From the NCBI GenBank assembly GCA_046760505.1, contig JBHIEG010000005.1:21868-85867 (forward strand): a stretch of DNA of 64,000 nucleotides. The letters are read 5' to 3'. The DNA is from CAYFZR01 sp046760505 [NCBI: Candidatus Hydrothermarchaeota archaeon]. GTDB lineage: Archaea > CAYFZR01. The translations under genes and the position numbers were made by a program. The notes beneath the pieces are model-generated. The model worked only from the letters and a program-made list of their open reading frames with translations, had not been told where the DNA came from and made no database searches. Numbering within the stretch: position 1 is the stretch's first letter; the number at the start of each line of letters is the position of its first letter. Positions 1-64,000 of this stretch are shown here, piece by piece.

Positions 1-1041
1 AATTATCATTATGTGAGAGGAAGTCTTTCTTGCATTTTCCATTATTTCTTCTATTCTATCATCTTTTCTCGATCTGAACTCCCTCAGAGTTCTATCGGAT
101 ACGATTAGTTTGTCTACGGCCCCATAGTTCACCGCCCTTTCTACTTCCTGCAAGCCGTATACTCCGAGACCTGTGCCCTTTCCTATTTCTTCGAGAAGAC
201 TTTCCACCACCTTGAATTCCTTGGATATACGATCATCCTTTATTACTCTATCTATCGCCCCCCTCTTTATTATTTCATGGACTCCCGGTTTCCCTGTGTT
301 ACTTGCTGGCTCGAGTTTAGAAATTTCGCTCAATTCCTTGTAGTTTTCAGATAAAAAGTTCAAGAAATCTTCCTTCATAAATCCCGGGCCACAGATTATT
401 ATTGCTTGTATCATCTCATTTTTTATCATTTCCCTTGTCATTTCACTTTCAGTTGATTTATTCTCTATTATTTTATTTTCCATCATTTTATTTGCTATTT
501 CCCTGAAAAATCCTTTCTTTGTGGTTGAAAATGACTTTTCGTCCATCTTCTTGCTAAGCCCTGAGTATATCTTACCAAGCGACTCTATACCATACTGGCG
601 GAAAATAAAAATCTCTGCCTCACTCTCATCTATGGTCACAACCATTATTAAAGGTCTTTTTGCCTCTATTTCCGCCTCTTTAAGCCTTTCTAATTGATCA
701 TTTTTCCAAGATTTTTCTATCGTAATAATGGTTCTCTCGGTTACATCCAGAGTATGGTGCTTTCCAAGGTCTGTGCCATGTTCTATTACTCCTAGAATTC
801 TTAAACGGTTTGAATGGGGATGAAAATCAACATTCTTTACCCTTATTCCGAGGTATACCAGTTTTTTTTCTGGTCTTTCTGTCCTTATCTTATTTTTAAT
901 AACTTCCTGATCCCTTCGATAAGACTTAGAAAAAACAAGGTCTCCACTTTCGATGATGTTCTGTAGGTGCCAGAGGTCATTTAAACTATCTATCCTGAGT
1001 TTGATCCTGCCCTTCTTTAGGTCTCGATGTATGATTTTCAT
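1..1041 (-). CDS. pelA: Pelota (aPelota), mRNA surveillance / ribosome rescue factor, 3' end cut by window edge
   Basis: The reading frame starts with ATG at 1041 and stays open for 347 codons to the left edge, so only a short C-terminal piece (perhaps 15-20 residues by family length) is missing. The N-terminus (MKIIHRDLKKGRIKLRI, then DLWHLQNII) is the typical Sm-like domain A of pelota. An eRF1-like central domain without GGQ and a C-terminal domain (GLGVYGLQEVERAVNYGAVDKLIVSD) follow. Pelota recognises stalled ribosomes with an empty A site and splits them together with ABCE1, which is encoded at 7246. It is transcribed leftward, divergent from the gene at 1099. Confidence 0.95.
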   Translation of the reverse strand, partial: MKIIHRDLKKGRIKLRIDSLNDLWHLQNIIESGDLVFSKSYRRDQEVIKNKIRTERPEKKLVYLGIRVKNVDFHPHSNRLRILGVIEHGTDLGKHHTLDVTERTIITIEKSWKNDQLERLKEAEIEAKRPLIMVVTIDESEAEIFIFRQYGIESLGKIYSGLSKKMDEKSFSTTKKGFFREIANKMMENKIIENKSTESEMTREMIKNEMIQAIIICGPGFMKEDFLNFLSENYKELSEISKLEPASNTGKPGVHEIIKRGAIDRVIKDDRISKEFKVVESLLEEIGKGTGLGVYGLQEVERAVNYGAVDKLIVSDRTLREFRSRKDDRIEEIMENARKTSSHIMII

Positions 1042-1098
1042 ACGAGCACCATCGAAATCTATATTTAGTCTTATAATAATCTTCCCAGAGGGTCATAA

Positions 1099-1398
1099 GT
1101 GAATGAGTGCACCAAAGATATTAGAAAAGATGCTGAAGATTTGATTGAAAAGTTCAAAAAATCCAAAGGGGAAATGCCCTTTAACCTTTATGCAACCGTT
1201 AACATAGAGATAATCTGGAAAGAAGGGGACATTCACAATTGTATCTTAACCATCGACGCATGTGATCCTGATGAATTAAAGGCTATAACTGAAAACTTAA
1301 CTTCCTCTATCACTGGAGAAATCAAATTTTGTGAGGTTTTCATCGAGTACTATGACGAAAAAGAAGATAACTATATGGAATTCAGACTTCAAGACTGA
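1099..1398 (+). CDS. hypothetical protein, 99 aa
   Basis: It begins with GTG at 1099 behind a GAGGG-like ribosome site around 1087-1093; no in-frame ATG lies near the N-terminus. The protein is acidic and soluble, with a charged N-terminal helix (about residues 5-22) followed by alternating strands and helices, ending in an acidic stretch. There is no signal peptide or membrane segment. I do not recognise the family. It is divergent from pelota and lies about 100 bases upstream of trpB2 on the same strand, but trpB2 has its own promoter. Confidence 0.7.
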   Translation: MNECTKDIRKDAEDLIEKFKKSKGEMPFNLYATVNIEIIWKEGDIHNCILTIDACDPDELKAITENLTSSITGEIKFCEVFIEYYDEKEDNYMEFRLQD

Positions 1399-1420
1399 AC
1401 TCGCGTTATCTCAATATCAA

Positions 1421-1490
1421 CGTACAAATGTGTACTCAAAATACTTAAATATTGCACTGTACTACATAAATGGACATCATAATCGGAGGG
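1421..1490 (+). promoter_or_regulatory. trpB2 promoter with TGTACT boxes and strong ribosome site
   Basis: A TATA element (TTAAATAT, 1445-1452) is followed by an expected start of transcription near 1475 and a GGAGGG ribosome site at 1485-1490, eight bases before the ATG. Two identical TGTACT hexamers at 1431-1436 and 1458-1463 flank the TATA box, and a third related CGTACA lies at 1421-1426. These are one mismatch from the TGTACA TRP box bound by the methanogen repressor TrpY. The operator role is inference. Confidence 0.55.
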
Positions 1491-1497
1491 AAGAGAA

Positions 1498-2826
1498 ATG
1501 TCGGTTGTAACTTTATCAATAGATGAAATGCCGAGAAAGTGGTACAACATCCTTCCAGATCTGCCAAGACCTCTAGATCCTCCAAAAGATCCTGATGAAG
1601 GCCCATCAAGAATGGCGAACTTGCCAAAAATCTTCCCGAAAGCCCTGTTGCAACAAGAAATGAGCATGGATCCATATATTGATATACCAGAGGAGATAGT
1701 AGAGATTTACTACAAAATAGGAAGACCCACCCCTCTTTATAGAGCAACGAGGCTCGAAAAATTTCTGAATACGCCCGCCAAGATATATCTCAAGAGAGAG
1801 GATCTTTCTCCTACAGGCAGTCATAAGTCAAACACTGCTGTAGCACAGGCATACTATGGAATGAAGGAAGGCGCAGAAAGATTGACCACAGAAACAGGTG
1901 CTGGACAGTGGGGATCTGCACTTTCCCTCGGATGCGCTCTGTTTGACCTTGAGTGTCTAGTTTATATGGTGAGAGTGAGTTACGAGCAGAAACCATATCG
2001 AAGAATTGTAATGCAGTTGTACGGTGCAGAAGTTGTCCCATCCCCGAGCGAGAGAACAGAGGCAGGCAGAAAGATATTGGCAGAAAATCCTGATCATCCA
2101 GGATCTTTGGGTATTGCCATCTCAGAAGCGGTGGAAACAGCCATAAATCACGATGAAACATTCTATTCTCTGGGAAGTGTATTGAATCACGTGCTACTTC
2201 ACCAAACAGTGATCGGACAGGAGTTGATAAAACAGTTTGAACTCCTCGATGAAACTCCTGATTTCATGGCAGGCTGTGTGGGAGGAGGAAGCAATTTCTC
2301 AGGATTTATGTTTCCTTTCATAGGCAAAAAGCTCAGGGGAGAATACGATGAAACAACGTTTATGGCGGTTGAGCCTAAAGCGGTGCCAACTCTAACTGGT
2401 GAGAAGATCTCGGTGTCTCAATACAGATACGACCACGGAGATACTGCAACGCTCACTCCCTTGTTGAAGATGTATACACTAGGTCATGATTTTGTACCTC
2501 CACCAATCCACAGCGGCGGACTGAGATACCATGGAGATGCTCCGATCCTATGTTTGCTAGTAAAAGAGGGATTAGTTAAGGCCAAGGCATATCATCAGAG
2601 CGAGATATTCAGAGCGGGTCAGATACTGGCAAAAACAGAGGGATTAGTAACAGCGCCAGAGACCTGTCATGCGCTTGCAGCTGTGATAGACGAGGCAAGA
2701 GAAGCGAAAAAGACAGGAGAGAAAAAAATCCTAGTGTACAATCATTCTGGACATGGATTGTTAGATCTCGCGGGATACGATGATTTTCTTTCTGGAAGGC
2801 TAAAAGACTACGAACCAACTAAGTAA
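1498..2826 (+). CDS. trpB2: Tryptophan synthase beta-like protein TrpB2
   Basis: This 442-residue PLP enzyme is of the TrpB2 class, longer than canonical TrpB and with a long N-terminal extension ([14 protein letters not shown]). The cofactor lysine is K110 in [10 protein letters not shown] and the phosphate-binding loop is GGGSN near residue 262. TrpB condenses indole with serine to make tryptophan. No trpA or other trp gene is adjacent, so this is an orphan TrpB2, a group whose in vivo role (indole salvage or serine chemistry) is debated. It has its own promoter with possible TrpY-like boxes. Confidence 0.92.
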
Positions 2827-2856
2827 GGGCTTTTGTACTATTTTTTATTCCCTTTC

Positions 2857-3828
2857 TCAATCCATTTCTATACCATAGACACAAGAATGATTACCTTTTT
2901 TTGTGCAGGCAATTTCTTTGACCTTAACATCTTCTCCCGTAGCTGTAGATAGTGCGGAGGCAAAAAAACTGGCATTCCAAACACAATATCTTGAGTCGAC
3001 TTCTGTCTTGGGTATAGTGGAACAGAGCCAGCAGTCCTCAACCACAAAAGTATTGCCATCCACGCTTACTTTGCCCAACCCGAGTTCATTGGAGACATCT
3101 GCTAACATTGAAATAGATTCTTTGGGGTCTTTTTCCAGTGATCTCCCCACGTTCTGACCTACTATTATGGCTCCAGTTCTGAGCACGGATCCCGCCCTGC
3201 CTACGCCAAGCTGCCTAACAACTGAAGCACCGATCATGTGTCCTAGGTGAATTGGACTTCTTACATCCTTAACCTTGTTGAACGTGGAGAAGTAAGTCTT
3301 TATGAGTTTATCAGCATCATTCATTGTGTACTCAATGGGCTTTATTAGAAGATCCTTTATACTTCTTGATGGGGAGAAAACAAACCTACATTCATCCTCT
3401 CCTTTTGCTATACACTTTTCTTCCACAACGCTGTAGTTCTTGCCAGTAGCCCCCTTCAAGATATATTGAAGTAAAATTCTTGTGGTACTGCACATGGGTT
3501 TTTCCATAGAATTCTCAAAACTTAAACATTCATGACAGTTTCCAGTGGTTGCGAAGCCTAATTGGTCAAACTCCAAATCGAAGACTTTGAGCGCCTCATT
3601 AAAGGTCGTTTCTGAACTTAGAATACCCTTCCCAATATGCTCGCTTACCTGTCTCAAAATTGGGTGACATCCTCCACCCATATTCTTTATTACACCAACG
3701 TAAACCCCTGTATTCACCGCAAGGCTCATAGAATCTCCGATCTTTCTAGTCTCTTTCTGGTCACAGAGTTCAGATAGCTTTTCCGCTATCTCCTCCATAG
3801 CATCTACAGATATCCTTTGCCAGTCCAT
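2857..3828 (-). CDS. Tandem V4R (4-vinyl reductase) domain protein
   Basis: The 323-residue protein contains two V4R-type repeats, roughly residues 20-160 and 170-320. Each ends in the same signature: CIAKGEDECRFVF and CTKKGNHSCVYGI. Extra cysteine pairs precede each (CHEC and WLC), which could bind a metal. V4R is a small-molecule-binding fold related to the Bet3 subunit of eukaryotic TRAPP. It is the last gene of a minus-strand operon, nine bases after a Roadblock protein, suggesting a sensing or small-GTPase regulatory module. The ligand is unknown. Confidence 0.8.
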   Translation of the reverse strand: MDWQRISVDAMEEIAEKLSELCDQKETRKIGDSMSLAVNTGVYVGVIKNMGGGCHPILRQVSEHIGKGILSSETTFNEALKVFDLEFDQLGFATTGNCHECLSFENSMEKPMCSTTRILLQYILKGATGKNYSVVEEKCIAKGEDECRFVFSPSRSIKDLLIKPIEYTMNDADKLIKTYFSTFNKVKDVRSPIHLGHMIGASVVRQLGVGRAGSVLRTGAIIVGQNVGRSLEKDPKESISMLADVSNELGLGKVSVDGNTFVVEDCWLCSTIPKTEVDSRYCVWNASFFASALSTATGEDVKVKEIACTKKGNHSCVYGIEMD

Positions 3829-3837
3829 TAGAGGGCC

Positions 3838-4194
3838 TCACAGCAGTGCGCTGAGTTCGGGAACAATCTTATTCATCTGCATTCTTATGTAGCCCAAGTT
3901 GGCCGAGGTATCAGCAAGAACTCCCAGCACAGCTGAATCATCAACCGAAATTAAGAAAACATTTCCATTCTCACCCTCCGCGATAACAAACTTCACGGCA
4001 CCCTGCTTTAACTCTTCAAAAGAAACTGAAAGGGCACCATAAGAGGCTGAGAGTGTTGCGCCTGCATCATCTTTACTTATGTTCTTTGGGAGGACTTCTG
4101 CTATTATAAATCCATCCATACTCACCAAGAAAGATCCTTTTACGCCTGAGATATCATTCAGCTTCGATATTATTCTCTCTATCTCGGCTACCAA
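3838..4194 (-). CDS. Roadblock/LC7 domain protein
   Basis: This is a single-domain Roadblock/LC7 protein of about 118 residues, with the core SGVKGSFLVSMDGFIIAE and the second half GNVFLISVDDSAVLGVLAD. I prefer a TTG start at 4194 because a GGAGGTG ribosome site sits six bases before it; a GTG at 4209 would add five residues but has no well-placed site. The 5' end overlaps the 3' end of the preceding gene, implying translational coupling. Roadblock proteins dimerise and regulate small Ras-like GTPases such as MglA, but no such GTPase is seen in the window. Confidence 0.88.
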   Translation of the reverse strand: MVAEIERIISKLNDISGVKGSFLVSMDGFIIAEVLPKNISKDDAGATLSASYGALSVSFEELKQGAVKFVIAEGENGNVFLISVDDSAVLGVLADTSANLGYIRMQMNKIVPELSALL

Positions 4195-4666
4195 CCCATA
4201 CACCTCCACTCAGTATTCTATCTATTTCCTCCTCCGTAGGTTCCTTTATCTTGTACTTCTTAAGAAGAGCTTCTCGGAGAGCCTCTCTTTCACTTTCGAT
4301 CGGACATAGATCCACTCCAGACTCGCTTATCAAATGGTCCTTGTAGTACTCGTTGATCAGGCCTATTTCCGAGTCAGAATACTCGAACAATTCAATCCTT
4401 ATATTGTTCCATCTTCGACTCGAAAGTTTCTTTATAAAATCAATGCCTTTTCCCTCTTCACCTTCTCTCAAAAATTTTCCAACCGCAAGAATTGCCTTAC
4501 CATCTTTAAGAACTACCTGACATCTTACCGACTGATCTGGACTTCTTAGGTAAGCATCGACAAGTCCGGTAAATTTCTTGCAAGAAATCTCTTGTAAATA
4601 CAAAAGCAAGTTACTATCCTTCGCTTGGTAAGTTTCTTCTAGCCTAACACCTTTTGGGAGTAACAT
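4154..4666 (-). CDS. Unknown protein resembling DUF2226/DUF4388, first gene of V4R-Roadblock operon
   Basis: The 170-residue protein has an N-terminal alpha/beta domain (residues 1-110) with the pattern LPKGVRLEE, KFTGLVDAY and VVLKDGKAILAVG. This resembles DUF2226/DUF4388 (PATAN-like) proteins; the match is from memory only. A charged C-terminal helical tail (130-170) follows. Translation starts at ATG 4666 after a GAGGAAGGG site. It leads the operon with the Roadblock and V4R genes. PATAN-like and Roadblock domains often occur together in signalling, so a shared pathway is plausible. Confidence 0.7.
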   Translation of the reverse strand: MLLPKGVRLEETYQAKDSNLLLYLQEISCKKFTGLVDAYLRSPDQSVRCQVVLKDGKAILAVGKFLREGEEGKGIDFIKKLSSRRWNNIRIELFEYSDSEIGLINEYYKDHLISESGVDLCPIESEREALREALLKKYKIKEPTEEEIDRILSGGVWVGSRDRENNIEAE

Positions 4667-4709
4667 GAAAACCCTTCCTCAACCATTCAGCCTTAATTAA
4701 AATAAATTA

Positions 4710-4724
4710 TAAGGCTCCGTATAT
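4710..4724 (-). promoter_or_regulatory. TATA box of the V4R-Roadblock operon
   Basis: On the minus strand the element TTTTTATATACG lies about 50 bases before the ATG at 4666. This predicts a transcription start near 4692, a leader of about 26 bases and the GAGGAAGGG ribosome site just before the start codon. It is the only clear TATA element in the 147-base gap to the upstream gene. Confidence 0.5.
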
Positions 4725-4813
4725 AAAAATTCTTCCGTAACGAAATTTATTAAATAATTTCAAATTTAGAAGTTAAGTCGTGGACGATCAACAAAAATTT
4801 TAATTAAAAAAGA

Positions 4814-5041
4814 TTAAAATAAGTGAAATATTGGATAATACCTACTATTTCTTAAAAAAACTAAGTTTTTTTCTTCTAATTTGTCCAAGGCCTTTTTAAT
4901 GGAATCTTCTTTTAATTCTGTTTCGTTTTTAATTTCTGATTGGCTGATTCCTCTAGATCTGTTGCTCAGAATACAGTTGTAAACAACTCTCTCGGTTACC
5001 GTCAAACTTCCTGAGAGGGGGATTCTTATTCTCTCATCCAT
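4814..5041 (-). CDS. Small winged-helix DNA-binding protein
   Basis: About 75 residues form a compact winged helix: LTVTERVVYNCIL (helix 1), GISQSEIKNET (helix 2), LKEDSIKKALDKLEEKNLV (recognition helix) and a short wing. ATG at 5041 is favoured, with GTG 5050 and ATG 5044 as alternatives. The start overlaps the stop of rqcH by a few bases, so the two are translationally coupled. It could be an autoregulator or bind RNA; the target is unknown. Confidence 0.7.
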   Translation of the reverse strand: MDERIRIPLSGSLTVTERVVYNCILSNRSRGISQSEIKNETELKEDSIKKALDKLEEKNLVFLRNSRYYPIFHLF

Positions 5042-6971
5042 CATGATCACATATACTTGAGTTTCCAGGTATTGCCTGCATTATCTCATCTAGATCTCCA
5101 TTTATCCTGTTTTTAATAATCTTTGCGATTTCGTTCTTTGGAGTGTCACCGGGCTCTATGACAACAAAGTTTTTTGTTTTGCTGGCAACGGATGATAAAG
5201 GACCGTATATTATCTTATCGTTAACTCTTCCAATGGCAATTTTAAGGTCCACAGATAGATAATTTCTTTTTCCGTATATCATGAATCCTCCTTTTGGGAT
5301 GTATTCTCCGGATGGCGCCTCCTTTGAAACCTGATCAGGGTATACCCAGTAAACTTCTGTCCCATGAAAACCCATCTTCCAGGCATTTGAATAACAAGCA
5401 GCGAATATTGCTGCCTCTTTCATTGATTGCTCTGATGGCTCTTTTCCTTTTGTCTTAAGTATCACGTGGGGGGCTCCGCTTATATTAGCATGAAAATAAC
5501 GGTCTGAAGGTTCCATATGTCTTTTTACGACTTTTTCATTGCTTTTGGCATCTTTTCCCCCTATTACAAGAAATCCCTCCGAAGTGAAAAACCACCTGTA
5601 TTGCTCATACCACTTTTTCTTTCTTACTTTTTTCTCTTTGGGCATTTTAATCTCTACAGGGACTTCTTCTTTTTTTGCATACTCTATGAGCTTTTTTGTT
5701 TCTTCTATTGCTTTTTTGGCGCCCTCTATCTTTTCTTTGGCTTTTTTAGCCTTTTTATAGTGTACTTCGGCATTTTCAGGTAGAGTTTTTTTCAAGTCTA
5801 TTTCCACTTCATCTTCTAAATCCAAGTAAATTTTCCCTGTTTTGAGATCTATTCTCTTTAAAATCTGTAGTTCCTTGTTTTTTTCTTTGCTTGATTCAAT
5901 AGCAGCTAGTATATCTTCCCATGAATATCCTTTATCCCTCGCCTCTTTAAGCATATTCAATATGTTCTCTATGATGTGATAATTAGCGTATATTAAATCT
6001 CCCAATTTTTTCTCTTTGATAGCAACTTTTTCCAAATTTTTCAATGTCTCTTCTTGTTCATTTAGCCTTATATACAATTTAGCCAGTTTATTTTCCTTTA
6101 AATCATAAGTTTTTTTATCCAAGATTTCTATTTCAGTTTTTGTAAAGAAATCGTCCAGTGCTTGATTGAAAGATTCGTAATATACAAGTTTTTTCCCTTC
6201 ATAGACTTCTAAGGGGAAAGGTAAAACATCTATTAGGTTTCCATTTTCAATTACCATAACTGGTCTTGGATTTTCAAGTTTGCTTATCAAATTTCTGAAT
6301 GATAGGTACAATTTTTCTATATCGTTGTCTTCTAGTTCTTCTCCAAGAATATTTTTCTCCAATCCAGCGATTTTACATACTTCTTCTGCATATATGCCAC
6401 TCAAATTTAGTTTTCTCGCCAGCAATCTCACTGTTTCAATAGGCTCGTTTAACAATTCTTTTAGATCTTCCTTGCTTATGGAGAAAATATCAATACCTGA
6501 AGGTGGGTATTCATAGATTTCTCCACTTATAACATTTCTATGTCTCCATTTTTGCGGAAATAGAGGTCTTATAATTTTTTTAGAACTATCCAATAAAATA
6601 AGATTGCCCTTTCCAAATATTTCAAATACAAGCGTGTAGTTTTCTTTATGAGATAGATCAAACTCTAAAATCCTGTCGAAGTTGTGTTGCCTTATATCGG
6701 CGATTATTGAATTACCTACGTATTTCCTTAGGAACATAGCAAAGTTTGAGGGCCTTTCAGGGTTTTCTCTGGGGTATTTTGTTATGTGGGCTCTTTTTCC
6801 AAGTGTAAAGACAAAATCTATAGTTCCTTGAGGTGATTTGTGCAATTTGAATGTGAATTCTTCAGGGAGCGGCTGATAGATTTTAACTATCCTACCGCCT
6901 TCTAGCCATTTTAATTCTCTTACCAATACACTTATATCAACGTTAGTCATCTCTTTTTTCATATTCTTCAT
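5034..6971 (-). CDS. rqcH: RqcH / NEMF (Rqc2) family ribosome quality control protein
   Basis: The protein has the NFACT architecture: NFACT-N (DISVLVRELKWLEGGRIVKIY, then the RPSNFAMFLRKYV region), a long central coiled coil (about residues 300-460, with many EKKAK repeats) and a C-terminal NFACT-R domain (GFLVIGGKDAKSNEKVV, YFHANISGAPHVILK). It binds split 50S subunits carrying stalled peptidyl-tRNA. I start it at ATG 6971; upstream in-frame codons to 7055 would overlap the divergent gene at 6983, and ATG 6962 and 6950 are alternatives. Confidence 0.93.
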   Translation of the reverse strand: MKNMKKEMTNVDISVLVRELKWLEGGRIVKIYQPLPEEFTFKLHKSPQGTIDFVFTLGKRAHITKYPRENPERPSNFAMFLRKYVGNSIIADIRQHNFDRILEFDLSHKENYTLVFEIFGKGNLILLDSSKKIIRPLFPQKWRHRNVISGEIYEYPPSGIDIFSISKEDLKELLNEPIETVRLLARKLNLSGIYAEEVCKIAGLEKNILGEELEDNDIEKLYLSFRNLISKLENPRPVMVIENGNLIDVLPFPLEVYEGKKLVYYESFNQALDDFFTKTEIEILDKKTYDLKENKLAKLYIRLNEQEETLKNLEKVAIKEKKLGDLIYANYHIIENILNMLKEARDKGYSWEDILAAIESSKEKNKELQILKRIDLKTGKIYLDLEDEVEIDLKKTLPENAEVHYKKAKKAKEKIEGAKKAIEETKKLIEYAKKEEVPVEIKMPKEKKVRKKKWYEQYRWFFTSEGFLVIGGKDAKSNEKVVKRHMEPSDRYFHANISGAPHVILKTKGKEPSEQSMKEAAIFAACYSNAWKMGFHGTEVYWVYPDQVSKEAPSGEYIPKGGFMIYGKRNYLSVDLKIAIGRVNDKIIYGPLSSVASKTKNFVVIEPGDTPKNEIAKIIKNRINGDLDEIMQAIPGNSSICDHDG

Positions 6972-6982
6972 GGTGAACACAC

Positions 6983-7234
6983 ATGGATAACGAAAGTAAA
7001 GCTGCGATGGTCTATATGTTGTTTGGTGTGTTATCTGGTATATTAAGTTGGGCACTCGTGCTGGGAGTACTCTTTGCTCCTGTGATATTGGTGCTTGTGG
7101 GTAGATTAAATGAGAAAATACTCAAGATAACGGTAGAAGACATCGGAGGCTCCAAGGGCTGGTTTGGAAACTGTTTCGTTCCTTTTGTTCTTTTATGGTT
7201 GTTTACGTGGATTCTGTTATTTAATCTCTTTTGA
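6983..7234 (+). CDS. Small membrane protein, possibly EMC6-like
   Basis: The 83-residue protein has an N-terminal hydrophobic hairpin (residues 10-40) and a C-terminal membrane helix (63-83), separated by a polar loop with GGSKGWFGN. Small archaeal proteins related to eukaryotic EMC6, an ER membrane-insertase subunit, have a similar layout, and the FGNCFVPFVLLWLFTW end recalls them. That assignment is from memory and tentative. It diverges from rqcH with only 11 bases between start codons and is followed 11 bases later by ABCE1, so it is probably cotranscribed with the latter. Confidence 0.65.
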   Translation: MDNESKAAMVYMLFGVLSGILSWALVLGVLFAPVILVLVGRLNEKILKITVEDIGGSKGWFGNCFVPFVLLWLFTWILLFNLF

Positions 7235-7245
7235 GGTTCGTTTTT

Positions 7246-9018
7246 ATGAGAATCGCCGTTTTAGATAAAGATACCTGTCAACCAAAGAAATGCTCATACG
7301 AGTGCGTAAAGTACTGTCCTGGAGTGAGGATGAAAGAAGAAACGGTGATAATCGACGAAAAAACAGGAAAGCCTATAATATCAGAGGAACTTTGCTCGGG
7401 CTGTGGAATATGCATTAAAAGATGTCCTTTTGAGTCTATAACTGTTATAAATCTTCCAGAAGAACTTGAAGAGGAAAGCATCCACAGATACGGGTTAAAT
7501 CAATTTAAGCTGTATGGTCTTCCATATCCACTTGAATCTGGCGTAGTCGGCTTGATAGGTCCTAATGGCATTGGAAAAACAACCGCCATAAATATTCTAT
7601 CTGGGGAGATAAAGCCGAATCTCGGTAGATTCGAGGACCCTCCTGACTGGGACGAAGTAATCCTTTCTTTCAGAGGATCAGAAATCCAAAAATACCTTGA
7701 AAATCTCTCAAAAGGCAAAATAAAAGCAATACACAAACCACAGTATATAGAAGGACTCTCAAGGGCAGTATCTGGATGTGTGAAGGATCTTTTAAAAAAT
7801 ATTGACGAGAGAGATCAATTGAAAAACTTAATCGAAATGCTAGATCTGGAAAGTTTTCTGAATAAGGACATCAAAGAATTAAGTGGAGGAGAATTACAGA
7901 GAGTAGCGATATCTGCTTGTTTATTAAAAGAAGGGGATGTATATCTCATTGATGAGCCTTCAAGTTATTTAGACGTGAGACAAAGGGTGAACGTGGCGAG
8001 AGCAATACAAGAACTTGCTAAGGAAAAGATGGTCGTTGTTGTGGAGCACGATCTTGTAATTTTAGACTGGATATGCGACTACGTGCAAATTCTCTATGGA
8101 AAGCCAGGCGTCTATGGTATTATTACCCACCCCAAGAGCGTCAGGGTAGGGATAAACGAATACCTAGAGGGATATTTAAGAGAAGAGAACGTGAGATTCA
8201 GAAAGGAAAGAGTTACTTTTGAGATTAGACCACCTTCTCGTCCAACAGAAGGAGAAGAGTTGCTCACTTATCCAAAATTAACAAAAAAATATGATGGTTT
8301 CTCTCTTAAATGTAATGCTGGTTCCTTGATCAAAAGAGAAATAGTGGGTGTATTGGGTCCTAATGCAATTGGAAAAACAACGTTCGTAAAGATGCTTGCA
8401 GGGGTTTTAAAGCCCTCTACAGGCACTTTAGATTTAAACATTAAGGTATCATACAAGCCCCAGTACCTCTCGCCAGAGTATGAAGAAACCGTATTAGAAT
8501 TATTATCTAAGGTAACGAAAGAGTTTGGAACGAGTAGATATGAGAATGAAATACTCAAACCTCTGCAACTTGAAAAACTGTTAAACCAGCGAATAAACGA
8601 GCTCAGCGGAGGAGAACTACAAAGGGTTGCAATTGCCCTGTGCCTCTCAAGGGAAGCGGATATTTACCTTCTGGATGAACCAAGCGCATATCTTGATGTG
8701 GAGCAGAGAATTTCGCTGACAAAAATGTTGAGGAGACTGATGGAACAAAGAGAAAAAACTGCTTTGGTCGTAGATCACGACGTGTTGCTGATAGATTATC
8801 TCTCGGATAGGATAATGATTTTTGATGGATATCCTGGAATTCAGGGTGAATCTATCGGACCGTTAGAAAAAAGAGACGGCATGAATCATTTTTTGAGAAA
8901 AATGAACATTACATTTAGAAGAGACAAAGAAACCGGGAGACCTAGAATAAACAAAGAGGGCTCAAAACTTGACAGAGAACAGAAGATGGCGGGAGAGTAC
9001 TACTACGTTATTTCATGA
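7246..9018 (+). CDS. abce1: ABCE1 (RNase L inhibitor homologue), ribosome recycling ATPase
   Basis: The start is ATG 7246 (MRIAVLDKDTCQPKKC), preceded by GAGG at 7233. The N-terminal iron-sulfur domain carries two clusters of cysteines (CQPKKCSYECVKYCP and CSGCGICIKRCPF). Two ABC ATPase domains follow, with Walker A GPNGIGKTT and GPNAIGKTT, signatures LSGGELQRVAI twice, and Walker B DEPS. About 590 residues is the family size. ABCE1 splits ribosomes after termination or with pelota on stalled complexes. The first Walker A is degenerate only in G-I-G, which is normal for this family. Confidence 0.98.
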   Translation: MRIAVLDKDTCQPKKCSYECVKYCPGVRMKEETVIIDEKTGKPIISEELCSGCGICIKRCPFESITVINLPEELEEESIHRYGLNQFKLYGLPYPLESGVVGLIGPNGIGKTTAINILSGEIKPNLGRFEDPPDWDEVILSFRGSEIQKYLENLSKGKIKAIHKPQYIEGLSRAVSGCVKDLLKNIDERDQLKNLIEMLDLESFLNKDIKELSGGELQRVAISACLLKEGDVYLIDEPSSYLDVRQRVNVARAIQELAKEKMVVVVEHDLVILDWICDYVQILYGKPGVYGIITHPKSVRVGINEYLEGYLREENVRFRKERVTFEIRPPSRPTEGEELLTYPKLTKKYDGFSLKCNAGSLIKREIVGVLGPNAIGKTTFVKMLAGVLKPSTGTLDLNIKVSYKPQYLSPEYEETVLELLSKVTKEFGTSRYENEILKPLQLEKLLNQRINELSGGELQRVAIALCLSREADIYLLDEPSAYLDVEQRISLTKMLRRLMEQREKTALVVDHDVLLIDYLSDRIMIFDGYPGIQGESIGPLEKRDGMNHFLRKMNITFRRDKETGRPRINKEGSKLDREQKMAGEYYYVIS

Positions 9019-9023
9019 GAAAA

Positions 9024-9320
9024 TTAAGTTGTTAGCCAGTATGAAAACAGGATCCCTATTATGAACATTATGGCGTTGAACTCGCCAGCAAGAACGAATG
9101 CTACGCTAAAAACGATTATCGAGAAAATCATGAAGATTATTTTTGCCTTATAACCTAAATCTGTGGTTTCGAAGCTAAAACTCTTGGATAGAATTGATAC
9201 GATAACTCTTCTTAAAAAAACACCCGTCACTATACCTACCGCGATACTTACTAGGGGCCCTATCAGGGCTAGTGAGTAATACGCTAGGGCATCCAGTATG
9301 TTGGGCAAAGTTTCCACCAA
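9024..9320 (-). CDS. Small integral membrane protein, unknown
   Basis: The 98-residue protein has three predicted membrane helices (about residues 10-38, 60-77 and 78-96) with a short polar loop (KSFSFETTDLGYK) between the first and second. No family is recognised. It converges on the end of ABCE1 with five bases between stop codons and is divergent from apgM. Confidence 0.6.
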   Translation of the reverse strand: MVETLPNILDALAYYSLALIGPLVSIAVGIVTGVFLRRVIVSILSKSFSFETTDLGYKAKIIFMIFSIIVFSVAFVLAGEFNAIMFIIGILFSYWLTT

Positions 9321-9342
9321 TCCAATGAAAAAATGAAAACCA

Positions 9343-9350
9343 TTATAAAC
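9343..9350 (+). promoter_or_regulatory. TATA box of apgM
   Basis: The element TTATAAAC is centred near 9346, about 25 bases before the run of three in-frame ATGs at 9361, 9367 and 9373. That spacing predicts a leaderless transcript beginning at the third ATG and supports the shorter protein start. Confidence 0.5.
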
Positions 9351-9372
9351 CTTTGCATCGATGTTGATGCAA

Positions 9373-10584
9373 ATGAAGTATATATTGATTGTGGCAGATG
9401 GGATGTCTGATTATCCCGTTGAAGAACTCAATGGTAAAACGCCATTAATGATCTCTGAAAAACCAAACATCGATGAAATAGCACTTAAGGGTAGATGTGG
9501 CCTTCTAAAGACCATACCAAACGACATGCCTGCGGGTAGCGATATAGCTAATTTATCAATCCTTGGGTACGATCCAAGAATATATTATACGGGAAGAGGA
9601 CCCCTTGAGGCCGCGAGTATTGGCATACCTCTTGGGAAATCAGACATAGCCTTTAGATGTAACTTGATTACGGTAGAAAAGGGAGAGATTAAAGACTATA
9701 GCGCAGGGCACATATCAGACGGTGAAAGTAGAGAGTTGATAGACACTCTGAATCAAAGATTTGGCTCTGACAAAATCTGTTTTTACTCTGGTGTAAGCTA
9801 CAGGAACCTAATGGTTTTAAAGGACGACATAAACCCAGAAGATATCGAAACAACGCCGCCTCATGATGCGTTGGGCAAAAAAATAAAAGAGGTTCTTATC
9901 AGATCTAAAGAAAGATCCAAAACAGGTCTTATAAATATTTTGAACGATATAGTTGTTGATTCAAAAAAAGTACTTGAAAAACATCCTGTAAATATAAAAA
10001 GAATAGAAGAGGGAAAAAATCCTGCCAACATGATATGGCTGTGGGGACAAGGTAGAGCTCCAAAAATGACCCCTTTCTTGGAAAAATATAATCTGAGAGG
10101 CTCGGTTATATCTGCAGTTGACCTGATAAAGGGAATAGGCGTATTTACCAAAATGAACGTTATAAATGTCCCTGGAGCAACCGGATATTACAATACAGAT
10201 TATAAGGCCAAAGCCGAATACACTTTAAGGGCACTTGAGGATTCTGATTTCGTTTTCCTGCATATTGAATCTCCTGATGAAGCGGGTCATGCGGGAGATA
10301 TTGAAGAGAAGGTGAAGGCGATTGAAAGAATTGACAAATTCGTAGTAGGCAGGATATTGGATTCAGGAATCGAAGATCTATCCATAGGAATTATGTCGGA
10401 TCACCATACGCCGGTAAGTGTGAAAACACACGTTAAAGATCCAGCCCCCTTTGCATTATACGATCCTCTAAAAGAGGGGGATGATGTCAAAAAATTTGAT
10501 GAGGAATCCGTAAGGAAGGGGATTTTTGGCATAATTGAAGAAGGTTTTTTGAGAACTTTCTTCAAAGTTGAAAAATTAAAATAG
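9373..10584 (+). CDS. apgM: 2,3-bisphosphoglycerate-independent phosphoglycerate mutase, archaeal type
   Basis: It interconverts 3- and 2-phosphoglycerate. The alkaline-phosphatase-superfamily signatures are present: VADGMSDYP at the N-terminus (metal aspartate), PAGSDIANLSILGYDP (catalytic serine loop), HIESPDEAGHAGD and SDHHTPVSVKTH (metal ligands). About 403 residues fits the archaeal ApgM family. ATG 9373 is preferred from the TATA position. Its substrate feeds the serine pathway whose SerB is next and SerA is at 23240. Confidence 0.94.
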   Translation: MKYILIVADGMSDYPVEELNGKTPLMISEKPNIDEIALKGRCGLLKTIPNDMPAGSDIANLSILGYDPRIYYTGRGPLEAASIGIPLGKSDIAFRCNLITVEKGEIKDYSAGHISDGESRELIDTLNQRFGSDKICFYSGVSYRNLMVLKDDINPEDIETTPPHDALGKKIKEVLIRSKERSKTGLINILNDIVVDSKKVLEKHPVNIKRIEEGKNPANMIWLWGQGRAPKMTPFLEKYNLRGSVISAVDLIKGIGVFTKMNVINVPGATGYYNTDYKAKAEYTLRALEDSDFVFLHIESPDEAGHAGDIEEKVKAIERIDKFVVGRILDSGIEDLSIGIMSDHHTPVSVKTHVKDPAPFALYDPLKEGDDVKKFDEESVRKGIFGIIEEGFLRTFFKVEKLK

Positions 10585-10606
10585 TATAACTGAACATTTT
10601 TGATCG

Positions 10607-11836
10607 ATGCCCCGATACAGAAGCACTCCAAGAAGTAAAATAAGGGACGAAGAAAGCGCCATGTACGTGATAACGCTTACAGGAAACGACCGGCCTGGAC
10701 TAATAGCAGGAATAACCTCTGTACTCGCAAAACACCACGTTAACATCGTGGACATCGAGCAAACGGCTCTCCAAGGCCTCTTTTTAATGTTTACCATAGT
10801 AGATTTTAAAACCAGCGACTCTTCCTTCAAGACCGTAATGAAAGAACTCCGGGAAGAGGCGAATAAATTAGGATTGGATATCCAGATAACGCCATACCAC
10901 AGATATGCGGCACTGAGAAGATTGGAAAGAAAGAAGTTGTACGTCGTTACTGTATTAGGCAGAGACAGGCCAGGCATCGTATATGCATTATCCAGTTTGT
11001 TTGCGAGCATGGGGGTAAACATTGAAAAAACCCAGTTAATTGCCAGAGGAGACATTATTTCCCTTCAAATGACGATTGATATAAGAGACTGCGATCTTCC
11101 ATCACTCAAAGAAAAGGTTGCCAAAAAATGCGAAGAACTGGGTCTAGATGCTGTAGTACAAGATTATGATATTTACAAGAAGGAGAAACGCCTTATCGTT
11201 TTCGATATGGACTCTACAATTGTGGATGTTGAAATAATAAATGAACTTGCCAAGGCGGCTGGAGTCAGTGAAAGGGTTGAAGACATAACCAAACTTGCAA
11301 AGCGCGGTGAGATCGATTTTGAACAATCTCTAAGAGAAAGAGTTAGACTTCTCAAGGGCTTGTCCGTCGATGTTCTTGAAAAAATATCAGAAAATCTCAC
11401 GTTTACCCCTGGAACAGAAGAACTAATTACTGCACTCAAGAGAAGCGGTTACAAAATAGCCTTAATAAGCGGAGGATTTTCGTACTTTACGGATAAAATA
11501 CGAGAAAAGCTTGGATTTGACTATGCATTTGGCAATAAATTGGTCATAAAGGACGGTATAGTAACCGGTGAAATAGAAGGTCCGATAATCGATGCGGAGG
11601 CGAAGGGAAGAATCATACGGGAATTATCACAAAAAGAGGGTATCTCACCTGATCAAATTGTTGCCGTTGGAGACAGCGCCAACGATAGGATCATGTTACA
11701 AAATGCAGGTTTAGGTGTTGCATTTAACGCGGAAGAGATTTTAAGATACGTATCAGATGGCTCTCTCTCTAAGAATAATCTCATTGGGCTATTGAATGTC
11801 TTGGGATTATCTGATGTCGACTTAAAAGGCGATTAA
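10607..11836 (+). CDS. serB: Phosphoserine phosphatase SerB with two N-terminal ACT domains
   Basis: Two ACT domains (about residues 18-95, beginning YVITLTGNDRPGL, and 112-190, beginning YVVTVLGRDRPGI) precede a HAD phosphatase with the nucleophile motif VFDMDST, ISGG and VGDSANDRIM. It dephosphorylates phosphoserine to serine. Most archaeal SerB proteins lack ACT domains; these probably sense serine or another amino acid. ATG 10607 fits a leaderless mRNA from the TATA-like GTATAAC near 10585. An internal ATG at 10661 is an alternative. Confidence 0.93.
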   Translation: MPRYRSTPRSKIRDEESAMYVITLTGNDRPGLIAGITSVLAKHHVNIVDIEQTALQGLFLMFTIVDFKTSDSSFKTVMKELREEANKLGLDIQITPYHRYAALRRLERKKLYVVTVLGRDRPGIVYALSSLFASMGVNIEKTQLIARGDIISLQMTIDIRDCDLPSLKEKVAKKCEELGLDAVVQDYDIYKKEKRLIVFDMDSTIVDVEIINELAKAAGVSERVEDITKLAKRGEIDFEQSLRERVRLLKGLSVDVLEKISENLTFTPGTEELITALKRSGYKIALISGGFSYFTDKIREKLGFDYAFGNKLVIKDGIVTGEIEGPIIDAEAKGRIIRELSQKEGISPDQIVAVGDSANDRIMLQNAGLGVAFNAEEILRYVSDGSLSKNNLIGLLNVLGLSDVDLKGD

Positions 11837-11839
11837 GTG

Positions 11840-12454
11840 ATGAGAATTATAGCAAGAGGTGCAGAGGCAGTTATCTACCTTAGAGAATGGCACGGAGAAC
11901 ACGTTATTGAAAAGAGAAGAATTGAGAAAAAGTATCGTGTTCGTAATCTTGACGAAAGGCTGAGATACGAAAGAACTAAAAAAGAAGCCAAACTCCTGAG
12001 ATTGGCAAGGGAAAGCGGCGTTCCCACACCAATTGTTTTAGATATACTGCTGAGAGGCACTTCCATTCTAATGGAGTATATTCCAGGCAAAATTCTGAGA
12101 GATATGTTGGATGGCGCTAAAAAAGAAGATAGAGATGAATTGTGCGCAAGAATAGGGGATATGATCGGAAAACTTCACAATAAGGACATAATTCATGGAG
12201 ATCTAACAACATCGAATATGATTTTCCATGAAGATCTCATATACTTTATAGATTTTGGCTTGGGGGAGATCTCGAATTCCATAGAAGACAAGGGAGTCGA
12301 CCTACATCTAATGAGAGAAGCATTTTACAGTACACATCATAGTATAGCTGAATCCTGCTATTCATCAGTGATTGATAGTTACCTCAACATAATGGATAAA
12401 GAAGTTGTCAGGAGAGTAGAAGAAATCGAAAAGAGGGGAAGGTATGCCAGATAA
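11840..12454 (+). CDS. bud32: Bud32, KEOPS complex kinase/ATPase
   Basis: The roughly 204-residue minimal kinase-like protein has the glycine-poor N-lobe GAEAVIYL, catalytic HGDLTTSN and metal-binding DFGLGEIS. With Kae1 it acts in KEOPS to make t6A37 in tRNA. It stands alone here, with Kae1 encoded at 43579, while many methanogens and haloarchaea have a Kae1-Bud32 fusion. ATG 11840 is preferred to the adjacent GTG 11837. The 3' end overlaps the ITPase gene by 11 bases. Confidence 0.95.
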   Translation: MRIIARGAEAVIYLREWHGEHVIEKRRIEKKYRVRNLDERLRYERTKKEAKLLRLARESGVPTPIVLDILLRGTSILMEYIPGKILRDMLDGAKKEDRDELCARIGDMIGKLHNKDIIHGDLTTSNMIFHEDLIYFIDFGLGEISNSIEDKGVDLHLMREAFYSTHHSIAESCYSSVIDSYLNIMDKEVVRRVEEIEKRGRYAR

Positions 12455-13019
12455 AAAAATTATAGATAAAATAGCCATAGTTACAACCAACACCGGAAAA
12501 ATGAGGGAGTTTGAGGAGTTACTTGGCGATTACATCGAGCTAGAACAAGTCAAATTAGAATGCCCAGAGATTCAATCAGAATCGCTTGAAGAGATATCCT
12601 GCCACTCTGCTATTTTTGCCTGCAAGGTGATAAACATGCCTGTAATTGTTGAGGATTCTGGTTTGTTCATTCATGCGCTTAAAGGATTCCCCGGCCCTTA
12701 CTCATCCTATGTTCAAAAAACCATAGGGAACGAGGGAATACTTAAGTTGATGGAGGGTTTAAAAAACAGAAAGGCTTACTTCAAATCGGTTATAGGCTTT
12801 TGTATGCCCGATGAGGAGCCTGTTTCTTTTGAGGGAATCGTTAAAGGAAATATATCTCGGGAAATAAGGGGAGAGGAAGGCTTTGGTTACGACCCAATAT
12901 TCATACCAGAAGGTTATAGCAAGACGTTTGGAGAGGATAAAGAACTTAAAAATAGGATTTCACACAGGAAAAGAGCTATAGAAAATTTTGTCGCCTGGTT
13001 GGAAAAAAATAATTATTGA
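12444..13019 (+). CDS. XTP/dITP pyrophosphatase (Ham1/RdgB family)
   Basis: The 191-residue protein has TTNTGKMREFEELL at the N-terminus, VEDSGLFIHAL (catalytic aspartate) and GFGYDPIFIPEG, all standard for the family. It hydrolyses ITP, dITP and XTP to monophosphates, keeping deaminated purines out of nucleic acids. The ATG follows GGGGAAGG and overlaps bud32, as in many euryarchaea. Confidence 0.95.
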   Translation: MPDKKIIDKIAIVTTNTGKMREFEELLGDYIELEQVKLECPEIQSESLEEISCHSAIFACKVINMPVIVEDSGLFIHALKGFPGPYSSYVQKTIGNEGILKLMEGLKNRKAYFKSVIGFCMPDEEPVSFEGIVKGNISREIRGEEGFGYDPIFIPEGYSKTFGEDKELKNRISHRKRAIENFVAWLEKNNY

Positions 13020-13099
13020 TTGGTTTGCACACTCATGACCCAAATATTAAAATATCAAATATCAAAATATCATTACAGCAAATTTCCACGAGGTGAAGT

Positions 13100-13555
13100 A
13101 TGGCAAGAATGCACTCAAGAGCAAAAGGCTCCTCCAGATCAACGAGACCTCCAAGAACCATAGCTCCAAGTTGGGTAGAATACTCTGCGGAAGAAGTTGA
13201 GGAGCTGATAGTAAAGTACGCCAAGGAAGGTTACTCCCAAAGTGAGATAGGTACCATTCTCAGGGATCAATACGGGATCCCGCAAGCAAAACTTTTGACC
13301 GGGAAAAAGATTCAGAAAATACTTCAGGAATACGATTTGGCTCCAAAAATACCTGAAGATCTAGGAAACCTTATTAGAAGGGCAATTAGGGTAAGGAAGC
13401 ATCTATTAGAACATAAAAAAGATTTGCACTCAAGAAGGGGGCTAGAACTGCTGGAGTCTAAGATAAGAAGGCTGGCAAATTATTACAGAAGGAAGGGTGT
13501 GCTCCCGGAGGATTGGAAGTATACTCCTGAAATGGCAGAATTACTTCTTGAATGA
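13100..13555 (+). CDS. rps15: 30S ribosomal protein S15
   Basis: The 151-residue archaeal/eukaryotic-type S15 starts [18 protein letters not shown] and contains the rRNA-binding helices with [10 protein letters not shown] and [25 protein letters not shown]. It begins after GAGGTGA. The 80-base gap before it contains an AT-rich direct repeat (AAATATC three times, 13046-13072) that includes the likely TATA element. It sits in the conserved bud32-ITPase-rps15-DHH-pcc1 cluster. Confidence 0.97.
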
Positions 13556-13560
13556 TCTAA

Positions 13561-14955
13561 ATGCCTTTTCCTGATTTAAGAGAGGCTGTACAATGGATAG
13601 AAGATAGAAAAAATGAGTGTTTTAGATGCGTTTCGCATTACGATGCTGATGGCATCTCCGCTGCTGGAATCTTGGGAAAACTCTTAATTGATCTGAAGGC
13701 TGATTTTCACTTCACCATCTTAAGGCAACTCGAGAAGGATAAAATTAAAGAGCTTGCAAGAGAGAATTATTCATACTACATATTTACAGATTTTGGAAGT
13801 GGTCAGTTACCACAGCTCCAAGAAATTTTGATAAACAATGGAAAAGAGGCAATGGTGATAGATCATCATCAGCCAGAAGAAATTAAACCCAGTAGATCTT
13901 TGCTACATATAAATGCTCATGAATTTGGCATGGATGGCTCAAGAGAGATTTCTGGTTCTGGAATGACATATCTTATTGCTAGAGGTATCTCAAAGAATTA
14001 TTCCCATCTCGCCATAGTAGGCGCCCTCGGGGATATGCAAGATAGAGATGGAAAACTCATAGGAGTAAACAGGGAAATCCTAAATGAGGGAGAAAAGGAA
14101 GGTACAATAAAGTCAGAAATTGATCTCAGGTTTTTTGGAAGATTTACACGACCTATATACAAGGCAATGGAGTATACTACAGACCCATTTATTCCGGGAA
14201 TAACTGGAAACGAAGAAAGATGTCTCGCAGTTCTTAGAGAATTGGGAATAAAGATTAAGGACGGCGAACATTGGAGAAGAGTCGTAGATCTTGACTTTGA
14301 AGAGAAAAAATCCCTTGCAACCTATTTACTTTTTAAAATTCTTGGAGATGCTCCTGAAGAAAGGGCAGAAAGCCTAATAGGAGAAGTATACACGGTATTG
14401 GGGGAGGACGATAGAAGCGAGCTAAGAGACGCCAAGAGTTTTGCTACTCTACTAAATGCGTGTGGAAGAAACAACTATGGCGGAGTGGGACTCTCCATAT
14501 GTTTGGGCGAAAGAGATTCAATGTACAAACTAGCGGAAAACATCCTTCTAGAACATAGAAGACTGTTATCTGAGAGTATAAACATTTTAAATGAGTTAGA
14601 GGTTTCTAAACTTGAAAATATACAATATTTCCATGGAAAGGAGAGAATAAAAGATTCCATAATAGGTACAGTTACTATGATGGGGCTTGGCACTAGGATA
14701 ATTGATGTTTCAAAGCCCTCGATAGGGATGGTATATGCAGAAGATAACTTGACCAAGGTTTCCGCAAGAACTACAAGAAAACTCTGTAGAATGGGTATAA
14801 ATCTAGGATTGGCTCTGAAAAAGGCATCTGAACAGGTAGGCGGAGAAGGAGGAGGTCATGATATCGCTGCTGGCGCAAAAATACCCAGGGAAAAGGAACA
14901 AGAATTTTTGAGGGCTGTGGATAGTATTGTGGGAAAACAGCTCGGTAAGGGTTAA
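13561..14955 (+). CDS. DHH-family RecJ-like exonuclease (GAN-like)
   Basis: The 464-residue protein has DHH motifs SHYDADGIS (about residues 22-30), TDFGSG, IDHHQPE and a DHHA1 domain ending GGEGGGHDIAAGA. Archaeal RecJ-like proteins in this locus include GAN, the GINS-associated nuclease of the replisome and a Cdc45 relative. It follows rps15 by five bases and precedes pcc1 by one base, so all three are cotranscribed. A second protein of nearly equal length and layout is at 56315. Confidence 0.9.
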   Translation: MPFPDLREAVQWIEDRKNECFRCVSHYDADGISAAGILGKLLIDLKADFHFTILRQLEKDKIKELARENYSYYIFTDFGSGQLPQLQEILINNGKEAMVIDHHQPEEIKPSRSLLHINAHEFGMDGSREISGSGMTYLIARGISKNYSHLAIVGALGDMQDRDGKLIGVNREILNEGEKEGTIKSEIDLRFFGRFTRPIYKAMEYTTDPFIPGITGNEERCLAVLRELGIKIKDGEHWRRVVDLDFEEKKSLATYLLFKILGDAPEERAESLIGEVYTVLGEDDRSELRDAKSFATLLNACGRNNYGGVGLSICLGERDSMYKLAENILLEHRRLLSESINILNELEVSKLENIQYFHGKERIKDSIIGTVTMMGLGTRIIDVSKPSIGMVYAEDNLTKVSARTTRKLCRMGINLGLALKKASEQVGGEGGGHDIAAGAKIPREKEQEFLRAVDSIVGKQLGKG

Positions 14956-14956
14956 G

Positions 14957-15181
14957 TTGAAAATCCAGATGGATGATAAAAAAACATCGTTAACCGTTTT
15001 TAGGGCGGTTTCTCCTGAAAATAAGGAAACTCCAGAGGAAGTTATGATAAAAAGCTGGATAGAGGACGATGTTTTTTTTACAGAAATGGAATCCAAAAAC
15101 CTTCAAAAGCTGATCAGCACATTGGATGATCTCCTAGGCGCGATAATACTTAGTAAGAGATGTATTTCTGCAGTTGAATAG
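14957..15181 (+). CDS. pcc1: KEOPS subunit Pcc1 (first copy)
   Basis: The 74-residue protein has the Pcc1 pattern: a beta strand pair (TVFRAVSPENKE), a central VFFTEMESKNLQKLISTLDDLLGAIILSKR helix region and a short end. Pcc1 dimerises KEOPS and contacts tRNA and Kae1. I choose TTG 14957, one base after the DHH stop and behind GGTAAGGG; ATG 14969 is possible and GTG 14927 would overlap the nuclease. A second Pcc1-like gene lies at 32728. Confidence 0.82.
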   Translation: MKIQMDDKKTSLTVFRAVSPENKETPEEVMIKSWIEDDVFFTEMESKNLQKLISTLDDLLGAIILSKRCISAVE

Positions 15182-15214
15182 TGGTGCTCAGAAAATATCA
15201 CAAATTTATTGGAT

Positions 15215-15430
15215 TTATATTTCTAACTTCTCTGATATCTGGTCTAGCCGCCTTTCTATTTTTTGAAGTTCAGCGAGGAGGTCTTCAACAGTATGGCTGG
15301 TCAGTTTTTCTTCAAGCTCTATAATCCTTTCCTCTAGGTCTCTGTCCTTTTTGGAACGCGCAAGTATATCCAAGATTATATCTTCAAGTCTCTTTATTCT
15401 CTCCTCGAATTCCTGAATTTTCTCGTCCAT
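15215..15430 (-). CDS. Small coiled-coil protein, 71 aa
   Basis: Almost the whole protein has a heptad pattern (EFEERIKRLEDIILDIL, LEERIIELEEKLTS, LLAELQKIERRLDQISEKL) with a short break at HTVED. It is highly charged with no cysteines or membrane segment. Such proteins are often oligomerisation partners, but no function can be assigned. It is convergent with pcc1, 33 bases away. Confidence 0.65.
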   Translation of the reverse strand: MDEKIQEFEERIKRLEDIILDILARSKKDRDLEERIIELEEKLTSHTVEDLLAELQKIERRLDQISEKLEI

Positions 15431-15669
15431 CCCAGGCCCCCGTGAAGTAGGGTATTAAATGATCTTCTTGCAAGATGATTCTTTTTCTTTGGAAGCATAT
15501 ATATATTTCTATAAAACCATAAAAAATTTGAAATAAACTTCGTATCAGAGTAAAATGAGAAAGGAAGGTTTATAAGTTCCATTCAAAATAAATAGCACCT
15601 CTCCTGCTGATATGATTCAGGAAATTAAATATAAATATGCAGATAAAAACAAAATTTAGAGGCATGTAG
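15431..15669 (+). other. Divergent intergenic region before serS
   Basis: No gene is seen. The region holds a run of alternating AT (GCATATATATAT, near 15495) that could be the leftward promoter of the coiled-coil gene. TAAATATAAATA near 15625-15637 is a good TATA box for serS with a predicted start near 15657. A GTTTATAAG element at about 15568 could be a second promoter. Confidence 0.5.
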
Positions 15670-16947
15670 ATGTTGGATATCAGATTATTCAGAGAAAATC
15701 CAGACTTAATAAGAAAATCCGAGGAAAAAAGATTTAGAGATCCCAAATTAGTAGATAAGGTTATATTCTATGATAATGAGTGGAGGAAGGCAGTACGAGA
15801 AGTAAATGAACTGAAAAGTAAGAGAAACATTATATCAAGGGAAATCTCTGAGATGAAAAAAAGAGGTGAAGACACATCATCTAAAATTAAAGAAATGCAA
15901 GAATTAAATGATAAAATCAAGAATCTAGACCGTAAAACAAGGGAATTGTTAACAAAAAGAGATGAAATTCGCTATCGTATCGGGAACATCTTGCACGATT
16001 CAGTTCCTGTGGGCCCTGATGAATCATACAACGAGATTGTGCGGGAATGGGGTAAGATTCCTAAATTTGATTTTAAGCCAAAACATCATGTAGATTTAGT
16101 TTTAGATCTAAATCTAGCTGATTTAGAAAAAGCAGCCCAGGTTTCTGGTTCAAGGTTTTACTATCTAAAAAATGACCTCTTATTTTTAAATTTAGCCTTG
16201 ATTCATCTTGCCCTAAATTATCTTGTTAGTAAGGGTTACACCCCGTTTTGGACCCCTTACCTAATAAAGAAAGAAGTAATGAGGGCTGTTTCCGAGCTAG
16301 CGGATTTTGAAGAGCAGTTATATAAAGTAGAGGGCGAAGATCTCTTCTTAATTGCAACTTCAGAACAAACCCTCGGCGCCTTGCATTTCAATGAGATCAT
16401 TGATGAAAGAGACCTTCCTTTAAAGTACACAGGGTTCTCAACTTGCTTTAGAAGAGAAGCAGGAGCCCATGGCAAAGATACAAAAGGAATCTTCAGAGTT
16501 CATCAGTTCGATAAGGTGGAGCAGTTTGTATTTTGTAAACCAGAAGATTCTTGGGATCTTCACGAGGAAATGATACAGCATGCGGAGAAACTATACCAGA
16601 TGTTGGAACTGCCCTATAGAGTGGTAAATATCGCGAGCGGAGAGATGAACGATAACGCTGCGAAAAAATATGACCTAGAGGTATGGTTTCCAAGCCAGAG
16701 TACGTACAGAGAAGTCGTTTCTTGCAGCAATTGCACAGATTACCAGGCAAGAAAACTAAATATACGTTATGGCAGGGTTGGAACGAAAAAAGAATTTGTA
16801 CACACACTAAATTCAACTGCAATTGCCACAGAGAGGACTATATGCTCTATACTTGAGAATTACCAGAGAGAAGATGGATCGGTAGAGATCCCAAAGGTAC
16901 TACGAAAATATATGGGTGGAAAGAAAGAGATACTGACTCCTGCCTGA
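15670..16947 (+). CDS. serS: Seryl-tRNA synthetase
   Basis: The 425-residue class II synthetase has the N-terminal antiparallel coiled coil (residues 30-105) that binds the serine tRNA variable arm, motif 2 (FRREAGAHGKDTKG) and motif 3 (ATERTICSILENYQ). It is the common bacterial-type SerRS and not the rare methanogen form, judged by the canonical coiled coil and motifs. It charges tRNA-Ser with the product of SerA and SerB. Confidence 0.97.
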   Translation: MLDIRLFRENPDLIRKSEEKRFRDPKLVDKVIFYDNEWRKAVREVNELKSKRNIISREISEMKKRGEDTSSKIKEMQELNDKIKNLDRKTRELLTKRDEIRYRIGNILHDSVPVGPDESYNEIVREWGKIPKFDFKPKHHVDLVLDLNLADLEKAAQVSGSRFYYLKNDLLFLNLALIHLALNYLVSKGYTPFWTPYLIKKEVMRAVSELADFEEQLYKVEGEDLFLIATSEQTLGALHFNEIIDERDLPLKYTGFSTCFRREAGAHGKDTKGIFRVHQFDKVEQFVFCKPEDSWDLHEEMIQHAEKLYQMLELPYRVVNIASGEMNDNAAKKYDLEVWFPSQSTYREVVSCSNCTDYQARKLNIRYGRVGTKKEFVHTLNSTAIATERTICSILENYQREDGSVEIPKVLRKYMGGKKEILTPA

Positions 16948-17017
16948 GAATTTCATGTTGCTCTTTATTCATAACCGATAGATATATAAAGCGACTCTCC
17001 ATCAAATTTGTGATCGT

Positions 17018-17611
17018 ATGGCGAAAAGAAAGAGAGTAAGTAGGAAGGCAAAAGATACATGGAAGGCAAAAAAATGGTACAAAATAATATCCCCAGAGAC
17101 CTTCGGGTCTACTCCCATCGGGGAAACTCCAAGCGACGATCCCTCAAAACTCATAGGCAGGGTTGTAGAGGTTACATTGCATGAGCTCACCGGGGATTTC
17201 AGCAAGAGTTACGTAAAATTAAGGTTTGAGATCAATGAGGTAAGAGGAGACAAGGCTTATACAAAATTCATTGGTCATTCACTTGCAAGAGATTACATAC
17301 GGAGTCTTGTAAGGAGAGGTTCAAGTAAGGTTGAGGGAATCACAGACGTATTCACAAAGGACCAGTACAAAATCAGGGTAAAGGGTCTGGTCTTTACTAC
17401 AAGAAGAACTAAAACCTCACAAGAGAGACTGATCAGAAAGAAGATGTTTGAAACCGTGGAAAAAATAGCCCAAGAAAGACCTTTTAAGCAATTCGTACAG
17501 GAAGTCGTTTTGGGTAAATTGAGTGCAGATGTGTATAAGGCGGCTCTTAAGGCATACTCCTTGAGGAGTGTTGAGATAAGAGAAACAGAGGTTCTAGCAG
17601 AGCCAGCCTAG
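17018..17611 (+). CDS. rps3ae: 30S ribosomal protein S3Ae
   Basis: The 197-residue protein has a basic N-terminus followed by the characteristic KWYKIISPETFG, LIGRVVEVTLHELTGDFS and YIRSLVRRGSSKVEGI segments of eukaryotic S3a/archaeal S3Ae. A TATA box (GATATATAAAG, 16980-16990) lies about 30 bases before the ATG. It is a small-subunit protein near the mRNA exit. Confidence 0.97.
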   Translation: MAKRKRVSRKAKDTWKAKKWYKIISPETFGSTPIGETPSDDPSKLIGRVVEVTLHELTGDFSKSYVKLRFEINEVRGDKAYTKFIGHSLARDYIRSLVRRGSSKVEGITDVFTKDQYKIRVKGLVFTTRRTKTSQERLIRKKMFETVEKIAQERPFKQFVQEVVLGKLSADVYKAALKAYSLRSVEIRETEVLAEPA

Positions 17612-17649
17612 TCCATTTAGAATAAATAAAAACTACACAGGATTAAAAA

Positions 17650-18414
17650 ATGACCAGAAAAATTCTAGGAGTCGTACATCTCTTACCATTGCCTGGCTCC
17701 CCAGATTTTGAGGATATTGACCTAGTATTAGAGAGAGCAAGGTCAGACACTTCAAAGTACTATGAAGCAGGCTTCGATGGAATAATAATAGAAAACTTCG
17801 GGGACATGCCCTTTGAAAAAGAAGCGAGAAAGGAAACCATCGCTTCCATGGCTATAGTAGCAAACGAAATACGTAAAACTTTTGATTTCACCATTGGAAT
17901 AAATTTACTTAGAAATGACCCTATCGGGGCTATAGCGATTGCTGGAGTCGCAAAATGCGATTTTGTCAGAATTAACGTTCATGTGGGAACATATGTAACG
18001 GATCAGGGAATAATTGAGGGAAACGCGGGTAAAACGCTCCGATACAGAAGGATGTTTCCATCCATAAAAATATATGCGGACGTTCATGTAAAGCATGCAT
18101 ATCCCCTAATGAACCTAGCAATTGAAGAAGCCGCATTGGATTGCTGGAAGAGAGGTAAAGCAGATGCCTTAATTGTTACAGGGAAACGCACGGGAGGAAA
18201 AATAGATATCGAAGAATTGAAAAGAGTTAAGCAAACTGTAGGATGTCCGGTCTTTGCAGGAAGCGGTGTGGGTAAGAATAACATATCGGAAATACTTAAA
18301 TATGCAGACGGTGCTATAATAGGAAGCCAAGTGAAGCGCAACAACGATCCTAATCAGCCAGTTGATGAGGTAAAAGCGAAAGAAATTATAAAATTGGTCA
18401 AAAGTTCTATATAA
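17650..18414 (+). CDS. BtpA family protein
   Basis: The 254-residue TIM-barrel protein contains LGVVHLLPLPGSP, GFDGIIIENFGDMPF, FVRINVHVGTYVTDQG and VFAGSGVGKNNI. These are typical of the BtpA/SgcQ family, named for a cyanobacterial photosystem I assembly factor. The archaeal function is unknown; the fold suggests a metabolic enzyme binding a phosphorylated substrate at the GSG loop. Its stop codon overlaps or abuts the DUF92 gene, so the two are coupled. Confidence 0.9.
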   Translation: MTRKILGVVHLLPLPGSPDFEDIDLVLERARSDTSKYYEAGFDGIIIENFGDMPFEKEARKETIASMAIVANEIRKTFDFTIGINLLRNDPIGAIAIAGVAKCDFVRINVHVGTYVTDQGIIEGNAGKTLRYRRMFPSIKIYADVHVKHAYPLMNLAIEEAALDCWKRGKADALIVTGKRTGGKIDIEELKRVKQTVGCPVFAGSGVGKNNISEILKYADGAIIGSQVKRNNDPNQPVDEVKAKEIIKLVKSSI

Positions 18415-18428
18415 TGGGGAGTTGGATG

Positions 18429-19109
18429 ATGTTTTGGTCAAAGATTCTCATTTGCTTAGTTCTTGGAATTCTCTGTTATATGAAAAAAGTTTTTGACTTC
18501 ACTGGCTCCTTGTCTGCTTTCTTCGTTGGACTCATAGTCCTTTTTTCAACCGATTTCTCATGGTTTTTTCTTCTCCTAAGTTTTGTTTTTTTCGGTTATT
18601 TGTCAACGCGGTATAAATACGATAAAAAAAAATCCATGAACGTCGCCGAGGGAGATTCAGGAAGAAGATCTTGGAGAAATGTTATGGGAAATGGACTGAT
18701 TCCCACCATTATGGCTGTAACAGGAAACTTTCATGGTTACCTTGGAGCGGTTTCAACTGCATTGGCTGACACCTTGGCTGCTGAAATAGGTGTGTTATCG
18801 AAGACCCAGCCTCGGTTAATCACAAATCCTTCGAAGATTGTCCCGCATGGAACAGATGGCGGAGTTACTCTATTGGGCACCACAATGGGAATCATTGGTG
18901 CCTCCTTCATGGGTATTTTTGCATACGTATTGTTCCATAATCTCTACTATACCACAGTTGCCCTGTTATCAGGTTTCATCGGGTGCATGGCAGATAGCGT
19001 ACTGGGTGCCCTTCTCGAGAGAAATGGGTATATTACTGGAGATGTCGTGAATATCTGCGCAACATCCGTAGGAGCTTTCGCAGGGATATTCGTGGCTAGG
19101 GGAATTTGA
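18429..19109 (+). CDS. DUF92 integral membrane protein (VTE6-like)
   Basis: Around 226 residues form six or so membrane helices. Conserved DUF92 features are LGAVSTALADTLAAEIG, the PHGTDGGVT loop and GCMADSVLGALLERNG. Plant and cyanobacterial relatives (VTE6) phosphorylate phytyl phosphate; an archaeal isoprenoid phosphate role is inference. A GGGGAG ribosome site at 18416-18421 favours ATG 18429 (or 18426) over the ATG at 18414 that overlaps the BtpA stop. Confidence 0.88.
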   Translation: MFWSKILICLVLGILCYMKKVFDFTGSLSAFFVGLIVLFSTDFSWFFLLLSFVFFGYLSTRYKYDKKKSMNVAEGDSGRRSWRNVMGNGLIPTIMAVTGNFHGYLGAVSTALADTLAAEIGVLSKTQPRLITNPSKIVPHGTDGGVTLLGTTMGIIGASFMGIFAYVLFHNLYYTTVALLSGFIGCMADSVLGALLERNGYITGDVVNICATSVGAFAGIFVARGI

Positions 19110-19334
19110 TTTATTGGATAATAAGGAGTAAATAATAAGAAATAAAGTAAGAGGGAAATAAGTAATGGGTAAAATGATACAGAAAGGTACCCTAAGTAAA
19201 TTATATTTTTAAATTAGGTGAAATTAAATTATGCCGGGTATAAATTACACTGGATATGCTATATAGGTAACTAAATTCAGTTTACCATGATAAAGATAAT
19301 AAGTTTAAAATAATAAGTTAAGGAAGTGAACTGA
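19110..19334 (+). other. AT-rich intergenic region before glmM
   Basis: No convincing gene is present; only ORFs of about a dozen codons occur. The region includes an imperfect inverted repeat GGTAAC...GTTTACC (about 19265-19285), the TATA box TTTAAAAT (19304-19311) and the glmM ribosome site AGGAAGTG (19321-19328). It also contains the 14-mer TTATTGGATAATAA (19111-19124) that recurs at the dif-like site near 54724. Confidence 0.5.
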
Positions 19335-20690
19335 GTGGGGTTATTTGGCACATCAGGAATAAGGGCTGTCGTCCAAGAAGAACTTACATCCGAGATAGCA
19401 CATCTTGCAGGTCTTTCTCTCGGCACTTATTTGAACAATCAGGGCATGGTTCTGGTTGGGAGAGATCCCCGAACTTCTGGAGAGATGATCGAGCACGCGG
19501 TAATATCAGGGCTTCTCTCCTCAGGCTGCGAGGTTCTAAAACTTGGAATAGTGCCCACGCCTACGATTGCTCTTGCGACTAAGTACTATAATGGAGATGC
19601 GGGCGTTTCCATTACAGCGTCTCATAACCCGCCTGAATACAACGGAATAAAGTTCTGGCAACCGAACGGCATGGCGTATACTCCACACATGGAAGAGAAG
19701 ATTGAAAACATTATAAAACACAGATCTTTCAAAAGAGTTGACTGGTCTCGAATAAAAGGCGTTTCCTCCCTCCATGGTGTCAGTGACGTTCATATTAACG
19801 CCATTATAAAGTCTGTAAGCATAGACAATCCTTTAAGAGTCGTCATTGATTGCGCGAATGGAGCATCTTCAAGTATAACTCCATACGTGCTTAGAAAATT
19901 GGGATGCGATGTAATCACATTGAACTCCCAGTTGGATGGTCATTTTCCAGGCAGACATCCTGAACCATGTTCAGATACCCTGAATGACCTTTGTAAGGTG
20001 GTGAAGTCTATAGGCGCTGATGTCGGTATTGCCCATGATGGAGACGGCGATAGAACGGTAGTTGTAGATGAAAGAGGATCTTTGGTAGATTTTGATAAGT
20101 TTCTGGCACTTGTAGCAGGTGAAATGACCGTTAAGAACTCTATTGTAGTTACAAACATCGATACTTCAATATGCGTTGACGAATATGTTGCTAAAAAAGG
20201 AGGAAATGTTATAAGAACTAAGGTAGGCGACGTTCATATAGCAGAGGCTATAATAAACCATGGCGCAGTATTTGGAGGGGAACCAAGCGGTTCTTTAATA
20301 TTTCCGGATGTGCACCTATGTCCTGATGGCCCTCTTGCTGGGGCAAAGATTGTTGAGATAATAGATAAGTCTGGGGAAAGTCTAAGCGAGCTCGTCGAGA
20401 GAATTCCCAGTTATCCCTTGGAGAGAGGCAAAGTAAAATGCAGAAATGACCTTAAATTAATTTTAATGAACCTTCTAAAGGAGGAATTACCGAAAAGATT
20501 AGAGGACATAGATCATGTGGATGAAATAGACGGTATTAGAATTGTACTGAAAGATAATTCTTGGATACTTGTCAGACCTTCTGGAACAGAGCCTTATATG
20601 AGGATAACCGTGGAAGCAAAGGAGGATCCAAGTTGTCTGTATGAAACTACCTTCGAAACCCTTAAGGAGCTCTTGGAGAAAATAGGATGA
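19335..20690 (+). CDS. glmM: Phosphoglucosamine/phosphohexomutase (GlmM family)
   Basis: The 451-residue alpha-D-phosphohexomutase has the catalytic serine loop ITASHNPPEYNG, metal loop HDGDGDRTVV, sugar loop GGEPSGSLIF and phosphate loop VRPSGTEPYMRI. It begins with GTG (GLFGTSGIRA). The likely reaction is glucosamine-6-phosphate to glucosamine-1-phosphate, since its stop overlaps the start of a GlmU-like gene (ATGA). A phosphomannomutase activity cannot be excluded. Confidence 0.92.
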   Translation: MGLFGTSGIRAVVQEELTSEIAHLAGLSLGTYLNNQGMVLVGRDPRTSGEMIEHAVISGLLSSGCEVLKLGIVPTPTIALATKYYNGDAGVSITASHNPPEYNGIKFWQPNGMAYTPHMEEKIENIIKHRSFKRVDWSRIKGVSSLHGVSDVHINAIIKSVSIDNPLRVVIDCANGASSSITPYVLRKLGCDVITLNSQLDGHFPGRHPEPCSDTLNDLCKVVKSIGADVGIAHDGDGDRTVVVDERGSLVDFDKFLALVAGEMTVKNSIVVTNIDTSICVDEYVAKKGGNVIRTKVGDVHIAEAIINHGAVFGGEPSGSLIFPDVHLCPDGPLAGAKIVEIIDKSGESLSELVERIPSYPLERGKVKCRNDLKLILMNLLKEELPKRLEDIDHVDEIDGIRIVLKDNSWILVRPSGTEPYMRITVEAKEDPSCLYETTFETLKELLEKIG

Positions 20691-21934
20691 AGGTTGTCAT
20701 ACTTGCTGCAGGAGAAGGGACAAGACTTAGGCCTCTCACACTCACCTCCCCTAAGGTATTGCTTCCCCTAGCAAATAAGCCCCTATTAAAACATGTAATA
20801 GAGAGAACTAAAGAAAGAGAGATAATTTTGGTCGTCAACTACATGAAGGACAAAATAAAAGAGTTCTTTGAGAATAATGATTATGAAATCGTTTTTATAG
20901 AGCAAGGAGATACGTTAGGCACGGCTCATGCTATATCTTGCGTTGAAAAATTTATCGATGAGGACTTCATAGCGATAAACGGAGATATAGTTTACGATCA
21001 AAGTCTAAAAGATGATATAGTATCATTTCACTTTAAAAACAACTCAAAAGCAACTTTAGCCGTAAAAAAAATTAGAAACTGCTCTAATTATGGTGTAATC
21101 AAGTTAGAGGGTTATAAGGTAAAAAATGTAGTCGAAAAACCTGAGAAAACTGAGAATATGGAGTACGTGAATCTTGGGTTCTATGTGTTCGATCCAATAA
21201 TATTTGATTACATAAAAAAGACAAAAACGTCGAAAAGAGGAGAATACGAGATAACGGACTCGATCCAACTTATGTTGAGTGAAGAAGACGTATTTGCCTT
21301 CCCGTATGAAGGAACTTGGATAGACATCGGTAGACCATGGGACCTGCTGACTGCGAATCAGTATTTCCTTTCCGATTTAAAAAGAGAGTTGGGTGGCGAG
21401 TGTGAAAATAACGCAAAAATAATAGGAAACGTGAAGATTGGAAAGGGAACCAAGGTAAGGAGCGGATCCTACATCGAGGGTCCTGCTATAATAGGAAACC
21501 ACTGTGACATCGGACCTAACTGTTACATAAGAAAAGGTACTTCCATTGGTGATTATGTAAGGATAGGGAACGCAGTCGAGATAAAAAATTCCATTATAAT
21601 GGAAGGAACCCGAATAGGTCATCTCACATACGTCGGAGACAGTATTGTTGGAAGGGAATGCAATTTTGGTGCTGGAACACTGGTCGGAAATCTTCGCTTA
21701 GATGAAAAGAACGTCTTTGTAACCATAAAGGGTGAGAAGGTAGACAGCGGAAGGAGAAAGTTGGGAGCAATAATAGGAGATAGAGTGAAGACAGGTTTGA
21801 ACGTCACAATTAATCCTGGCGTTACCATAGGTCACAACTCCTTCATTTATCCAGGAGTTAACCTGATGGAAGATTTGCCGCCTAATTCTATAATATATGC
21901 GGAGCAAAAGATAGTTAAGAAAAGGAAAAAATAG
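20687..21934 (+). CDS. glmU: Bifunctional sugar-1-phosphate nucleotidylyltransferase/acetyltransferase (GlmU-like)
   Basis: The N-terminal nucleotidyltransferase domain (1-230) carries LAAGEGTRLRPLT, PLLKHVIERT and INGDIVYD. The C-terminal half (240-400) is a left-handed beta helix with hexapeptide repeats (IGKGTKVRSGSYIEGPAIIG and following). Archaeal members make UDP-GlcNAc from glucosamine-1-phosphate and UTP. The gene overlaps glmM by four bases. WecC at 58791 would use a downstream product of this pathway. Confidence 0.92.
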   Translation: MKVVILAAGEGTRLRPLTLTSPKVLLPLANKPLLKHVIERTKEREIILVVNYMKDKIKEFFENNDYEIVFIEQGDTLGTAHAISCVEKFIDEDFIAINGDIVYDQSLKDDIVSFHFKNNSKATLAVKKIRNCSNYGVIKLEGYKVKNVVEKPEKTENMEYVNLGFYVFDPIIFDYIKKTKTSKRGEYEITDSIQLMLSEEDVFAFPYEGTWIDIGRPWDLLTANQYFLSDLKRELGGECENNAKIIGNVKIGKGTKVRSGSYIEGPAIIGNHCDIGPNCYIRKGTSIGDYVRIGNAVEIKNSIIMEGTRIGHLTYVGDSIVGRECNFGAGTLVGNLRLDEKNVFVTIKGEKVDSGRRKLGAIIGDRVKTGLNVTINPGVTIGHNSFIYPGVNLMEDLPPNSIIYAEQKIVKKRKK

Positions 21935-21949
21935 TTTGGAGATGTTTAA

Positions 21950-23128
21950 GTGCGAATCGGAATTGTTGGGAAGCCAAACGTAGGGAAGACTACATTCTTC
22001 AACGCAATAACTCTAGCTCATGCAGAAGTAGGGGAGTATCCTTTCACAACTATTAAACCTAACAGGGGTATCACATCTGTCAGAGTGAACTGCGTATGCA
22101 AGGAGTTCAATGTTGAATGCAATCCGAGATTTGGCTCATGTGAGGATGGCATAAGGTTGGTTCCAACAACAATCATAGATGTCGCGGGATTGGTGCCAGA
22201 TGCCCATAAAGGTAAAGGCCTAGGAAACCAGTTCTTAAATGATTTGAGTAGAGCAAAGGCATTGATTCATGTAGTTGACATATCAGGCTCAACAGATTCG
22301 GAAGGAAATCCTTGTGAGGCAGGGAGAAACGATCCCCTTTCGGATATTACATTCCTTGAAAAAGAGATAGACATGTGGTTTCTATCAATACTGGAAAAAG
22401 AGTGGAAAAAAATCCTGAGGAGATCTAAACTAAAAAAGGAAAAAATAGAAGATTTAATTCACGAAAAGATGTCTGGTGTGGGAGTAACAAGGGAAAACGT
22501 AATGGATGCAATGAAAAATATGGAAGATGATTGTGAGTCATGGGATTCTGATAAATTGTTTGAATTCGTTTCTAATCTAAGAAAATTATCAATGCCCATC
22601 GTAATCTCAGCAAATAAGATCGACTTACCGCATGGAGAGGAAAATTTCAAGAAGATTGAAAAGAAAGGGATAAAACTAATTCCAACCTGTGCTGAGGCTG
22701 AACTTGCACTGAGAAGAGCTAGCGAACAAAAATTAATCAAATATTCGCCGGGTGATAACCACTTTGAAATAATAGGCGACCTAGAGGAAAAACAAAGAGC
22801 AGCACTGAAGTTCATCGAGAAGTTGATCAGAAAGTGGAACGGCACAGGAGTGCAGCAATGCATTGATTATGTGGTCAAGGACGTGCTTTCATTTATCCCT
22901 GTATTTCCGGTTGAAGACGAAAACAAACTCACTGATAAGGATGGTAACGTGCTTCCAGATGTTTTTTTGATGCCAAAAGGCTCAAGGGCAATAGATCTGG
23001 CATACAACATACACACAGAAATCGGAGAAGGATTTATATGCGGGATCGATGTTAGAACAAAGAAGAGGGTAGGTAAGGACTACCAATTAAAGGAAGGGGA
23101 CGTAATCAAAATAATAACTGAGAAATAA
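21950..23128 (+). CDS. ychF: Redox-regulated ATPase YchF / Obg-related GTPase with TGS domain
   Basis: The 392-residue P-loop protein has G1 GKPNVGKTT, switch region EYPFTTIKPN, G3 DVAGLVPDA and NKID, a central helical insert (150-200) and a C-terminal TGS domain (about 315-390) ending VGKDYQLKEGDVIKIIT. This archaeal type keeps NKID, the GTP-specifying motif. It starts with GTG 21950. It probably binds ribosomes; the exact role is unsettled. Confidence 0.93.
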   Translation: MRIGIVGKPNVGKTTFFNAITLAHAEVGEYPFTTIKPNRGITSVRVNCVCKEFNVECNPRFGSCEDGIRLVPTTIIDVAGLVPDAHKGKGLGNQFLNDLSRAKALIHVVDISGSTDSEGNPCEAGRNDPLSDITFLEKEIDMWFLSILEKEWKKILRRSKLKKEKIEDLIHEKMSGVGVTRENVMDAMKNMEDDCESWDSDKLFEFVSNLRKLSMPIVISANKIDLPHGEENFKKIEKKGIKLIPTCAEAELALRRASEQKLIKYSPGDNHFEIIGDLEEKQRAALKFIEKLIRKWNGTGVQQCIDYVVKDVLSFIPVFPVEDENKLTDKDGNVLPDVFLMPKGSRAIDLAYNIHTEIGEGFICGIDVRTKKRVGKDYQLKEGDVIKIITEK

Positions 23129-23193
23129 AAGCTTCGGAAAAATTTAAAGTTATGACAAGTCTTAAATAAGAAAATATTCCTACTGATGAAACA

Positions 23194-23233
23194 TTTAAAT
23201 ATAAAATCAGATCTGCCTAACCTGAAGAGGGTG
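23194..23233 (+). promoter_or_regulatory. serA promoter and ribosome site
   Basis: TATA box TTTAAATATAAA spans 23194-23205, predicting transcription from about 23225. GAGGGTG at 23227-23233 then lies six bases before TTG 23240. The TATA box is downstream of an in-frame ATG at 23186, which therefore cannot be the start. Confidence 0.65.
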
Positions 23234-23239
23234 AAAAAC

Positions 23240-24820
23240 TTGAGGGTTCTTATCACGGACCCGATTGACGAAGAAGGGATAGCACTAATTAAGAAGGTAG
23301 GAGAGGTAGAGTACTTGCCGAACATTCCTAGATCCGATCTGATTGAAAAAATAAAGGATTACGATATACTAGTTGTAAGAAGCGGAACAAACGTCGACGA
23401 AGAAGTTATAAATAGTGGTACAAGGCTCAAGATGATTGCCCGAGTTGGAGTTGGAGTAGACAACGTAGATGTCGATGCAGCCACCAGAAGGGGTATAGTG
23501 GTAATAAATTCACCAGATGCAAGTTCTATCTCGGTGGCTGAACACTCTTTTGGTCTTATGCTTGCTCTTGCGAGAAAGATTGTCCAATCAAATATTTCTC
23601 TCAAGGAAGGGAAATGGGACAGAAAAAAATTCATGGGTACCGAATTACACGGCAAAACCTTGGGCATAATAGGATTAGGAAGAATTGGCTCTCAGGTTGC
23701 AATTCGGGCTAAAGCCTTTGGTATGAAGGTAATTGCCTATGATCCTTACATATCCGAGGCTGCCATAAAAGAGATGGATGTAAAACTGGTGGATCTTGAG
23801 ACACTCCTCAAAACATCTGATGTGATATCCATCCATGTGCCGTTAACAAATAGTACAAGGGATATGATAGACGAAAAAGAATTGAAAATGATGAAGAACA
23901 CTGCTTTATTGATTAACTGTGCAAGAGGAGGAATAGTGAATGAAAAAGCCCTTTACAAAGCGTTGAAAGAAGGTTGGATTGCAGGGGCTGCACTGGATGT
24001 GTTTTCCACAGAGCCTCCAAGGGACAATCCTTTATTGACCTTAGAAAACTTAATTTCAACCCCTCACTTGGGCGCTTCTACGGAGGAAGCGCAAAAAAGC
24101 GCTGCTGTGGAGATAGGTAACGAAATAATTAATTTCACCAATAACAAGCCACTGCACAATGTCGTAAATATGCCGGTTATGGATCCAGAAACCTTAAAGA
24201 GATTAGAACCGTATATTCCACTCTCAGAGAAACTAGGGAGGCTTGCGATACAGTTAATTAAGGGCAGATTGGTTGAGGTAAACGCTACTTATTGTGGTGA
24301 ACTCTCTAAAATCGACCAACTGGCTCTACTAACTTCCTCATGCTTGAAGGGAATCTTGAATCAGATAATTATGGAGCCGGTGAACGTGATAAATGCACCA
24401 GTTATTTCGAAAAAGAGAGGTATTAAAGTAGTAGAAGGAAAAACTGAGGTAGCAAACGGTTTCAAAGCTCTTATCAGGCTGAATTTGAGAACAGAAGAGG
24501 GCAATTCCATAGAAGTGGCAGGTACCCGCGATATCAGAGGGATGGAAAAACTTCTTGAAATAGACGGTTACAGCATGGATATTCCTCTGGAAGGAATACT
24601 TTTATTTGTGAAAATAGAAGATCGTCCTGGAATGATAGGAAGAGTAGGAACGATACTTGGATCTCATGCAATCAACATTGCAGCAATGCAGGTGGGGAGA
24701 AAAGAAAAAGGTGGAATCATGCTTATGGCTAATGTATTAGATCATGACGTAACAAAGGAAGTGTTGGCGGTCTTGGAGAGCGCAGACGGTATAATAGAAG
24801 CCACTCCAGCAAGGATATGA
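23240..24820 (+). CDS. serA: D-3-phosphoglycerate dehydrogenase
   Basis: From TTG 23240 the protein is 526 residues, the usual SerA size. It has the NAD site GIIGLGRIGSQVA, catalytic region CARGGIVNE, HLGASTEEAQ, the intervening ASB domain and a C-terminal ACT domain (LLFVKIEDRPGMIGRVGTILG). It oxidises 3-phosphoglycerate, the first step to serine; ACT domains mediate serine feedback. SerB is at 10607. Confidence 0.96.
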   Translation: MRVLITDPIDEEGIALIKKVGEVEYLPNIPRSDLIEKIKDYDILVVRSGTNVDEEVINSGTRLKMIARVGVGVDNVDVDAATRRGIVVINSPDASSISVAEHSFGLMLALARKIVQSNISLKEGKWDRKKFMGTELHGKTLGIIGLGRIGSQVAIRAKAFGMKVIAYDPYISEAAIKEMDVKLVDLETLLKTSDVISIHVPLTNSTRDMIDEKELKMMKNTALLINCARGGIVNEKALYKALKEGWIAGAALDVFSTEPPRDNPLLTLENLISTPHLGASTEEAQKSAAVEIGNEIINFTNNKPLHNVVNMPVMDPETLKRLEPYIPLSEKLGRLAIQLIKGRLVEVNATYCGELSKIDQLALLTSSCLKGILNQIIMEPVNVINAPVISKKRGIKVVEGKTEVANGFKALIRLNLRTEEGNSIEVAGTRDIRGMEKLLEIDGYSMDIPLEGILLFVKIEDRPGMIGRVGTILGSHAINIAAMQVGRKEKGGIMLMANVLDHDVTKEVLAVLESADGIIEATPARI

Positions 24821-24829
24821 GGTTTTTTC

Positions 24830-25414
24830 ATGTCATACTATAAATATCTAGCAGAAGCTTGGAAATCGCCCGAAAAAAGTTATATTGGAGAATTGTTAAA
24901 GAAAAGAATGATCTCCTGGAGAAAAGGGCCTAGTGTGGTAAGGGTAGAAAGACCTCTCAGGATTGATCGTGCAAGGAGTTTAGGATACAAGGCGAAACAA
25001 GGCTTTGTTGTATGTAGAATTCGCATAAGAAGAGGTGGAATGAGGAAATCTAGGCCTAGGGGTGGAAGAAGGCCTAAGAGGATGGGAGTCAGGAAACTAT
25101 CTCCCAAGAAAAGTTTGCAGTGGATCGCGGAAGAGAGAGCAGCAAGAAGATTCCCAAATCTTGAAGTTCTAAACTCTTATTGGATAGGCGAGGATGGAAA
25201 ATACAAATACTTCGAAATTATTCTGGTTGATCCAAATCATCCTGTTATAAAGAGTGACCCAAAGATAAATTGGATTACAGAATCTGTGCATAGGGGTAGA
25301 GTCTTTCGAGGGCTTACCAGTGCGGGAAGAAAATCGAGAGGCCTTAGAAATAAGGGTCGCGGATCTGAAAAAGTAAGGCCCAGTGTAAGAAAATATAGGA
25401 GTAGAGGTAAATAA
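24830..25414 (+). CDS. rpl15e: 50S ribosomal protein L15e
   Basis: The 194-residue basic protein has the standard L15e blocks: [20 protein letters not shown] near the start, [41 protein letters not shown] and a C-terminal [17 protein letters not shown]. It heads the exosome superoperon. Its stop TAA shares one base with the ATG of the next gene. Confidence 0.97.
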
Positions 25415-26580
25415 TGAGTAGCAGGTTTGATGCAAAGAGGAGAAGAACGGTAAGAAAGAAGAAAAGTAACGCTCCCTTGATTGCAATCGCAGCAGTAATC
25501 ATAATCGCTGCAGGTGCCTTCTCCTATCTGTATTTACTCAAACCTAAACCCCCGGAGAAGATAACCCCAACTGCTCCAGAAGAAAAAGTTCCAGAAGAAA
25601 AGGAAGTAATTCCAGAAAAAGAAGTTCCAGAAGAAAAAGTTCCGGAAGAAAAGCCACCTGAGACAAAACCTCCAGAAGAAGTACCAAAGGTTACAGAAAA
25701 TGTGACAAAACCTGCAATTACATTTGTAAAAAAAATTGTGCTCATCCTTCCAAAGTACAATTTGCCTAGCGGCTTGGAGTTTTCAAAGGAAATAGGTCCA
25801 ACGTTTCCTTTGGCAAACACAAAGCACACTACCGGAGTATATACTTTAAACGGCAATCCAGTTCTTTTCGTCCATATTATTGAAGGACCTGACAATGCTA
25901 GCGTAAAAACCGTTATGAACCCAATTTTACAGGACATGGGTATATCAGGAACAGGGAGAGAAGAAAAAATAGAAGGATACAAGGTAACTTTCTATGAGGA
26001 GGTAGCAGGAAAGCCAGAGATTGTTTATGTTTCCTACTTAAATCAAGCAGGGGTTATAACGACCGGTTCAGGCGCAGTAACCAAAGATTTACTTAGAGAA
26101 GTTACTTCAAGAGTATTAAAGGGTGAGATAGGCGCTAGGGAGATAGTACGCGTAATTACCCTGCCTGAACCCCCGAGGGATGATCTTCCAGAGGGTGTAG
26201 CATGGGGCAGACATCCTAGAAATCCAATCATTACTGAGAAAAGAGATGCTGAAGGTAACCTCTATCTAAAAGCATACACTGGAATATATTCAGCAAACGG
26301 AAAGGGACTTTACGTGCATATAGTAAGAGGAAAAACTCTTGAAGATACCCAGAAAGAGATTGAGAGCAGATTGAGAGGAATGGGTGCTTACCAAGCATCT
26401 AAAAGTACTGAGACAATAAACTGGATACCAGTCACAAAGTACACAAATGCCCAAGGAGAGTACAATGTTTTTGGCTATATCTATACTTGGTACAAAGGCG
26501 ATACCGGTTTTATCGTTGATGCAGTTGAAGGAGTGAGTGAAGATACAGTAGTAAGCATGGTTAAGAGGGTAATGGAGTAG
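25414..26580 (+). CDS. Membrane-anchored extracytoplasmic protein with P/E/K linker and two repeated domains
   Basis: The N-terminus is arginine/lysine rich (1-19), followed by one membrane helix (about 21-43, APLIAIAAVIIIAAGAF). A repetitive linker of EEKVPEEKPPE type covers about 47-97. The rest is two related domains (about 108-235 and 245-388), each with a VYTLNG/GIYSANG strand, LFVHIIEG/LYVHIVRG, a helix ending MG and a final helix. I do not recognise the family. It is translationally coupled to rpl15e (TAATG), a surprising position for a surface protein. Confidence 0.75.
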   Translation: MSSRFDAKRRRTVRKKKSNAPLIAIAAVIIIAAGAFSYLYLLKPKPPEKITPTAPEEKVPEEKEVIPEKEVPEEKVPEEKPPETKPPEEVPKVTENVTKPAITFVKKIVLILPKYNLPSGLEFSKEIGPTFPLANTKHTTGVYTLNGNPVLFVHIIEGPDNASVKTVMNPILQDMGISGTGREEKIEGYKVTFYEEVAGKPEIVYVSYLNQAGVITTGSGAVTKDLLREVTSRVLKGEIGAREIVRVITLPEPPRDDLPEGVAWGRHPRNPIITEKRDAEGNLYLKAYTGIYSANGKGLYVHIVRGKTLEDTQKEIESRLRGMGAYQASKSTETINWIPVTKYTNAQGEYNVFGYIYTWYKGDTGFIVDAVEGVSEDTVVSMVKRVME

Positions 26581-26594
26581 TTCGGAGCATTACC

Positions 26595-27002
26595 ATGCCT
26601 GTTCGCAAAATAGTAGGTAGAATCTCCTGTCATGCAACAGAAGACGAAAGAAGGATAAAAGATTCAATTCGATTTCTCCTTACCGAAAAAGCCAAGGTTA
26701 AAGAATTTACACTCCTTGGCCATCATGGAAATCCTATAAAGGTATTTGAGGCAAGCTTGTCCGATGAAGAAACCATCAAATCAGTGATTTCTAGGCTGAA
26801 AGATGGTTTAAGGGAGGACATACACACACTGAGAGACAGTTTTTCTGAAAGAATTGAAAATAATGTATATTTTTTAAGACTTGATAAGCAGGAACTCGTT
26901 AAGGGAGGTTATAAGCTAGCAAATGATGGAGAATCCATCCAGTTGAAGATCTTTATAAAGTCCAAAGAAAGATTTTCAACCGAAATGTTTGGTGGGATTT
27001 GA
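26595..27002 (+). CDS. Exosome-associated RNA-binding protein (COG1325 family)
   Basis: The 135-residue protein matches the archaeal RNA_binding family (PF01877/COG1325): RISCHATEDERRIKDSI at the start, the EFTLLGHHGNPIKVFEA strand pair, and NVYFLRLDKQELVKGGYKLA. The family has a dsRBD-like fold and is always found in the exosome superoperon. The stop overlaps the next gene. Confidence 0.88.
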   Translation: MPVRKIVGRISCHATEDERRIKDSIRFLLTEKAKVKEFTLLGHHGNPIKVFEASLSDEETIKSVISRLKDGLREDIHTLRDSFSERIENNVYFLRLDKQELVKGGYKLANDGESIQLKIFIKSKERFSTEMFGGI

Positions 27003-27673
27003 TGTACGATCTCCACGTTCATAGTTCACTCTCCACTGGATCTACTTCTCCAGTCAAATTAGCCGTGGATGCTAAAAAACTTGGACTAAATGGGATATCT
27101 CTAACCGACCTGAGCGATCGCATGGAGTGGAAGACACTTGAAAACAATAGAAAAGCTATCTATGAGGAGTTAGATGATTTTAAAATTTTATTAGGGGCGG
27201 AAATTAAAGGTACATCTACATACGAGCTGAAAAAGCAAATAAAAAAATTTAGAAAAAAATGTGATTTAATACTCGTTCACGGAGGAGATTTGAAGATAAA
27301 TAGATGGGCTGTAAAAGAGAAAGAAGTTGATATTCTTGCACATCCAGAACTGTACAGACAGGATAGCGGTCTCGACCATGGTATGGTTAGGTTAGCTGAG
27401 AAAAATGACGTGGCGATTGAACTGAATTTTCGTAATTTATTGTCTACATCCCACTCCTCTAGAGCCAGATTGATAGAGAAGATGAGGAAGAACCTGAGAT
27501 TGTGCCTGAAGTACAACGCAAGGGTCATTGTAACAAGCGGAGCGCACTCCACATATGATTTAAGAGGTCCGTATGATTTCCGCGCCTTTTTGCATATTTT
27601 AGGCGCCAAGGAAGATGAAAGTAAAAGGATAATAGAAGAAACAGAAAATATCGTAACAAAATGGGGACTCTAA
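27002..27673 (+). CDS. rnp3: RNase P protein subunit Rpp30 (Rnp3)
   Basis: ATG 27002 overlaps the preceding stop (TGATG); a TTG three bases earlier is less likely. The protein has the PHP/TIM-barrel Rpp30 pattern: YDLHVHSSLSTGS, GLNGISLTDLSD, VDILAHPELYRQDSGLDHGMVRLA and VIVTSGAHSTYDLRGPYD. It pairs with Pop5 in archaeal RNase P, which removes tRNA 5' leaders. Confidence 0.94.
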   Translation: MYDLHVHSSLSTGSTSPVKLAVDAKKLGLNGISLTDLSDRMEWKTLENNRKAIYEELDDFKILLGAEIKGTSTYELKKQIKKFRKKCDLILVHGGDLKINRWAVKEKEVDILAHPELYRQDSGLDHGMVRLAEKNDVAIELNFRNLLSTSHSSRARLIEKMRKNLRLCLKYNARVIVTSGAHSTYDLRGPYDFRAFLHILGAKEDESKRIIEETENIVTKWGL

Positions 27674-28054
27674 TTGAAGAAAGATAAGCCAAAAAGACCT
27701 AAGCCAAGCCAAAGGAGGAAAAAAAGATATATATGCTTCAGGATAGACTATGAAAACCACCCTATAAAAAGAAAAGACCTAATTAGCCTAATATGGAACT
27801 CTGTACTGCAAACTATTGGCGAGTTAGGAATGGGTGAATCGGAATTAAAGTTAATTTCGTTCGATGAGGAAAAACAGGAGGGAATATTGAGGTGTAATCA
27901 TTACATGGTTGATCACGTAAGATTCTCATTATCTCTGATTTCTAAAATTAATGATGGTAGGGTTGCCATAAACGTTTTAGGTATCAGCGGTACAATAAGA
28001 TCAGCAAGGGAAAAGTTTTTAGGAAAGGAAAGATCACCTATATCCCAAACCTAA
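27674..28054 (+). CDS. rnp2: RNase P protein subunit Pop5 (Rnp2)
   Basis: It begins with TTG directly after the Rpp30 stop. The 126-residue protein has a lysine-rich N-terminus and the Pop5 core KRYICFRIDYENHPIKRKDLISLIWNSV shape in which the RNP-like strand RYICFRID is typical, followed by GILRCNHYMVDHVRFSLSLIS. Pop5 and Rpp30 activate the catalytic domain of RNase P RNA. The order rnp3-rnp2-psmA is conserved in archaea. Confidence 0.92.
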   Translation: MKKDKPKRPKPSQRRKKRYICFRIDYENHPIKRKDLISLIWNSVLQTIGELGMGESELKLISFDEEKQEGILRCNHYMVDHVRFSLSLISKINDGRVAINVLGISGTIRSAREKFLGKERSPISQT

Positions 28055-28125
28055 GTAAACAAAAAAAGGATAATGAGACAAACTCACACGTAAACAAAGT
28101 TATAGAATAAAGTACAGAATAGATG

Positions 28126-28174
28126 AATATAAAACATGATTTAACATAACGATTTTGACTTAAAATTGTGGAGG
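28126..28174 (+). promoter_or_regulatory. psmA promoter and ribosome site
   Basis: In the 127-base gap before psmA, AATATAAAA (28126-28134) is a good TATA box giving a start near 28155. GGAGG at 28170-28174 is eight bases before ATG 28182. This internal promoter would let the proteasome-SBDS-exosome part be expressed apart from the upstream genes. Confidence 0.55.
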
Positions 28175-28181
28175 ATAAACA

Positions 28182-28919
28182 ATGCAACCTATGACAATGG
28201 GTTATGACAGGGCTATTACTGTTTTTAGTCCTGATGGAAGATTGTTTCAAGTAGAATATGCAAGAGAGGCTGTAAAAAGGGGTACCACATCTATAGGAAT
28301 AAAATGTAAGGATGGAGTTGCACTTCTCGTGGGTAAGAGACTTACCAGCAGACTAATCGAACCAAAATCCATCGAAAAAATATTTCAAATAGACGAGCAC
28401 ATTGGTGCCTCTACATCAGGTCTCGTGGCTGACGCCAGGATTTTGATAGACAGAGCAAGAGTAGAGGCCCAAATAAATCGAATAACCTACAACGAACCTA
28501 TCAGTGTTGAGACGTTAACCAAAAAAATATGTGACCTCAAGCAACTGTACACCCAGCACGGCGGTGTTAGACCCTTTGGCACTGCATTACTAGTAGCAGG
28601 TACAGATGGAGATGGTGCCAGATTATTTGAAACAGATCCGAGTGGCGCTTTAATTGAGTACATGGCAACCGCTATAGGAGCAGGACGGCCTACCGTGCTA
28701 GAAACTTTCGAGGAAAAGTATACCCCTGATATCGACGTCAATAAGGGCATTGATCTAGCCCTGGAAGCACTTTACCATGTGACCGAGGGAAAATTGAATC
28801 AAAACAATTTAGAGATAGCCGTAATTTATGTGGATGAGAGAAAATTCACAAAATTCACACCAGAAGAAGTCTCAAAATATGTGGACACGGTTCTCAAGCG
28901 ATTACGAAAGGAAGAGTGA
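28182..28919 (+). CDS. psmA: Proteasome subunit alpha
   Basis: The 245-residue protein has the alpha-subunit N-terminal signature [27 protein letters not shown] pattern (split here as [12 protein letters not shown] and RLFQVEYA), which closes the gate of the 20S core, then [21 protein letters not shown]. No catalytic threonine is expected in alpha. It overlaps the SBDS start by four bases. Confidence 0.97.
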
Positions 28920-29632
28920 AAGTATTGGTTACCATAGACGAAGCAGTCATCGCTCGTCTTGAGACTCACGGGGAGAAATTTGAAGTTCTCGTAGACCCAG
29001 ATAAAGCGGCTGAGATTAAAAAAGGAAAGAAATACGAGCCTAACGAATTTTTAGCCGTGGAAACTATATTTAAAGATGCTAAAAAAGGTGATAAAGCATC
29101 TGAAGAGAAAATGAAACTTTTGTTCGGGACAACTGATCCCATAGCCATAGCAGAGATAATAATAAAGAAGGGAGAGATTCAGCTTACAACTGAGCAAAGG
29201 AGAAGGATTCAGGCAGAGAAAAGACAAAAGATAGTGTCAATAATTGCAAGAAATGCTATAAATCCTCAAACAAATACGCCACATCCACCAAAAAGGATTG
29301 AAAAGGCTTTAGAAGAAGCCAAGGTACACATAGATCCCTTTAAAGATGCGGAGGAACAAATACCTGCAATCTTGAAGGCATTGAGACCAATAATCCCATT
29401 GAGGTTCGAAGAGAGGACTGTTGCGGTAAAGATACCCTCTAAATACACCGGCTCAGCCTATGGAGTCGTCAAGGAATTCGGTAAGATCACCAAAGAAGAA
29501 TGGCTGAATGACGGCTCGTGGGTTTTTTTGATCAAAATACCAGCTGGCATTCAGGATGAATTCTATTCTAAATTAAATAAATTAACCAAGGGAGAAGCAC
29601 AAACAAAAATAATCGAGAAGGGATCAAAATGA
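28916..29632 (+). CDS. sbds: SBDS ribosome maturation protein
   Basis: The 238-residue protein starts with GTG 28916 (GTGA overlap with psmA). It has the three SBDS domains: FYSH domain with [21 protein letters not shown], central helical bundle with [27 protein letters not shown] split motif, and a ferredoxin-like C-terminus with [17 protein letters not shown] helps release aIF6 from new 50S subunits and clusters with the exosome. Confidence 0.96.
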
Positions 29633-30330
29633 AAAAAACTTCACATCCAAGAAAAATTGTGGTTCCTGGAGATATCTTGGCGGAAAAATGGAAAAATCCT
29701 CCAATTTATGGCACGTATCTAGATGGCGATAAACTCTGTTCATCCGTGGTTGGCGTGGTAGAAGTAAAAAACGACAGGGTAAAGATAATTCCTCTACAGG
29801 GAAAATATATCCCAAGAGAAGGAGACAAGGTTATCGGCAAGATAATTGAAGTCCGTTTCTCAAATTGGCTTGTAGACGTAAATGCAGTCTATCCCGTAAC
29901 CATGCACGTGGCCGACGTTGTTTCTGGTAAGATAGATGTTCAAAACACAGATATTAGGAAGATCTATGATGTAGGAGATGTTGTTTATGGTGTGATAAGC
30001 AGGATAGATGAGCTAAGGAGAGTATCGATGTCTTGCAAGGGTAAGGGACTCGGCAAGATAAGAGGGGGAAGATTGCTGACCCTTACATACGCAAAGGTTC
30101 CTCGATTAATAGGAAGAGGCGGATCAATGATAAATCTGATTAGGGAAAAAATGAACCTGAGGTACATTATAGGACAGAATGGGATAATTTGGGTTGATGG
30201 ACCAGATAGAGACATCGAGTTAATGGCAAACATGATTAATATGATAGAGAAGGAATCGCATACCACTGGTCTTACAGACAGGGTCAGAGCGATGTTAGAG
30301 GAAAGCATGGAGAGTGATTCAAATGGATAA
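29629..30330 (+). CDS. rrp4: Exosome complex RNA-binding protein Rrp4
   Basis: The 233-residue protein has an N-terminal domain ([11 protein letters not shown]), an S1 domain (about 65-140, [22 protein letters not shown]) and a KH domain with the GxxG loop [12 protein letters not shown] (about 160-215). It forms the RNA-entry cap of the archaeal exosome. It overlaps SBDS by four bases and rrp41 by eight. Confidence 0.96.
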
Positions 30331-31057
30331 ACCCGAATATTTAGTGAAGGACGGCATAAGATTAGATGGCAGGAGATTGGATGAACTGAGACCGCTCAGC
30401 ATAGAGGCAGGCATCTTAAAAAGAGCGGATGGATCCGCTTACGTTACATTAGGGAACAACAAGATAATTGCAGCCGTCTATGGTCCGAGGGAGGTCCATC
30501 CCAGACATCTCCAAAAGTTGGACACTGCGATAGTAAGGTGTAGGTACAACATGGCTCCATTTTCCGTAAGGGAAAGAAAAAGACCGGGTCCGGATAGAAG
30601 GTCTGTTGAGATATCAAAGGTTATCAGAGAAGCGCTGGAGCCAGCGTTATTCGTTGAAGATTTTCCCAGGACTAGCATAGATATATTTATTGAAGTACTA
30701 GAATCCGACGCCGGTACAAGATGTATGGGTATTACCGCTGCTTCCGTAGCCCTGGCCGATGCAGGAGTACCTATGAAAGACCTTGTATCCGGTGTTTCTG
30801 TTGGCAAGATAGACGGAAACATCGCCTTGGATCTGAACGGAATAGAGGATAACTACGGAGAAGCAGATATGCCGGTCGCAATAATGTCCAAAAAGGAGGA
30901 AATAACGCTTCTCCAGATGGATGGTCATCTAACAGAAGAAGAATTTAAAGAAGGTCTAAAAAAGGCAATAAGCGTATGTAAAGAAATTTATAAAGAGCAA
31001 AGAAACGCATTGAAGAGAAAATATGCGCCTAGGGTAGGAGGAAATAAAAATGACTGA
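30323..31057 (+). CDS. rrp41: Exosome complex exonuclease Rrp41
   Basis: The ATG at 30323 lies nine bases after GGAGAG, so it is preferred to the in-frame GTG 30314. The 244-residue RNase PH protein contains [23 protein letters not shown], the phosphate-binding arginine region [16 protein letters not shown] and the catalytic [14 protein letters not shown]. It is the active subunit of the hexameric ring, degrading RNA 3' to 5' phosphorolytically. Confidence 0.97.
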
Positions 31058-31850
31058 AGTGGTGGCTGAGATAAAAAAAGATTACATACACAACCTTGTT
31101 AAAAACAATAAAAGGATTGATGGACGACATTTTGAAGAATATAGAGAAATAAGCATAGAAACAGGAATCATCTCCCATGCAAATGGTTCTGCCCTTGTAA
31201 AAATAGGGAATACTCAGGTGATAGTGGGAATTAAGGCAGAAATTGGGGAACCCTTTTCAGACACCCCAGACAAGGGAGTACTTACAACAAATGTAGAGCT
31301 GGTTCCTCTAGCGAGCCCAACATTTGAGCCCGGCCCCCCAGATGAAAATTCAATTGAAATAGCAAGAGTTGTGGATAGAGGAATTCGAGAAGGTAAAATG
31401 ATAGATCTAGATAACCTCTGCATCATCGAAGGAAAAAAGGTGTGGGTGATATTTATAGATGTTCACGTCCTAGATCATGACGGAAATTTAATAGATGCTT
31501 CTGCACTAGGGGCTGTTGCTGCCTTATTAAACTCGAAAATTCCTAAGGTTGAGGTTGTTAACGACGAGGTTATAATAAACGAAAAGGAACTTATACCCTT
31601 GCCTATAAATTCCGTGCCGGTTTACTGTACCATGGGGAAGATCGACGACAAGCTTATAGTAGATCCCGTGCTTGATGAGGAGATGGTCATGTCAGGTAGA
31701 TTGACCTTTGTTTTGCTAGAGGATAACACAATATGCGCCATGCAAAAAGGAGAAAATGAAACATTTAAATTGGAAGAGGTATTCTCAGCACTGGAAAAAG
31801 CAAAGAAAAACGCATCCAAGATCAGATCAATGCTGAGGGGGGTAATATGA
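31050..31850 (+). CDS. rrp42: Exosome complex component Rrp42
   Basis: The 266-residue RNase PH fold protein has [39 protein letters not shown] split motif and [17 protein letters not shown]. It is the non-catalytic partner of Rrp41, needed for RNA binding. Overlaps on both sides (eight and four bases) show strict translational coupling in the superoperon. Confidence 0.97.
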
Positions 31851-32107
31851 CAAAGAAAGTGGGACCAACAGGACGTTTTGGGCCAAGATACGGTAGGAGA
31901 CTCAGAAAACTGGTGGCAGATATTGAAAGAAAGTCTAAGGTCAAGCATAAATGTGTAAAATGCGGAGAAACTGTGTTAAAGCGAACAGGGACTGGTATAT
32001 GGAAATGTAAAAAATGTGGAAGCGTAATGGCTGGGGGCGCATACACCCCAACTACGCCTGGAGGAGATGAGGTAGAGAGGGTAATCAAACGTATGGAAGG
32101 AGAGTAA
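31847..32107 (+). CDS. rpl37ae: 50S ribosomal protein L37Ae (eL43)
   Basis: The 86-residue basic protein has a treble-clef zinc finger CVKCG...CKKCG (about residues 37-58) and the N-terminal GPTGRFGPRYGRRLRK of the family, plus AGGAYTPTTPGG near the end. ATG overlaps the rrp42 stop (ATGA). Confidence 0.97.
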   Translation: MTKKVGPTGRFGPRYGRRLRKLVADIERKSKVKHKCVKCGETVLKRTGTGIWKCKKCGSVMAGGAYTPTTPGGDEVERVIKRMEGE

Positions 32108-32108
32108 G

Positions 32109-32258
32109 ATGTATAAATGTGCGAATCCAGATTGCAACAGGGAAATATTGGATATTGAAGAAAAAACTGGACTTATTGGAGTAAGATGCCCATACTGCGG
32201 CCACAGAATTATATTCAAAAAGAGGGCCCCCTTTAGAAAAAAGATTAGGGCAAGATAA
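32109..32258 (+). CDS. rpoP: DNA-directed RNA polymerase subunit P (Rpb12-like), 49 aa
   Basis: This short gene lies between rpl37ae and the Brix gene. It starts ATG 32109 one base after the L37Ae stop and ends TAA 32256-32258, which overlaps the next ATG. Four cysteines form a zinc ribbon: MYKCANPDC and RCPYCGHRIIF, and the tail is basic (KKRAPFRKKIRAR). Length and motifs match archaeal RpoP. Confidence 0.95.
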   Translation: MYKCANPDCNREILDIEEKTGLIGVRCPYCGHRIIFKKRAPFRKKIRAR

Positions 32259-32731
32259 TGCTGATAACGAGTTCTCTTAATCCAAGCAGGAAGACGCGCC
32301 TTCTGTGCAGAGATCTCGAAAGAGCTATATGGAACGCCACTTACTTGCCGAGAGGAAAATTAAAACTTGAAGATATATTTCTGGAAGGAAAAAAACGCAA
32401 AAAAAAAGTAATATGCTTCATCAAGGAATTTGGAAAGAGACCGGGAGTTTTAGAGTTTACCGATACCGAAGGAAACATCATCTTAAAAATAAGGATCAGG
32501 GACATTTTATTCCAAAAGGATATTAGGAAGAAACCCAGTAGGATGATTCACCACATAAAGGTCTTGGATGCCTCCAAGAATGGTAGTAACAAAAAATTGG
32601 TAGAAAAACTTTCATCTGTCTTTGGTAAAGAGGGTGAACTGAAACTCTTGGTCGATCGGGAGAAGATGGGTTTCGTTTACAAAGGAAAAGAAATTGGTCC
32701 AAGATTATATATTCATTCGGTGGATATATGA
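32258..32731 (+). CDS. Brix-domain ribosome biogenesis protein (Imp4-like)
   Basis: The 157-residue protein starts LITSSLNPSRKTRLLCRDLE, the characteristic Brix/sigma70-like opening, and has YLPRGKLKLEDI and GPRLYIHSVDI near the end. Archaeal Brix proteins relate to eukaryotic Imp4/Rpf1 in rRNA processing. Location between rpoP and pcc1 is conserved. Confidence 0.88.
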   Translation: MLITSSLNPSRKTRLLCRDLERAIWNATYLPRGKLKLEDIFLEGKKRKKKVICFIKEFGKRPGVLEFTDTEGNIILKIRIRDILFQKDIRKKPSRMIHHIKVLDASKNGSNKKLVEKLSSVFGKEGELKLLVDREKMGFVYKGKEIGPRLYIHSVDI

Positions 32732-33117
32732 GGAATGAAGTTGTCATCGAAATTCCATGCAATGAGCATATGTACGGTATCCTCAAAGAATCGTTAATTA
32801 GAGAGGTTGATCTTTCAAGAAAAAGACAAGAGGTAGATATAAATTATTGTGATGGATTACTAATAATAAATATAAGAACTCGAGATCTCCCTTCGTTAAG
32901 GGCAGGAGTAAACACTTATTTAAGGTTGGTGTTATTAATCCAACAGATTGCGAGGTGGTTAAATGAGTGCCGAGATTCCGCAGCATATAAGACATCAGAT
33001 AGCCCAACTTCAGCAGATGCAACAGCAAGCACAAGCAATAGTCAATCAAAGATATCAGATAGAACTACAACTAAAGGAAACAGAAAAAGCACTGGAAGAA
33101 CTCAACAAAAGTTCTGA
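32728..33117 (+). CDS. Pcc1-like protein (second copy) with long out-of-frame overlap into prefoldin gene
   Basis: Residues 1-75 form a Pcc1-like unit: IEIPCNEHMYGILKESLIREVD, LLIINIRTRDLPSLRAGVNTYLRLV. This is the usual pcc1 slot before prefoldin beta. The frame then lacks a stop and runs 155 bases into the prefoldin gene, so residues after about 78 (SAAYKTSDSPTS onward) are an out-of-frame reading of prefoldin. Some archaea use a Pcc1 paralogue as the Gon7-like partner in KEOPS. Which of the two copies is the true Pcc1 is unclear. Confidence 0.75.
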   Translation: MRNEVVIEIPCNEHMYGILKESLIREVDLSRKRQEVDINYCDGLLIINIRTRDLPSLRAGVNTYLRLVLLIQQIARWLNECRDSAAYKTSDSPTSADATASTSNSQSKISDRTTTKGNRKSTGRTQQKF

Positions 33118-33328
33118 AGGAGCAACAGTTTATAAGGCGGTTGGCAGTATACTGATAAAATCTGAGAAAAATCTCCTTGAAGAGGAGTTGAATGAGAGGA
33201 AAGAGACCCTCGAACTCAAAGTTCAAACCCTTAAAAGACAAGAAGAAAGATTACAAACGAAGATACAGGAAAGACAGCAAAAACTTCAACAAGAACTTCA
33301 AGGATCTTCATTAGGAATGGCGGGATGA
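32963..33328 (+). CDS. pfdB: Prefoldin subunit beta
   Basis: The 121-residue protein has two long coiled-coil arms (about 5-50 and 75-115) flanking the beta hairpin GATVYKAVGSILIKSEKNLL, typical of prefoldin beta. The hexameric prefoldin hands unfolded proteins to the thermosome. ATG 32963 follows GAGGTGG. It overlaps the DHH start by four bases. Confidence 0.95.
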   Translation: MSAEIPQHIRHQIAQLQQMQQQAQAIVNQRYQIELQLKETEKALEELNKSSEGATVYKAVGSILIKSEKNLLEEELNERKETLELKVQTLKRQEERLQTKIQERQQKLQQELQGSSLGMAG

Positions 33329-34311
33329 AGGAATTAATAGAATACTTCGAAAAGAACAGAAATAAAAAATTTTTAATCCTTTCACACCATAATTCGGATG
33401 CAGATGCCATAAGTAGTAGCATCTGCTTGAGAGACATAATAAAAAAGAAGTATCCTGATTTTAACTGTTCAATAGGCGTGGCAAAGAGCGCAAACAAATT
33501 CGTTAGGGAACTTTTCGATGTGGATATAATTAGTAATCCAGATTTAGAAGAATACGACGAGATAATTGTTGTTGATACGGGAAGTATGGATCAACTTAGC
33601 CCTTTGAAGCCAGATAACTTCGTTTTGATTGATCATCATGTGGTACATCCTGATATGGTAAAGAAAAGTAAGATCCATCTCGTCGATCCAAATGCATCAT
33701 CTACAGCAGAGATCATATATGAACTATCCAAGGAGATGAACGTTTTCGACGAAAACATCTTAAAAAATATCGTAATCGGAATAATGGCGGATACTGGCCA
33801 TTTACGCTTTTCAACTCCAAGAACTCTTAAAAACTTGGCAGAGATCTTGGAAAAGACTAACTGCGAAATTGAAGATTACTTCAGGATTATGGATGGAAAA
33901 TTAGATGTCTCACAAAGGATAGCTCATATAAAGGCATCTAAGAGGGCAAAGATAACCAGAAATAACGATATCCTGATCGCAACTTCTTTCGTTAGTGCCT
34001 TCGAGTCTTCTGCCGCGAGAGCTCTTTTATCTCTAGGTGCAGACATAGCCTTCGTAGCCTCTAAAAAAGAGGACGAGATAAGAGTCAGTGGCAGGACTAC
34101 AGGTGAGATGATAAAGAGAGGAGTAAATCTTGCGGAGATTATGAAGGAAATAGGAGACTTAATAGAAGGAAGTGGTGGAGGGCACCCTGGCGCTGCGGGA
34201 GCAAACGGAGTTAAGGGAGAGATTGAAGGAATCTTGGATGCGTGCGTAAATCTAACTCTAAAACAGCTGGACCCAAAATCTATTGCTTCTGATAAAGTTC
34301 CTTCCTCCTAG
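33325..34311 (+). CDS. DHH/DHHA1 phosphoesterase (NrnA-like)
   Basis: The 328-residue protein has DHH motifs LILSHHNSDADAISSS, VDTGS, LIDHHVVHP and the DHHA1 end GSGGGHPGAAGANG. It is the shorter class related to oligoribonuclease/pAp phosphatase NrnA, distinct from the two RecJ/GAN-like proteins at 13561 and 56315. As last gene of the exosome superoperon it may finish degradation of short RNAs. Its 3' end overlaps the convergent UPF0282 gene by 32 bases. Confidence 0.88.
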   Translation: MKELIEYFEKNRNKKFLILSHHNSDADAISSSICLRDIIKKKYPDFNCSIGVAKSANKFVRELFDVDIISNPDLEEYDEIIVVDTGSMDQLSPLKPDNFVLIDHHVVHPDMVKKSKIHLVDPNASSTAEIIYELSKEMNVFDENILKNIVIGIMADTGHLRFSTPRTLKNLAEILEKTNCEIEDYFRIMDGKLDVSQRIAHIKASKRAKITRNNDILIATSFVSAFESSAARALLSLGADIAFVASKKEDEIRVSGRTTGEMIKRGVNLAEIMKEIGDLIEGSGGGHPGAAGANGVKGEIEGILDACVNLTLKQLDPKSIASDKVPSS

Positions 34312-35140
34312 CCTCTAGTAGATCATTTTCCTGACCCAAGAATTCTGCTGCCGTTAAAATCCTTACATCTTGATCTTCCGCTGCCTCAAATACATTTTCT
34401 ATCCTTTTTTTCCATTCCAGATCTCTGAGGAAGTGATGATCAACTACGAAATCTTTTACGATGGTTTCGTTGATTATTTTTGTCATATTCTCAACTGATT
34501 TTTCCAGACTGAGTTTTGAGTAGCGGAAACCTAGCATATAAGTCATTGGTCCGTCTAGGAAAATTGTTCGGGGATTTTCTTGAATTATGAAGTTAGTTTG
34601 CTCATCAATGCTAGGACCTTCTACATCCGATGTAAAGAGAAAGCGATCTTCACCCTCTACTATTGACACCTCTGTTACATACCCCAACTTGCTGCTGGTC
34701 CCATGAAATACGGGAGCTGAGAATCTAATCTGAGTATCCCCAAACGTAAATTCTCTACCATCTGAATACTCTAAAGTTTTAGGCAAGCCCTCTATTTGAT
34801 CCAAAAAATATTTTGCCCTTTTTTTCTGGCTATAGTTTATATTCTGAGTAGGATGCTTGATGAGGGCGATCTTGTCGCGGTAAATCTCGGGTTCATTTGG
34901 ATCGTGGTGGTCATAGTGATAATGGGTTACCGCGAGAACATCTGACATCTCAGCGTATTTCTTAATTTCACTCCAGTGGGTGTTCATTCTTTCTATCTCT
35001 ATTGGATGGGGGGATAATCCGTATCTGGTCGGTGCCAATGAAACTCCTGGATCTAAAAGTATCTTAACATCTTCTGTCTCTACATAAGTGGCCATGCTTC
35101 TAGTTCCTAGGGAATCGAATGCAATTGGCAATATTTTCAT
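34280..35140 (-). CDS. UPF0282 metallo-beta-lactamase fold protein
   Basis: The 286-residue protein shows MBL metal ligands in THYHYDHHDP, a HGTSSKLGY segment, FTSDVEGP and a late DHHFLRD. The opening FDSLGTRSMATYVET and DPGVSLAPTRYGL are specific to archaeal UPF0282. The substrate is unknown. It is seven bases downstream of the DRG gene, so the two are cotranscribed. Confidence 0.88.
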   Translation of the reverse strand: MKILPIAFDSLGTRSMATYVETEDVKILLDPGVSLAPTRYGLSPHPIEIERMNTHWSEIKKYAEMSDVLAVTHYHYDHHDPNEPEIYRDKIALIKHPTQNINYSQKKRAKYFLDQIEGLPKTLEYSDGREFTFGDTQIRFSAPVFHGTSSKLGYVTEVSIVEGEDRFLFTSDVEGPSIDEQTNFIIQENPRTIFLDGPMTYMLGFRYSKLSLEKSVENMTKIINETIVKDFVVDHHFLRDLEWKKRIENVFEAAEDQDVRILTAAEFLGQENDLLEARRKELYQKQ

Positions 35141-35146
35141 TTTTTA

Positions 35147-36238
35147 TCACCTCTTCAATCTAATGCTAACCACATCATTATCATGCAGAATATAATCCAA
35201 TCCTACTCTTTGCCCATCAAACTTTCCTGAGCCCCAGATCTGGGCGTACGAAAATCTTCTGACAAAGTCTCTGTGTAATTTTTCACAAACATCTCTAACT
35301 GTGGAACCCTCTTTCAATATCATGGGCTCTTCATAATCGACCTCTCCTCTTTGAGGTTTAAGGTAAACTCTTATAAATTTCAATTTTCTGTATATTTCAT
35401 CTACCAATATATCTACGTTCGTTCCATTAAGAGCAGAGATCGGTATGACCTCAGAATTAAACTCCGAGGAGATTTTCTCGACCTCTTCTTCATCCAGCAG
35501 ATCAATCTTATTCAGAGCCAGAATGCATGGAATGTAAACCCTGTTTCCCATAAGCGCGTCAATGAATCTATCTAAGGTTATGTCTTCTCTTATGGTGATC
35601 TCAGCATTGTGAATGCCGTACTCCCTCAATACTGCGAGAATAGTATTTTCTTCCAGTTCCTTAATTTTTCTTGAAAAATTTAATTTAATGCCGCCTTGTC
35701 CAAGTTTTTTTATCTTTACCTTAGGTGGTTCTTCGTTAATCCTAACACCAGTTTCATACAATTCTTTTTTTATGTTTTCAAACTGCTTTTTATCAAATGG
35801 ATCCAACATTATAAGTATTAGATCTGCATTCCTTATAACAGATATTACTTCTTTTCCCTTCCCTTTACCCTTAGAGGCCCCCTCTATGAGACCTGGAACA
35901 TCGAAAATCTGGATCATTGCGCCCTTATATTCTAGCATTCCGGGTATAACGTCCATCGTTGTGAATGCATAAGAATCAACCCTTGAATTTGCCTGAGTAA
36001 TCCTGTTCAGTAGGGTGGATTTTCCCACGGATGGATAGCCTACCAAGACAACGGTAGCGTCGCCGCTTTTCTTCACAGCAAACTTTTTTCCCTTTCTCTT
36101 TGATGACTTTTTTATCCTTTCTTCCTTTAATTTCGCGAGTTTTGCCTTTAATTTACCGACGTGGTGCTGAGTGGCTTTGTTATACGGTGTATTTTTGATT
36201 TCTTCCTCTATCTGTCTGATTTTCTCATCTACATCCAT
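35147..36238 (-). CDS. drg: DRG-family GTPase (Obg/DRG) with TGS domain
   Basis: The 363-residue protein has an N-terminal helical region (IRQIEEEIKNTPYNKAT), G1 GYPSVGKST, the SYAFTTMDVIPG switch, G3 DVPGLIEGASKGKG, G4 NKIDLLDEE and a C-terminal TGS domain (about 290-363). DRG proteins associate with translating ribosomes. The ATG is preceded by a gap with divergent promoters. Confidence 0.95.
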   Translation of the reverse strand: MDVDEKIRQIEEEIKNTPYNKATQHHVGKLKAKLAKLKEERIKKSSKRKGKKFAVKKSGDATVVLVGYPSVGKSTLLNRITQANSRVDSYAFTTMDVIPGMLEYKGAMIQIFDVPGLIEGASKGKGKGKEVISVIRNADLILIMLDPFDKKQFENIKKELYETGVRINEEPPKVKIKKLGQGGIKLNFSRKIKELEENTILAVLREYGIHNAEITIREDITLDRFIDALMGNRVYIPCILALNKIDLLDEEEVEKISSEFNSEVIPISALNGTNVDILVDEIYRKLKFIRVYLKPQRGEVDYEEPMILKEGSTVRDVCEKLHRDFVRRFSYAQIWGSGKFDGQRVGLDYILHDNDVVSIRLKR

Positions 36239-36326
36239 AAGAAGAACACCGTTGATTTAGCCTCATCTTCATTGATTTATTAAAATGGGATAAACTTTAA
36301 ATGTTATCTTGCTCATCTCTCTGGTA

Positions 36327-36686
36327 ATGGTGTGGGGCGAATATATCCTTTGGTTATATGAGGTAATCACCAGGTATGAAGTTTTGATTCTATTGATCGT
36401 TTTCATCCTATTAATCTTTGTTCTAAGGAGTACAATTAGGCAGAGAAGGTCCTTGAGAGAACTCGATGCAAACATCGAAAAAACGAATAAAAACATTGAA
36501 GACCTCAAATCACAACTAAAAGAAATTGCAGAATTGCAAAACAAGAACATAGAAATGTTACATGGTAAAATAGCAGCAATAAAATGTGTTTTAGATGAAA
36601 TGAAGGAAAAAAAGGAAGAACTAGAATTGGAAGCCTTAATAAACGATGCTATAGCCTTCAGAAATAGATTGTTCAATAGAAAATGA
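36327..36686 (+). CDS. Membrane-anchored coiled-coil protein
   Basis: About 119 residues: an N-terminal membrane segment (VLILLIVFILLIFVLRS), then a long coiled coil (LRELDANIEKTNKNIEDLKSQLKEI and on). I choose ATG 36327, since ATAAACTTTAAA near 36290 would start transcription near 36320; a TTG at 36309 is an alternative. Function is unknown. Convergent with the reductase gene, ending one base from it. Confidence 0.65.
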   Translation: MVWGEYILWLYEVITRYEVLILLIVFILLIFVLRSTIRQRRSLRELDANIEKTNKNIEDLKSQLKEIAELQNKNIEMLHGKIAAIKCVLDEMKEKKEELELEALINDAIAFRNRLFNRK

Positions 36687-37871
36687 CTAATCTGAAAGAA
36701 AAATTTCCAATCCCGCTTTCCCTATAATTTTTATGACTTCAGGAGATCTTAAGAGACAAAAAATCAATTTGCCATGCCTGTCAAAATGAGATTCTTCCTT
36801 GATGATTTTCTGAATCTCATCGGACTCAAGCAATTCCAAAAGAGCATCAATTTTTTCATCATCCAACTTTCTGTACATTTTTCTGAATATTCTTCCCGCC
36901 TTTATTTCCCATCCAATCTCCTTTTCCCATCTTTTCTGGTATCTTTTTAGATTATTTTCTGAGAACTCCTTCATCTCAAATGATTCTTTCACGGTTTCGT
37001 ATGCGCATTCAGCGCACAGCATACCATAGTAAATCCCCCCTCCTGTGGTAGGTTTTACCTGACCTGCAGTATCTCCTACGAGGATAATTCTATCACCGTA
37101 TGTCTTCTTTCTAGGCTCTAGCGGTATCAGACCTGCGTTAACTTCAAAATATGAGGTTTTTATCCTGTTCCTCAATAAATCCGAGTTCAGAAGACTATCA
37201 AGGTATTTTTTTGGCGTTTCTCTGGCACACAGACCGATCCTAGCGATTCCTTCATAACTTGGAATGCACCATGCAAAGAACTCTGGGGCAATTTTTTTCC
37301 CTATATAAACCTCTACATCCTCTATCTCAGATGGGACTTCGTACTGTAAGCCAGAGATATATTCCTTTATCCTTGGAAAACCAAGTCTGTTAGCGAGTTC
37401 CGATCTTGATCCTTCGCATATCATGGCTATCTCAGATTTTATTTCGAATTTTTCATCCATTCTTCTTGCTATTATTTTTACAAAGTCCTTTTCTACCTCA
37501 ACGTTATAGCATCTTGTTTTTAATGATAATTCGCCTCCAGACCTCACATAATCCTTTCCAAGTTCTTTGTCAAAGATTTTTCTGTCAATTACATACGCAT
37601 TTGGTTTTAAATCTGCGTTAAAAGACTTTTTTGAGGGTGAATATACCTTTATTTTATCTATTTTTCGTAAAATGCTCTTTCTACTCAAAGAAAATCTTTC
37701 AAAGACCTCTTCGCCAACCAATCCTGCACACTGAACCGGAATCCCGATCTCCTGATCTTCTTCTAAAATCAATACGTCTAATCCCTCTTTTGAGAGAAGT
37801 TTACCAGCATATAAACCGATTGGTCCAGCGCCGATTATTACAACATCTTTTTCCATGTTAAAATTGCTCAT
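36687..37871 (-). CDS. Geranylgeranyl reductase family FAD-dependent oxidoreductase
   Basis: The 394-residue flavoprotein has the dinucleotide fold VVIIGAGPIGLYAGKLLS, a CAGLVGEEVF segment typical of geranylgeranyl reductases and the second FAD motif RIILVGDTAGQVKPTTGGGI. Such enzymes saturate the isoprenoid chains of archaeal lipids or quinones. The start could also be ATG 37856 (MEKDVV). The gene is head to head with a small membrane protein gene. Confidence 0.87.
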   Translation of the reverse strand: MSNFNMEKDVVIIGAGPIGLYAGKLLSKEGLDVLILEEDQEIGIPVQCAGLVGEEVFERFSLSRKSILRKIDKIKVYSPSKKSFNADLKPNAYVIDRKIFDKELGKDYVRSGGELSLKTRCYNVEVEKDFVKIIARRMDEKFEIKSEIAMICEGSRSELANRLGFPRIKEYISGLQYEVPSEIEDVEVYIGKKIAPEFFAWCIPSYEGIARIGLCARETPKKYLDSLLNSDLLRNRIKTSYFEVNAGLIPLEPRKKTYGDRIILVGDTAGQVKPTTGGGIYYGMLCAECAYETVKESFEMKEFSENNLKRYQKRWEKEIGWEIKAGRIFRKMYRKLDDEKIDALLELLESDEIQKIIKEESHFDRHGKLIFCLLRSPEVIKIIGKAGLEIFLSD

Positions 37872-37934
37872 ATGGGATATTGTATTATCGAAAGCCTTAT
37901 ATCTCCTTCGAAGAAACTCTCTTCTGGTGTTCTC

Positions 37935-38093
37935 ATGAATATGCTTCTAGCGCTCACAGCAGGTCTCGTAATGGGAATAATAGAATCTATTTATCTCCAG
38001 AAGAAATCGAAATGGAACTCACAAACTGCTTGGTTTGTTGGTTTGATATCAGGAATTACAATATGGGGATTAATATTTGCTAAGTTTTTATGA
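37935..38093 (+). CDS. Small membrane protein, 52 aa
   Basis: Two membrane helices (about 2-19 and 32-51) flank a short polar loop (YLQKKSKWNSQTA). The start ATG 37935 is supported by TTATAT at 37897-37902, about 30 bases upstream; an ATG at 37872 would lie before this TATA box and abut the divergent gene. Function is unknown. A cation transporter gene follows within 15 bases. Confidence 0.6.
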   Translation: MNMLLALTAGLVMGIIESIYLQKKSKWNSQTAWFVGLISGITIWGLIFAKFL

Positions 38094-38108
38094 TTTGGAG
38101 GACTTAAA

Positions 38109-38972
38109 CTGGATATCGATGAAAAAGCCTCCATAATTTCGATTGTAGTGAATATTTCCCTTACCATAATGAAGTTAATGGTAGGATTCTTTTCTGGGAG
38201 CCTAGGAATAATAGCAGACTCTTTACACTCTTTTTTAGACGCCATATCTTCTGTGCTAGCATATATCGGTATAAGGACAAGTAAAAAGCCCCCGGACGAA
38301 TCCCATCCTTATGGCCATGCAAAAGCCGAAACAGTAACCGGAGCAGGAATAACCGCTCTTTTGGCTTTGACCGCAACAATGATACTCTATGAGGCAATTA
38401 AGAGGCTATTCAAACCAGTAGAATTAAAAGTGGGAGTAATTGCCTTTTCAGCGGTGATTTTATCCATATTTATAAACGAGGCTTTGGCAAGGTATAAGTT
38501 TAACGTGGGGAGAGATGCTTTCAGCATCTCTCTAATAGCGGATGCTCAGCATTCTAGAGCCGATGTTTGGAGTTCTATAGCAGTATTATTTGGATTAATA
38601 GGATTTAAATTAGGATTTAATAAGGCAGATCCTGTTGCCGCTCTAGTCGTTGCATTTCTCATTTTAAAGAGCGGTCTGGGGATAGGCAAGGAGATAATAG
38701 ACGTGCTAATGGACGCAAGTCCTGGTGAAAGTGTAATTGATTGCATAAGAGAATCAGCGAATCGCATAGAGGGCGTGATAGAGTGCCATAATATAAGAGC
38801 GAGAAAAGTGGGAGACAACGTATTCGTAGATCTACATATAGAAGTAGATGGCTCATTAAGCGTGAAGGCTGGTCATGAAATTTCAAATAAGGTTGAAAAA
38901 GAGATTTCAAAGTGTTTGATTGGAGTTAAATCAGTTATGGTTCATGTAGAACCCTTAAAGGACAGGCATTAA
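38109..38972 (+). CDS. Cation diffusion facilitator (CDF) transporter
   Basis: The protein has six membrane helices, the metal motifs IIADSLHSFLD and (later) LIADAQHSRADV, the loop HPYGHAKAETV and a cytoplasmic C-terminal domain with VHVEP. It exports divalent cations such as Zn, Mn or Fe in exchange for protons. No ATG/GTG/TTG lies at the expected N-terminus: GGAGG at 38097-38101 points to CTG 38109 (reading LDIDEKASIISIVVN). GTG 38148 would truncate the first helix. Confidence 0.88.
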   Translation: MDIDEKASIISIVVNISLTIMKLMVGFFSGSLGIIADSLHSFLDAISSVLAYIGIRTSKKPPDESHPYGHAKAETVTGAGITALLALTATMILYEAIKRLFKPVELKVGVIAFSAVILSIFINEALARYKFNVGRDAFSISLIADAQHSRADVWSSIAVLFGLIGFKLGFNKADPVAALVVAFLILKSGLGIGKEIIDVLMDASPGESVIDCIRESANRIEGVIECHNIRARKVGDNVFVDLHIEVDGSLSVKAGHEISNKVEKEISKCLIGVKSVMVHVEPLKDRH

Positions 38973-39004
38973 TTTTCCTGCATCAATGCTCTACATTGGG
39001 GTGA

Positions 39005-40354
39005 TTACTCTATACTGTAATGGTATTCTCCGGTTAGGCACGCGATGCAGAGTTCATTCTCTGGAAGTCCTATGGAATTTATAAGACCCTCTATACTTAA
39101 ATAACCAAGACTATCTGCGTTTAAAAGTTTTCTAATCTCTTCCACCGTCTTAAATGATGCGATGAGCTCTTCTTTGGTGGCTATGTCTATTCCAAAGAAG
39201 CACGGACCTTTTATTGGAGGACAACCAATCCTCATATGGATTTCTTTTGCCCCAGCACTTCTAACCAGTTCGACTATTCTTTTTGACGTGGTCCCTCTTA
39301 CGATGCTATCATCAAGCAATACTATCGACTTACCTTTCAGCACTTTCTCCATGGGATTTAACTTAAGGTGTACCGCGTTTTCTCTGTGTTCTTGATAAGG
39401 CATGAGAAACGTTCTTCCAACGTATCTATTCTTTGTTAGTCCTAAGGCTAGTGGTATGCCAGATTCGTTTGAATATGCTATAGAAGCTGGAACTGCAGAC
39501 TCTGGGACCGGTACTACCAAATCAGCATCTACAGGATGTTCTCTAGCGAGCGTTCTCCCTATTTTCTCCCTAACCTGATAAACCAGCCTGTTTTCTACTA
39601 TAGAATCAGGCCTCGCAAAATAAACGAACTCAAACATGCAGTGTCTATGTATCCTTGAGTCGCATATTTTATAACATTCGAAGCCATCTGATATGTAAAC
39701 CAATTCCCCGGGAGATACATCTCTCTCATGGTTCGCGTTTAATATATCAAAGGCAACCGTTTCAGAAGCAGTCATGAAGGATGTTTTATTTCTACCCAAA
39801 GAAAGAGGTCTGAAACCTAAGGGGTCTCTAACGGATATAAGGTCTCCCTCAGATGTTAGTATGGTAAGGCAGTATGAGCCTTTAATGATTCGCATTATAT
39901 CTTCAAATGCACTCTCAAAATCATTGCCTTTTAAAAGTAACAATGCGCCAATCGCCTCGCTGTCACTTGTAGTAGAAAGTTTTACACCATTGGACTTGAG
40001 GTATGACTTTATTTCTTCAAAGTTCATTACGTGACCGTTGTGTCCTATAACGATGGAAAGGCTCTTTGATTCTAAGTAGAGGGGTTGTGCATTTTCCAAT
40101 GCAGATACTCCAGCAGTAGAATATCTTACATGACCAATACCAACGGTTCCCTTGAGAGTGCTCAAAAGTTCTCTGTTAAACACCTCACTCACAAGACCCA
40201 TTCCCTTGTAGAGATATAAACTTCCGTCAAAGGTTGCTATTCCTGCTGATTCCTGACCTCTGTGTTGCAATACATGTAAAGCCTCGTATATGGAGTTAGA
40301 TACTTCGGCACTTGAGTTTATACCGAATACGGCACATTTTTCACCTAAAAACAT
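39005..40354 (-). CDS. purF: Amidophosphoribosyltransferase
   Basis: The 449-residue Ntn-hydrolase and PRTase protein starts with six residues before the nucleophile Cys7 (CAVFGIN), implying propeptide removal. Later motifs are HNGHVMNFEE, the PRPP loop IVLLDDSIVRGTTS and C-terminal cysteines (CIACLTGEYHY) of the iron-sulfur type. It makes phosphoribosylamine from PRPP and glutamine, the first purine step. It follows purC by two bases. Confidence 0.96.
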   Translation of the reverse strand: MFLGEKCAVFGINSSAEVSNSIYEALHVLQHRGQESAGIATFDGSLYLYKGMGLVSEVFNRELLSTLKGTVGIGHVRYSTAGVSALENAQPLYLESKSLSIVIGHNGHVMNFEEIKSYLKSNGVKLSTTSDSEAIGALLLLKGNDFESAFEDIMRIIKGSYCLTILTSEGDLISVRDPLGFRPLSLGRNKTSFMTASETVAFDILNANHERDVSPGELVYISDGFECYKICDSRIHRHCMFEFVYFARPDSIVENRLVYQVREKIGRTLAREHPVDADLVVPVPESAVPASIAYSNESGIPLALGLTKNRYVGRTFLMPYQEHRENAVHLKLNPMEKVLKGKSIVLLDDSIVRGTTSKRIVELVRSAGAKEIHMRIGCPPIKGPCFFGIDIATKEELIASFKTVEEIRKLLNADSLGYLSIEGLINSIGLPENELCIACLTGEYHYSIE

Positions 40355-40356
40355 CT

Positions 40357-41046
40357 TTATCCCATTATACGCGCGTAAATTTCTTTATAACCTTCTAATA
40401 CATCATCTCTACCGAGTCTAAATCTATCCTTGTCCAATATCTCTTTTGTTTGAGAGTCCCATATCCTACAGGTATCCGGGCTTATCTCATCTCCGAGGAT
40501 GATGTTTCCCTCTTCATCTTTTCCAAATTCTAGTTTAAAATCAACTAGAGTAAGACTCTTTTTGCTGAAGAAATCACTCAAAATTTCGTTTATTCTTATT
40601 GTAACCTTTTTTATGAAAGATATTTCTTCCCAAGTCAATATGCCCATAGAGACCAGATGATCCTCGTTTATCAAGGGATCACCGAGTTCATCATTTTTGT
40701 AGAAAAATTCTATGATCGGTGTATCCAATATCTGTCCTCTTTCAACAGGAATCCTTTTCAACAAACTACCCATCGCTATATTTCTGCAGACAACTTCTAT
40801 GGGAAGCATCTCCAATCTCTTCGCTATAAAACAATTTTTTCCATGTCTTTCTATAAAATGGGTTTTTATTTCCTTTGATTCCAATAATTGGAAAAGATAC
40901 GCGGAGATATCTGCATTTAACTCCCCTTTTCCCGCTATTATATCGTGTTTCTGTCTGTTAAAAGCAGTGATATCATCTTTAAAACAGATCTTGATTAGTT
41001 GGGGGTCTTCGGTAAAAAAAATTTTTTTTGACTTCCCCTCATACAC
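40357..41046 (-). CDS. purC: Phosphoribosylaminoimidazole-succinocarboxamide synthase
   Basis: The 229-residue SAICAR synthetase opens YEGKSKKIFFTEDP and has CFKDDITAFNRQKHDII, VVCRNIAMGSL, and LVDFKLEFGKDEEG plus DEISPDTCRIWD. GTG 41046 is the start. It heads the purC-purF operon, divergent from purM, giving a purine locus with a shared control region (41047-41127). Confidence 0.96.
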   Translation of the reverse strand: MYEGKSKKIFFTEDPQLIKICFKDDITAFNRQKHDIIAGKGELNADISAYLFQLLESKEIKTHFIERHGKNCFIAKRLEMLPIEVVCRNIAMGSLLKRIPVERGQILDTPIIEFFYKNDELGDPLINEDHLVSMGILTWEEISFIKKVTIRINEILSDFFSKKSLTLVDFKLEFGKDEEGNIILGDEISPDTCRIWDSQTKEILDKDRFRLGRDDVLEGYKEIYARIMG

Positions 41047-41127
41047 TCACATCACCTTTTTACATATACGAAAAATTGATGTCCTATAAAAAGATTTTTT
41101 TAGACAAACATTTAAAAAGGTGCATGA

Positions 41128-42171
41128 ATGATCAAGTATGCAGATGTAGGAGTGGATATAGAAGAAGAGGCTGAAGCGGTTTCTGCAATATCTAAATCGA
41201 TAATAGAAACTTTTAAAAACAGAGAAGGTAAAATTGGAAGAGTTTTAGAAGAATTCGGTCATTTTTCCGGTCTCCTGGATATGGGAGAATTTGCTCTCGC
41301 GATTACAACAGATGGAGTTGGTTCAAAGGTTCTCGTATCACAAGAAGCAGGTAAATTCGATACGGTAGGCATCGATCTCGTAGCGATGAACGTGAATGAC
41401 ATAATCTGCAATGGAGCAGAGCCCGTCGCGATGGTAAACTACATTGCCGTGCAAAAACCCAACCCGAGAATTATGTATGAAATAGGAAAGGGTCTTGAAA
41501 AGGGGGCTAGAGAGAGCGGTATAGCCATAGTAGGAGGAGAAACCGCTACTTTGCCCGAAATAATTAAGGGAAAAGATGGAAAGGGATTTGATCTGGCAGG
41601 AACCTGCATAGGAATAGTAAAAAAAGAAAACATAATAACTGGAAAAGATATCAAAGAAGGAGACGTCGTTTTAGGAATAGAAAGCAGCGGTATCCATAGC
41701 AATGGACTTACTCTAGCAAGAAAAGTTTTCGAGGAAAAAGGTTTTGACTATAAAATTCCAAACGGTAAATCGGTAAAGGAAGAACTTCTGACTCCAACCA
41801 GAATATATGTCAAACCAGTTTTACAGATCTTAAAGGAACTAGATATTCATGGACTCGCACACATAACTGGTGGAGGTTTGCTAAAACTCAAAAGAATTGG
41901 AAAAATAGCTAAATTAGGTTTTATATTGGATAATCTACCCGAACCCCAGCCCATATTTAAGGAAATACAAAGATTAGGTAATGTTTCCAATGTTGAGATG
42001 TACAAAACATTTAACATGGGAATAGGATTTTGCATCGTATTAGACGAGGGAGAATCCCCAAGAGCCATAGAAATTATAGAAGGTTACGGATTTAAGGCAA
42101 AAATAATTGGTAAAGCAGTGAAAGAGGAAGGATGTAAAGTTAAACTGCCTTCATTAGGTATAGAGATCTGA
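41128..42171 (+). CDS. purM: Phosphoribosylformylglycinamidine cyclo-ligase (AIR synthetase)
   Basis: The 347-residue protein has the PurM signatures TTDGVGSKVLVSQEAGKFD split motif, GIDLVAMNVNDIICNGAEPV split motif, GETATLPEI, GIESSGIHSNGLTLAR and GLAHITGGGLL. It closes the imidazole ring to AIR. A TATA-like CATTTAAAAAGG at 41108-41119 precedes it. Confidence 0.96.
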   Translation: MIKYADVGVDIEEEAEAVSAISKSIIETFKNREGKIGRVLEEFGHFSGLLDMGEFALAITTDGVGSKVLVSQEAGKFDTVGIDLVAMNVNDIICNGAEPVAMVNYIAVQKPNPRIMYEIGKGLEKGARESGIAIVGGETATLPEIIKGKDGKGFDLAGTCIGIVKKENIITGKDIKEGDVVLGIESSGIHSNGLTLARKVFEEKGFDYKIPNGKSVKEELLTPTRIYVKPVLQILKELDIHGLAHITGGGLLKLKRIGKIAKLGFILDNLPEPQPIFKEIQRLGNVSNVEMYKTFNMGIGFCIVLDEGESPRAIEIIEGYGFKAKIIGKAVKEEGCKVKLPSLGIEI

Positions 42172-42223
42172 ACATACCAGTCTGTCTGGGTGAGGAAGAT
42201 TGAGTTTTCACGCATTTGGAATT

Positions 42224-43051
42224 TCACAATCCAAGAACGTCAAAAGAACTGTAGATCTTTCCCGTCTTCCCAACAGAATTTACGAATCTAATGGCTTTTA
42301 ATGCTCCATTGGCGAAAGCTCTCCTGCTGTGGGCACGGTGAGTGAGTTCTATTCTTTCTCCAGGTCCAGCGAATAGTACGGTATGTTCTCCTACTATATC
42401 TCCTGCTCGAATAGCATGGAATCCTATATCTTTTTTACCTCTTTCTCCAATAACCCCCCTCTGCCTGCCGAATACGCCGTCTTTGTCCAAGTCTCTTCCA
42501 AGTACTTGGGCTATTATTTCTCCAGTTCTTATTGCAGTGCCGCTTGGAGCGTCTAATTTGTGCTTGTGATGCGCCTCTATTATCTCTATGTCGTAGTCAT
42601 CTCCCAGAACTTTGGCTAACTCCCCTGTTATTTTAAAGAATAGGTTTACTCCAACCGCCATGTTTGGTGAAATTACGGCTGAGACGCCTGATTCTTTTAT
42701 TGCCTTCTCCATTATCTCTCTTTGTTCAGGCGTAAATCCTGTCGTGCCTACAACAAGATTTACTCCCATCTCACAAGATTTTTTTACAGTTTCTACCGCG
42801 GCATGAGCGTTCGTAAAATCTACCAGCACATCTACATTGTTTTTCAATACATTCAACAGATCATCTGACTTGTATACGGTAACACCTATCTTCCCGAGAC
42901 CAACGACTTCTCCTAAGTCCTTTCCAATGTATGGAGAATCATTGCGCTCTATTCCTGCTACTATCTTCATATCTTCTTGTTCGTAAATTGTCCTTACCAT
43001 CTCGCTTCCCATACGACCACAACTTCCCGCTACCACAACATTTATCAACAT
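42224..43051 (-). CDS. dapB: 4-hydroxy-tetrahydrodipicolinate reductase
   Basis: The 275-residue protein has the NAD(P) motif VVVAGSCGRMGSEMV, VDFTNAHAAV, GTTGFTPEQ, catalytic IIEAHHKHKLDAPSGTA and RAGDIVGEHTVLF. It acts in lysine synthesis. No other lysine gene is adjacent; it is convergent with purM. Confidence 0.96.
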   Translation of the reverse strand: MLINVVVAGSCGRMGSEMVRTIYEQEDMKIVAGIERNDSPYIGKDLGEVVGLGKIGVTVYKSDDLLNVLKNNVDVLVDFTNAHAAVETVKKSCEMGVNLVVGTTGFTPEQREIMEKAIKESGVSAVISPNMAVGVNLFFKITGELAKVLGDDYDIEIIEAHHKHKLDAPSGTAIRTGEIIAQVLGRDLDKDGVFGRQRGVIGERGKKDIGFHAIRAGDIVGEHTVLFAGPGERIELTHRAHSRRAFANGALKAIRFVNSVGKTGKIYSSFDVLGL

Positions 43052-43097
43052 CTCACCCCCGATTGGAGTTTAAAGGTTACATGAAATAAAATCAGCA

Positions 43098-43298
43098 TCA
43101 TATTATCTGAGATTTTTCATCGGACTTGATCTTTGTTATATAACCAGCGATTCTGTTCCTAACTAACTTACTGTTTATATTTGTAAATTTTTCCACCAAA
43201 AGTTTGTTGTCTTCAAAATTCTCGGTGAATGAATCACCGTGTTCCTTTAACAACTCATCTGCTATCCTTTTCATGAACCCTGGTTTCACTCTGCCCAA
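43098..43298 (-). CDS. rps17e: 30S ribosomal protein S17e
   Basis: The 66-residue protein starts with TTG 43298 behind AGAGGTG, reading MGRVKPGFMKRIADELL, followed by FEDNKLLVEKF and LVRNRIAGYITK, all typical of S17e. It belongs to the small subunit. It lies downstream of its own promoter in the gap shared with a candidate small RNA. Confidence 0.93.
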   Translation of the reverse strand: MGRVKPGFMKRIADELLKEHGDSFTENFEDNKLLVEKFTNINSKLVRNRIAGYITKIKSDEKSQII

Positions 43299-43352
43299 TA
43301 TTTCACCTCTGGAAGAATTTATTTTCTCATTTATTAATGTTTTCGTCTCCCA

Positions 43353-43460
43353 TTATATGAAATCAAGCAAAGGATAAAAAAAGAGGAGGAGGGCGCCGAG
43401 AGTCAGGAAGAAATCATTAGGGCATCTAATCGTGGTGAGATAGTAGCGCCCCCTCATTAA
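43353..43460 (+). ncRNA. Candidate structured small RNA with its own TATA box
   Basis: TATA box TTATATGA (43353-43360) predicts a start near 43381. A GC-rich stem then pairs 43386-43389 (GAGG) with 43452-43455 (CCTC) and 43391-43396 (GGGCGC) with 43446-43451 (GCGCCC), with A43390 bulged. Inside, ATTAG and CTAAT form a second stem around GGCAT. The roughly 70-base element stands out in an AT-rich gap with no ORF. It does not show clear C/D or H/ACA boxes, so the class is unknown. Confidence 0.5.
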
Positions 43461-43547
43461 TCTATCAACCATATATATTTACTTTTCGACTTATGAGTAA
43501 TAACCGAAATAACAAAAATTACCACCAAATTTAAATCAGTCAACAGA

Positions 43548-43554
43548 TTTATAG
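43548..43554 (+). promoter_or_regulatory. TATA box of kae1
   Basis: TTTATAG is centred about 28 bases before ATG 43579, with no ribosome site between them, consistent with a leaderless transcript. It separates kae1 expression from the candidate RNA upstream. Confidence 0.45.
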
Positions 43555-43578
43555 ATCTAAAAGCAATCGGATATCCGT

Positions 43579-44562
43579 ATGATCTGTCTGGGAATAGAGG
43601 GCACCGCGGAAAAACTGGGTGTTGGAATCGTAGATGAAAATGGGAATATACTGGCAAATTTAGGCAGGCAATTTTATCCACCGGTTGGAGGCATTCATCC
43701 CAGAGAAGCTGCCCAGCATCATTCTCACTACCTACCTGAGTTATTAAAAAACGCGGTAGAGAAAGCGGAGATAAGTCCAAGCGAAATAGATTTGGTTTCT
43801 TTCCCCAAAGGTCCAGGTCTGGGTCCATGTCTAAGGACAATTGCCACTGCTGCGAGGTCAGTGTCACTCTTATTGGATATCCCGATAGTCGGAGTTAACC
43901 ATTGCATAGCGCATATAGAGATAGGAATACTAAAAACTGGTCTTAAAGACCCTGTAACTCTATATGTAAGCGGTGCAAATACTCAAGTAATCGCGTACGC
44001 AGGCAAAAGGTATAGAGTGTTCGGCGAAACTCTGGATATCGGGGTGGGCAATTTCCTAGATAAATTCGGAAGAGAAGTGGGTTTACAGCATCCTGGCGGA
44101 CCGAAGATAGAGGAACTTGCTAGAAAAGGAGAAGAATACATTGAGCTCCCTTACACGGTAAAGGGCATGGATCTCTCCTTCTCCGGTCTACTTACAGCCT
44201 CTTTGAAATTGCATAAAAAAGGCGAGGAACTGGAGAATATATGTTTCAGCATTCAGGAAACCGCCTTTGCAATGCTTACCGAGGTGACAGAAAGAGCAGT
44301 CGCGCACTGCAAGAAGAAGGAAGTCTTGCTCTGTGGAGGAGTAGCTTCAAATAAAAGACTACAAGAAATGATTAAAACGATGTGTAGGGATCAGGGCGTA
44401 AAATTTGGCGTACCGGAGAGGGAACTCGCTGTAGATAACGGAGCAATGATTGCATGGCTTGGTATATTGTACGCTAGAAGCGGTATTACACATAGCATAG
44501 AAGAAACCACGGTTGATCAAAAATACAGGACAGATGAAGTTGATGTCATCTGGAGAGATTAA
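43579..44562 (+). CDS. kae1: Kae1 (TsaD family), t6A threonylcarbamoyltransferase, KEOPS subunit
   Basis: The 327-residue ASKHA protein has GIEGTAEKLGVGIVD, GGIHPREAAQHHSHYL, the metal motif NHCIAHIEIG (HxxxH), VSGANTQVIAY, SFSGLLTA and GGVASNKRL. It transfers threonylcarbamoyl to A37 of ANN-decoding tRNAs. There is no Bud32 fusion; Bud32 is at 11840 and Pcc1-like genes at 14957 and 32728. Cgi121 was not seen. Confidence 0.97.
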   Translation: MICLGIEGTAEKLGVGIVDENGNILANLGRQFYPPVGGIHPREAAQHHSHYLPELLKNAVEKAEISPSEIDLVSFPKGPGLGPCLRTIATAARSVSLLLDIPIVGVNHCIAHIEIGILKTGLKDPVTLYVSGANTQVIAYAGKRYRVFGETLDIGVGNFLDKFGREVGLQHPGGPKIEELARKGEEYIELPYTVKGMDLSFSGLLTASLKLHKKGEELENICFSIQETAFAMLTEVTERAVAHCKKKEVLLCGGVASNKRLQEMIKTMCRDQGVKFGVPERELAVDNGAMIAWLGILYARSGITHSIEETTVDQKYRTDEVDVIWRD

Positions 44563-44628
44563 TAGCGTGCTACTAAATTATATAAATAAAACCATAAAAA
44601 TTTCAAATAATTTTACGATAAGCCTTTT

Positions 44629-44919
44629 CTAAGGCAGAAACCCACGATAAGTTAAGCCTATGTAAAACATGGTAATGCTCAGGGCAAAAACAACCATTCC
44701 AATAAAAAACTCCAAGGCTCCGCCTGATTTTTTGCTAGCATCCACGAATGATTCTAGAGAGAAGTGCAAACAAACGAGTGCAGATATAATGCAAGTCCAA
44801 AAAAACAGTGTGACGCTTCCTATCCACTGGGAATAAAGCAACATGAAGAAGAGTAAACCAACTATTAACATTACGAAGGTAAAATCATCATCAATCCTCT
44901 TCTTTCTTCTTCTAGGCAT
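44629..44919 (-). CDS. Small integral membrane protein, 96 aa
   Basis: A basic N-terminus (PRRRKKRIDDD) is followed by three or four membrane helices (about 14-32, 35-52 and 70-90). No family is recognised. Convergent with kae1 and divergent from the glycosyltransferase gene. Confidence 0.6.
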   Translation of the reverse strand: MPRRRKKRIDDDFTFVMLIVGLLFFMLLYSQWIGSVTLFFWTCIISALVCLHFSLESFVDASKKSGGALEFFIGMVVFALSITMFYIGLTYRGFLP

Positions 44920-45053
44920 GACCTCTCCCCTAGAAATCTTTGACCAAAAAGGATATATATGTTTAATGCTTCATGGAGAATTTCTAGGGGATAAACATCA
45001 AGAAGACATTTCTTAAATCAGATTTATTAGATCAAATAGAGGAAATAAAACCT

Positions 45054-46220
45054 GTGGATATTTTAGTTGGAATAAGCGCGAAGAATGTCGAATCAACCAT
45101 TGTTCATGTAATGAACGTTGTTAGTTTAGGTCTAATGGAGTTCTTTTCCGAATACAACAATCTCGTCGTTGTATCGGATGGATTCTCCACGGATAGAACG
45201 TTTGAACTTGCTGAGTTGTTCGGACTACCAGATAGAATAAATAAAATAGTTACAGAAGACCATGGAAATTCCGGAAAGGGATGCGCGATTAGAACTATAT
45301 TTGAAATCGCTGCCCTTTCAGATGCAAAGGCAGTTGTTACGATTGATGGCGATCTATTTAGCATAAAGCCAGATTGGATCCAGAACTTAGTTCAACCCTG
45401 CATGTACGGGAGAGCGGATTTGGTGGTTCCTTTTTATGTAAGGGACAAATACGATGGCGTAATAACCAATAATCTTGCATATCCTTACATGAGATCTCTG
45501 TATGGAATAAAGGTGAGACAGCCGATAGGCGGAGACTATGGACTATCCAATGAAATGGTTGAAATCTTGAGAAAACATCCGATGTTTCCAGATCATTTTG
45601 GGATAGATATTTTCATCACCACAGTTGCCTCTGGAGAACACATGGACATAAGTGAGGCTCTCTTGGGCTTGAAAATTCATGAATCAACCACAAAATACTT
45701 AGAACCCGGAAAACACCTCATACCTATGTTTAGACAGGTGGTAGGCACGATGTTCGGCCTGACGGAATACTATGAAGACGAATGGAAAAAAACGCATAAG
45801 AGGGACATAAAAAGGAGGATCGGAAGATACTACGGACAGAGACCCGTTCCTGTAAAAGTAGACTTGGAAAAGATTGTAAAGACATATAAGGCCGATTATT
45901 TAAACTATAAGGAATACCTTGCAAGTATCCTGCCTGAAGAATTGCTCAATGTAGTGGAGGAAAATATCAACTCTGAAAAGCCAGATTTCAAACCTGAGCA
46001 TTGGGCGAGGACCGTTTACACAATTGCAAGCAAATATAAAAGATCGGATAAAAATGAGAAACCTTTCATTCTTGATGCATTGAGAGTGTTATGGCTAATT
46101 AGATACGCGAGCTACGTGGTTGAGACAGAGGGGATGGACATCGATGAAGCAGAGAGAGTAATAGAAGAGCAGGCAAGAATCTTCGAGGAGGAAAAGGATT
46201 ACCTTATCTCCATTTATTAG
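45054..46220 (+). CDS. GT-A glycosyltransferase related to glucosyl-3-phosphoglycerate synthases
   Basis: The 388-residue protein has a GT2/GT81-like fold: ISAKNVESTIVHVMNVV, VVSDGFSTDRTFELA, metal-binding TIDGDL (DxD) and IGGDYGLSNEM, with a helical C-terminal part. Related enzymes add a hexose to 3-phosphoglycerate to make the compatible solute glucosylglycerate; the acceptor is not proven. GTG 45054 is the only standard start, though the frame is open from 44989 and a TATA box (GGATATATATG, about 44951) lies far upstream, so the N-terminus may be longer. Confidence 0.78.
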   Translation: MDILVGISAKNVESTIVHVMNVVSLGLMEFFSEYNNLVVVSDGFSTDRTFELAELFGLPDRINKIVTEDHGNSGKGCAIRTIFEIAALSDAKAVVTIDGDLFSIKPDWIQNLVQPCMYGRADLVVPFYVRDKYDGVITNNLAYPYMRSLYGIKVRQPIGGDYGLSNEMVEILRKHPMFPDHFGIDIFITTVASGEHMDISEALLGLKIHESTTKYLEPGKHLIPMFRQVVGTMFGLTEYYEDEWKKTHKRDIKRRIGRYYGQRPVPVKVDLEKIVKTYKADYLNYKEYLASILPEELLNVVEENINSEKPDFKPEHWARTVYTIASKYKRSDKNEKPFILDALRVLWLIRYASYVVETEGMDIDEAERVIEEQARIFEEEKDYLISIY

Positions 46221-46752
46221 TTTTTTTAACCACTCCAATACCTGCTATGTCTTCAACTTCCATTTTCCAGACCTGAATGCTTTTTAGACCTGCTTTTTCT
46301 AAAATTTTTTTGAAATCATCCTCTGAGATGTTTTTCTCCAAAATCGTAACAATCAACAATGCTCCATCCCTGCAAACTCTTACCATCTCCCTCAAAGTAT
46401 CGAGAGGATTCTCTGAATTCTGCAGTAATGTAAAGGAAAATAACTTGGTAAAGATGTTATGCTTAAATGGCAGGAAATCGCAGTCCGCTAAAACAAGATG
46501 AACTTCATGATCCAATTTCCCTCTGGCAATTTCAATCATCTTTTCCGAAAAATCCAATCCAAAAACTCTGTTTGATTTAATTTTTTCTAAAAATAATCCA
46601 GTGCCACAGCCTAAATCCAGAATAACATCTGATTGATCGACTTTAACTTTCTCGAGTATCTCTGAGTACTTTTTATTTTGAATTTCTTCATACCTCTTAT
46701 CGTATAGCCATGCTGTCTGGTTGTATCTGCCTCTCAATTCCTTTTTTCTCAT
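46204..46752 (-). CDS. Class I SAM-dependent methyltransferase
   Basis: About 182 residues with motif I LDLGCGTGLFLEKI, VFGLDFSEKMIEIAR and ADCDFLPF, and a C-terminal part typical of small UbiE-like enzymes. The substrate is unknown. ATG 46752 fits a minus-strand TATA (ATTTTAAAAAGG, about 46772-46787); GTG 46770 is an alternative. Its 3' end overlaps the convergent glycosyltransferase by 17 bases. Confidence 0.82.
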   Translation of the reverse strand: MRKKELRGRYNQTAWLYDKRYEEIQNKKYSEILEKVKVDQSDVILDLGCGTGLFLEKIKSNRVFGLDFSEKMIEIARGKLDHEVHLVLADCDFLPFKHNIFTKLFSFTLLQNSENPLDTLREMVRVCRDGALLIVTILEKNISEDDFKKILEKAGLKSIQVWKMEVEDIAGIGVVKKTNKWR

Positions 46753-46816
46753 GGAATTAATAACCGACACCTTTTTAAAATCATTTTGGATACTTAAAAC
46801 TGGGGAGGGTAAGGTA

Positions 46817-47077
46817 ATGAGCCTCGAGGTATTTCGAAAATTCTTGAGAGAAATAGGCGTCTACAGATTAAACATGAGGGAAGAGGAGCACCTCTTTAGA
46901 GATGTTATTCGATGTTTTGGCGTGATAGGTTCGAATGAATGTGATCACCTAGAAAAAATGCTAGAAGATCCATACTACAGAGAAGCAATAAAAAAATTCG
47001 TCCTTGGCGCCATAAGGCTACTGAAAGAAGTGGACAGGGAAGAAGAAAGAGGAGAGAAAATGCGAATATATGTATGA
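46817..47077 (+). CDS. Hypothetical helical protein, 86 aa
   Basis: The start ATG 46817 is set by GGAGGGTAAGG just upstream; longer readings from 46721 would overlap the divergent methyltransferase start. The protein is all-helical and charged (VFRKFLREIGVYRLNMREEE, AIKKFVLGAIRLLKEVDREEER). No family is recognised. tRNA-Thr follows 45 bases later. Confidence 0.62.
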   Translation: MSLEVFRKFLREIGVYRLNMREEEHLFRDVIRCFGVIGSNECDHLEKMLEDPYYREAIKKFVLGAIRLLKEVDREEERGEKMRIYV

Positions 47078-47082
47078 GAACA

Positions 47083-47093
47083 ATATATATTTA
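47083..47093 (+). promoter_or_regulatory. TATA box of tRNA-Thr
   Basis: ATATATATTTA lies about 35 bases before the tRNA 5' end, consistent with a short leader removed by RNase P. Confidence 0.5.
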
Positions 47094-47122
47094 GGTTGAC
47101 AATATTTTAAAGTACCTGATGA

Positions 47123-47195
47123 GCCTTGGTGGCTTAGCAGGTAGAGCGCCTGCTTGGTAAGCAGGAGGTCGCGGGTTCGAATCCCGCCCAAGGCT
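47123..47195 (+). tRNA. tRNA-Thr (GGT anticodon)
   Basis: The cloverleaf is complete: acceptor GCCTTGG pairs with CCAAGGC, discriminator T at 47195, D arm GGCTTAGCAGGTAGAGC, anticodon stem CCTGC/GCAGG with loop TTGGTAA giving GGT, and T arm GCGGG/CCCGC with TTCGAAT. CCA is not encoded and there is no intron. Threonine tRNAs (ANN codons) receive the t6A made by KEOPS. Confidence 0.96.
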
Positions 47196-47284
47196 TCTTC
47201 TCTTGATTTCATAACTCTTTGAGATTACTTCCCTGCTCAGTTAAACCTTTATGTAATAAACCTCAGATGTATTTCGGTGAGCCT

Positions 47285-47749
47285 ATGAGGCTTTACCTAG
47301 TTCAGCACGGAGAAGCTAAAAGAGAAGAAGAAGATCCTGAGAGAGGTTTAACCGAAAAAGGTTTTAAAGACTCTGAAAAGGTTGCAAAATACATTTCCAA
47401 CCTCAATATAAAAATCAAAAGGATTTTTCACAGTGGAAAAACTAGAGCCAGACAGACGGCAGAAATTTATGCCAGATATTTGAAGCCAGAAGAGTTATTA
47501 GAAAGTGATGGTCTGAGCCCTCTAGATGAAATAAAAATCTGGAAAGATAGAATAAAAAATATGGACGAGAATATAATGCTTGTAGGACATTTGCCTCATC
47601 TAAGCAAACTAGCATCAGCATTAATAACAGAAGACGAGAGTAAAGAACTCATAAAATTCAAGATGGCGGGAACAGTCTGCCTTGAAAGGGATGAACAGGG
47701 CAAGTGGAGAATACTATGGTCGGTAATTCCAGAAATAGTTTCAGGATAA
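47285..47749 (+). CDS. SixA-like phosphohistidine phosphatase (histidine phosphatase superfamily)
   Basis: The protein of 154 residues starts LYLVQHGEAKREEEDPERGLT, with the catalytic histidine in QHGEA (RHG replaced by QHG), SGKTRARQTAEIY and LVGHLPHLSKLAS. SixA removes phosphate from histidine in proteins. The ATG at 47285 follows CGGTGAG. The R to Q change next to the nucleophile occurs in SixA-type proteins. Confidence 0.85.
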   Translation: MRLYLVQHGEAKREEEDPERGLTEKGFKDSEKVAKYISNLNIKIKRIFHSGKTRARQTAEIYARYLKPEELLESDGLSPLDEIKIWKDRIKNMDENIMLVGHLPHLSKLASALITEDESKELIKFKMAGTVCLERDEQGKWRILWSVIPEIVSG

Positions 47750-47753
47750 TCAA

Positions 47754-49013
47754 TCAATCTGGAAAGGATATCCTTTCATGAGACTCGCTGAATATGAACT
47801 CTCCCCTCTCCAGCATTTCGTTTAGAATTTTAATCGCCTTTTTTGCCTTATTCCTGTCTGAGAGCCTATACCCTATTTTGACTCTGTTTTCGTTGACCTT
47901 CAAGACGCCTAAATTCGCGTGAAAAGCTTCGCATAATGAAGTGCAGGCACCGCAGTTATGACAAAGATCCCTGTCTAATTTTTTGTTCGAAAAAGCAGAG
48001 GTGGGGCATTTTTCCTCTACCATGCACTTTTTAACGCATCCCACGCAGAGATCCGGGTACCATTTTACCTCCAAATCAACGCCTCTCCAAACTTCTCCAT
48101 AATTCGTTTCCCCCAAAATGGATCTATCATTCACATTCAATACCGGTAATGAAATATTTTCGTCCGTTATCTTACAGTTTTCAAGAATCAAATCATTTAT
48201 TACGGGAATTGGAACAGCGAGGGTTGAAACAAGTTCTGGGCCACCTGATGTATTAAATCCGCACAGAAATCTGGGACTCATGGTCTTCATATTGGCAGAG
48301 ATCATCAGGTTTGGCCTTTCTTTTACGCTTCTGGTTCCTCTGCCTATTACATATCCGATTGCTCCATTTATCCAGATCTTCGATCCTATTCCAATGGTTT
48401 CCAAGAAGGAATCGTGTTGTAATGGATTTAATTCGCCACAACCCGCAAATGTGGCGAACTTATATGGTCCTTCCAACTCCACCGGTGAAAATATCGTTCT
48501 AACTTTAGTTTTGTTAGGATTTACGAAAGCATAGTAATTTTTTACTAGATATCTCGTTCCTACCAACTGGGAGAGATTCATCTCATCTATACAGGTAGTT
48601 GCGCTTATGTTATTTCCTTCTTCGGTTATCGCATAGACTTCTATTTCTTTACCTTTAACGATGTCATGAATCAAATGCGCACCTCCGTATTTCTCGGAAT
48701 CTCTGCCAGGAGTGGTGGCAAATACTGCCACGTCCACGATACCCATTCTTTCGTTTGGGCATGGACCATGAAACGCTGGAACGCTATTTAGCCATACACA
48801 GGATAATTTTCTAAATTTACCTGGCTCTTCTATCTTAAAATTTAGAATTGCCATGGTTCCTGATACCAGAGAAGAAGTTCCACATGTTACAACGTCAACA
48901 TCACTGGCCTTAATATTTTTTCCCTCTCTTATATCCTCTGCTAGTTCGTCAGCTCCTACAACTACGGCTTCGCCTCTTTTTAACTTTCTATTTATTTCGG
49001 ATACTGTCTTCAT
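47754..49013 (-). CDS. DUF39 protein with C-terminal ferredoxin domain (homocysteine biosynthesis / methanogenesis marker 16-like)
   Basis: Residues 1-320 are the DUF39/COG1900 domain with cysteines in VVTCGTSSLVSG and SATTCIDEMN. Residues 330-380 carry 4Fe-4S motifs (CVGCVKKCMVEEKCP and CHNCGACTSLC). The methanogen enzyme MA1821 (DUF39) with a separate ferredoxin makes homocysteine from aspartate semialdehyde and sulfide; fused forms are known as methanogenesis marker 16. Either role is possible. Its ATG lies inside the tfe 3' end (26-base overlap). Confidence 0.85.
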   Translation of the reverse strand: MKTVSEINRKLKRGEAVVVGADELAEDIREGKNIKASDVDVVTCGTSSLVSGTMAILNFKIEEPGKFRKLSCVWLNSVPAFHGPCPNERMGIVDVAVFATTPGRDSEKYGGAHLIHDIVKGKEIEVYAITEEGNNISATTCIDEMNLSQLVGTRYLVKNYYAFVNPNKTKVRTIFSPVELEGPYKFATFAGCGELNPLQHDSFLETIGIGSKIWINGAIGYVIGRGTRSVKERPNLMISANMKTMSPRFLCGFNTSGGPELVSTLAVPIPVINDLILENCKITDENISLPVLNVNDRSILGETNYGEVWRGVDLEVKWYPDLCVGCVKKCMVEEKCPTSAFSNKKLDRDLCHNCGACTSLCEAFHANLGVLKVNENRVKIGYRLSDRNKAKKAIKILNEMLERGEFIFSESHERISFPD

Positions 49014-49494
49014 CGTTTATCCCGCAAATTTTTTTTAGGGATAATCTGAGTTTTTCAATTTTCTCGGAGGGATCAGAGTAATTTAAGGGCTCTCCACACA
49101 TACATCTAAAATTCGCCTCGCTTGCCTGCTCGAATGTATATTCATAACATCTTCGAGGACATTCATAGATTGCGGTCTCCTCATAAAACCTTATCTTTTC
49201 TTCAACACGTTTAATTGCCTTTTCCTTTTTTGTTTCTATTATATCCATGCTCCTGTCAAGGTTTAGCGTCCATGTGTATGTATACCATCCACTTTCTTTA
49301 TCTCTAGTTCTCACATACGTGGCAAGATGATGATCGTAAAGTTTATACAATACTTTCCTTACAGCATTTACCCTCAAACCAGTTTTCTCGGCGATTTCAG
49401 CATCTGTTGCGGATCTCTCGTTCAACATGGAAATTACCTTCATTCCTTCATCTCCCACAATCTCATATAAGAATTTTTTTACTTCTTTTTTCAT
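48988..49494 (-). CDS. tfe: Transcription initiation factor TFE, alpha subunit
   Basis: The 168-residue protein has the N-terminal winged helix (ATDAEIAEKTGLRVNAVRKVLYKLYDHHLA) and a C-terminal zinc ribbon (CPRRCYEYTFEQASEANFRCMCG, with CxxxC and CxC). TFE stabilises the open complex of archaeal RNA polymerase. It overlaps the DUF39 gene and is ten bases after the ATP-grasp gene. Confidence 0.96.
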   Translation of the reverse strand: MKKEVKKFLYEIVGDEGMKVISMLNERSATDAEIAEKTGLRVNAVRKVLYKLYDHHLATYVRTRDKESGWYTYTWTLNLDRSMDIIETKKEKAIKRVEEKIRFYEETAIYECPRRCYEYTFEQASEANFRCMCGEPLNYSDPSEKIEKLRLSLKKICGINDEDSIRNK

Positions 49495-49504
49495 TTTTTT
49501 TGCC

Positions 49505-50659
49505 TCAGGAGGGAATTATTGATCCGTATACGTAATTTACCAGAAAATTAGCGTTTTTAATAGCTTCTTCTCTTGTATTTCCATCGGCTACTATAGTTAC
49601 TATTGGTTCTCCCTTCTCAATCTTTCTACCTACATTTGGTACGTCGTATATTCCTTCTCTGTATAGATTTCTGGATACTTTACCTCTATATTTTGAAAAA
49701 ACGATCATTTTAACAGAATATTTGGTATTTTTTTTCAAAGAGGGTAAATCACCCTTAAGGGAGTCCAGATGCAACTTAATTAAATTTAGGTTATAGGCTC
49801 TTTCCACACATTCCAGGGATCCTTGGATTCTAGGATTTACTTCCACAAACCAATAATTTGAACCATCCCATACAAAATCAATGCCAACAGAGCCTACTAA
49901 ACCCAATTTTTCTATTATTTCACATGCATCCTGCGCTATTTTGTCTGAATCCTTTATGTCGAGCGGCGTTATATTTCCACAGTATCTGAATGGTTGTGTA
50001 CGTCCAAGAAATCGGGATCCAAGTATTTGTTCATTGATGGAAAGCGAAACAGCCTCTTTTCCGTTGGATATTAGGGATACGCTCGCGTGAATGCCTGAAA
50101 TATACTCCTGAGCAATGCAATCATCCTCAACAATTTTGTCAGTATGTGACTTTATGAGCCTGCAACCCTTGCCACCGGATCCGTATATAGGTTTTATCAA
50201 GAATGTTCCAAGTTCATCTAAAATTGGACTTACATCTTGATTTTTTTCAATTTTTATGGTATTCGGTACATTAAATCCCCATTTTGATAGTTTTTTAATA
50301 AGAAGATATTTATTATGAACATCTTTAACCTTCGAATAATTGTTACCAAGTATTTTTATCCCTAGGCTCTCGAGGAATTCTAGGTCGCATCCTGACGTGG
50401 GAATTATGCCGTCAACTTCATATTTTTCCAAAACTCTTAATGTAAGTTCATTTAGTTTTTTAACCTCAAATCTATCGTTAAATATTCCATCTGATTCATC
50501 TTGGTACTCCTCGAGGATAGATAAACAGTAGTCTGAATTATCAGCTAAATCCAACGATCCATAATGGTCAACAGAATAAACCTTCATACCAAGTCTTTTG
50601 GCTGAAAAAACCACGGGTCTCGTATTGTACCCTACTACTAAAACTGATTTGATTTCCAT
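49505..50659 (-). CDS. ATP-grasp family carboligase-like enzyme
   Basis: The 384-residue protein has an N-terminal Rossmann-like part (VLVVGYNTRPVVFSAKRLG), a central ATP-grasp fold with FLIKPIYGSGGKGCRLIKS and the metal site FVEVNPRIQGSLECVER. It resembles COG2232, predicted carboligases of archaea and H4MPT-using bacteria, but the substrate is unknown. Its ATG lies inside the trm56 3' end, showing tight coupling. Confidence 0.78.
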   Translation of the reverse strand: MEIKSVLVVGYNTRPVVFSAKRLGMKVYSVDHYGSLDLADNSDYCLSILEEYQDESDGIFNDRFEVKKLNELTLRVLEKYEVDGIIPTSGCDLEFLESLGIKILGNNYSKVKDVHNKYLLIKKLSKWGFNVPNTIKIEKNQDVSPILDELGTFLIKPIYGSGGKGCRLIKSHTDKIVEDDCIAQEYISGIHASVSLISNGKEAVSLSINEQILGSRFLGRTQPFRYCGNITPLDIKDSDKIAQDACEIIEKLGLVGSVGIDFVWDGSNYWFVEVNPRIQGSLECVERAYNLNLIKLHLDSLKGDLPSLKKNTKYSVKMIVFSKYRGKVSRNLYREGIYDVPNVGRKIEKGEPIVTIVADGNTREEAIKNANFLVNYVYGSIIPS

Positions 50660-51174
50660 AACTTTTTTCCTCTGTTACTAGGCAAGACGCGCACTTTTGC
50701 GTTATCAAAGGACCTATATAGTTCTTCTCCCTTGAAAAGCCTGTCTAGGAAAATTGCAAGTGCTGAAATCTCAGAATGAGGTTGATGTCCAATTGCAACG
50801 TTGTAATCCGCTATTTCGAAGATCTCAGCAGGCACCTTCTGCGAGCCGACTACTATCATCTTGTCTTTTTCTGAATTACGTATATTATCCAGAATTTCGT
50901 CTATCGGGAGACCATACATTGTTAGATGTATTATTTCCCCTCCCTTATCTTTCCACTCTTTTATTGCCTTTTTGTAGGGCACATTCGTCTTCAAGTAGAA
51001 GTTGCCTCCCCACCGGTCAACAATTTCGTTTACGGTTCGAAGAAGGGTTTCATCGTGAGTATCAGCCAAGATCATACCATCTGCGCCAAAAGCCCTTGCT
51101 GCAAGGGCTAAATGAGATGTTGTCCTCTTGTCCCTCTTTTCTCGATGACCCAACCTGAGTATTACCACTCGCAA
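50638..51174 (-). CDS. trm56: tRNA (cytidine(56)-2'-O)-methyltransferase Trm56
   Basis: The 178-residue SPOUT methyltransferase begins VVILRLGHREKRDKRTTSHLALAARAFGADG, the specific start of archaeal Trm56, and has HLTMYGLPI and VVGSQKVPAEIFEIADYNVAIG. It methylates C56 in the T loop of tRNA. It is followed by the ATP-grasp and tfe genes and preceded, 35 bases away, by the MnmC-like gene. Confidence 0.95.
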   Translation of the reverse strand: MRVVILRLGHREKRDKRTTSHLALAARAFGADGMILADTHDETLLRTVNEIVDRWGGNFYLKTNVPYKKAIKEWKDKGGEIIHLTMYGLPIDEILDNIRNSEKDKMIVVGSQKVPAEIFEIADYNVAIGHQPHSEISALAIFLDRLFKGEELYRSFDNAKVRVLPSNRGKKLWKSNQF

Positions 51175-51209
51175 TCTATCTCCTGAAAAGAGTAGATATA
51201 TTTTGCCAT

Positions 51210-52301
51210 TTATTCTTTCCGATTTAAAGATAATATCCTTTTTCTCATTTCTAAAATCCTTTCAACCGAATTTTTGAGCCTAACATCACATCTACCACAT
51301 ATGCACTCTTTCTTTACCGGACAGATCAGATATTTAGCATTGGAGTCATTCGGCTTCAAACCAAAGTTATTCAGAGTTTTTAATACCTTTGAGGGTATTT
51401 TATCCTCATAAAGCAAGTAAAAAGGCGTATTTTTTGAAGAAGGGAATAATATGTTGTTTCTTAACTCTTTTCTTTCTTTTTCTCTCCTTTTTAAAATTAC
51501 TGATGAATCATCCCTAAGATTCGGGTCTCTGAAGGGTATGCCCAGATCGGTCAGTGCAATCATGAGTTCGTCTCTCAGCGATATGTTAAAAGAATAGGTG
51601 GAGGGTGATGCAATGGTGCCCCCTCTGCGCCTGGCCCAAGGTCTTGTTTCTCCAATTGACTTGAATCCCGCCTCAATTAGAGATGAACGCATTGGGGAGG
51701 AAGATGAGTAGGTTATAAGAAAACCTGTTTCATTCATTTTATTTTTTATTAATTGAAAAAACTCTACTGTATAAAGTTCTGGAGAAAATGTTGGAGAAAA
51801 TGCATCAAATAACACCATATCGTATCCACCTTCGAGTTCTTTTACCATATCCCTTGCATCTCCGATATAAAAATTTAAGCAAATATTTTTATGTTTTGAC
51901 TCTTTTCTTTCTGAAAATAAGAAATTAGCAGCATACTCTTTATAAAGTTCATGAAATGGTTTGTAATTATTAAAATGATTTGGTAAATCAATTTTTCTAC
52001 TAATATCTAATATTTCCCTGTCTTTTTCAACCAAATCTATCCTAATTGATCTGTAATATTTAGAGTTCTCCCAAAAATACTTCAAAGCAGCAACTGTATT
52101 GTATCCTAGTCCGCTACATAAATCTAAAATTTTTATATTTTTATATAGAAAAATTACCCATACACAAGGTTTAATAAACTTAAATATGGCCTCTGATAAG
52201 GCACCATTACGGTCATGCATCGCCTCCCTTTTCTCAGTACCATTTTGCTCGAATACGAGAGTTTTGGTACCATCCTTTGTATTCAGAAGATATTTCTTCA
52301 A
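51210..52301 (-). CDS. MnmC-like (DUF752) tRNA methyltransferase domain protein
   Basis: The 363-residue protein has the MnmC N-terminal methyltransferase signatures: MHDRNGALSEA, SAM motif ILDLCSGLGYNTVAALK, LVEKDREIL and LFDAFSPTFSPELYTVEFF. In bacteria this domain methylates nm5U34 of tRNA. The C-terminal third ends in a cysteine group (CPVKKECICGRCD) that could bind metal. TTG 52301 is preferred because AGGAG lies eight bases before it and twelve bases separate it from the upstream stop; an ATG at 52367 or 52358 would overlap that gene. Confidence 0.82.
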   Translation of the reverse strand: MKKYLLNTKDGTKTLVFEQNGTEKREAMHDRNGALSEAIFKFIKPCVWVIFLYKNIKILDLCSGLGYNTVAALKYFWENSKYYRSIRIDLVEKDREILDISRKIDLPNHFNNYKPFHELYKEYAANFLFSERKESKHKNICLNFYIGDARDMVKELEGGYDMVLFDAFSPTFSPELYTVEFFQLIKNKMNETGFLITYSSSSPMRSSLIEAGFKSIGETRPWARRRGGTIASPSTYSFNISLRDELMIALTDLGIPFRDPNLRDDSSVILKRREKERKELRNNILFPSSKNTPFYLLYEDKIPSKVLKTLNNFGLKPNDSNAKYLICPVKKECICGRCDVRLKNSVERILEMRKRILSLNRKE

Positions 52302-52312
52302 TCCTATATCTC

Positions 52313-54235
52313 CTATATGACTGGAGCGTATTTTGTTACTGGACAGTTGTTTAAACATTCCATGCAATGTTTACATCTTTTTTCATCAATCCAGAAACTT
52401 CCGTCTTTAAAAAATATCGCGTTTTCTTTGCACTTTCCTGAACAAATTCCACAGGAAACGCATTTAATAGACCTGTACACGATTTCTGCTATTAAATTTG
52501 AAACTTCTTTTAATTCCTCTTTCTTATATCCCCTTATTACGACATTGCCGTTTCTTGATATCCATGCGCTATTTCCATTCCATCTTATCATTACTATTCC
52601 AAGGTCTTTGTTTAAAATGGGTTTCGCTATACAGTTCATCAGGTTAGCTGTTTTTTCTATATCCAGAGCAGTATTAAATGAACCTTCTATCGATATTTTC
52701 TTTTCTCCCAGACACGGTCTAAGTCCAGAAACCAGTTTGAGGTCTGAAACTTTATCATGAACCTTTTTAGGCTTTATATCAACATTCAATTCTTTAGCGA
52801 TCGCCAGTTGAGACTTCGGAAGTTTTTGCCATCTCCAAAAGCCGAATTTATACCATTCCTTTGAATACCCCCTCTCTTCAGACCATTTAGAGATCAGATT
52901 ATCCCATTTTTCCCATAAATCCGGATGGATCTCAATTACCCTTCTAAATTCAGCCATATCTGATGATGGACACATCCAGCACCCTATCCTCTCAAAACCA
53001 TTCTCGTAGAGAGGATTGTACCTTAAACCCTTCCAGAATATGTAGAGCCAAACCTGGAGGGCACTCCAGTCAAATATAGGGCTGGCACCTATCTGCCCCG
53101 GTACCCATGGATTCTTCCATATTTTACTTTGTCTGGCCCTGTTTTCTGATTCATATTTCCTTTGTCCAACAAAGGTCAAACAACCCCTGGGGAAATGTTT
53201 TTTTATGAGGGTCGTCATCGGTCCGAGTTTGCATGTTTTGCAGCACCATCTGTAGTCTCTACCGGGAGGGCCGAATTTTGAAAATGCCCTCCAGAATTCG
53301 TCTGATTTCTTTGTTTTTACGTCAACTTCAAGATCTCTGAGCAAATTCTCCGTATATTTTAATGTCTCAGGAAACTCCAATCCTGTGTCGACAAACAATA
53401 CGGAGAGGTCTAATCCCTCTTCATCACAAACTTCCCTTACTATATTTAGCGTGACTAGGCTATCCTTGCCACCGCTGAATGCCACGCAAACATCTCTGTT
53501 TACATTTTCTATGACGTTTTTTGCAAATTTTTTTGCTCTCCTTTCTTCTCTCTCTAAAACATTTTCGTTTGCATCAATCACGTCTTTCCAGTCTTGCCCG
53601 GGTTTGGCTGATATATTGCTAGGAAAACCGTGTCTTCTTATCTTAACCGCCAATCCTTTGGTATTTTGCATTTCATTAGCATTTTTGTAGGCTATACCCA
53701 AGGCTATTACCTCATTCCTATGATTTAATACGTAAACCTCATCTCCCTTTTTTATACTCCCCTCTACATCTGTTACTCCAGGAGAGAGGAGATTCTTTCC
53801 TTCGAGTACAGCATCTCCCGCTCCTGAGTCACATCTCACCCACTTCTTTCCCCCGGCCTTGTTAATCAGCGCGGCAGATTCTAGTCTCAGGCGGGGCTTG
53901 AATTTGCTATTTTGCAAAGAATATTGAACTGATGCTATTACTTTACCATCAACTATTATTTCGTCCATCTTATCTATAGAAGGAGCATTGTTTAGTAAAA
54001 TAATTTTGTCTGGTGGAATAACAATATTTCCTATACCGTTACCATAGTCTTCATCGAAAACCTTTCTCATCAAATCAATGTCGTAATCAAACGCTGGCCT
54101 TATGTCCCCGGGGGGTGTTACCTCTATTTTTCTCCCTGAGGATCCGCATTTATTGCATCTATCTCCTAGCAGAGGAACATTGCATTTCTCGCACCAAAAG
54201 TGCTCTAATTTTGCAAGGTAAACTGGCTTGCCCAT
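52313..54235 (-). CDS. PAPS reductase-like PP-loop protein with zinc ribbon, PUA domain and C-terminal ferredoxin
   Basis: Domains in order: zinc ribbon (CEKCNVPLLGDRCNKCGS, residues 14-32), a PUA domain (about 150-225, WVRCDSGAGDAVLEG, LLSPGVTDVEG), the PP-loop SGGKDSLVTLNIV (about 254), cysteines RWCCKTCKLG and GCWMCPSS, and two 4Fe-4S motifs (CVSCGICSGKCKE, CKHCMECLNNCP). True PAPS reductase would not need a PUA RNA-binding domain, so an RNA-modifying role is plausible. It heads the run with the MnmC-like and Trm56 genes. Confidence 0.87.
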   Translation of the reverse strand: MGKPVYLAKLEHFWCEKCNVPLLGDRCNKCGSSGRKIEVTPPGDIRPAFDYDIDLMRKVFDEDYGNGIGNIVIPPDKIILLNNAPSIDKMDEIIVDGKVIASVQYSLQNSKFKPRLRLESAALINKAGGKKWVRCDSGAGDAVLEGKNLLSPGVTDVEGSIKKGDEVYVLNHRNEVIALGIAYKNANEMQNTKGLAVKIRRHGFPSNISAKPGQDWKDVIDANENVLEREERRAKKFAKNVIENVNRDVCVAFSGGKDSLVTLNIVREVCDEEGLDLSVLFVDTGLEFPETLKYTENLLRDLEVDVKTKKSDEFWRAFSKFGPPGRDYRWCCKTCKLGPMTTLIKKHFPRGCLTFVGQRKYESENRARQSKIWKNPWVPGQIGASPIFDWSALQVWLYIFWKGLRYNPLYENGFERIGCWMCPSSDMAEFRRVIEIHPDLWEKWDNLISKWSEERGYSKEWYKFGFWRWQKLPKSQLAIAKELNVDIKPKKVHDKVSDLKLVSGLRPCLGEKKISIEGSFNTALDIEKTANLMNCIAKPILNKDLGIVMIRWNGNSAWISRNGNVVIRGYKKEELKEVSNLIAEIVYRSIKCVSCGICSGKCKENAIFFKDGSFWIDEKRCKHCMECLNNCPVTKYAPVI

Positions 54236-54312
54236 TCTATCTACCTTAACAGTTATGGTTATAAGGTTGTACGTAATAAGTATTTATACCCTAATTTGAA
54301 AGAGTGAGACTC

Positions 54313-54675
54313 ATGCCTGAAGTAAACTACAAAGAGATCGGCGAGAAATTAATTGGATTGGAAGGTGTAACATCGGTGGCTTTTTTCTACGATGGTTTAC
54401 CGGTTGAAACCATTGGCGAACTATCGGATCACGAACACATCTCAGCAATGAGTGAGGAAATGGTCAGATCCGGCATAAAAATCGCCAAAGAACTAGGTAT
54501 CGGTGATTTTGAGATGCTTGTGCTTGATAGCAAGAACAACAAACTACTTTTTTTCTCATTTGGAGAAGTGGCTGCAGTCATACTAACAGATCCAAAGCAG
54601 GCACCGAACCTCACCGAACTTGAACTAAAGATAAGGCTCGAATGTCTCAAAATTAAAAGAGACTACGGTCTTTAG
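54313..54675 (+). CDS. Roadblock/LC7-like domain protein (second copy)
   Basis: The 120-residue protein has the Roadblock layout (EIGEKLIGLEGVTSVAFFYDGLPVETIGE, then FEMLVLDSKNNKLLFFSFGEVAAVILTD). A TATA box (TATTTATACC, about 54280-54289) predicts a leaderless start at ATG 54313, favoured over GTG 54304. It is unlike the first copy at 3838 in sequence. No GTPase partner is adjacent. Confidence 0.8.
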   Translation: MPEVNYKEIGEKLIGLEGVTSVAFFYDGLPVETIGELSDHEHISAMSEEMVRSGIKIAKELGIGDFEMLVLDSKNNKLLFFSFGEVAAVILTDPKQAPNLTELELKIRLECLKIKRDYGL

Positions 54676-54704
54676 AATTTTAGATTTTCACAAATTCTAT
54701 CACG

Positions 54705-54732
54705 ATCCAATAATATCTCTATATTATTGGAT
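54705..54732. other. dif-like XerA recombination site (28-bp palindrome)
   Basis: A perfect inverted repeat has 12-base arms (ATCCAATAATAT and ATATTATTGGAT) around CTCT. Read as a dif site it is exactly 28 bp: two 11-bp arms and the 6-bp centre TCTCTA. It lies 101 bases upstream of the xerA start, between two genes of the same strand. Archaeal dif sites resolved by XerA have this length and layout. A terminator or operator is the alternative. Confidence 0.6.
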
Positions 54733-54803
54733 AATAAAGAATTTTAAGGGGAGTTAGAATAATCGGGTTATTAAAAATCGTCTGACACACGTCTTAAAAC
54801 TCT

Positions 54804-54811
54804 TTTTATAC
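54804..54811 (+). promoter_or_regulatory. TATA box of xerA
   Basis: TTTTTATA lies about 26 bases before ATG 54834 with no ribosome site between, consistent with a leaderless xerA mRNA. It is downstream of the palindrome, so the palindrome is outside the core promoter. Confidence 0.5.
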
Positions 54812-54833
54812 TTTATCGTTCAACTTTAAGGGT

Positions 54834-55658
54834 ATGGAATCACTAAATTTATTCATAAATGAAAAGAGGCTGTCATCAAGTAACTTAACGATAAAACAAT
54901 ATCGACACGTACTTCTTTCTTTCAGAAACTACGTAAAAAAAGATCTTAATGAAGTGAAAAGGGAGGAAATTATAAGTTACCTAAACCACTTGATCTATGA
55001 AAAGAATCTCAAGAAGAGCACCGTAAGCACAATACTTAGAACAATAAAATCTTTTTATAATTTTCTATATGAAAACGGATATATTGCTAAAAATCCGGCA
55101 AAAAACATCTCTAACATAAAATATGAGAAAAGACCTCCAAGTTATCTCTCGATAAGTGAGGTGAAGTTACTGATAGATACAGCAAGCAATGAACGAGACT
55201 ATTTGATGATTTATCTTTTGTATTACACAGGAATCAGGGTTTCTGAGATCGTTAACATCAGGGTGCAAGACATAGATTTTGATGGTCTCATGATTAAGGT
55301 AAAGGGGAAGGGAGAAAAAACAAGATACCTGATCATAAACGAACATCTCGCGGATTTAATCAGGGAGTACATCAAGAATAATGATATCAGTGAAAGATTG
55401 TTCGATGTCACTCCTTGGACGGTTCAGCACGTGGTAAAAACGACCGCGAGAAGAGCGGGTATAAAAAAGAACGTTACTCCGCACAAGTTAAGACATAGTT
55501 TTGCGACCCATTTATTGCAGAATAAGGTAAGTATCAGGGCAATACAAAAATTGCTTGGTCACAGCAGCCTAAACACAACCCAGATATATACTCACTATGA
55601 GCTGAGTGATTTGAAGGAAATAATTAAGGAGGCACATCCAATGAATGCTAAACCCTGA
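54834..55658 (+). CDS. xerA: Tyrosine recombinase XerA
   Basis: The 274-residue protein has an N-terminal SAM-like DNA-binding domain (1-90) and a catalytic domain with Arg in YTGIRVSEI, KGKGEKTR (lysine), HKLRHSFATHLL (HxxR), LGHSSLNTTQIYTHYE (H and nucleophile tyrosine). XerA resolves chromosome dimers at dif. The catalytic set is complete, so the gene looks active. Confidence 0.95.
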   Translation: MESLNLFINEKRLSSSNLTIKQYRHVLLSFRNYVKKDLNEVKREEIISYLNHLIYEKNLKKSTVSTILRTIKSFYNFLYENGYIAKNPAKNISNIKYEKRPPSYLSISEVKLLIDTASNERDYLMIYLLYYTGIRVSEIVNIRVQDIDFDGLMIKVKGKGEKTRYLIINEHLADLIREYIKNNDISERLFDVTPWTVQHVVKTTARRAGIKKNVTPHKLRHSFATHLLQNKVSIRAIQKLLGHSSLNTTQIYTHYELSDLKEIIKEAHPMNAKP

Positions 55659-56139
55659 GTTTACCTTCCATTTTGCCTATCTTTTTCAACAATTCAGCCT
55701 TCTTTGAACTGGAATTTTTGGATCTAATCTTTGTACCTTTTATCAATGCTTTATATCTACCCAGTAATCTTTTAACTATTGCCTTTTCCTTTTTTGTCAG
55801 GGATTTTCCCTTGATCTCGGCCGATAGTCTCTCCAGGGCTTCATCATATTTTTTCAATTTTAAATCGATTTCTTTTGGTTTTTCCTCAATTTCATTCAGG
55901 AAATCTTTTAGTCTGCTTGAAACATTTAACCCCTTTTCGGTTAGTTTAACGTATTTTTTCCTTCCAATCTTCTCTGAAATTAAAAAACCATCTTTTTCCA
56001 GTTCTTGAACCAAATTGAGGGTGTAGGCGTAGGTTGTATCTATTTCTTTGGACAATTCGTGGACATATGTTTTTTTCTCACTTTCTATGGCGAGCAAAAG
56101 TTTGCATGGCTTTTCTACCAGAAATTTCCAGGCAGACAT
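55648..56139 (-). CDS. MarR/winged-helix transcriptional regulator
   Basis: The protein of 163 residues begins with a winged helix (CKLLLAIESEKKTYVHELSKEI, TYAYTLNLVQELEKDGFLISEKIGRKKYVKLTEKG), then a charged helical tail rich in lysine (80-163). ATG 56139 is preferred to GTG 56148, given an AT-rich TATA-like AATTTAAAAAACAT about 20 bases upstream. The effector and target are unknown. It converges on xerA with an 11-base overlap. Confidence 0.8.
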   Translation of the reverse strand: MSAWKFLVEKPCKLLLAIESEKKTYVHELSKEIDTTYAYTLNLVQELEKDGFLISEKIGRKKYVKLTEKGLNVSSRLKDFLNEIEEKPKEIDLKLKKYDEALERLSAEIKGKSLTKKEKAIVKRLLGRYKALIKGTKIRSKNSSSKKAELLKKIGKMEGKLRV

Positions 56140-56148
56140 ATTAATCAC

Positions 56149-56314
56149 ATTATGTTTTTTAAATTATATTTATTTTTTAATATTTATATTTTTCTATTTT
56201 ATTTTATATAATTATTTAAAAAAATATAAAATAACGAATAAGTTTTTGTATATAAAATGATTTCTGTATGAAATAAAGAGTGTGTTGAAAAATAGTTGCG
56301 AAATAAAATTTAGT
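56149..56314 (-). other. AT-rich intergenic region
   Basis: There is no ORF of note, and the sequence is almost purely A and T for 80 bases, suggesting a promoter or transcription-stop region. It separates the DHH gene (minus strand) from the regulator gene downstream of it. Confidence 0.4.
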
Positions 56315-57649
56315 TTATGATTTTGAAAAGAGATTGGATGTTATTATGCTCTCTAGGTTATAAATGAAGTTTTCTTCTTCCCCTTTTGGTATAATAGCGC
56401 CTGCTGCCACATTATGACCTCCTCCTGAACCTCCAACAAGTTTTGCAGCTGAATATAAGGCAGATGCTAGGTTGATGTTCATTTGAGGGGAGATCCTTGC
56501 AGATACCTTTATTTTGCTGTTATCTGTATTTGCCAGTCCTAAATTTACACGATCATCAGGTAAAATTCCAGAACTTACAGCTATTCCCAGAATTGTTCCT
56601 ATCATCGTGTCCTTAATTTTATCTCTCGCGTAGAAGTACTGCAAATTACCATGTACAATTGGATCCTTTTTTCTAATGTAGTTTAATCCGTCGATTATTT
56701 GAGTTCTGTAAAGGTCTAGAAGTTTTCTTGCGAAAAGGAGATCTTTTTCCCTGTCTCCCAGGCATACCGATAGTCCGACCTCAGGGTGATCTGTTCTTGC
56801 AGTTGCGTTTAAAAGGGTGGAAAATTCTTTAGCATCTCTGAGTTCGGAGCCCTTTGGCTCATTTGGGAATGTATAGACGTAACCTATCAAATTTTTTGTT
56901 GTATCTACCGGTACATTGGATTTAAACATAAGATAGACAAGTTTAGTTATCAAACGCCTTTTTTCATGAAGAGTTAGCTCGGACCATCGCTTGTTCCTGA
57001 TACCAATGGAACTTAAAAATGAAAAGCACGACTTAATGTTTCCTGTCATTCCGGGGATAAACGGATCAGACGAGTAGCAGAGTAGATTCGCTATCTTTTT
57101 TGTTTCCTTTCCATAAAGTCTGATATCCTTTTCTTCCTGGACAACCCCTCTTTCGCATCCTTTTTTCAGGAACCAGCGATTTAAGCCGATTAACTTTCCG
57201 TTTCGATCTTGCCTGTCTCCTATTGCTCCCAAAATGGAGAGGGAGAAAAATCTTGAATTTTCTCTGGACTGTAGATAGGAAAATAATCCCAGTAAGCCGG
57301 AAGCCGAAATTTCCTCGGAACCGCTGAATCCAAAGTTAAACGGATTTATGACTCCCTGATTCAGGGTGTAATGGTGATCGAATACGATGGAATTTAAATT
57401 CGGATCTATATTCAGATCAGTGGCAACAACGAATTCTGAATATTTTTTTAGGTCAACCTCTCCTGAAGATTTTAAGAATTCGACCGAGTAGTCTATGTTT
57501 AAATTTCTGAGAACATTTATCAATATGGCAGATGCTGCGATCCCGTCTGCATCGCAGTGAGAGAGTACCTTGACTTCTCGTTGCCTTTTAAGTTCGTGCA
57601 ACGCCGTCCTCAAGGTTTTTAGCAATCGGTTGAAATGCTTTCTATTCAT
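56315..57649 (-). CDS. DHH-family RecJ-like protein (second GAN-like copy)
   Basis: The 444-residue protein has VLSHCDADGIAASAIL, ATDLN, IVFDHHYTLNQG, GAIGDRQDRNGKLIGLNRW and GGSGGGHNVAAGA. It shares the layout of the protein at 13561, including the GDxQDRxGKLIG block. One may be the replisome GAN nuclease and the other a Cdc45-like or repair relative. The ligand residues look intact in both. Confidence 0.88.
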   Translation of the reverse strand: MNRKHFNRLLKTLRTALHELKRQREVKVLSHCDADGIAASAILINVLRNLNIDYSVEFLKSSGEVDLKKYSEFVVATDLNIDPNLNSIVFDHHYTLNQGVINPFNFGFSGSEEISASGLLGLFSYLQSRENSRFFSLSILGAIGDRQDRNGKLIGLNRWFLKKGCERGVVQEEKDIRLYGKETKKIANLLCYSSDPFIPGMTGNIKSCFSFLSSIGIRNKRWSELTLHEKRRLITKLVYLMFKSNVPVDTTKNLIGYVYTFPNEPKGSELRDAKEFSTLLNATARTDHPEVGLSVCLGDREKDLLFARKLLDLYRTQIIDGLNYIRKKDPIVHGNLQYFYARDKIKDTMIGTILGIAVSSGILPDDRVNLGLANTDNSKIKVSARISPQMNINLASALYSAAKLVGGSGGGHNVAAGAIIPKGEEENFIYNLESIITSNLFSKS

Positions 57650-57882
57650 GATTAATCCTCAATAAATGATTTATTTATTTTTTAATTACTATTGAACGCT
57701 CATATATTAAAAATCTTTCGATTTTGTCAGACAATTTAAAAAATAAGAATATATAATAGTTAACTCAATTAAAGAAGAATAATTTGATTCGTAAACATGG
57801 TAGATAGGCATTCAAATATAAATGGGAAATTCAGTTAATAGGGCAAAAAAGAGATAAGGAGAATCAACAGAAAAATGGTGAT
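57650..57882 (+). other. Intergenic region before the MBL hydrolase gene
   Basis: Divergent gap with AT-rich elements. GAATATATAATAG (about 57746-57758) is a possible TATA box, though far from the start at 57886. No small gene or stable hairpin is seen. Confidence 0.4.
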
Positions 57883-57885
57883 ATG

Positions 57886-58551
57886 ATGAAAGTATTTGAT
57901 GGAATCTATTTTATTCCGGGTAGAATGTATGACTCAAACGTTATATTTCTAAAAGGAGACATAAATGCCATTGTAGATACTGGAACCGGCAGTTTCGTAG
58001 AATACTTGATCCAAGAAATAAGGAAATGCGGCTCTGGCATAGAAGATATTGACTGGATAATAGATACACACTGTCATCATGATCATACAGGTGGTAATTT
58101 TGAGATAAAGAGAAAAAGCAAGGCCAAGATAGCGATTCATGAGAAAGACTTAAGACCACTTCAGGAAGGAGATCAGAGAGTCACTGGAGCATGGATTTTT
58201 GGTCAGACAGCGGTACCGGTTAAGGTGGAAAGAAAATTAAAAGAGGGCGATGTGTTAAAACTTGGAAACTATGATTTTGAGGTTATTCATGCGCCGGGAC
58301 ATACCATTGGCTGCATATGTCTTTACAATGCTGAGAATCAGATTCTAATCTCAGGAGATGTTGTCTTTTCCCATGGAGGAATAGGAAGGGTTGATACGCC
58401 CACAGGAAACAGCAGTCAAATGAAAGAATCCATAAAAAGACTTACAAAACTGGATGTTGAAATATTGCTTCCTGGTCACGGCCCATCTGTATCTAAGAAG
58501 GCAAAAGAGCACATACTGAAATCTTATAAGATGGCTGAGATGTTTCTTTAA
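57886..58551 (+). CDS. Metallo-beta-lactamase fold hydrolase (glyoxalase II-like)
   Basis: The 221-residue protein has the complete metal set: IIDTHCHHDHTGGN (HxHxDH), HAPGHTIGCICLYN, ISGDVVFSHGGIG and LLPGHGPSV. It resembles small glyoxalase II-type thioesterases; the substrate is unknown. A GGTGAT site precedes the two adjacent ATGs, 57883 and 57886; either may be used. It abuts the DUF504 gene. Confidence 0.88.
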   Translation: MKVFDGIYFIPGRMYDSNVIFLKGDINAIVDTGTGSFVEYLIQEIRKCGSGIEDIDWIIDTHCHHDHTGGNFEIKRKSKAKIAIHEKDLRPLQEGDQRVTGAWIFGQTAVPVKVERKLKEGDVLKLGNYDFEVIHAPGHTIGCICLYNAENQILISGDVVFSHGGIGRVDTPTGNSSQMKESIKRLTKLDVEILLPGHGPSVSKKAKEHILKSYKMAEMFL

Positions 58552-58788
58552 ATGGAGGTTAGGAATATTTTAAACAGGCTGAAATGGCATCCTGATGAAA
58601 GTCTTGAGGAAGTAGAGATTAAAATAATCCACAGGGGCGAGAAAGGAGACTCAAAAATAATCATGGGCAGGGATATAGAAAAACTTGAGAGGAGTTTCCT
58701 CGTAACAAATGACGGTACTTGGATACCCTATCATAGAGTAATCGAGATAAGGAGGGAGAATGAAATACTGTGGAAAAAGGAGATATAG
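58552..58788 (+). CDS. DUF504 (MJ1316-like) RNA end-recognition domain protein
   Basis: The 78-residue protein has the DUF504/UPF0248 pattern: RNILNRLKWHPDE, IKIIHRGEKGDSKIIMGRDI, and VTNDGTWIPYHRVIEIRREN. The family (PF04457) is proposed to recognise RNA cyclic-phosphate ends. It starts directly after the MBL stop and slightly overlaps the region before wecC. Confidence 0.88.
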   Translation: MEVRNILNRLKWHPDESLEEVEIKIIHRGEKGDSKIIMGRDIEKLERSFLVTNDGTWIPYHRVIEIRRENEILWKKEI

Positions 58789-58790
58789 GA

Positions 58791-60191
58791 ATGATAGGAA
58801 AAACCCCGGAAGAGGTCAAAAAATTAATTCATGAGGGAAAAATAAGAGTATGTGTATTGGGTCTGGGCTATGTTGGAGCTCCTACTGCATCTGCCTTTGC
58901 GCTTGCGGGGGCAAAGGTTTTAGGATACGATATCAATGAAGAAACTGTTAAAAAGATAAACGCAGGCATATCACCTGTTTCAGATTCTCATGGAAAGAGT
59001 TTGTTCGAAAAGGCCTATAGAAAGGGGAATCTTCTTGCCACGAACGATCCTAGCAATTTAAAAAATATGGATCTTTTCTTGATATGCGTTCCTACTCCTA
59101 TAGATTCAATGAAAAGACCCGATCTAAACCCATTGATGGATGCATCAAAAACAATAGGAGAGAATATCAAGGAAGGCTCTCTTGTTATTGTAGAGAGCAC
59201 GGTATGGCCTGGAACCACGGAAGAAATAGTTCTTCCAATAATAGAGGAGAGATCTGGGTTAAGGGCTTCGAAAGAATTTGGTCTGGCTCACTGTCCTGAA
59301 AGAATCGACATAGGAAATCCCGAGTATCATCTTCTAAATATACCGAGAGTGGTGGGAGGAATAGATGAGAGAAGCACAGATCTTGCGCAGGCAGTTTATG
59401 AGGCTGTTTTAGATGCTAAAGTCTATAAAGTAAGGAATTCCAGAATCGCTGAGTCTGTAAAATTGTTGGAAAATACCTACAGGGACGTGAACATTGCACT
59501 GGTAAACGAACTCGCAAGAATCTTTGAGAGACTCAATATCGATATAATGGAAGTAATCCAAGCAGCAAGCACAAAACCGTTTGCCTTTCAGCCCCATTAT
59601 CCCGGAGCAGGAGTTGGCGGGCACTGCATACCCGTGGATCCTTACTATTTAGTTTATAAAGCAAGCGAAATTGGTATTGAACCCCTTCTTTTGCTTACTG
59701 CAAGAAAAATAAACGAATACATGCCCCACCATGTCGTGACATTGGTAATGGAAGCCTTAAATGAGATCAAAAAACCGGTAAGGGGTACAAAAATCGCAAT
59801 CATCGGGTTAACCTATAAAGGAGATGTAAAAGATGTAAGGGAATCTCCAGCATTTCCCATAATAAGCGATTTAAAGTCAAAGGGCGCTGTTTTATCTCTT
59901 TATGATCCTTTTTTAAGTGAAAATGAGATTTTTGAACATTTTGGAATTAATTCATCTATATCAATAGAAGATGCTTGCAAAGAAGCATCCTGTTTATTAT
60001 TAATCACAGATCACTCTGAGTTTAAAAATTTGGACTTCAAAAAAATCTCAAAAAGTATGAAAAAGCCGTCTGTAGTAGTTGATGGAAGAAATATTTTTGA
60101 TCCTGAAGAAGTCGTTAAAAACGATCTTTTGTACATAGGAGTTGGAAGGAGATACTTAAAAGGTATCAATAAAAAAATTGAAATTGTTTAA
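58791..60191 (+). CDS. wecC: UDP-N-acetyl-D-mannosamine dehydrogenase
   Basis: From ATG 58791 (behind AAGGAGAT) the protein is 466 residues. Motifs are VLGLGYVGAPTASAFALAGA split over the NAD fold, VESTVWPGTTEE, the catalytic loop GAGVGGHCIPVDPYYL with cysteine, and LTYKGDVKDVRESPA. It oxidises UDP-ManNAc to UDP-ManNAcA for surface glycans or N-glycans, downstream of GlmM/GlmU. UDP-glucose-type dehydrogenase activity on another sugar is possible. Confidence 0.92.
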   Translation: MIGKTPEEVKKLIHEGKIRVCVLGLGYVGAPTASAFALAGAKVLGYDINEETVKKINAGISPVSDSHGKSLFEKAYRKGNLLATNDPSNLKNMDLFLICVPTPIDSMKRPDLNPLMDASKTIGENIKEGSLVIVESTVWPGTTEEIVLPIIEERSGLRASKEFGLAHCPERIDIGNPEYHLLNIPRVVGGIDERSTDLAQAVYEAVLDAKVYKVRNSRIAESVKLLENTYRDVNIALVNELARIFERLNIDIMEVIQAASTKPFAFQPHYPGAGVGGHCIPVDPYYLVYKASEIGIEPLLLLTARKINEYMPHHVVTLVMEALNEIKKPVRGTKIAIIGLTYKGDVKDVRESPAFPIISDLKSKGAVLSLYDPFLSENEIFEHFGINSSISIEDACKEASCLLLITDHSEFKNLDFKKISKSMKKPSVVVDGRNIFDPEEVVKNDLLYIGVGRRYLKGINKKIEIV

Positions 60192-60198
60192 TATTTAT

Positions 60199-60759
60199 TC
60201 ATTCCAACAATCCTTTTGTTGATGGTATTTCTTTTGATGTCTCTCTTGTAGCCATTTTTAATGATTTTCCAAATGCCTTGAAGGTTGCCTCAATTATATG
60301 GTGTGTGTTTTCTCCGCTCAGTTGTTTTATGTGTATGTTCATGCCGCCTTTTGCTGCTAGAATATTGAAAAAAGTTTCTACCAACTCGGTGGGAAAATCT
60401 CCAACCTTTTCCTCTAGAACTAAAGAAACATCGCAAAATGATCTCCCGCCTAAATCAACGGAAACCAGTATTAAGGCATCATCCATCGGTAATATGGAAA
60501 ATCCTATCCTCTCGATTCCAACCTTTCCTCCCAAGGAATCTTGTATGCATTCACCAAGCAGTTCCGCTGTTTCCTTGGTTAATTCATAAATATTCTCCAG
60601 ATCTCCCTTTATATATAGATCAAAACCGGAAAATACCGAGAAAGAAGATAGAATATGACTGAAGAAGGCGTTTGGAATATCAATATCAAATTTTCCGTCT
60701 CCATCCAAGTTCAATTCAATTTTCAATCCCTTTTCCTTGCGCTTACTCCTCCTTTGCAA
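60199..60759 (-). CDS. hisB: Imidazoleglycerol-phosphate dehydratase HisB, divergent, lacks HHxxED
   Basis: The C-terminal half is canonical: GIERIGFSILPMDDALILVSVDLGGR and GENTHHIIEATFKAFGKSL. In the N-terminal half the usual DHHTVED metal-binding motif is replaced by NIYELTKETAE, and FLDHML by FFSHIL. Known HisB uses both histidine pairs for its two manganese ions, so activity is doubtful. TTG 60759 (after GGGAGG) gives 186 residues; an ATG at 60816 would overlap hisA by 74 bases. The frame is otherwise intact. Confidence 0.85.
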   Translation of the reverse strand: MQRRSKRKEKGLKIELNLDGDGKFDIDIPNAFFSHILSSFSVFSGFDLYIKGDLENIYELTKETAELLGECIQDSLGGKVGIERIGFSILPMDDALILVSVDLGGRSFCDVSLVLEEKVGDFPTELVETFFNILAAKGGMNIHIKQLSGENTHHIIEATFKAFGKSLKMATRETSKEIPSTKGLLE

Positions 60760-61462
60760 CTCTCTTCGCCTCCCTGAAGTCAAGTATTCCTTTGTAAAAC
60801 GCCATTCCCACAACAATACCCCATGCTTTTAGCCTTTTTATATTTTTCACGTCTTCCAAACTTGTTATGCCTCCTGAAACGATTACAGGAAGGTTTGTGC
60901 TCCTTACAAATTTCTCTATGTATGATAGGCGCACTCCTTTAAGCGTGCCCTCTACACTTACATCCGTATATAAGTATCCCCATGCGCCAAGCCTCTCATA
61001 TTTTTTCGCGAGTTTTATTGGAGATTCTTTGTAAGATTCACTCCATCCCTTGATCACGACCGAATCATCTTTAAAATCTAATGCAACTATAACTCTTTTT
61101 CCAAATTCCTTTGAAAGTTTTTCAACGAGTTCAGGGTTTCTTATGGCAGATGTTCCAAGTATTACTTTGTCAATACCTTTTTCGAGCAAGAGAGAGGCAT
61201 CCTGATAACTCCTTATTCCTCCTCCCAGATGAACTGGTATTGAAATTTTATCGATTATTTCATCCACCACATCAATGTTCTTTCTTTTTCCCTCAAAGGC
61301 GCCGTCTAAGTCTATTATGTGGAGTATCTCAGCTCCTAGATCCTGCCAGTAAAGAGCCATCTTTACCGGATCATCTATTACTATTTGTTCGCTGCCTTTT
61401 CTTCCTTGTACCAGTTGAACGCATTTCCTGTTTAGTATATCCACTGAAGGTATAACGATCAT
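60743..61462 (-). CDS. hisA: HisA, 5'ProFAR isomerase
   Basis: The 239-residue TIM barrel starts at ATG 61462 (VIPSVDILNRKCVQLVQG), overlapping the hisH stop by four bases; upstream codons are hisH read out of frame. Catalytic aspartates are in PSVD (Asp8) and LYTDVSVEG. LHIIDLDGAF, HLGGGIRS and VSGGITSLED are the phosphate sites. It opens the ring of ProFAR in histidine synthesis. hisF is not in the window. Confidence 0.95.
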   Translation of the reverse strand: MIVIPSVDILNRKCVQLVQGRKGSEQIVIDDPVKMALYWQDLGAEILHIIDLDGAFEGKRKNIDVVDEIIDKISIPVHLGGGIRSYQDASLLLEKGIDKVILGTSAIRNPELVEKLSKEFGKRVIVALDFKDDSVVIKGWSESYKESPIKLAKKYERLGAWGYLYTDVSVEGTLKGVRLSYIEKFVRSTNLPVIVSGGITSLEDVKNIKRLKAWGIVVGMAFYKGILDFREAKRVAKEE

Positions 61463-62067
61463 AGGCCCACGATATCGATAAAATTTTTCAGAATTTTTAA
61501 TCCGGATCTTCCGCTCTTTTCCGGATGAAACTGAGTAGCGTATATATTGTTCTTGCTTAAAACACTGCAAAATTCTATTGAATAATTGGTAGTGCATGCT
61601 ATCACATCTTTTTCATCAGGAATCACTACGTAAGAGTGCACAAAGTAAAAATGATCTCCATCTTTTATATTTTCTAGCAATTTATTTCTCTTCATAATTT
61701 TAATCGAATTCCAGCCCATGTGCGGTATTTTTACATGTGCAGGTAGCCTTACGACCTTTCCTCTGATGATATCAAGTCCCTGATGAAATCCGTCTTCATA
61801 ACTGTATGTTGCGAAAAGTTGCATTCCGAGGCATATTCCTAAGACAGGGGTGTCAGCTTCTATGAGTTCTTTTAAGGTAGTTGCTACGGGATTTATATTT
61901 TTTATTGCGTCTCTGAACGCTCCGACTCCTGGTAATACGATTCCACTTGCTTTTTTGAGATCATCAATTCTATGAGATATGATGGTTGAGGCTCCATGCA
62001 ATTCTAGAGCTTTTTGAACACTTCTCAGATTGCCCATTCCGTAGTCGATGATCACTATTCTAGACAT
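61459..62067 (-). CDS. hisH: Imidazole glycerol phosphate synthase subunit HisH
   Basis: The 202-residue class I glutaminase has IIDYGMGNLRSVQKAL, nucleophile Cys in LGICLGMQLF and the catalytic QFHPEKSG. It supplies ammonia to HisF. A TATA box (AAATTATATATTCTT on the minus strand, about 62091-62105) predicts a leaderless start at ATG 62067, first of hisH-hisA-hisB. Confidence 0.95.
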   Translation of the reverse strand: MSRIVIIDYGMGNLRSVQKALELHGASTIISHRIDDLKKASGIVLPGVGAFRDAIKNINPVATTLKELIEADTPVLGICLGMQLFATYSYEDGFHQGLDIIRGKVVRLPAHVKIPHMGWNSIKIMKRNKLLENIKDGDHFYFVHSYVVIPDEKDVIACTTNYSIEFCSVLSKNNIYATQFHPEKSGRSGLKILKNFIDIVGL

Positions 62068-62114
62068 ATGAATCCAAAAAAATCTCTGAGTAAGAATATA
62101 TAATTTTTCTTAAA

Positions 62115-62219
62115 TTAATAAATTAAGGGTGAGATTCCTCTCTCTCTTAAAAGCCTTCTTCCTACAGCCGGATATTTTTTCAGGTACTCTATTTCAAAAA
62201 GTTCCTTCTCTCTTTTCAT
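62115..62219 (-). CDS. Small gene, 34 aa
   Basis: ATG 62219 is preceded by GAGGTG six bases upstream, and a TATA-like GTATAATTT lies near 62250, so this very short frame has the signals of a real gene. The peptide is basic and helical: KREKELFEIEYLKKYP, then GRRLLRERG. It has no histidine run, so it is unlikely to be a his leader peptide although it lies just upstream of hisH. A related broken copy is at 62842-62977. Confidence 0.5.
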   Translation of the reverse strand: MKREKELFEIEYLKKYPAVGRRLLRERGISPLIY

Positions 62220-62443
62220 AAGCAACACCTCTTAGTAGTGTTAAAATTATACAACCAAGATTCTTTTCATCTGATTCGTCAAAGATTTGTCAAATCAGAA
62301 ACAAACCTTTATTTAAGGGAGATCAAAGAAAAAATGATAAGCATATATACTTGCTTAAATCGGAGGATAAATTATTCATATGTTTTACAAATTAGATGAT
62401 GGGAGAGATAGCGGATTTTTCTAAAAATTCTAAGGGATCCTCA

Positions 62444-62808
62444 ATGATTAGAGCAGAGTTGATCGCAAAAGGAAAGGTCCAGAAAGTTGGCTACAGGGAC
62501 TTCGTTGAAGAAAAACCATGGAACTGGGATTAAAGGGCTATGTAGAAAATCTTAGGGATAGACCAAAGGTAAAGATAGTCGTGGAAGGAGAAAAAGAAAA
62601 AATAGATGAATTTATCAATAAAATAAAGATCAAAGACGAATTTACTAACGTAGAGGATATAGAGGTAGAATACAAAGAATACACCGGAGAATTCGAATAC
62701 TTTGATATAAAATACGGCTCATTGGAGGAGGAAATAGGAGATCGAATGGTAACAGGTATAGACTACATCAAGGGATTAACAAGCGTTGTAAAAATTAAAA
62801 AGGAATAG
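62444..62808 (+). pseudogene. acyP: Acylphosphatase-like protein, interrupted by a one-base frameshift
   Basis: The first frame, ATG 62444 after AAGGGA, reads ELIAKGKVQKVGYRDFVEEK, the acylphosphatase active-site start (arginine in GYRDF), then hits TAA at 62531. The second frame from 62518 continues LGLKGYVENLRD, KVKIVVEGEKEKIDEFI and a longer C-terminus (EVEYKEYTGEFEYFDIKYG) seen in archaeal acylphosphatase-like proteins. Restoring one base near 62515 (AAACCATGG from AAAGCCATGG) would join them. It may be a real mutation, an assembly error or recoding. Confidence 0.8.
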
Positions 62809-62841
62809 AATTTTTGCCTTCTATTAAATAAAGACATTCGG

Positions 62842-62977
62842 CTAGACGTTTGTAGGTGTATAAATGATATTCCCCCTTAACAGTCTTTCCTGTATGCCCG
62901 AATATTTCTTGATGAAATCCTCCCAATGTTTTTCAAAAATTTCTTTTCTGCAAGAAATATTCGTTTTTTGCTTTCAT
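62842..62977 (-). pseudogene. Degenerate copy of the 34-aa small gene
   Basis: From ATG 62977 the frame reads MKAKNEYFLQKR before a stop; one base away the reading continues EIFEKHWEDFIKKYSGIQERLLRG. This matches the layout of the intact small gene at 62115-62219 (ELFEIEYLKKYPAVGRRLLRERG). There is no good ribosome site and the frame is broken once. It lies just downstream of the HEPN gene. Confidence 0.4.
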
Positions 62978-62998
62978 TACTAGCAGTTGAGATAGTTA

Positions 62999-63490
62999 TT
63001 ACTTTTTTACCAATTTTTCAAGATCCGTAAGAGTAGAAGGTATCTCCTCGTTGAAATAATCTTCCAAAAATTCTCTAGACAAGTTCAAAACCTTTTTTGC
63101 AGTCTTTAGACCTTTTTCGGCATCCTCAGTGGTAAAAATCAGAGTTGGAATTCTTAATTCTTCCTTCTCGATATCCAATTCTTCATATCTCGTGTTTATC
63201 CATCTTTTTTCGACCCAAAGTGCATCTTCTAAAACATTTGAGAATTCTTTTTTCAAGAGATTGCTAGCAAAATCCAAAACTTCTTTTTTGAATAGTCCCA
63301 CAACAAGGTGGCTCCTGATCTCACCACTGAATTTTACGGTCAGGCATGCTTTCAATGATTTTTCAAGGGACTGTTGAGAATGGAACAGAGATCTGCTGTA
63401 TATTCCTTTTTCCAGCAAAAATTCAGCGGTTTCCAAATCAACCTGAGCTTCTAATAATCTTCCCAACGCCCTTTTAAACCTAAGTTCCAA
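62999..63490 (-). CDS. HEPN domain protein (toxin-like partner of MNT)
   Basis: The 163-residue helical protein has the HEPN core YSRSLFHSQQSLEKSLKACL and IRSHLVVGLFKK, then RYEELDIEKEELRIPTLIFTTEDAEKGLKTAKKVL. It starts with TTG 63490, 11 bases inside the upstream MNT gene. In HEPN/MNT toxin-antitoxin pairs HEPN is an RNase toxin and MNT AMPylates it. The canonical RX4HXY motif is not obvious, so its RNase activity is uncertain. Confidence 0.8.
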   Translation of the reverse strand: MELRFKRALGRLLEAQVDLETAEFLLEKGIYSRSLFHSQQSLEKSLKACLTVKFSGEIRSHLVVGLFKKEVLDFASNLLKKEFSNVLEDALWVEKRWINTRYEELDIEKEELRIPTLIFTTEDAEKGLKTAKKVLNLSREFLEDYFNEEIPSTLTDLEKLVKK

Positions 63491-63884
63491 GCTCTAACAC
63501 TCCCTTGCCTAACTCGGATCTCATTTTTATCTTCTTCTCTTTAATCATCTCTTTTATTAGATTTTTATATTCCTCAATATCCTTTCCATAAATTACATTT
63601 CCATCAAAGATCGCATAGATCTCAAGGGAGTTTAAGAGTTCTATTGCTTTTTTTATTTCAAATGGAGTTCTAGATATAATATTTGCAGGGAAATCTAATT
63701 CGTATAATATTTTAAATTCAAGTTCCTCAGGCATTCTTTCGTTTGTTATCAAAAAGAAATCATAATCAGACCATTTATCATAATCTCCTCTTGCTCTAGA
63801 GCCAAAAAGTATTATGGATAGGATATTCTCCTCTCCGATAATTTTTAGAGCAACTTCAACAAATTTTTTAATATTCTTGTCCAT
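63480..63884 (-). CDS. Minimal nucleotidyltransferase (MNT) of HEPN/MNT pair
   Basis: The 134-residue protein has the nucleotidyltransferase signature ILFGSRARGDYDKWSDYDFFLI, which I see as GSRARG plus SDYDFF (GS-x10-DxD) near residues 28-42. Some family members polyAMPylate the HEPN toxin. It is the first gene of the pair and overlaps HEPN by 11 bases. Confidence 0.87.
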   Translation of the reverse strand: MDKNIKKFVEVALKIIGEENILSIILFGSRARGDYDKWSDYDFFLITNERMPEELEFKILYELDFPANIISRTPFEIKKAIELLNSLEIYAIFDGNVIYGKDIEEYKNLIKEMIKEKKIKMRSELGKGVLELGT

Positions 63885-63941
63885 GAAAGCACCTGCTAGT
63901 TGGCAGATTAATAGTTGATTAGACTCAGTAAATAAATGTTT

Positions 63942-64000
63942 TTACAAATTGTTTAAAACGTCTCTTCCAATTAGAACATTTTTATACTCTTCTTCTGGAG
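63942..64000 (-). CDS. Partial gene at right edge, possible aspartyl-protease-like C-terminus
   Basis: One minus-strand frame enters from the right edge and ends at TAA 63942-63944, reading PEEEYKNVLIGRDVLNNL. The LIGRDVLN pattern occurs near the end of retropepsin-like clan AA proteases, which is a guess from eighteen residues. It lies just upstream of the MNT gene on the same strand. Confidence 0.3.
   Translation of the reverse strand, partial: PEEEYKNVLIGRDVLNNL

What the first reader, a model, noticed from the sequence alone, without database searches (positions are those of the whole stretch)
47754..54235. tRNA-modification and sulfur-related operon led by a PUA/PP-loop/ferredoxin protein
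Six co-oriented genes with overlaps or short gaps combine a PAPS reductase-like enzyme carrying an RNA-binding PUA domain and ferredoxin, an MnmC-like U34 methyltransferase and Trm56, then ATP-grasp, TFE and a DUF39-ferredoxin sulfurtransferase. A PUA domain makes sulfate reduction unlikely and RNA thiolation or another redox-dependent tRNA modification plausible. This is the best candidate here for an undescribed enzyme system.
Basis: inference. Interest (0 to 1): 0.65.

Follow-up and report, generated by a model that had tools for sequence, protein, structure and literature searches.

The report
Archaeal RNA-binding sulfur-transfer enzyme, function untested
A protein found in many methane-making archaea and their relatives, usually labelled a sulfate-assimilation enzyme, looks instead like one that reads an RNA and puts sulfur on it; the neighbouring genes in this window do not seem to travel with it.

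Summary
The six co-oriented genes are real and correctly placed. As a 'system' they fall apart. None of 127 fetched loci of the PUA/PP-loop gene (about 94 distinct places) holds another operon gene. The MnmC family is absent from all 293 Halobacteriota and Thermoplasmatota genomes searched, 103 of which carry the PUA/PP-loop gene. The last gene is methanogenesis marker 16, the coenzyme M synthase ComF, not a tRNA enzyme.

The lead protein is the interesting part. It belongs to an uncharacterised family (NCBIfam PRK13795) whose relatives are called 'putative APS/PAPS reductases' in print. The data favour an RNA sulfurtransferase. It has an archaeosine-TGT-type C2+PUA module (Z 16.9), an invariant SGGKDS ATP loop and CC...CxxC cluster site, a TBP-like domain and a ferredoxin. 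The ECG[IL]H catalytic motif of sulfonucleotide reductases is lacking in 68 of 68 rows. Fifty of 80 carrier genomes show no ATP sulfurylase. The best defence-library match is BrxP, the type-4 BREX DNA-phosphorothioation enzyme. A paralogue in one genome is fused in one frame to a SufS-type cysteine desulfurase, the classic sulfur donor.

Against this, M. jannaschii homologues were reported to reduce APS/PAPS; I did not see those works. RNA substrate and product remain unknown.

The parts
52313..54235 (-). PUA/PP-loop/ferredoxin protein, 640 aa, NCBIfam NF010368 (PRK13795.1-3)
54140..54199 (-). N-terminal four-cysteine (zinc-ribbon-like) motif, residues 13-32; Cys 15, 18, 27, 30 present in 67 of 67 rows that cover them
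   Evidence: metal not tested
53624..54100 (-). C2+PUA module, residues 46-204, superposes on archaeosine TGT residues 430-582
   Evidence: PF01472 67 bits; 1iq8 Z 16.9, rmsd 2.9, 150 aligned
52961..53563 (-). PP-loop core, residues 225-425: SGGKDS 254-259, RWCCK 329-333, CxxC 419-422
52460..52747 (-). TBP-half-like alpha+beta domain, residues 497-592
   Evidence: model pLDDT 74-94 per block from residue 510 on, under 50 before that; TBP Z 9.7, rmsd 2.3, 90 aligned; Foldseek best E 4.2e-3
52334..52465 (-). 2[4Fe-4S] ferredoxin domain, residues 591-634; its eight Cys kept in 58 or 59 of the 59 rows that cover them
51210..52301 (-). MnmC2-like methyltransferase (probable TTG start at 52301), PF05430, with a Cys-bearing C-terminal extension
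   Evidence: an operon neighbour, not a conserved partner
50638..51174 (-). Trm56, tRNA C56 2'-O-methyltransferase
49505..50659 (-). ATP-grasp_3 protein of unknown substrate
48988..49494 (-). TFE-like (TFIIE alpha) transcription factor
47754..49013 (-). methanogenesis marker 16 protein = ComF, coenzyme M synthase
   Evidence: TIGR03287 458 bits; PMC12068725

Best explanation
The lead protein is an RNA (most likely tRNA) sulfurtransferase. The N-terminal ribbon and the archaeosine-TGT-type C2+PUA module dock the RNA (inferred from fold). The PP-loop (SGGKDS) binds ATP and adenylates the target atom; a [4Fe-4S] cluster held by Cys331, Cys332, Cys419 and Cys422 carries or activates sulfide; the ferredoxin domain supplies electrons to reduce or recycle the cluster or an incoming persulfide (all inferred). 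A cysteine desulfurase is a sulfur source at least in the fused paralogue (fusion seen, activity inferred). The operon is a transcriptional grouping of mostly unrelated translation, transcription and cofactor genes, not a dedicated pathway.
For: Domain fusion. SGGKDS and the four cluster cysteines in 68 of 68 aligned rows, 63 of them distinct. EC[GS][IL]H motif in 0 of 68 rows and in none of 9 further paralogue rows, against 3 of 3 true PAPS/APS reductases. A cysteine within 60 residues after C422 occurs in 19 of 68 rows: 13 at the third residue, 3 at 30, 2 at 33, 1 at 54, so no position is conserved. PADLOC BrxP 178.7 bits against SspD 49.4 and DndC 29.6; the best CysH model reaches 90 bits on the PP-loop part (a different library). 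BrxP ends in an alpha+beta domain plus ferredoxin as here (PMC12839542, section 34); a plasmid BrxP aligns with query residues 219-629, through the ferredoxin. 879-aa fusion of a paralogue to a SufS-type desulfurase. No ATP sulfurylase of either kind in 50 of 80 carriers; Sat in 7 of 50 carriers against 26 of 97 non-carriers. PP-loop fold also matched by U34-tRNA thiolase NcsA, Z 12.3.
Against: M. jannaschii homologues were reported to reduce APS and PAPS (cited in PMC6286981 and PMC10322725, passages seen; originals not seen). Thirty of 80 carriers do have an ATP sulfurylase. The CC...CxxC site is shared with APS reductases, so it does not discriminate. The best PP-loop fold match by Z is FAD synthase (15.8), with APS/PAPS-reductase chains at 13.3-15.2, above NcsA (12.3). 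PUA also occurs in glutamate 5-kinase (TIGR01027). The tree does not resolve whether the family is nearer to BrxP or to CysH. The fusion was seen in the one genome looked at and lies in the paralogue clade, where Pfam PUA does not score at E 1e-3. No neighbour that I looked at points to an RNA target.
Confidence: 0.55

Rival explanations
1. It is a divergent assimilatory APS/PAPS reductase, as the literature annotates its relatives; the PUA-like part has been re-used and the ferredoxin replaces thioredoxin as electron donor.
For: Best Pfam domain PAPS_reduct; structural matches to APS/PAPS-reductase chains, Z 13.3-15.2; M. jannaschii homologues reported active, and paralogue pairs read as one APS and one PAPS reductase (PMC6286981 passages; PMC10322725 passages). 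M. jannaschii rings for PRK13795 and for PRK08557 as a control genome (in each, one of the two ringing controls is over the cut-off, the tool does not say which). Thirty of 80 carriers have an ATP sulfurylase.
Against: No ECG[IL]H catalytic Cys; SGGKDS instead of the SFG-type loop of E. coli CysH; 50 of 80 carriers lack both kinds of ATP sulfurylase; no positive association with Sat among 147 genomes (odds ratio 0.44, p 0.096). PMC6286981 itself says the source of APS/PAPS is unclear.
Confidence: 0.25
2. It uses ATP to activate an RNA position for something other than sulfur (amidation, lysidine-like addition, nucleotidyl transfer) or a redox step.
For: PP-loop folds with such chemistry match: FAD synthase Z 15.8, TilS 12.8, GMP synthetase 12.5.
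Against: Fused cysteine desulfurase in a paralogue and BrxP likeness point to sulfur.
Confidence: 0.12
3. One reading: the six genes form one tRNA-modification and sulfur pathway, with MnmC-like acting on the same U34.
For: Tight spacing; Trm56 and MnmC-like are tRNA methyltransferase families; M. jannaschii rings for both PF05430 and PRK13795.
Against: MnmC family in 0 of 293 genomes although 103 carry the lead gene; no conserved neighbourhood; MMP16 makes coenzyme M; archaeal U34 thiolation already has NcsA (PMC10067955, start of abstract in a listing).
Confidence: 0.04

Closest known systems
NCBIfam NF010368 PRK13795 ('hypothetical protein'); archaeal homologues are 'putative APS/PAPS reductases' in print
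   Same: Full-length match, 692 bits over a cut-off of 588
   Different: Not different: it is a member. The printed function of its relatives is what is disputed
BrxP of type-4 BREX (DNA phosphorothioation)
   Same: SGGKDS, RWC[CT]...K, GCxxC, alpha+beta domain and ferredoxin on the C-terminal side
   Different: BrxP is often fused to DUF4007 (PMC12839542 section 34) and its PP-loop follows only about 135 residues in the Methanosphaera protein, with no alignable PUA; found in 4 of 147 Halobacteriota genomes (E 1e-60) against 50 with the PUA form (E 1e-80); no PglZ or BrxL match in the 127 PUA loci, though that test is weak
NcsA (archaeal U34 2-thiouridine synthetase; PDB 6scy)
   Same: PP-loop fold and iron-sulfur cluster, Z 12.3, 188 aligned
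   Different: 15% identity in the superposition; different family; no PUA or ferredoxin fusion known to me (recalled)
E. coli CysH, Thermus and Priestia phosphoadenylyl-sulfate reductases
   Same: Same fold and Pfam domain (Pfam of these three recalled)
   Different: ECG[IL]H present, SGGKDS absent; separate clade
Archaeosine TGT C-terminal C2-PUA module
   Same: Residues 46-204 superpose at Z 16.9
   Different: Different catalytic domain

Membership tests
PRK13795 family (NF010368) | Full-length score above the curated cut-off | tested here: met
   692 of 588 bits required
Assimilatory APS/PAPS reductase (CysH) | PAPS_reduct domain | tested here: met
   155 of 22.5 bits
Assimilatory APS/PAPS reductase (CysH) | C-terminal catalytic cysteine in ECG[IL]H (role recalled) | tested here: not met
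   EC[GS][IL]H in 0 of 68 rows and in none of the 9 paralogue rows. The looser EC[GS] after C422 occurs in 3 of 68 (L002 and L014, the same gene, KECGML; L035, PECSNE), in other contexts
Assimilatory APS/PAPS reductase (CysH) | Score above cysH/PAPS/APS reductase cut-offs | tested here: not met
   PP-loop part: 90.2 of 154, 69.5 of 165.1, 57.1 of 235.3, 53.2 of 254.2 bits
Assimilatory APS/PAPS reductase (CysH) | Host can make APS (ATP sulfurylase present) | tested here: inconclusive
   Sat 19 of 80 and CysD 11 of 80, no overlap; 50 of 80 have neither, 30 have one. The window's own genome is not held
Assimilatory APS/PAPS reductase (CysH) | Reduces APS or PAPS | not testable with these tools
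   Reported for M. jannaschii homologues, originals not seen
[4Fe-4S] PP-loop nucleic-acid sulfurtransferases (DndC/SspD/BrxP) | SGGKDS loop, RWC[CT]...K and GCxxC | tested here: met
[4Fe-4S] PP-loop nucleic-acid sulfurtransferases (DndC/SspD/BrxP) | Puts sulfur on a nucleic acid | not testable with these tools
   needs an assay
BrxP of BREX type 4 | Neighbouring PglZ, BrxL, BrxC | tested here: inconclusive
   None found among the window neighbours scanned. PglZ and BrxL of the Methanosphaera plasmid hit none of the 127 PUA loci, but they also hit no other BrxP locus, so the test is weak
BrxP of BREX type 4 | Groups with BrxP in a tree | tested here: inconclusive
   Each clade is supported, their joining is not
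tRNA thiolases | Places sulfur on tRNA | not testable with these tools
   needs mass spectrometry
MnmC2 | NF033855 above cut-off | tested here: not met
   71.6 of 136 bits; Pfam domain met at 95.3 of 22
MMP16/ComF | TIGR03287 above cut-off | tested here: met
   458 of 364 bits

The most novel reading that the evidence does not exclude
The family is the cellular RNA counterpart, perhaps the source, of the BREX-4/SspD DNA phosphorothioation writers: it puts sulfur on RNA, possibly as a backbone phosphorothioate, a modification with no established RNA writer that I know of.
Probability: 0.1. Interest if true: 0.9.

Novelty: new variant of a known kind. Interest (0 to 1): 0.5.

Why it matters
About a third of the Halobacteriota and Thermoplasmatota genomes sampled carry this protein, Methanosarcina among them, often with a second copy, and relatives are filed under sulfate assimilation although 50 of 80 carriers examined show no means of activating sulfate. 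Re-reading it as an RNA sulfurtransferase gives a testable enzyme for sulfur marks in methanogen tRNA (s2C17 and s2U33 are reported in M. maripaludis, PMC7668247 passages; no enzyme is named for them in the passages I saw) and ties an archaeal RNA enzyme to phage-defence DNA sulfur writers.

Tried and rejected
Operon as a system: rejected. MnmC/PUA-PAPS co-occurrence: fails in Halobacteriota and Thermoplasmatota; other phyla were not reached because no handle was available, and M. jannaschii, which rings for both, shows that they can meet. A search of 99 relatives of one Thermoplasmatota genome with the window's MnmC-like protein also found nothing, but had no positive control. Sequence homology of the BrxP N-terminus to the C2 domain: looked alike by eye, but hhalign gave 0.06% probability, so dropped; the C-terminal alpha+beta parts also do not align on their own (0.49%), only within the full-length alignment (100%, E 1e-66). 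Conserved neighbours: only lineage-level groups; HisH-like next to the gene in 9 and PurH-like in 6 of 69 loci, named by reading the sequences; a threonyl-tRNA-synthetase-like gene lies within about 3-10 kb in 10 of 69 loci, not adjacent, not pursued. Search of viral contigs: no match. Pfam on the TBP-like part: no family. Naming the window's organism: not achieved; best identities about 38-45% for the lead protein.

Literature: listings of searches showed no paper that, by title or abstract start, proposes RNA sulfur transfer for this family; most of these papers were not opened. A term search inside PMC10853773 (DNA phosphorothioation machinery) found none of my terms. The identity of the M. 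jannaschii PAPS reductase with MJ0066 is recalled, not shown.
Full report
The observation. Each has a family match at E 1e-26 or better. The methyltransferase probably starts at TTG 52301 behind GGAG, 11 bases after the first gene. The last gene scores 458 bits to methanogenesis marker 16 (cut-off 364). In Methanosarcina acetivorans this protein is the primary coenzyme M synthase (PMC12068725; abstract and passages seen). It is therefore a cofactor enzyme, not a tRNA enzyme.

Is it one system? I fetched 13 named loci of the lead gene, then genome loci, 60 further stretches, most of about 11-12 kb, and 30 loci of marker 16. Of 157 loci held, none contains a match (tblastn, E 1e-4) to the window's MnmC-like, Trm56, ATP-grasp or TFE protein; marker 16 was found in all 30 of its own loci and in none of the others. 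The 127 loci with the lead gene stand for about 94 distinct places, since many were fetched twice (102 places in 135 loci, 8 of these 135 being BrxP-type, fusion or similar loci outside the 127). Their shorter flank has a median of 1.9 kb, and is 3 kb or more in 62 of 127. Neighbours cluster only within lineages. It rings in 7 of 14 control genomes, M. jannaschii among them, so the search works, and M. jannaschii shows that both families can meet. Marker 16 is more frequent among carriers (38 of 50) than among non-carriers (32 of 97) in Halobacteriota, as expected of a family centred on methanogen lineages.

What the lead protein is. It is a member of NCBIfam PRK13795.1-3 (692 bits, cut-off 588). 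Carriers are 50 of 147 Halobacteriota (E 1e-80) and 53 of 146 Thermoplasmatota (E 1e-60). Two matches are listed for 24 of the 50 and 21 of the 53; some pairs may be pieces of one gene, and weaker paralogues fall below the limit, as in G093. In 68 aligned rows (63 distinct) the four N-terminal cysteines are present in 67 of 67, SGGKDS, C331, C332, C419 and C422 in 68 of 68, and the eight ferredoxin cysteines in 58 or 59 of the 59 rows that reach that domain.

Structure. AlphaFold2 on 14 sequences gave pLDDT 83. Residues 46-204 match the C2+PUA end of archaeosine tRNA-guanine transglycosylase at Z 16.9; the PP-loop part matches FAD synthase, APS/PAPS reductases, TilS and NcsA at Z 12-16. The C-terminal piece alone (pLDDT 76; 74-94 per block over most of the domain, under 50 at its start) matches TBP at Z 9.7 over residues 497-592, with a best Foldseek E of only 4.2e-3. 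For the corresponding domain of BrxP a Mog1p/PsbP-like fold has been described instead (PMC12839542, section 34).

Reductase or sulfurtransferase? Phosphoadenylyl-sulfate reductases fetched for comparison (E. coli, Priestia, Thermus) end in ECGLH or ECGIH; none of 23 PUA/PP-loop rows has that motif, nor do the 6 BrxP, the SspD or the DndC row, nor any of the 68 aligned rows. All PUA/PP-loop, BrxP, SspD and DndC rows have SGGKDS; E. coli CysH has an SFG loop. The CC...CxxC site is not diagnostic, since the Priestia and Thermus reductases also show CC and CxxC (sequences printed). In 80 of the 103 carriers, Sat-type ATP sulfurylase was found in 19 and CysD in 11, without overlap, so 50 of 80 show neither (18 of 50 Halobacteriota and 12 of 30 Thermoplasmatota have one). 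Over all 147 Halobacteriota, Sat occurs in 7 of 50 carriers and 26 of 97 non-carriers, odds ratio 0.44, p 0.096: no positive link; CysD was not sought in non-carriers. Genomes may be incomplete.

Relatives that move sulfur to nucleic acid. The best match in the defence library is BrxP (178.7 bits), then SspD (49.4) and DndC (29.6). BrxP on a Methanosphaera plasmid lies near a gene annotated BREX-4 PglZ and a BrxL gene, and its relative in Treponema (an unannotated frame) beside a DUF4007 gene and near a class-V PLP enzyme; both align with the window protein from the PP-loop through the ferredoxin. In a 42-row tree the PUA form, BrxP and the reductases are each one supported group (98/99, 95/89, 100/98), but how they join is unresolved and several rows are long.

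Fusion to a sulfur donor. It belongs with the paralogue clade (34-38% identity to the five paralogues tested, 31% to the window protein). I looked at this one genome only. [quoted passage not shown] the word PUA does not occur in its text). A desulfurase hands over persulfide sulfur, which a sulfonucleotide reductase does not need but a thiolase does (established knowledge of these families, recalled).

Against. M. jannaschii homologues were reported to reduce APS (2011 paper) and PAPS (2013 thesis); I saw only citations of them. If that activity is real and physiological, the family, or its M. jannaschii branch, is a reductase after all.

Mechanism, with status. RNA docking by ribbon and C2+PUA: inferred from fold. 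ATP activation at SGGKDS: inferred from motif. Cluster at CC...CxxC carrying sulfide: inferred. Electrons from the C-terminal ferredoxin: inferred; the short form of about 470 aa (L042-L047) lacks that domain, so an external donor would have to serve there. Sulfur from cysteine: suggested by the fusion. Target and product: unknown. Candidate marks for testing are s2C17 and s2U33, reported in M. maripaludis tRNA (PMC7668247 passages); that archaeosine TGT, with the same docking module, works at the nearby position 15 (recalled) makes position 17 attractive, but this is speculation, and s2C17 is also reported in P. furiosus and T. kodakarensis, whose genomes I did not search.

Novelty. The family is known and an annotation for its relatives exists; the reading as an RNA sulfurtransferase with a BrxP-like core did not appear in the listings of searches. 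I file it as a new variant of a known kind.

Noticed in passing
window 51210-51600, - strand: The MnmC-like protein has a C-terminal extension of about 130 aa with a CPVKKECICGRC cysteine cluster, a possible metal site outside the matched MnmC2 domain.
   Followed up: no
L176:2312-4951: One-frame fusion of a PUA/PP-loop paralogue with a SufS-type cysteine desulfurase.
   Followed up: partly
L112:6175-6483: Orphan 102-aa ORF with an SGGKDS loop in the neighbourhood of the Methanosarcina paralogue, perhaps a PP-loop remnant.
   Followed up: no
L159:8908-10053: M. congolense plasmid II carries a BrxP-like PP-loop/ferredoxin gene with no annotated BREX gene in the 13.7 kb shown.
   Followed up: no
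L006:11708-13637: In Thermoplasmatota loci (L006, L007, L099, L102) a radical-SAM-like gene lies downstream of the PUA/PP-loop gene on the opposite strand; in L006 a ThiF/E1-like gene adjoins it (both named by eye).
   Followed up: no
window 54236-54303: The lead gene and a divergent gene with a sub-threshold roadblock/LC7 match (54304-54675, +) share a 68-base promoter region with a TATA-like stretch.
   Followed up: no
window 47122-47749: tRNA-Thr (GGT) followed by a SixA-type phosphohistidine phosphatase gene, convergent with the operon.
   Followed up: no
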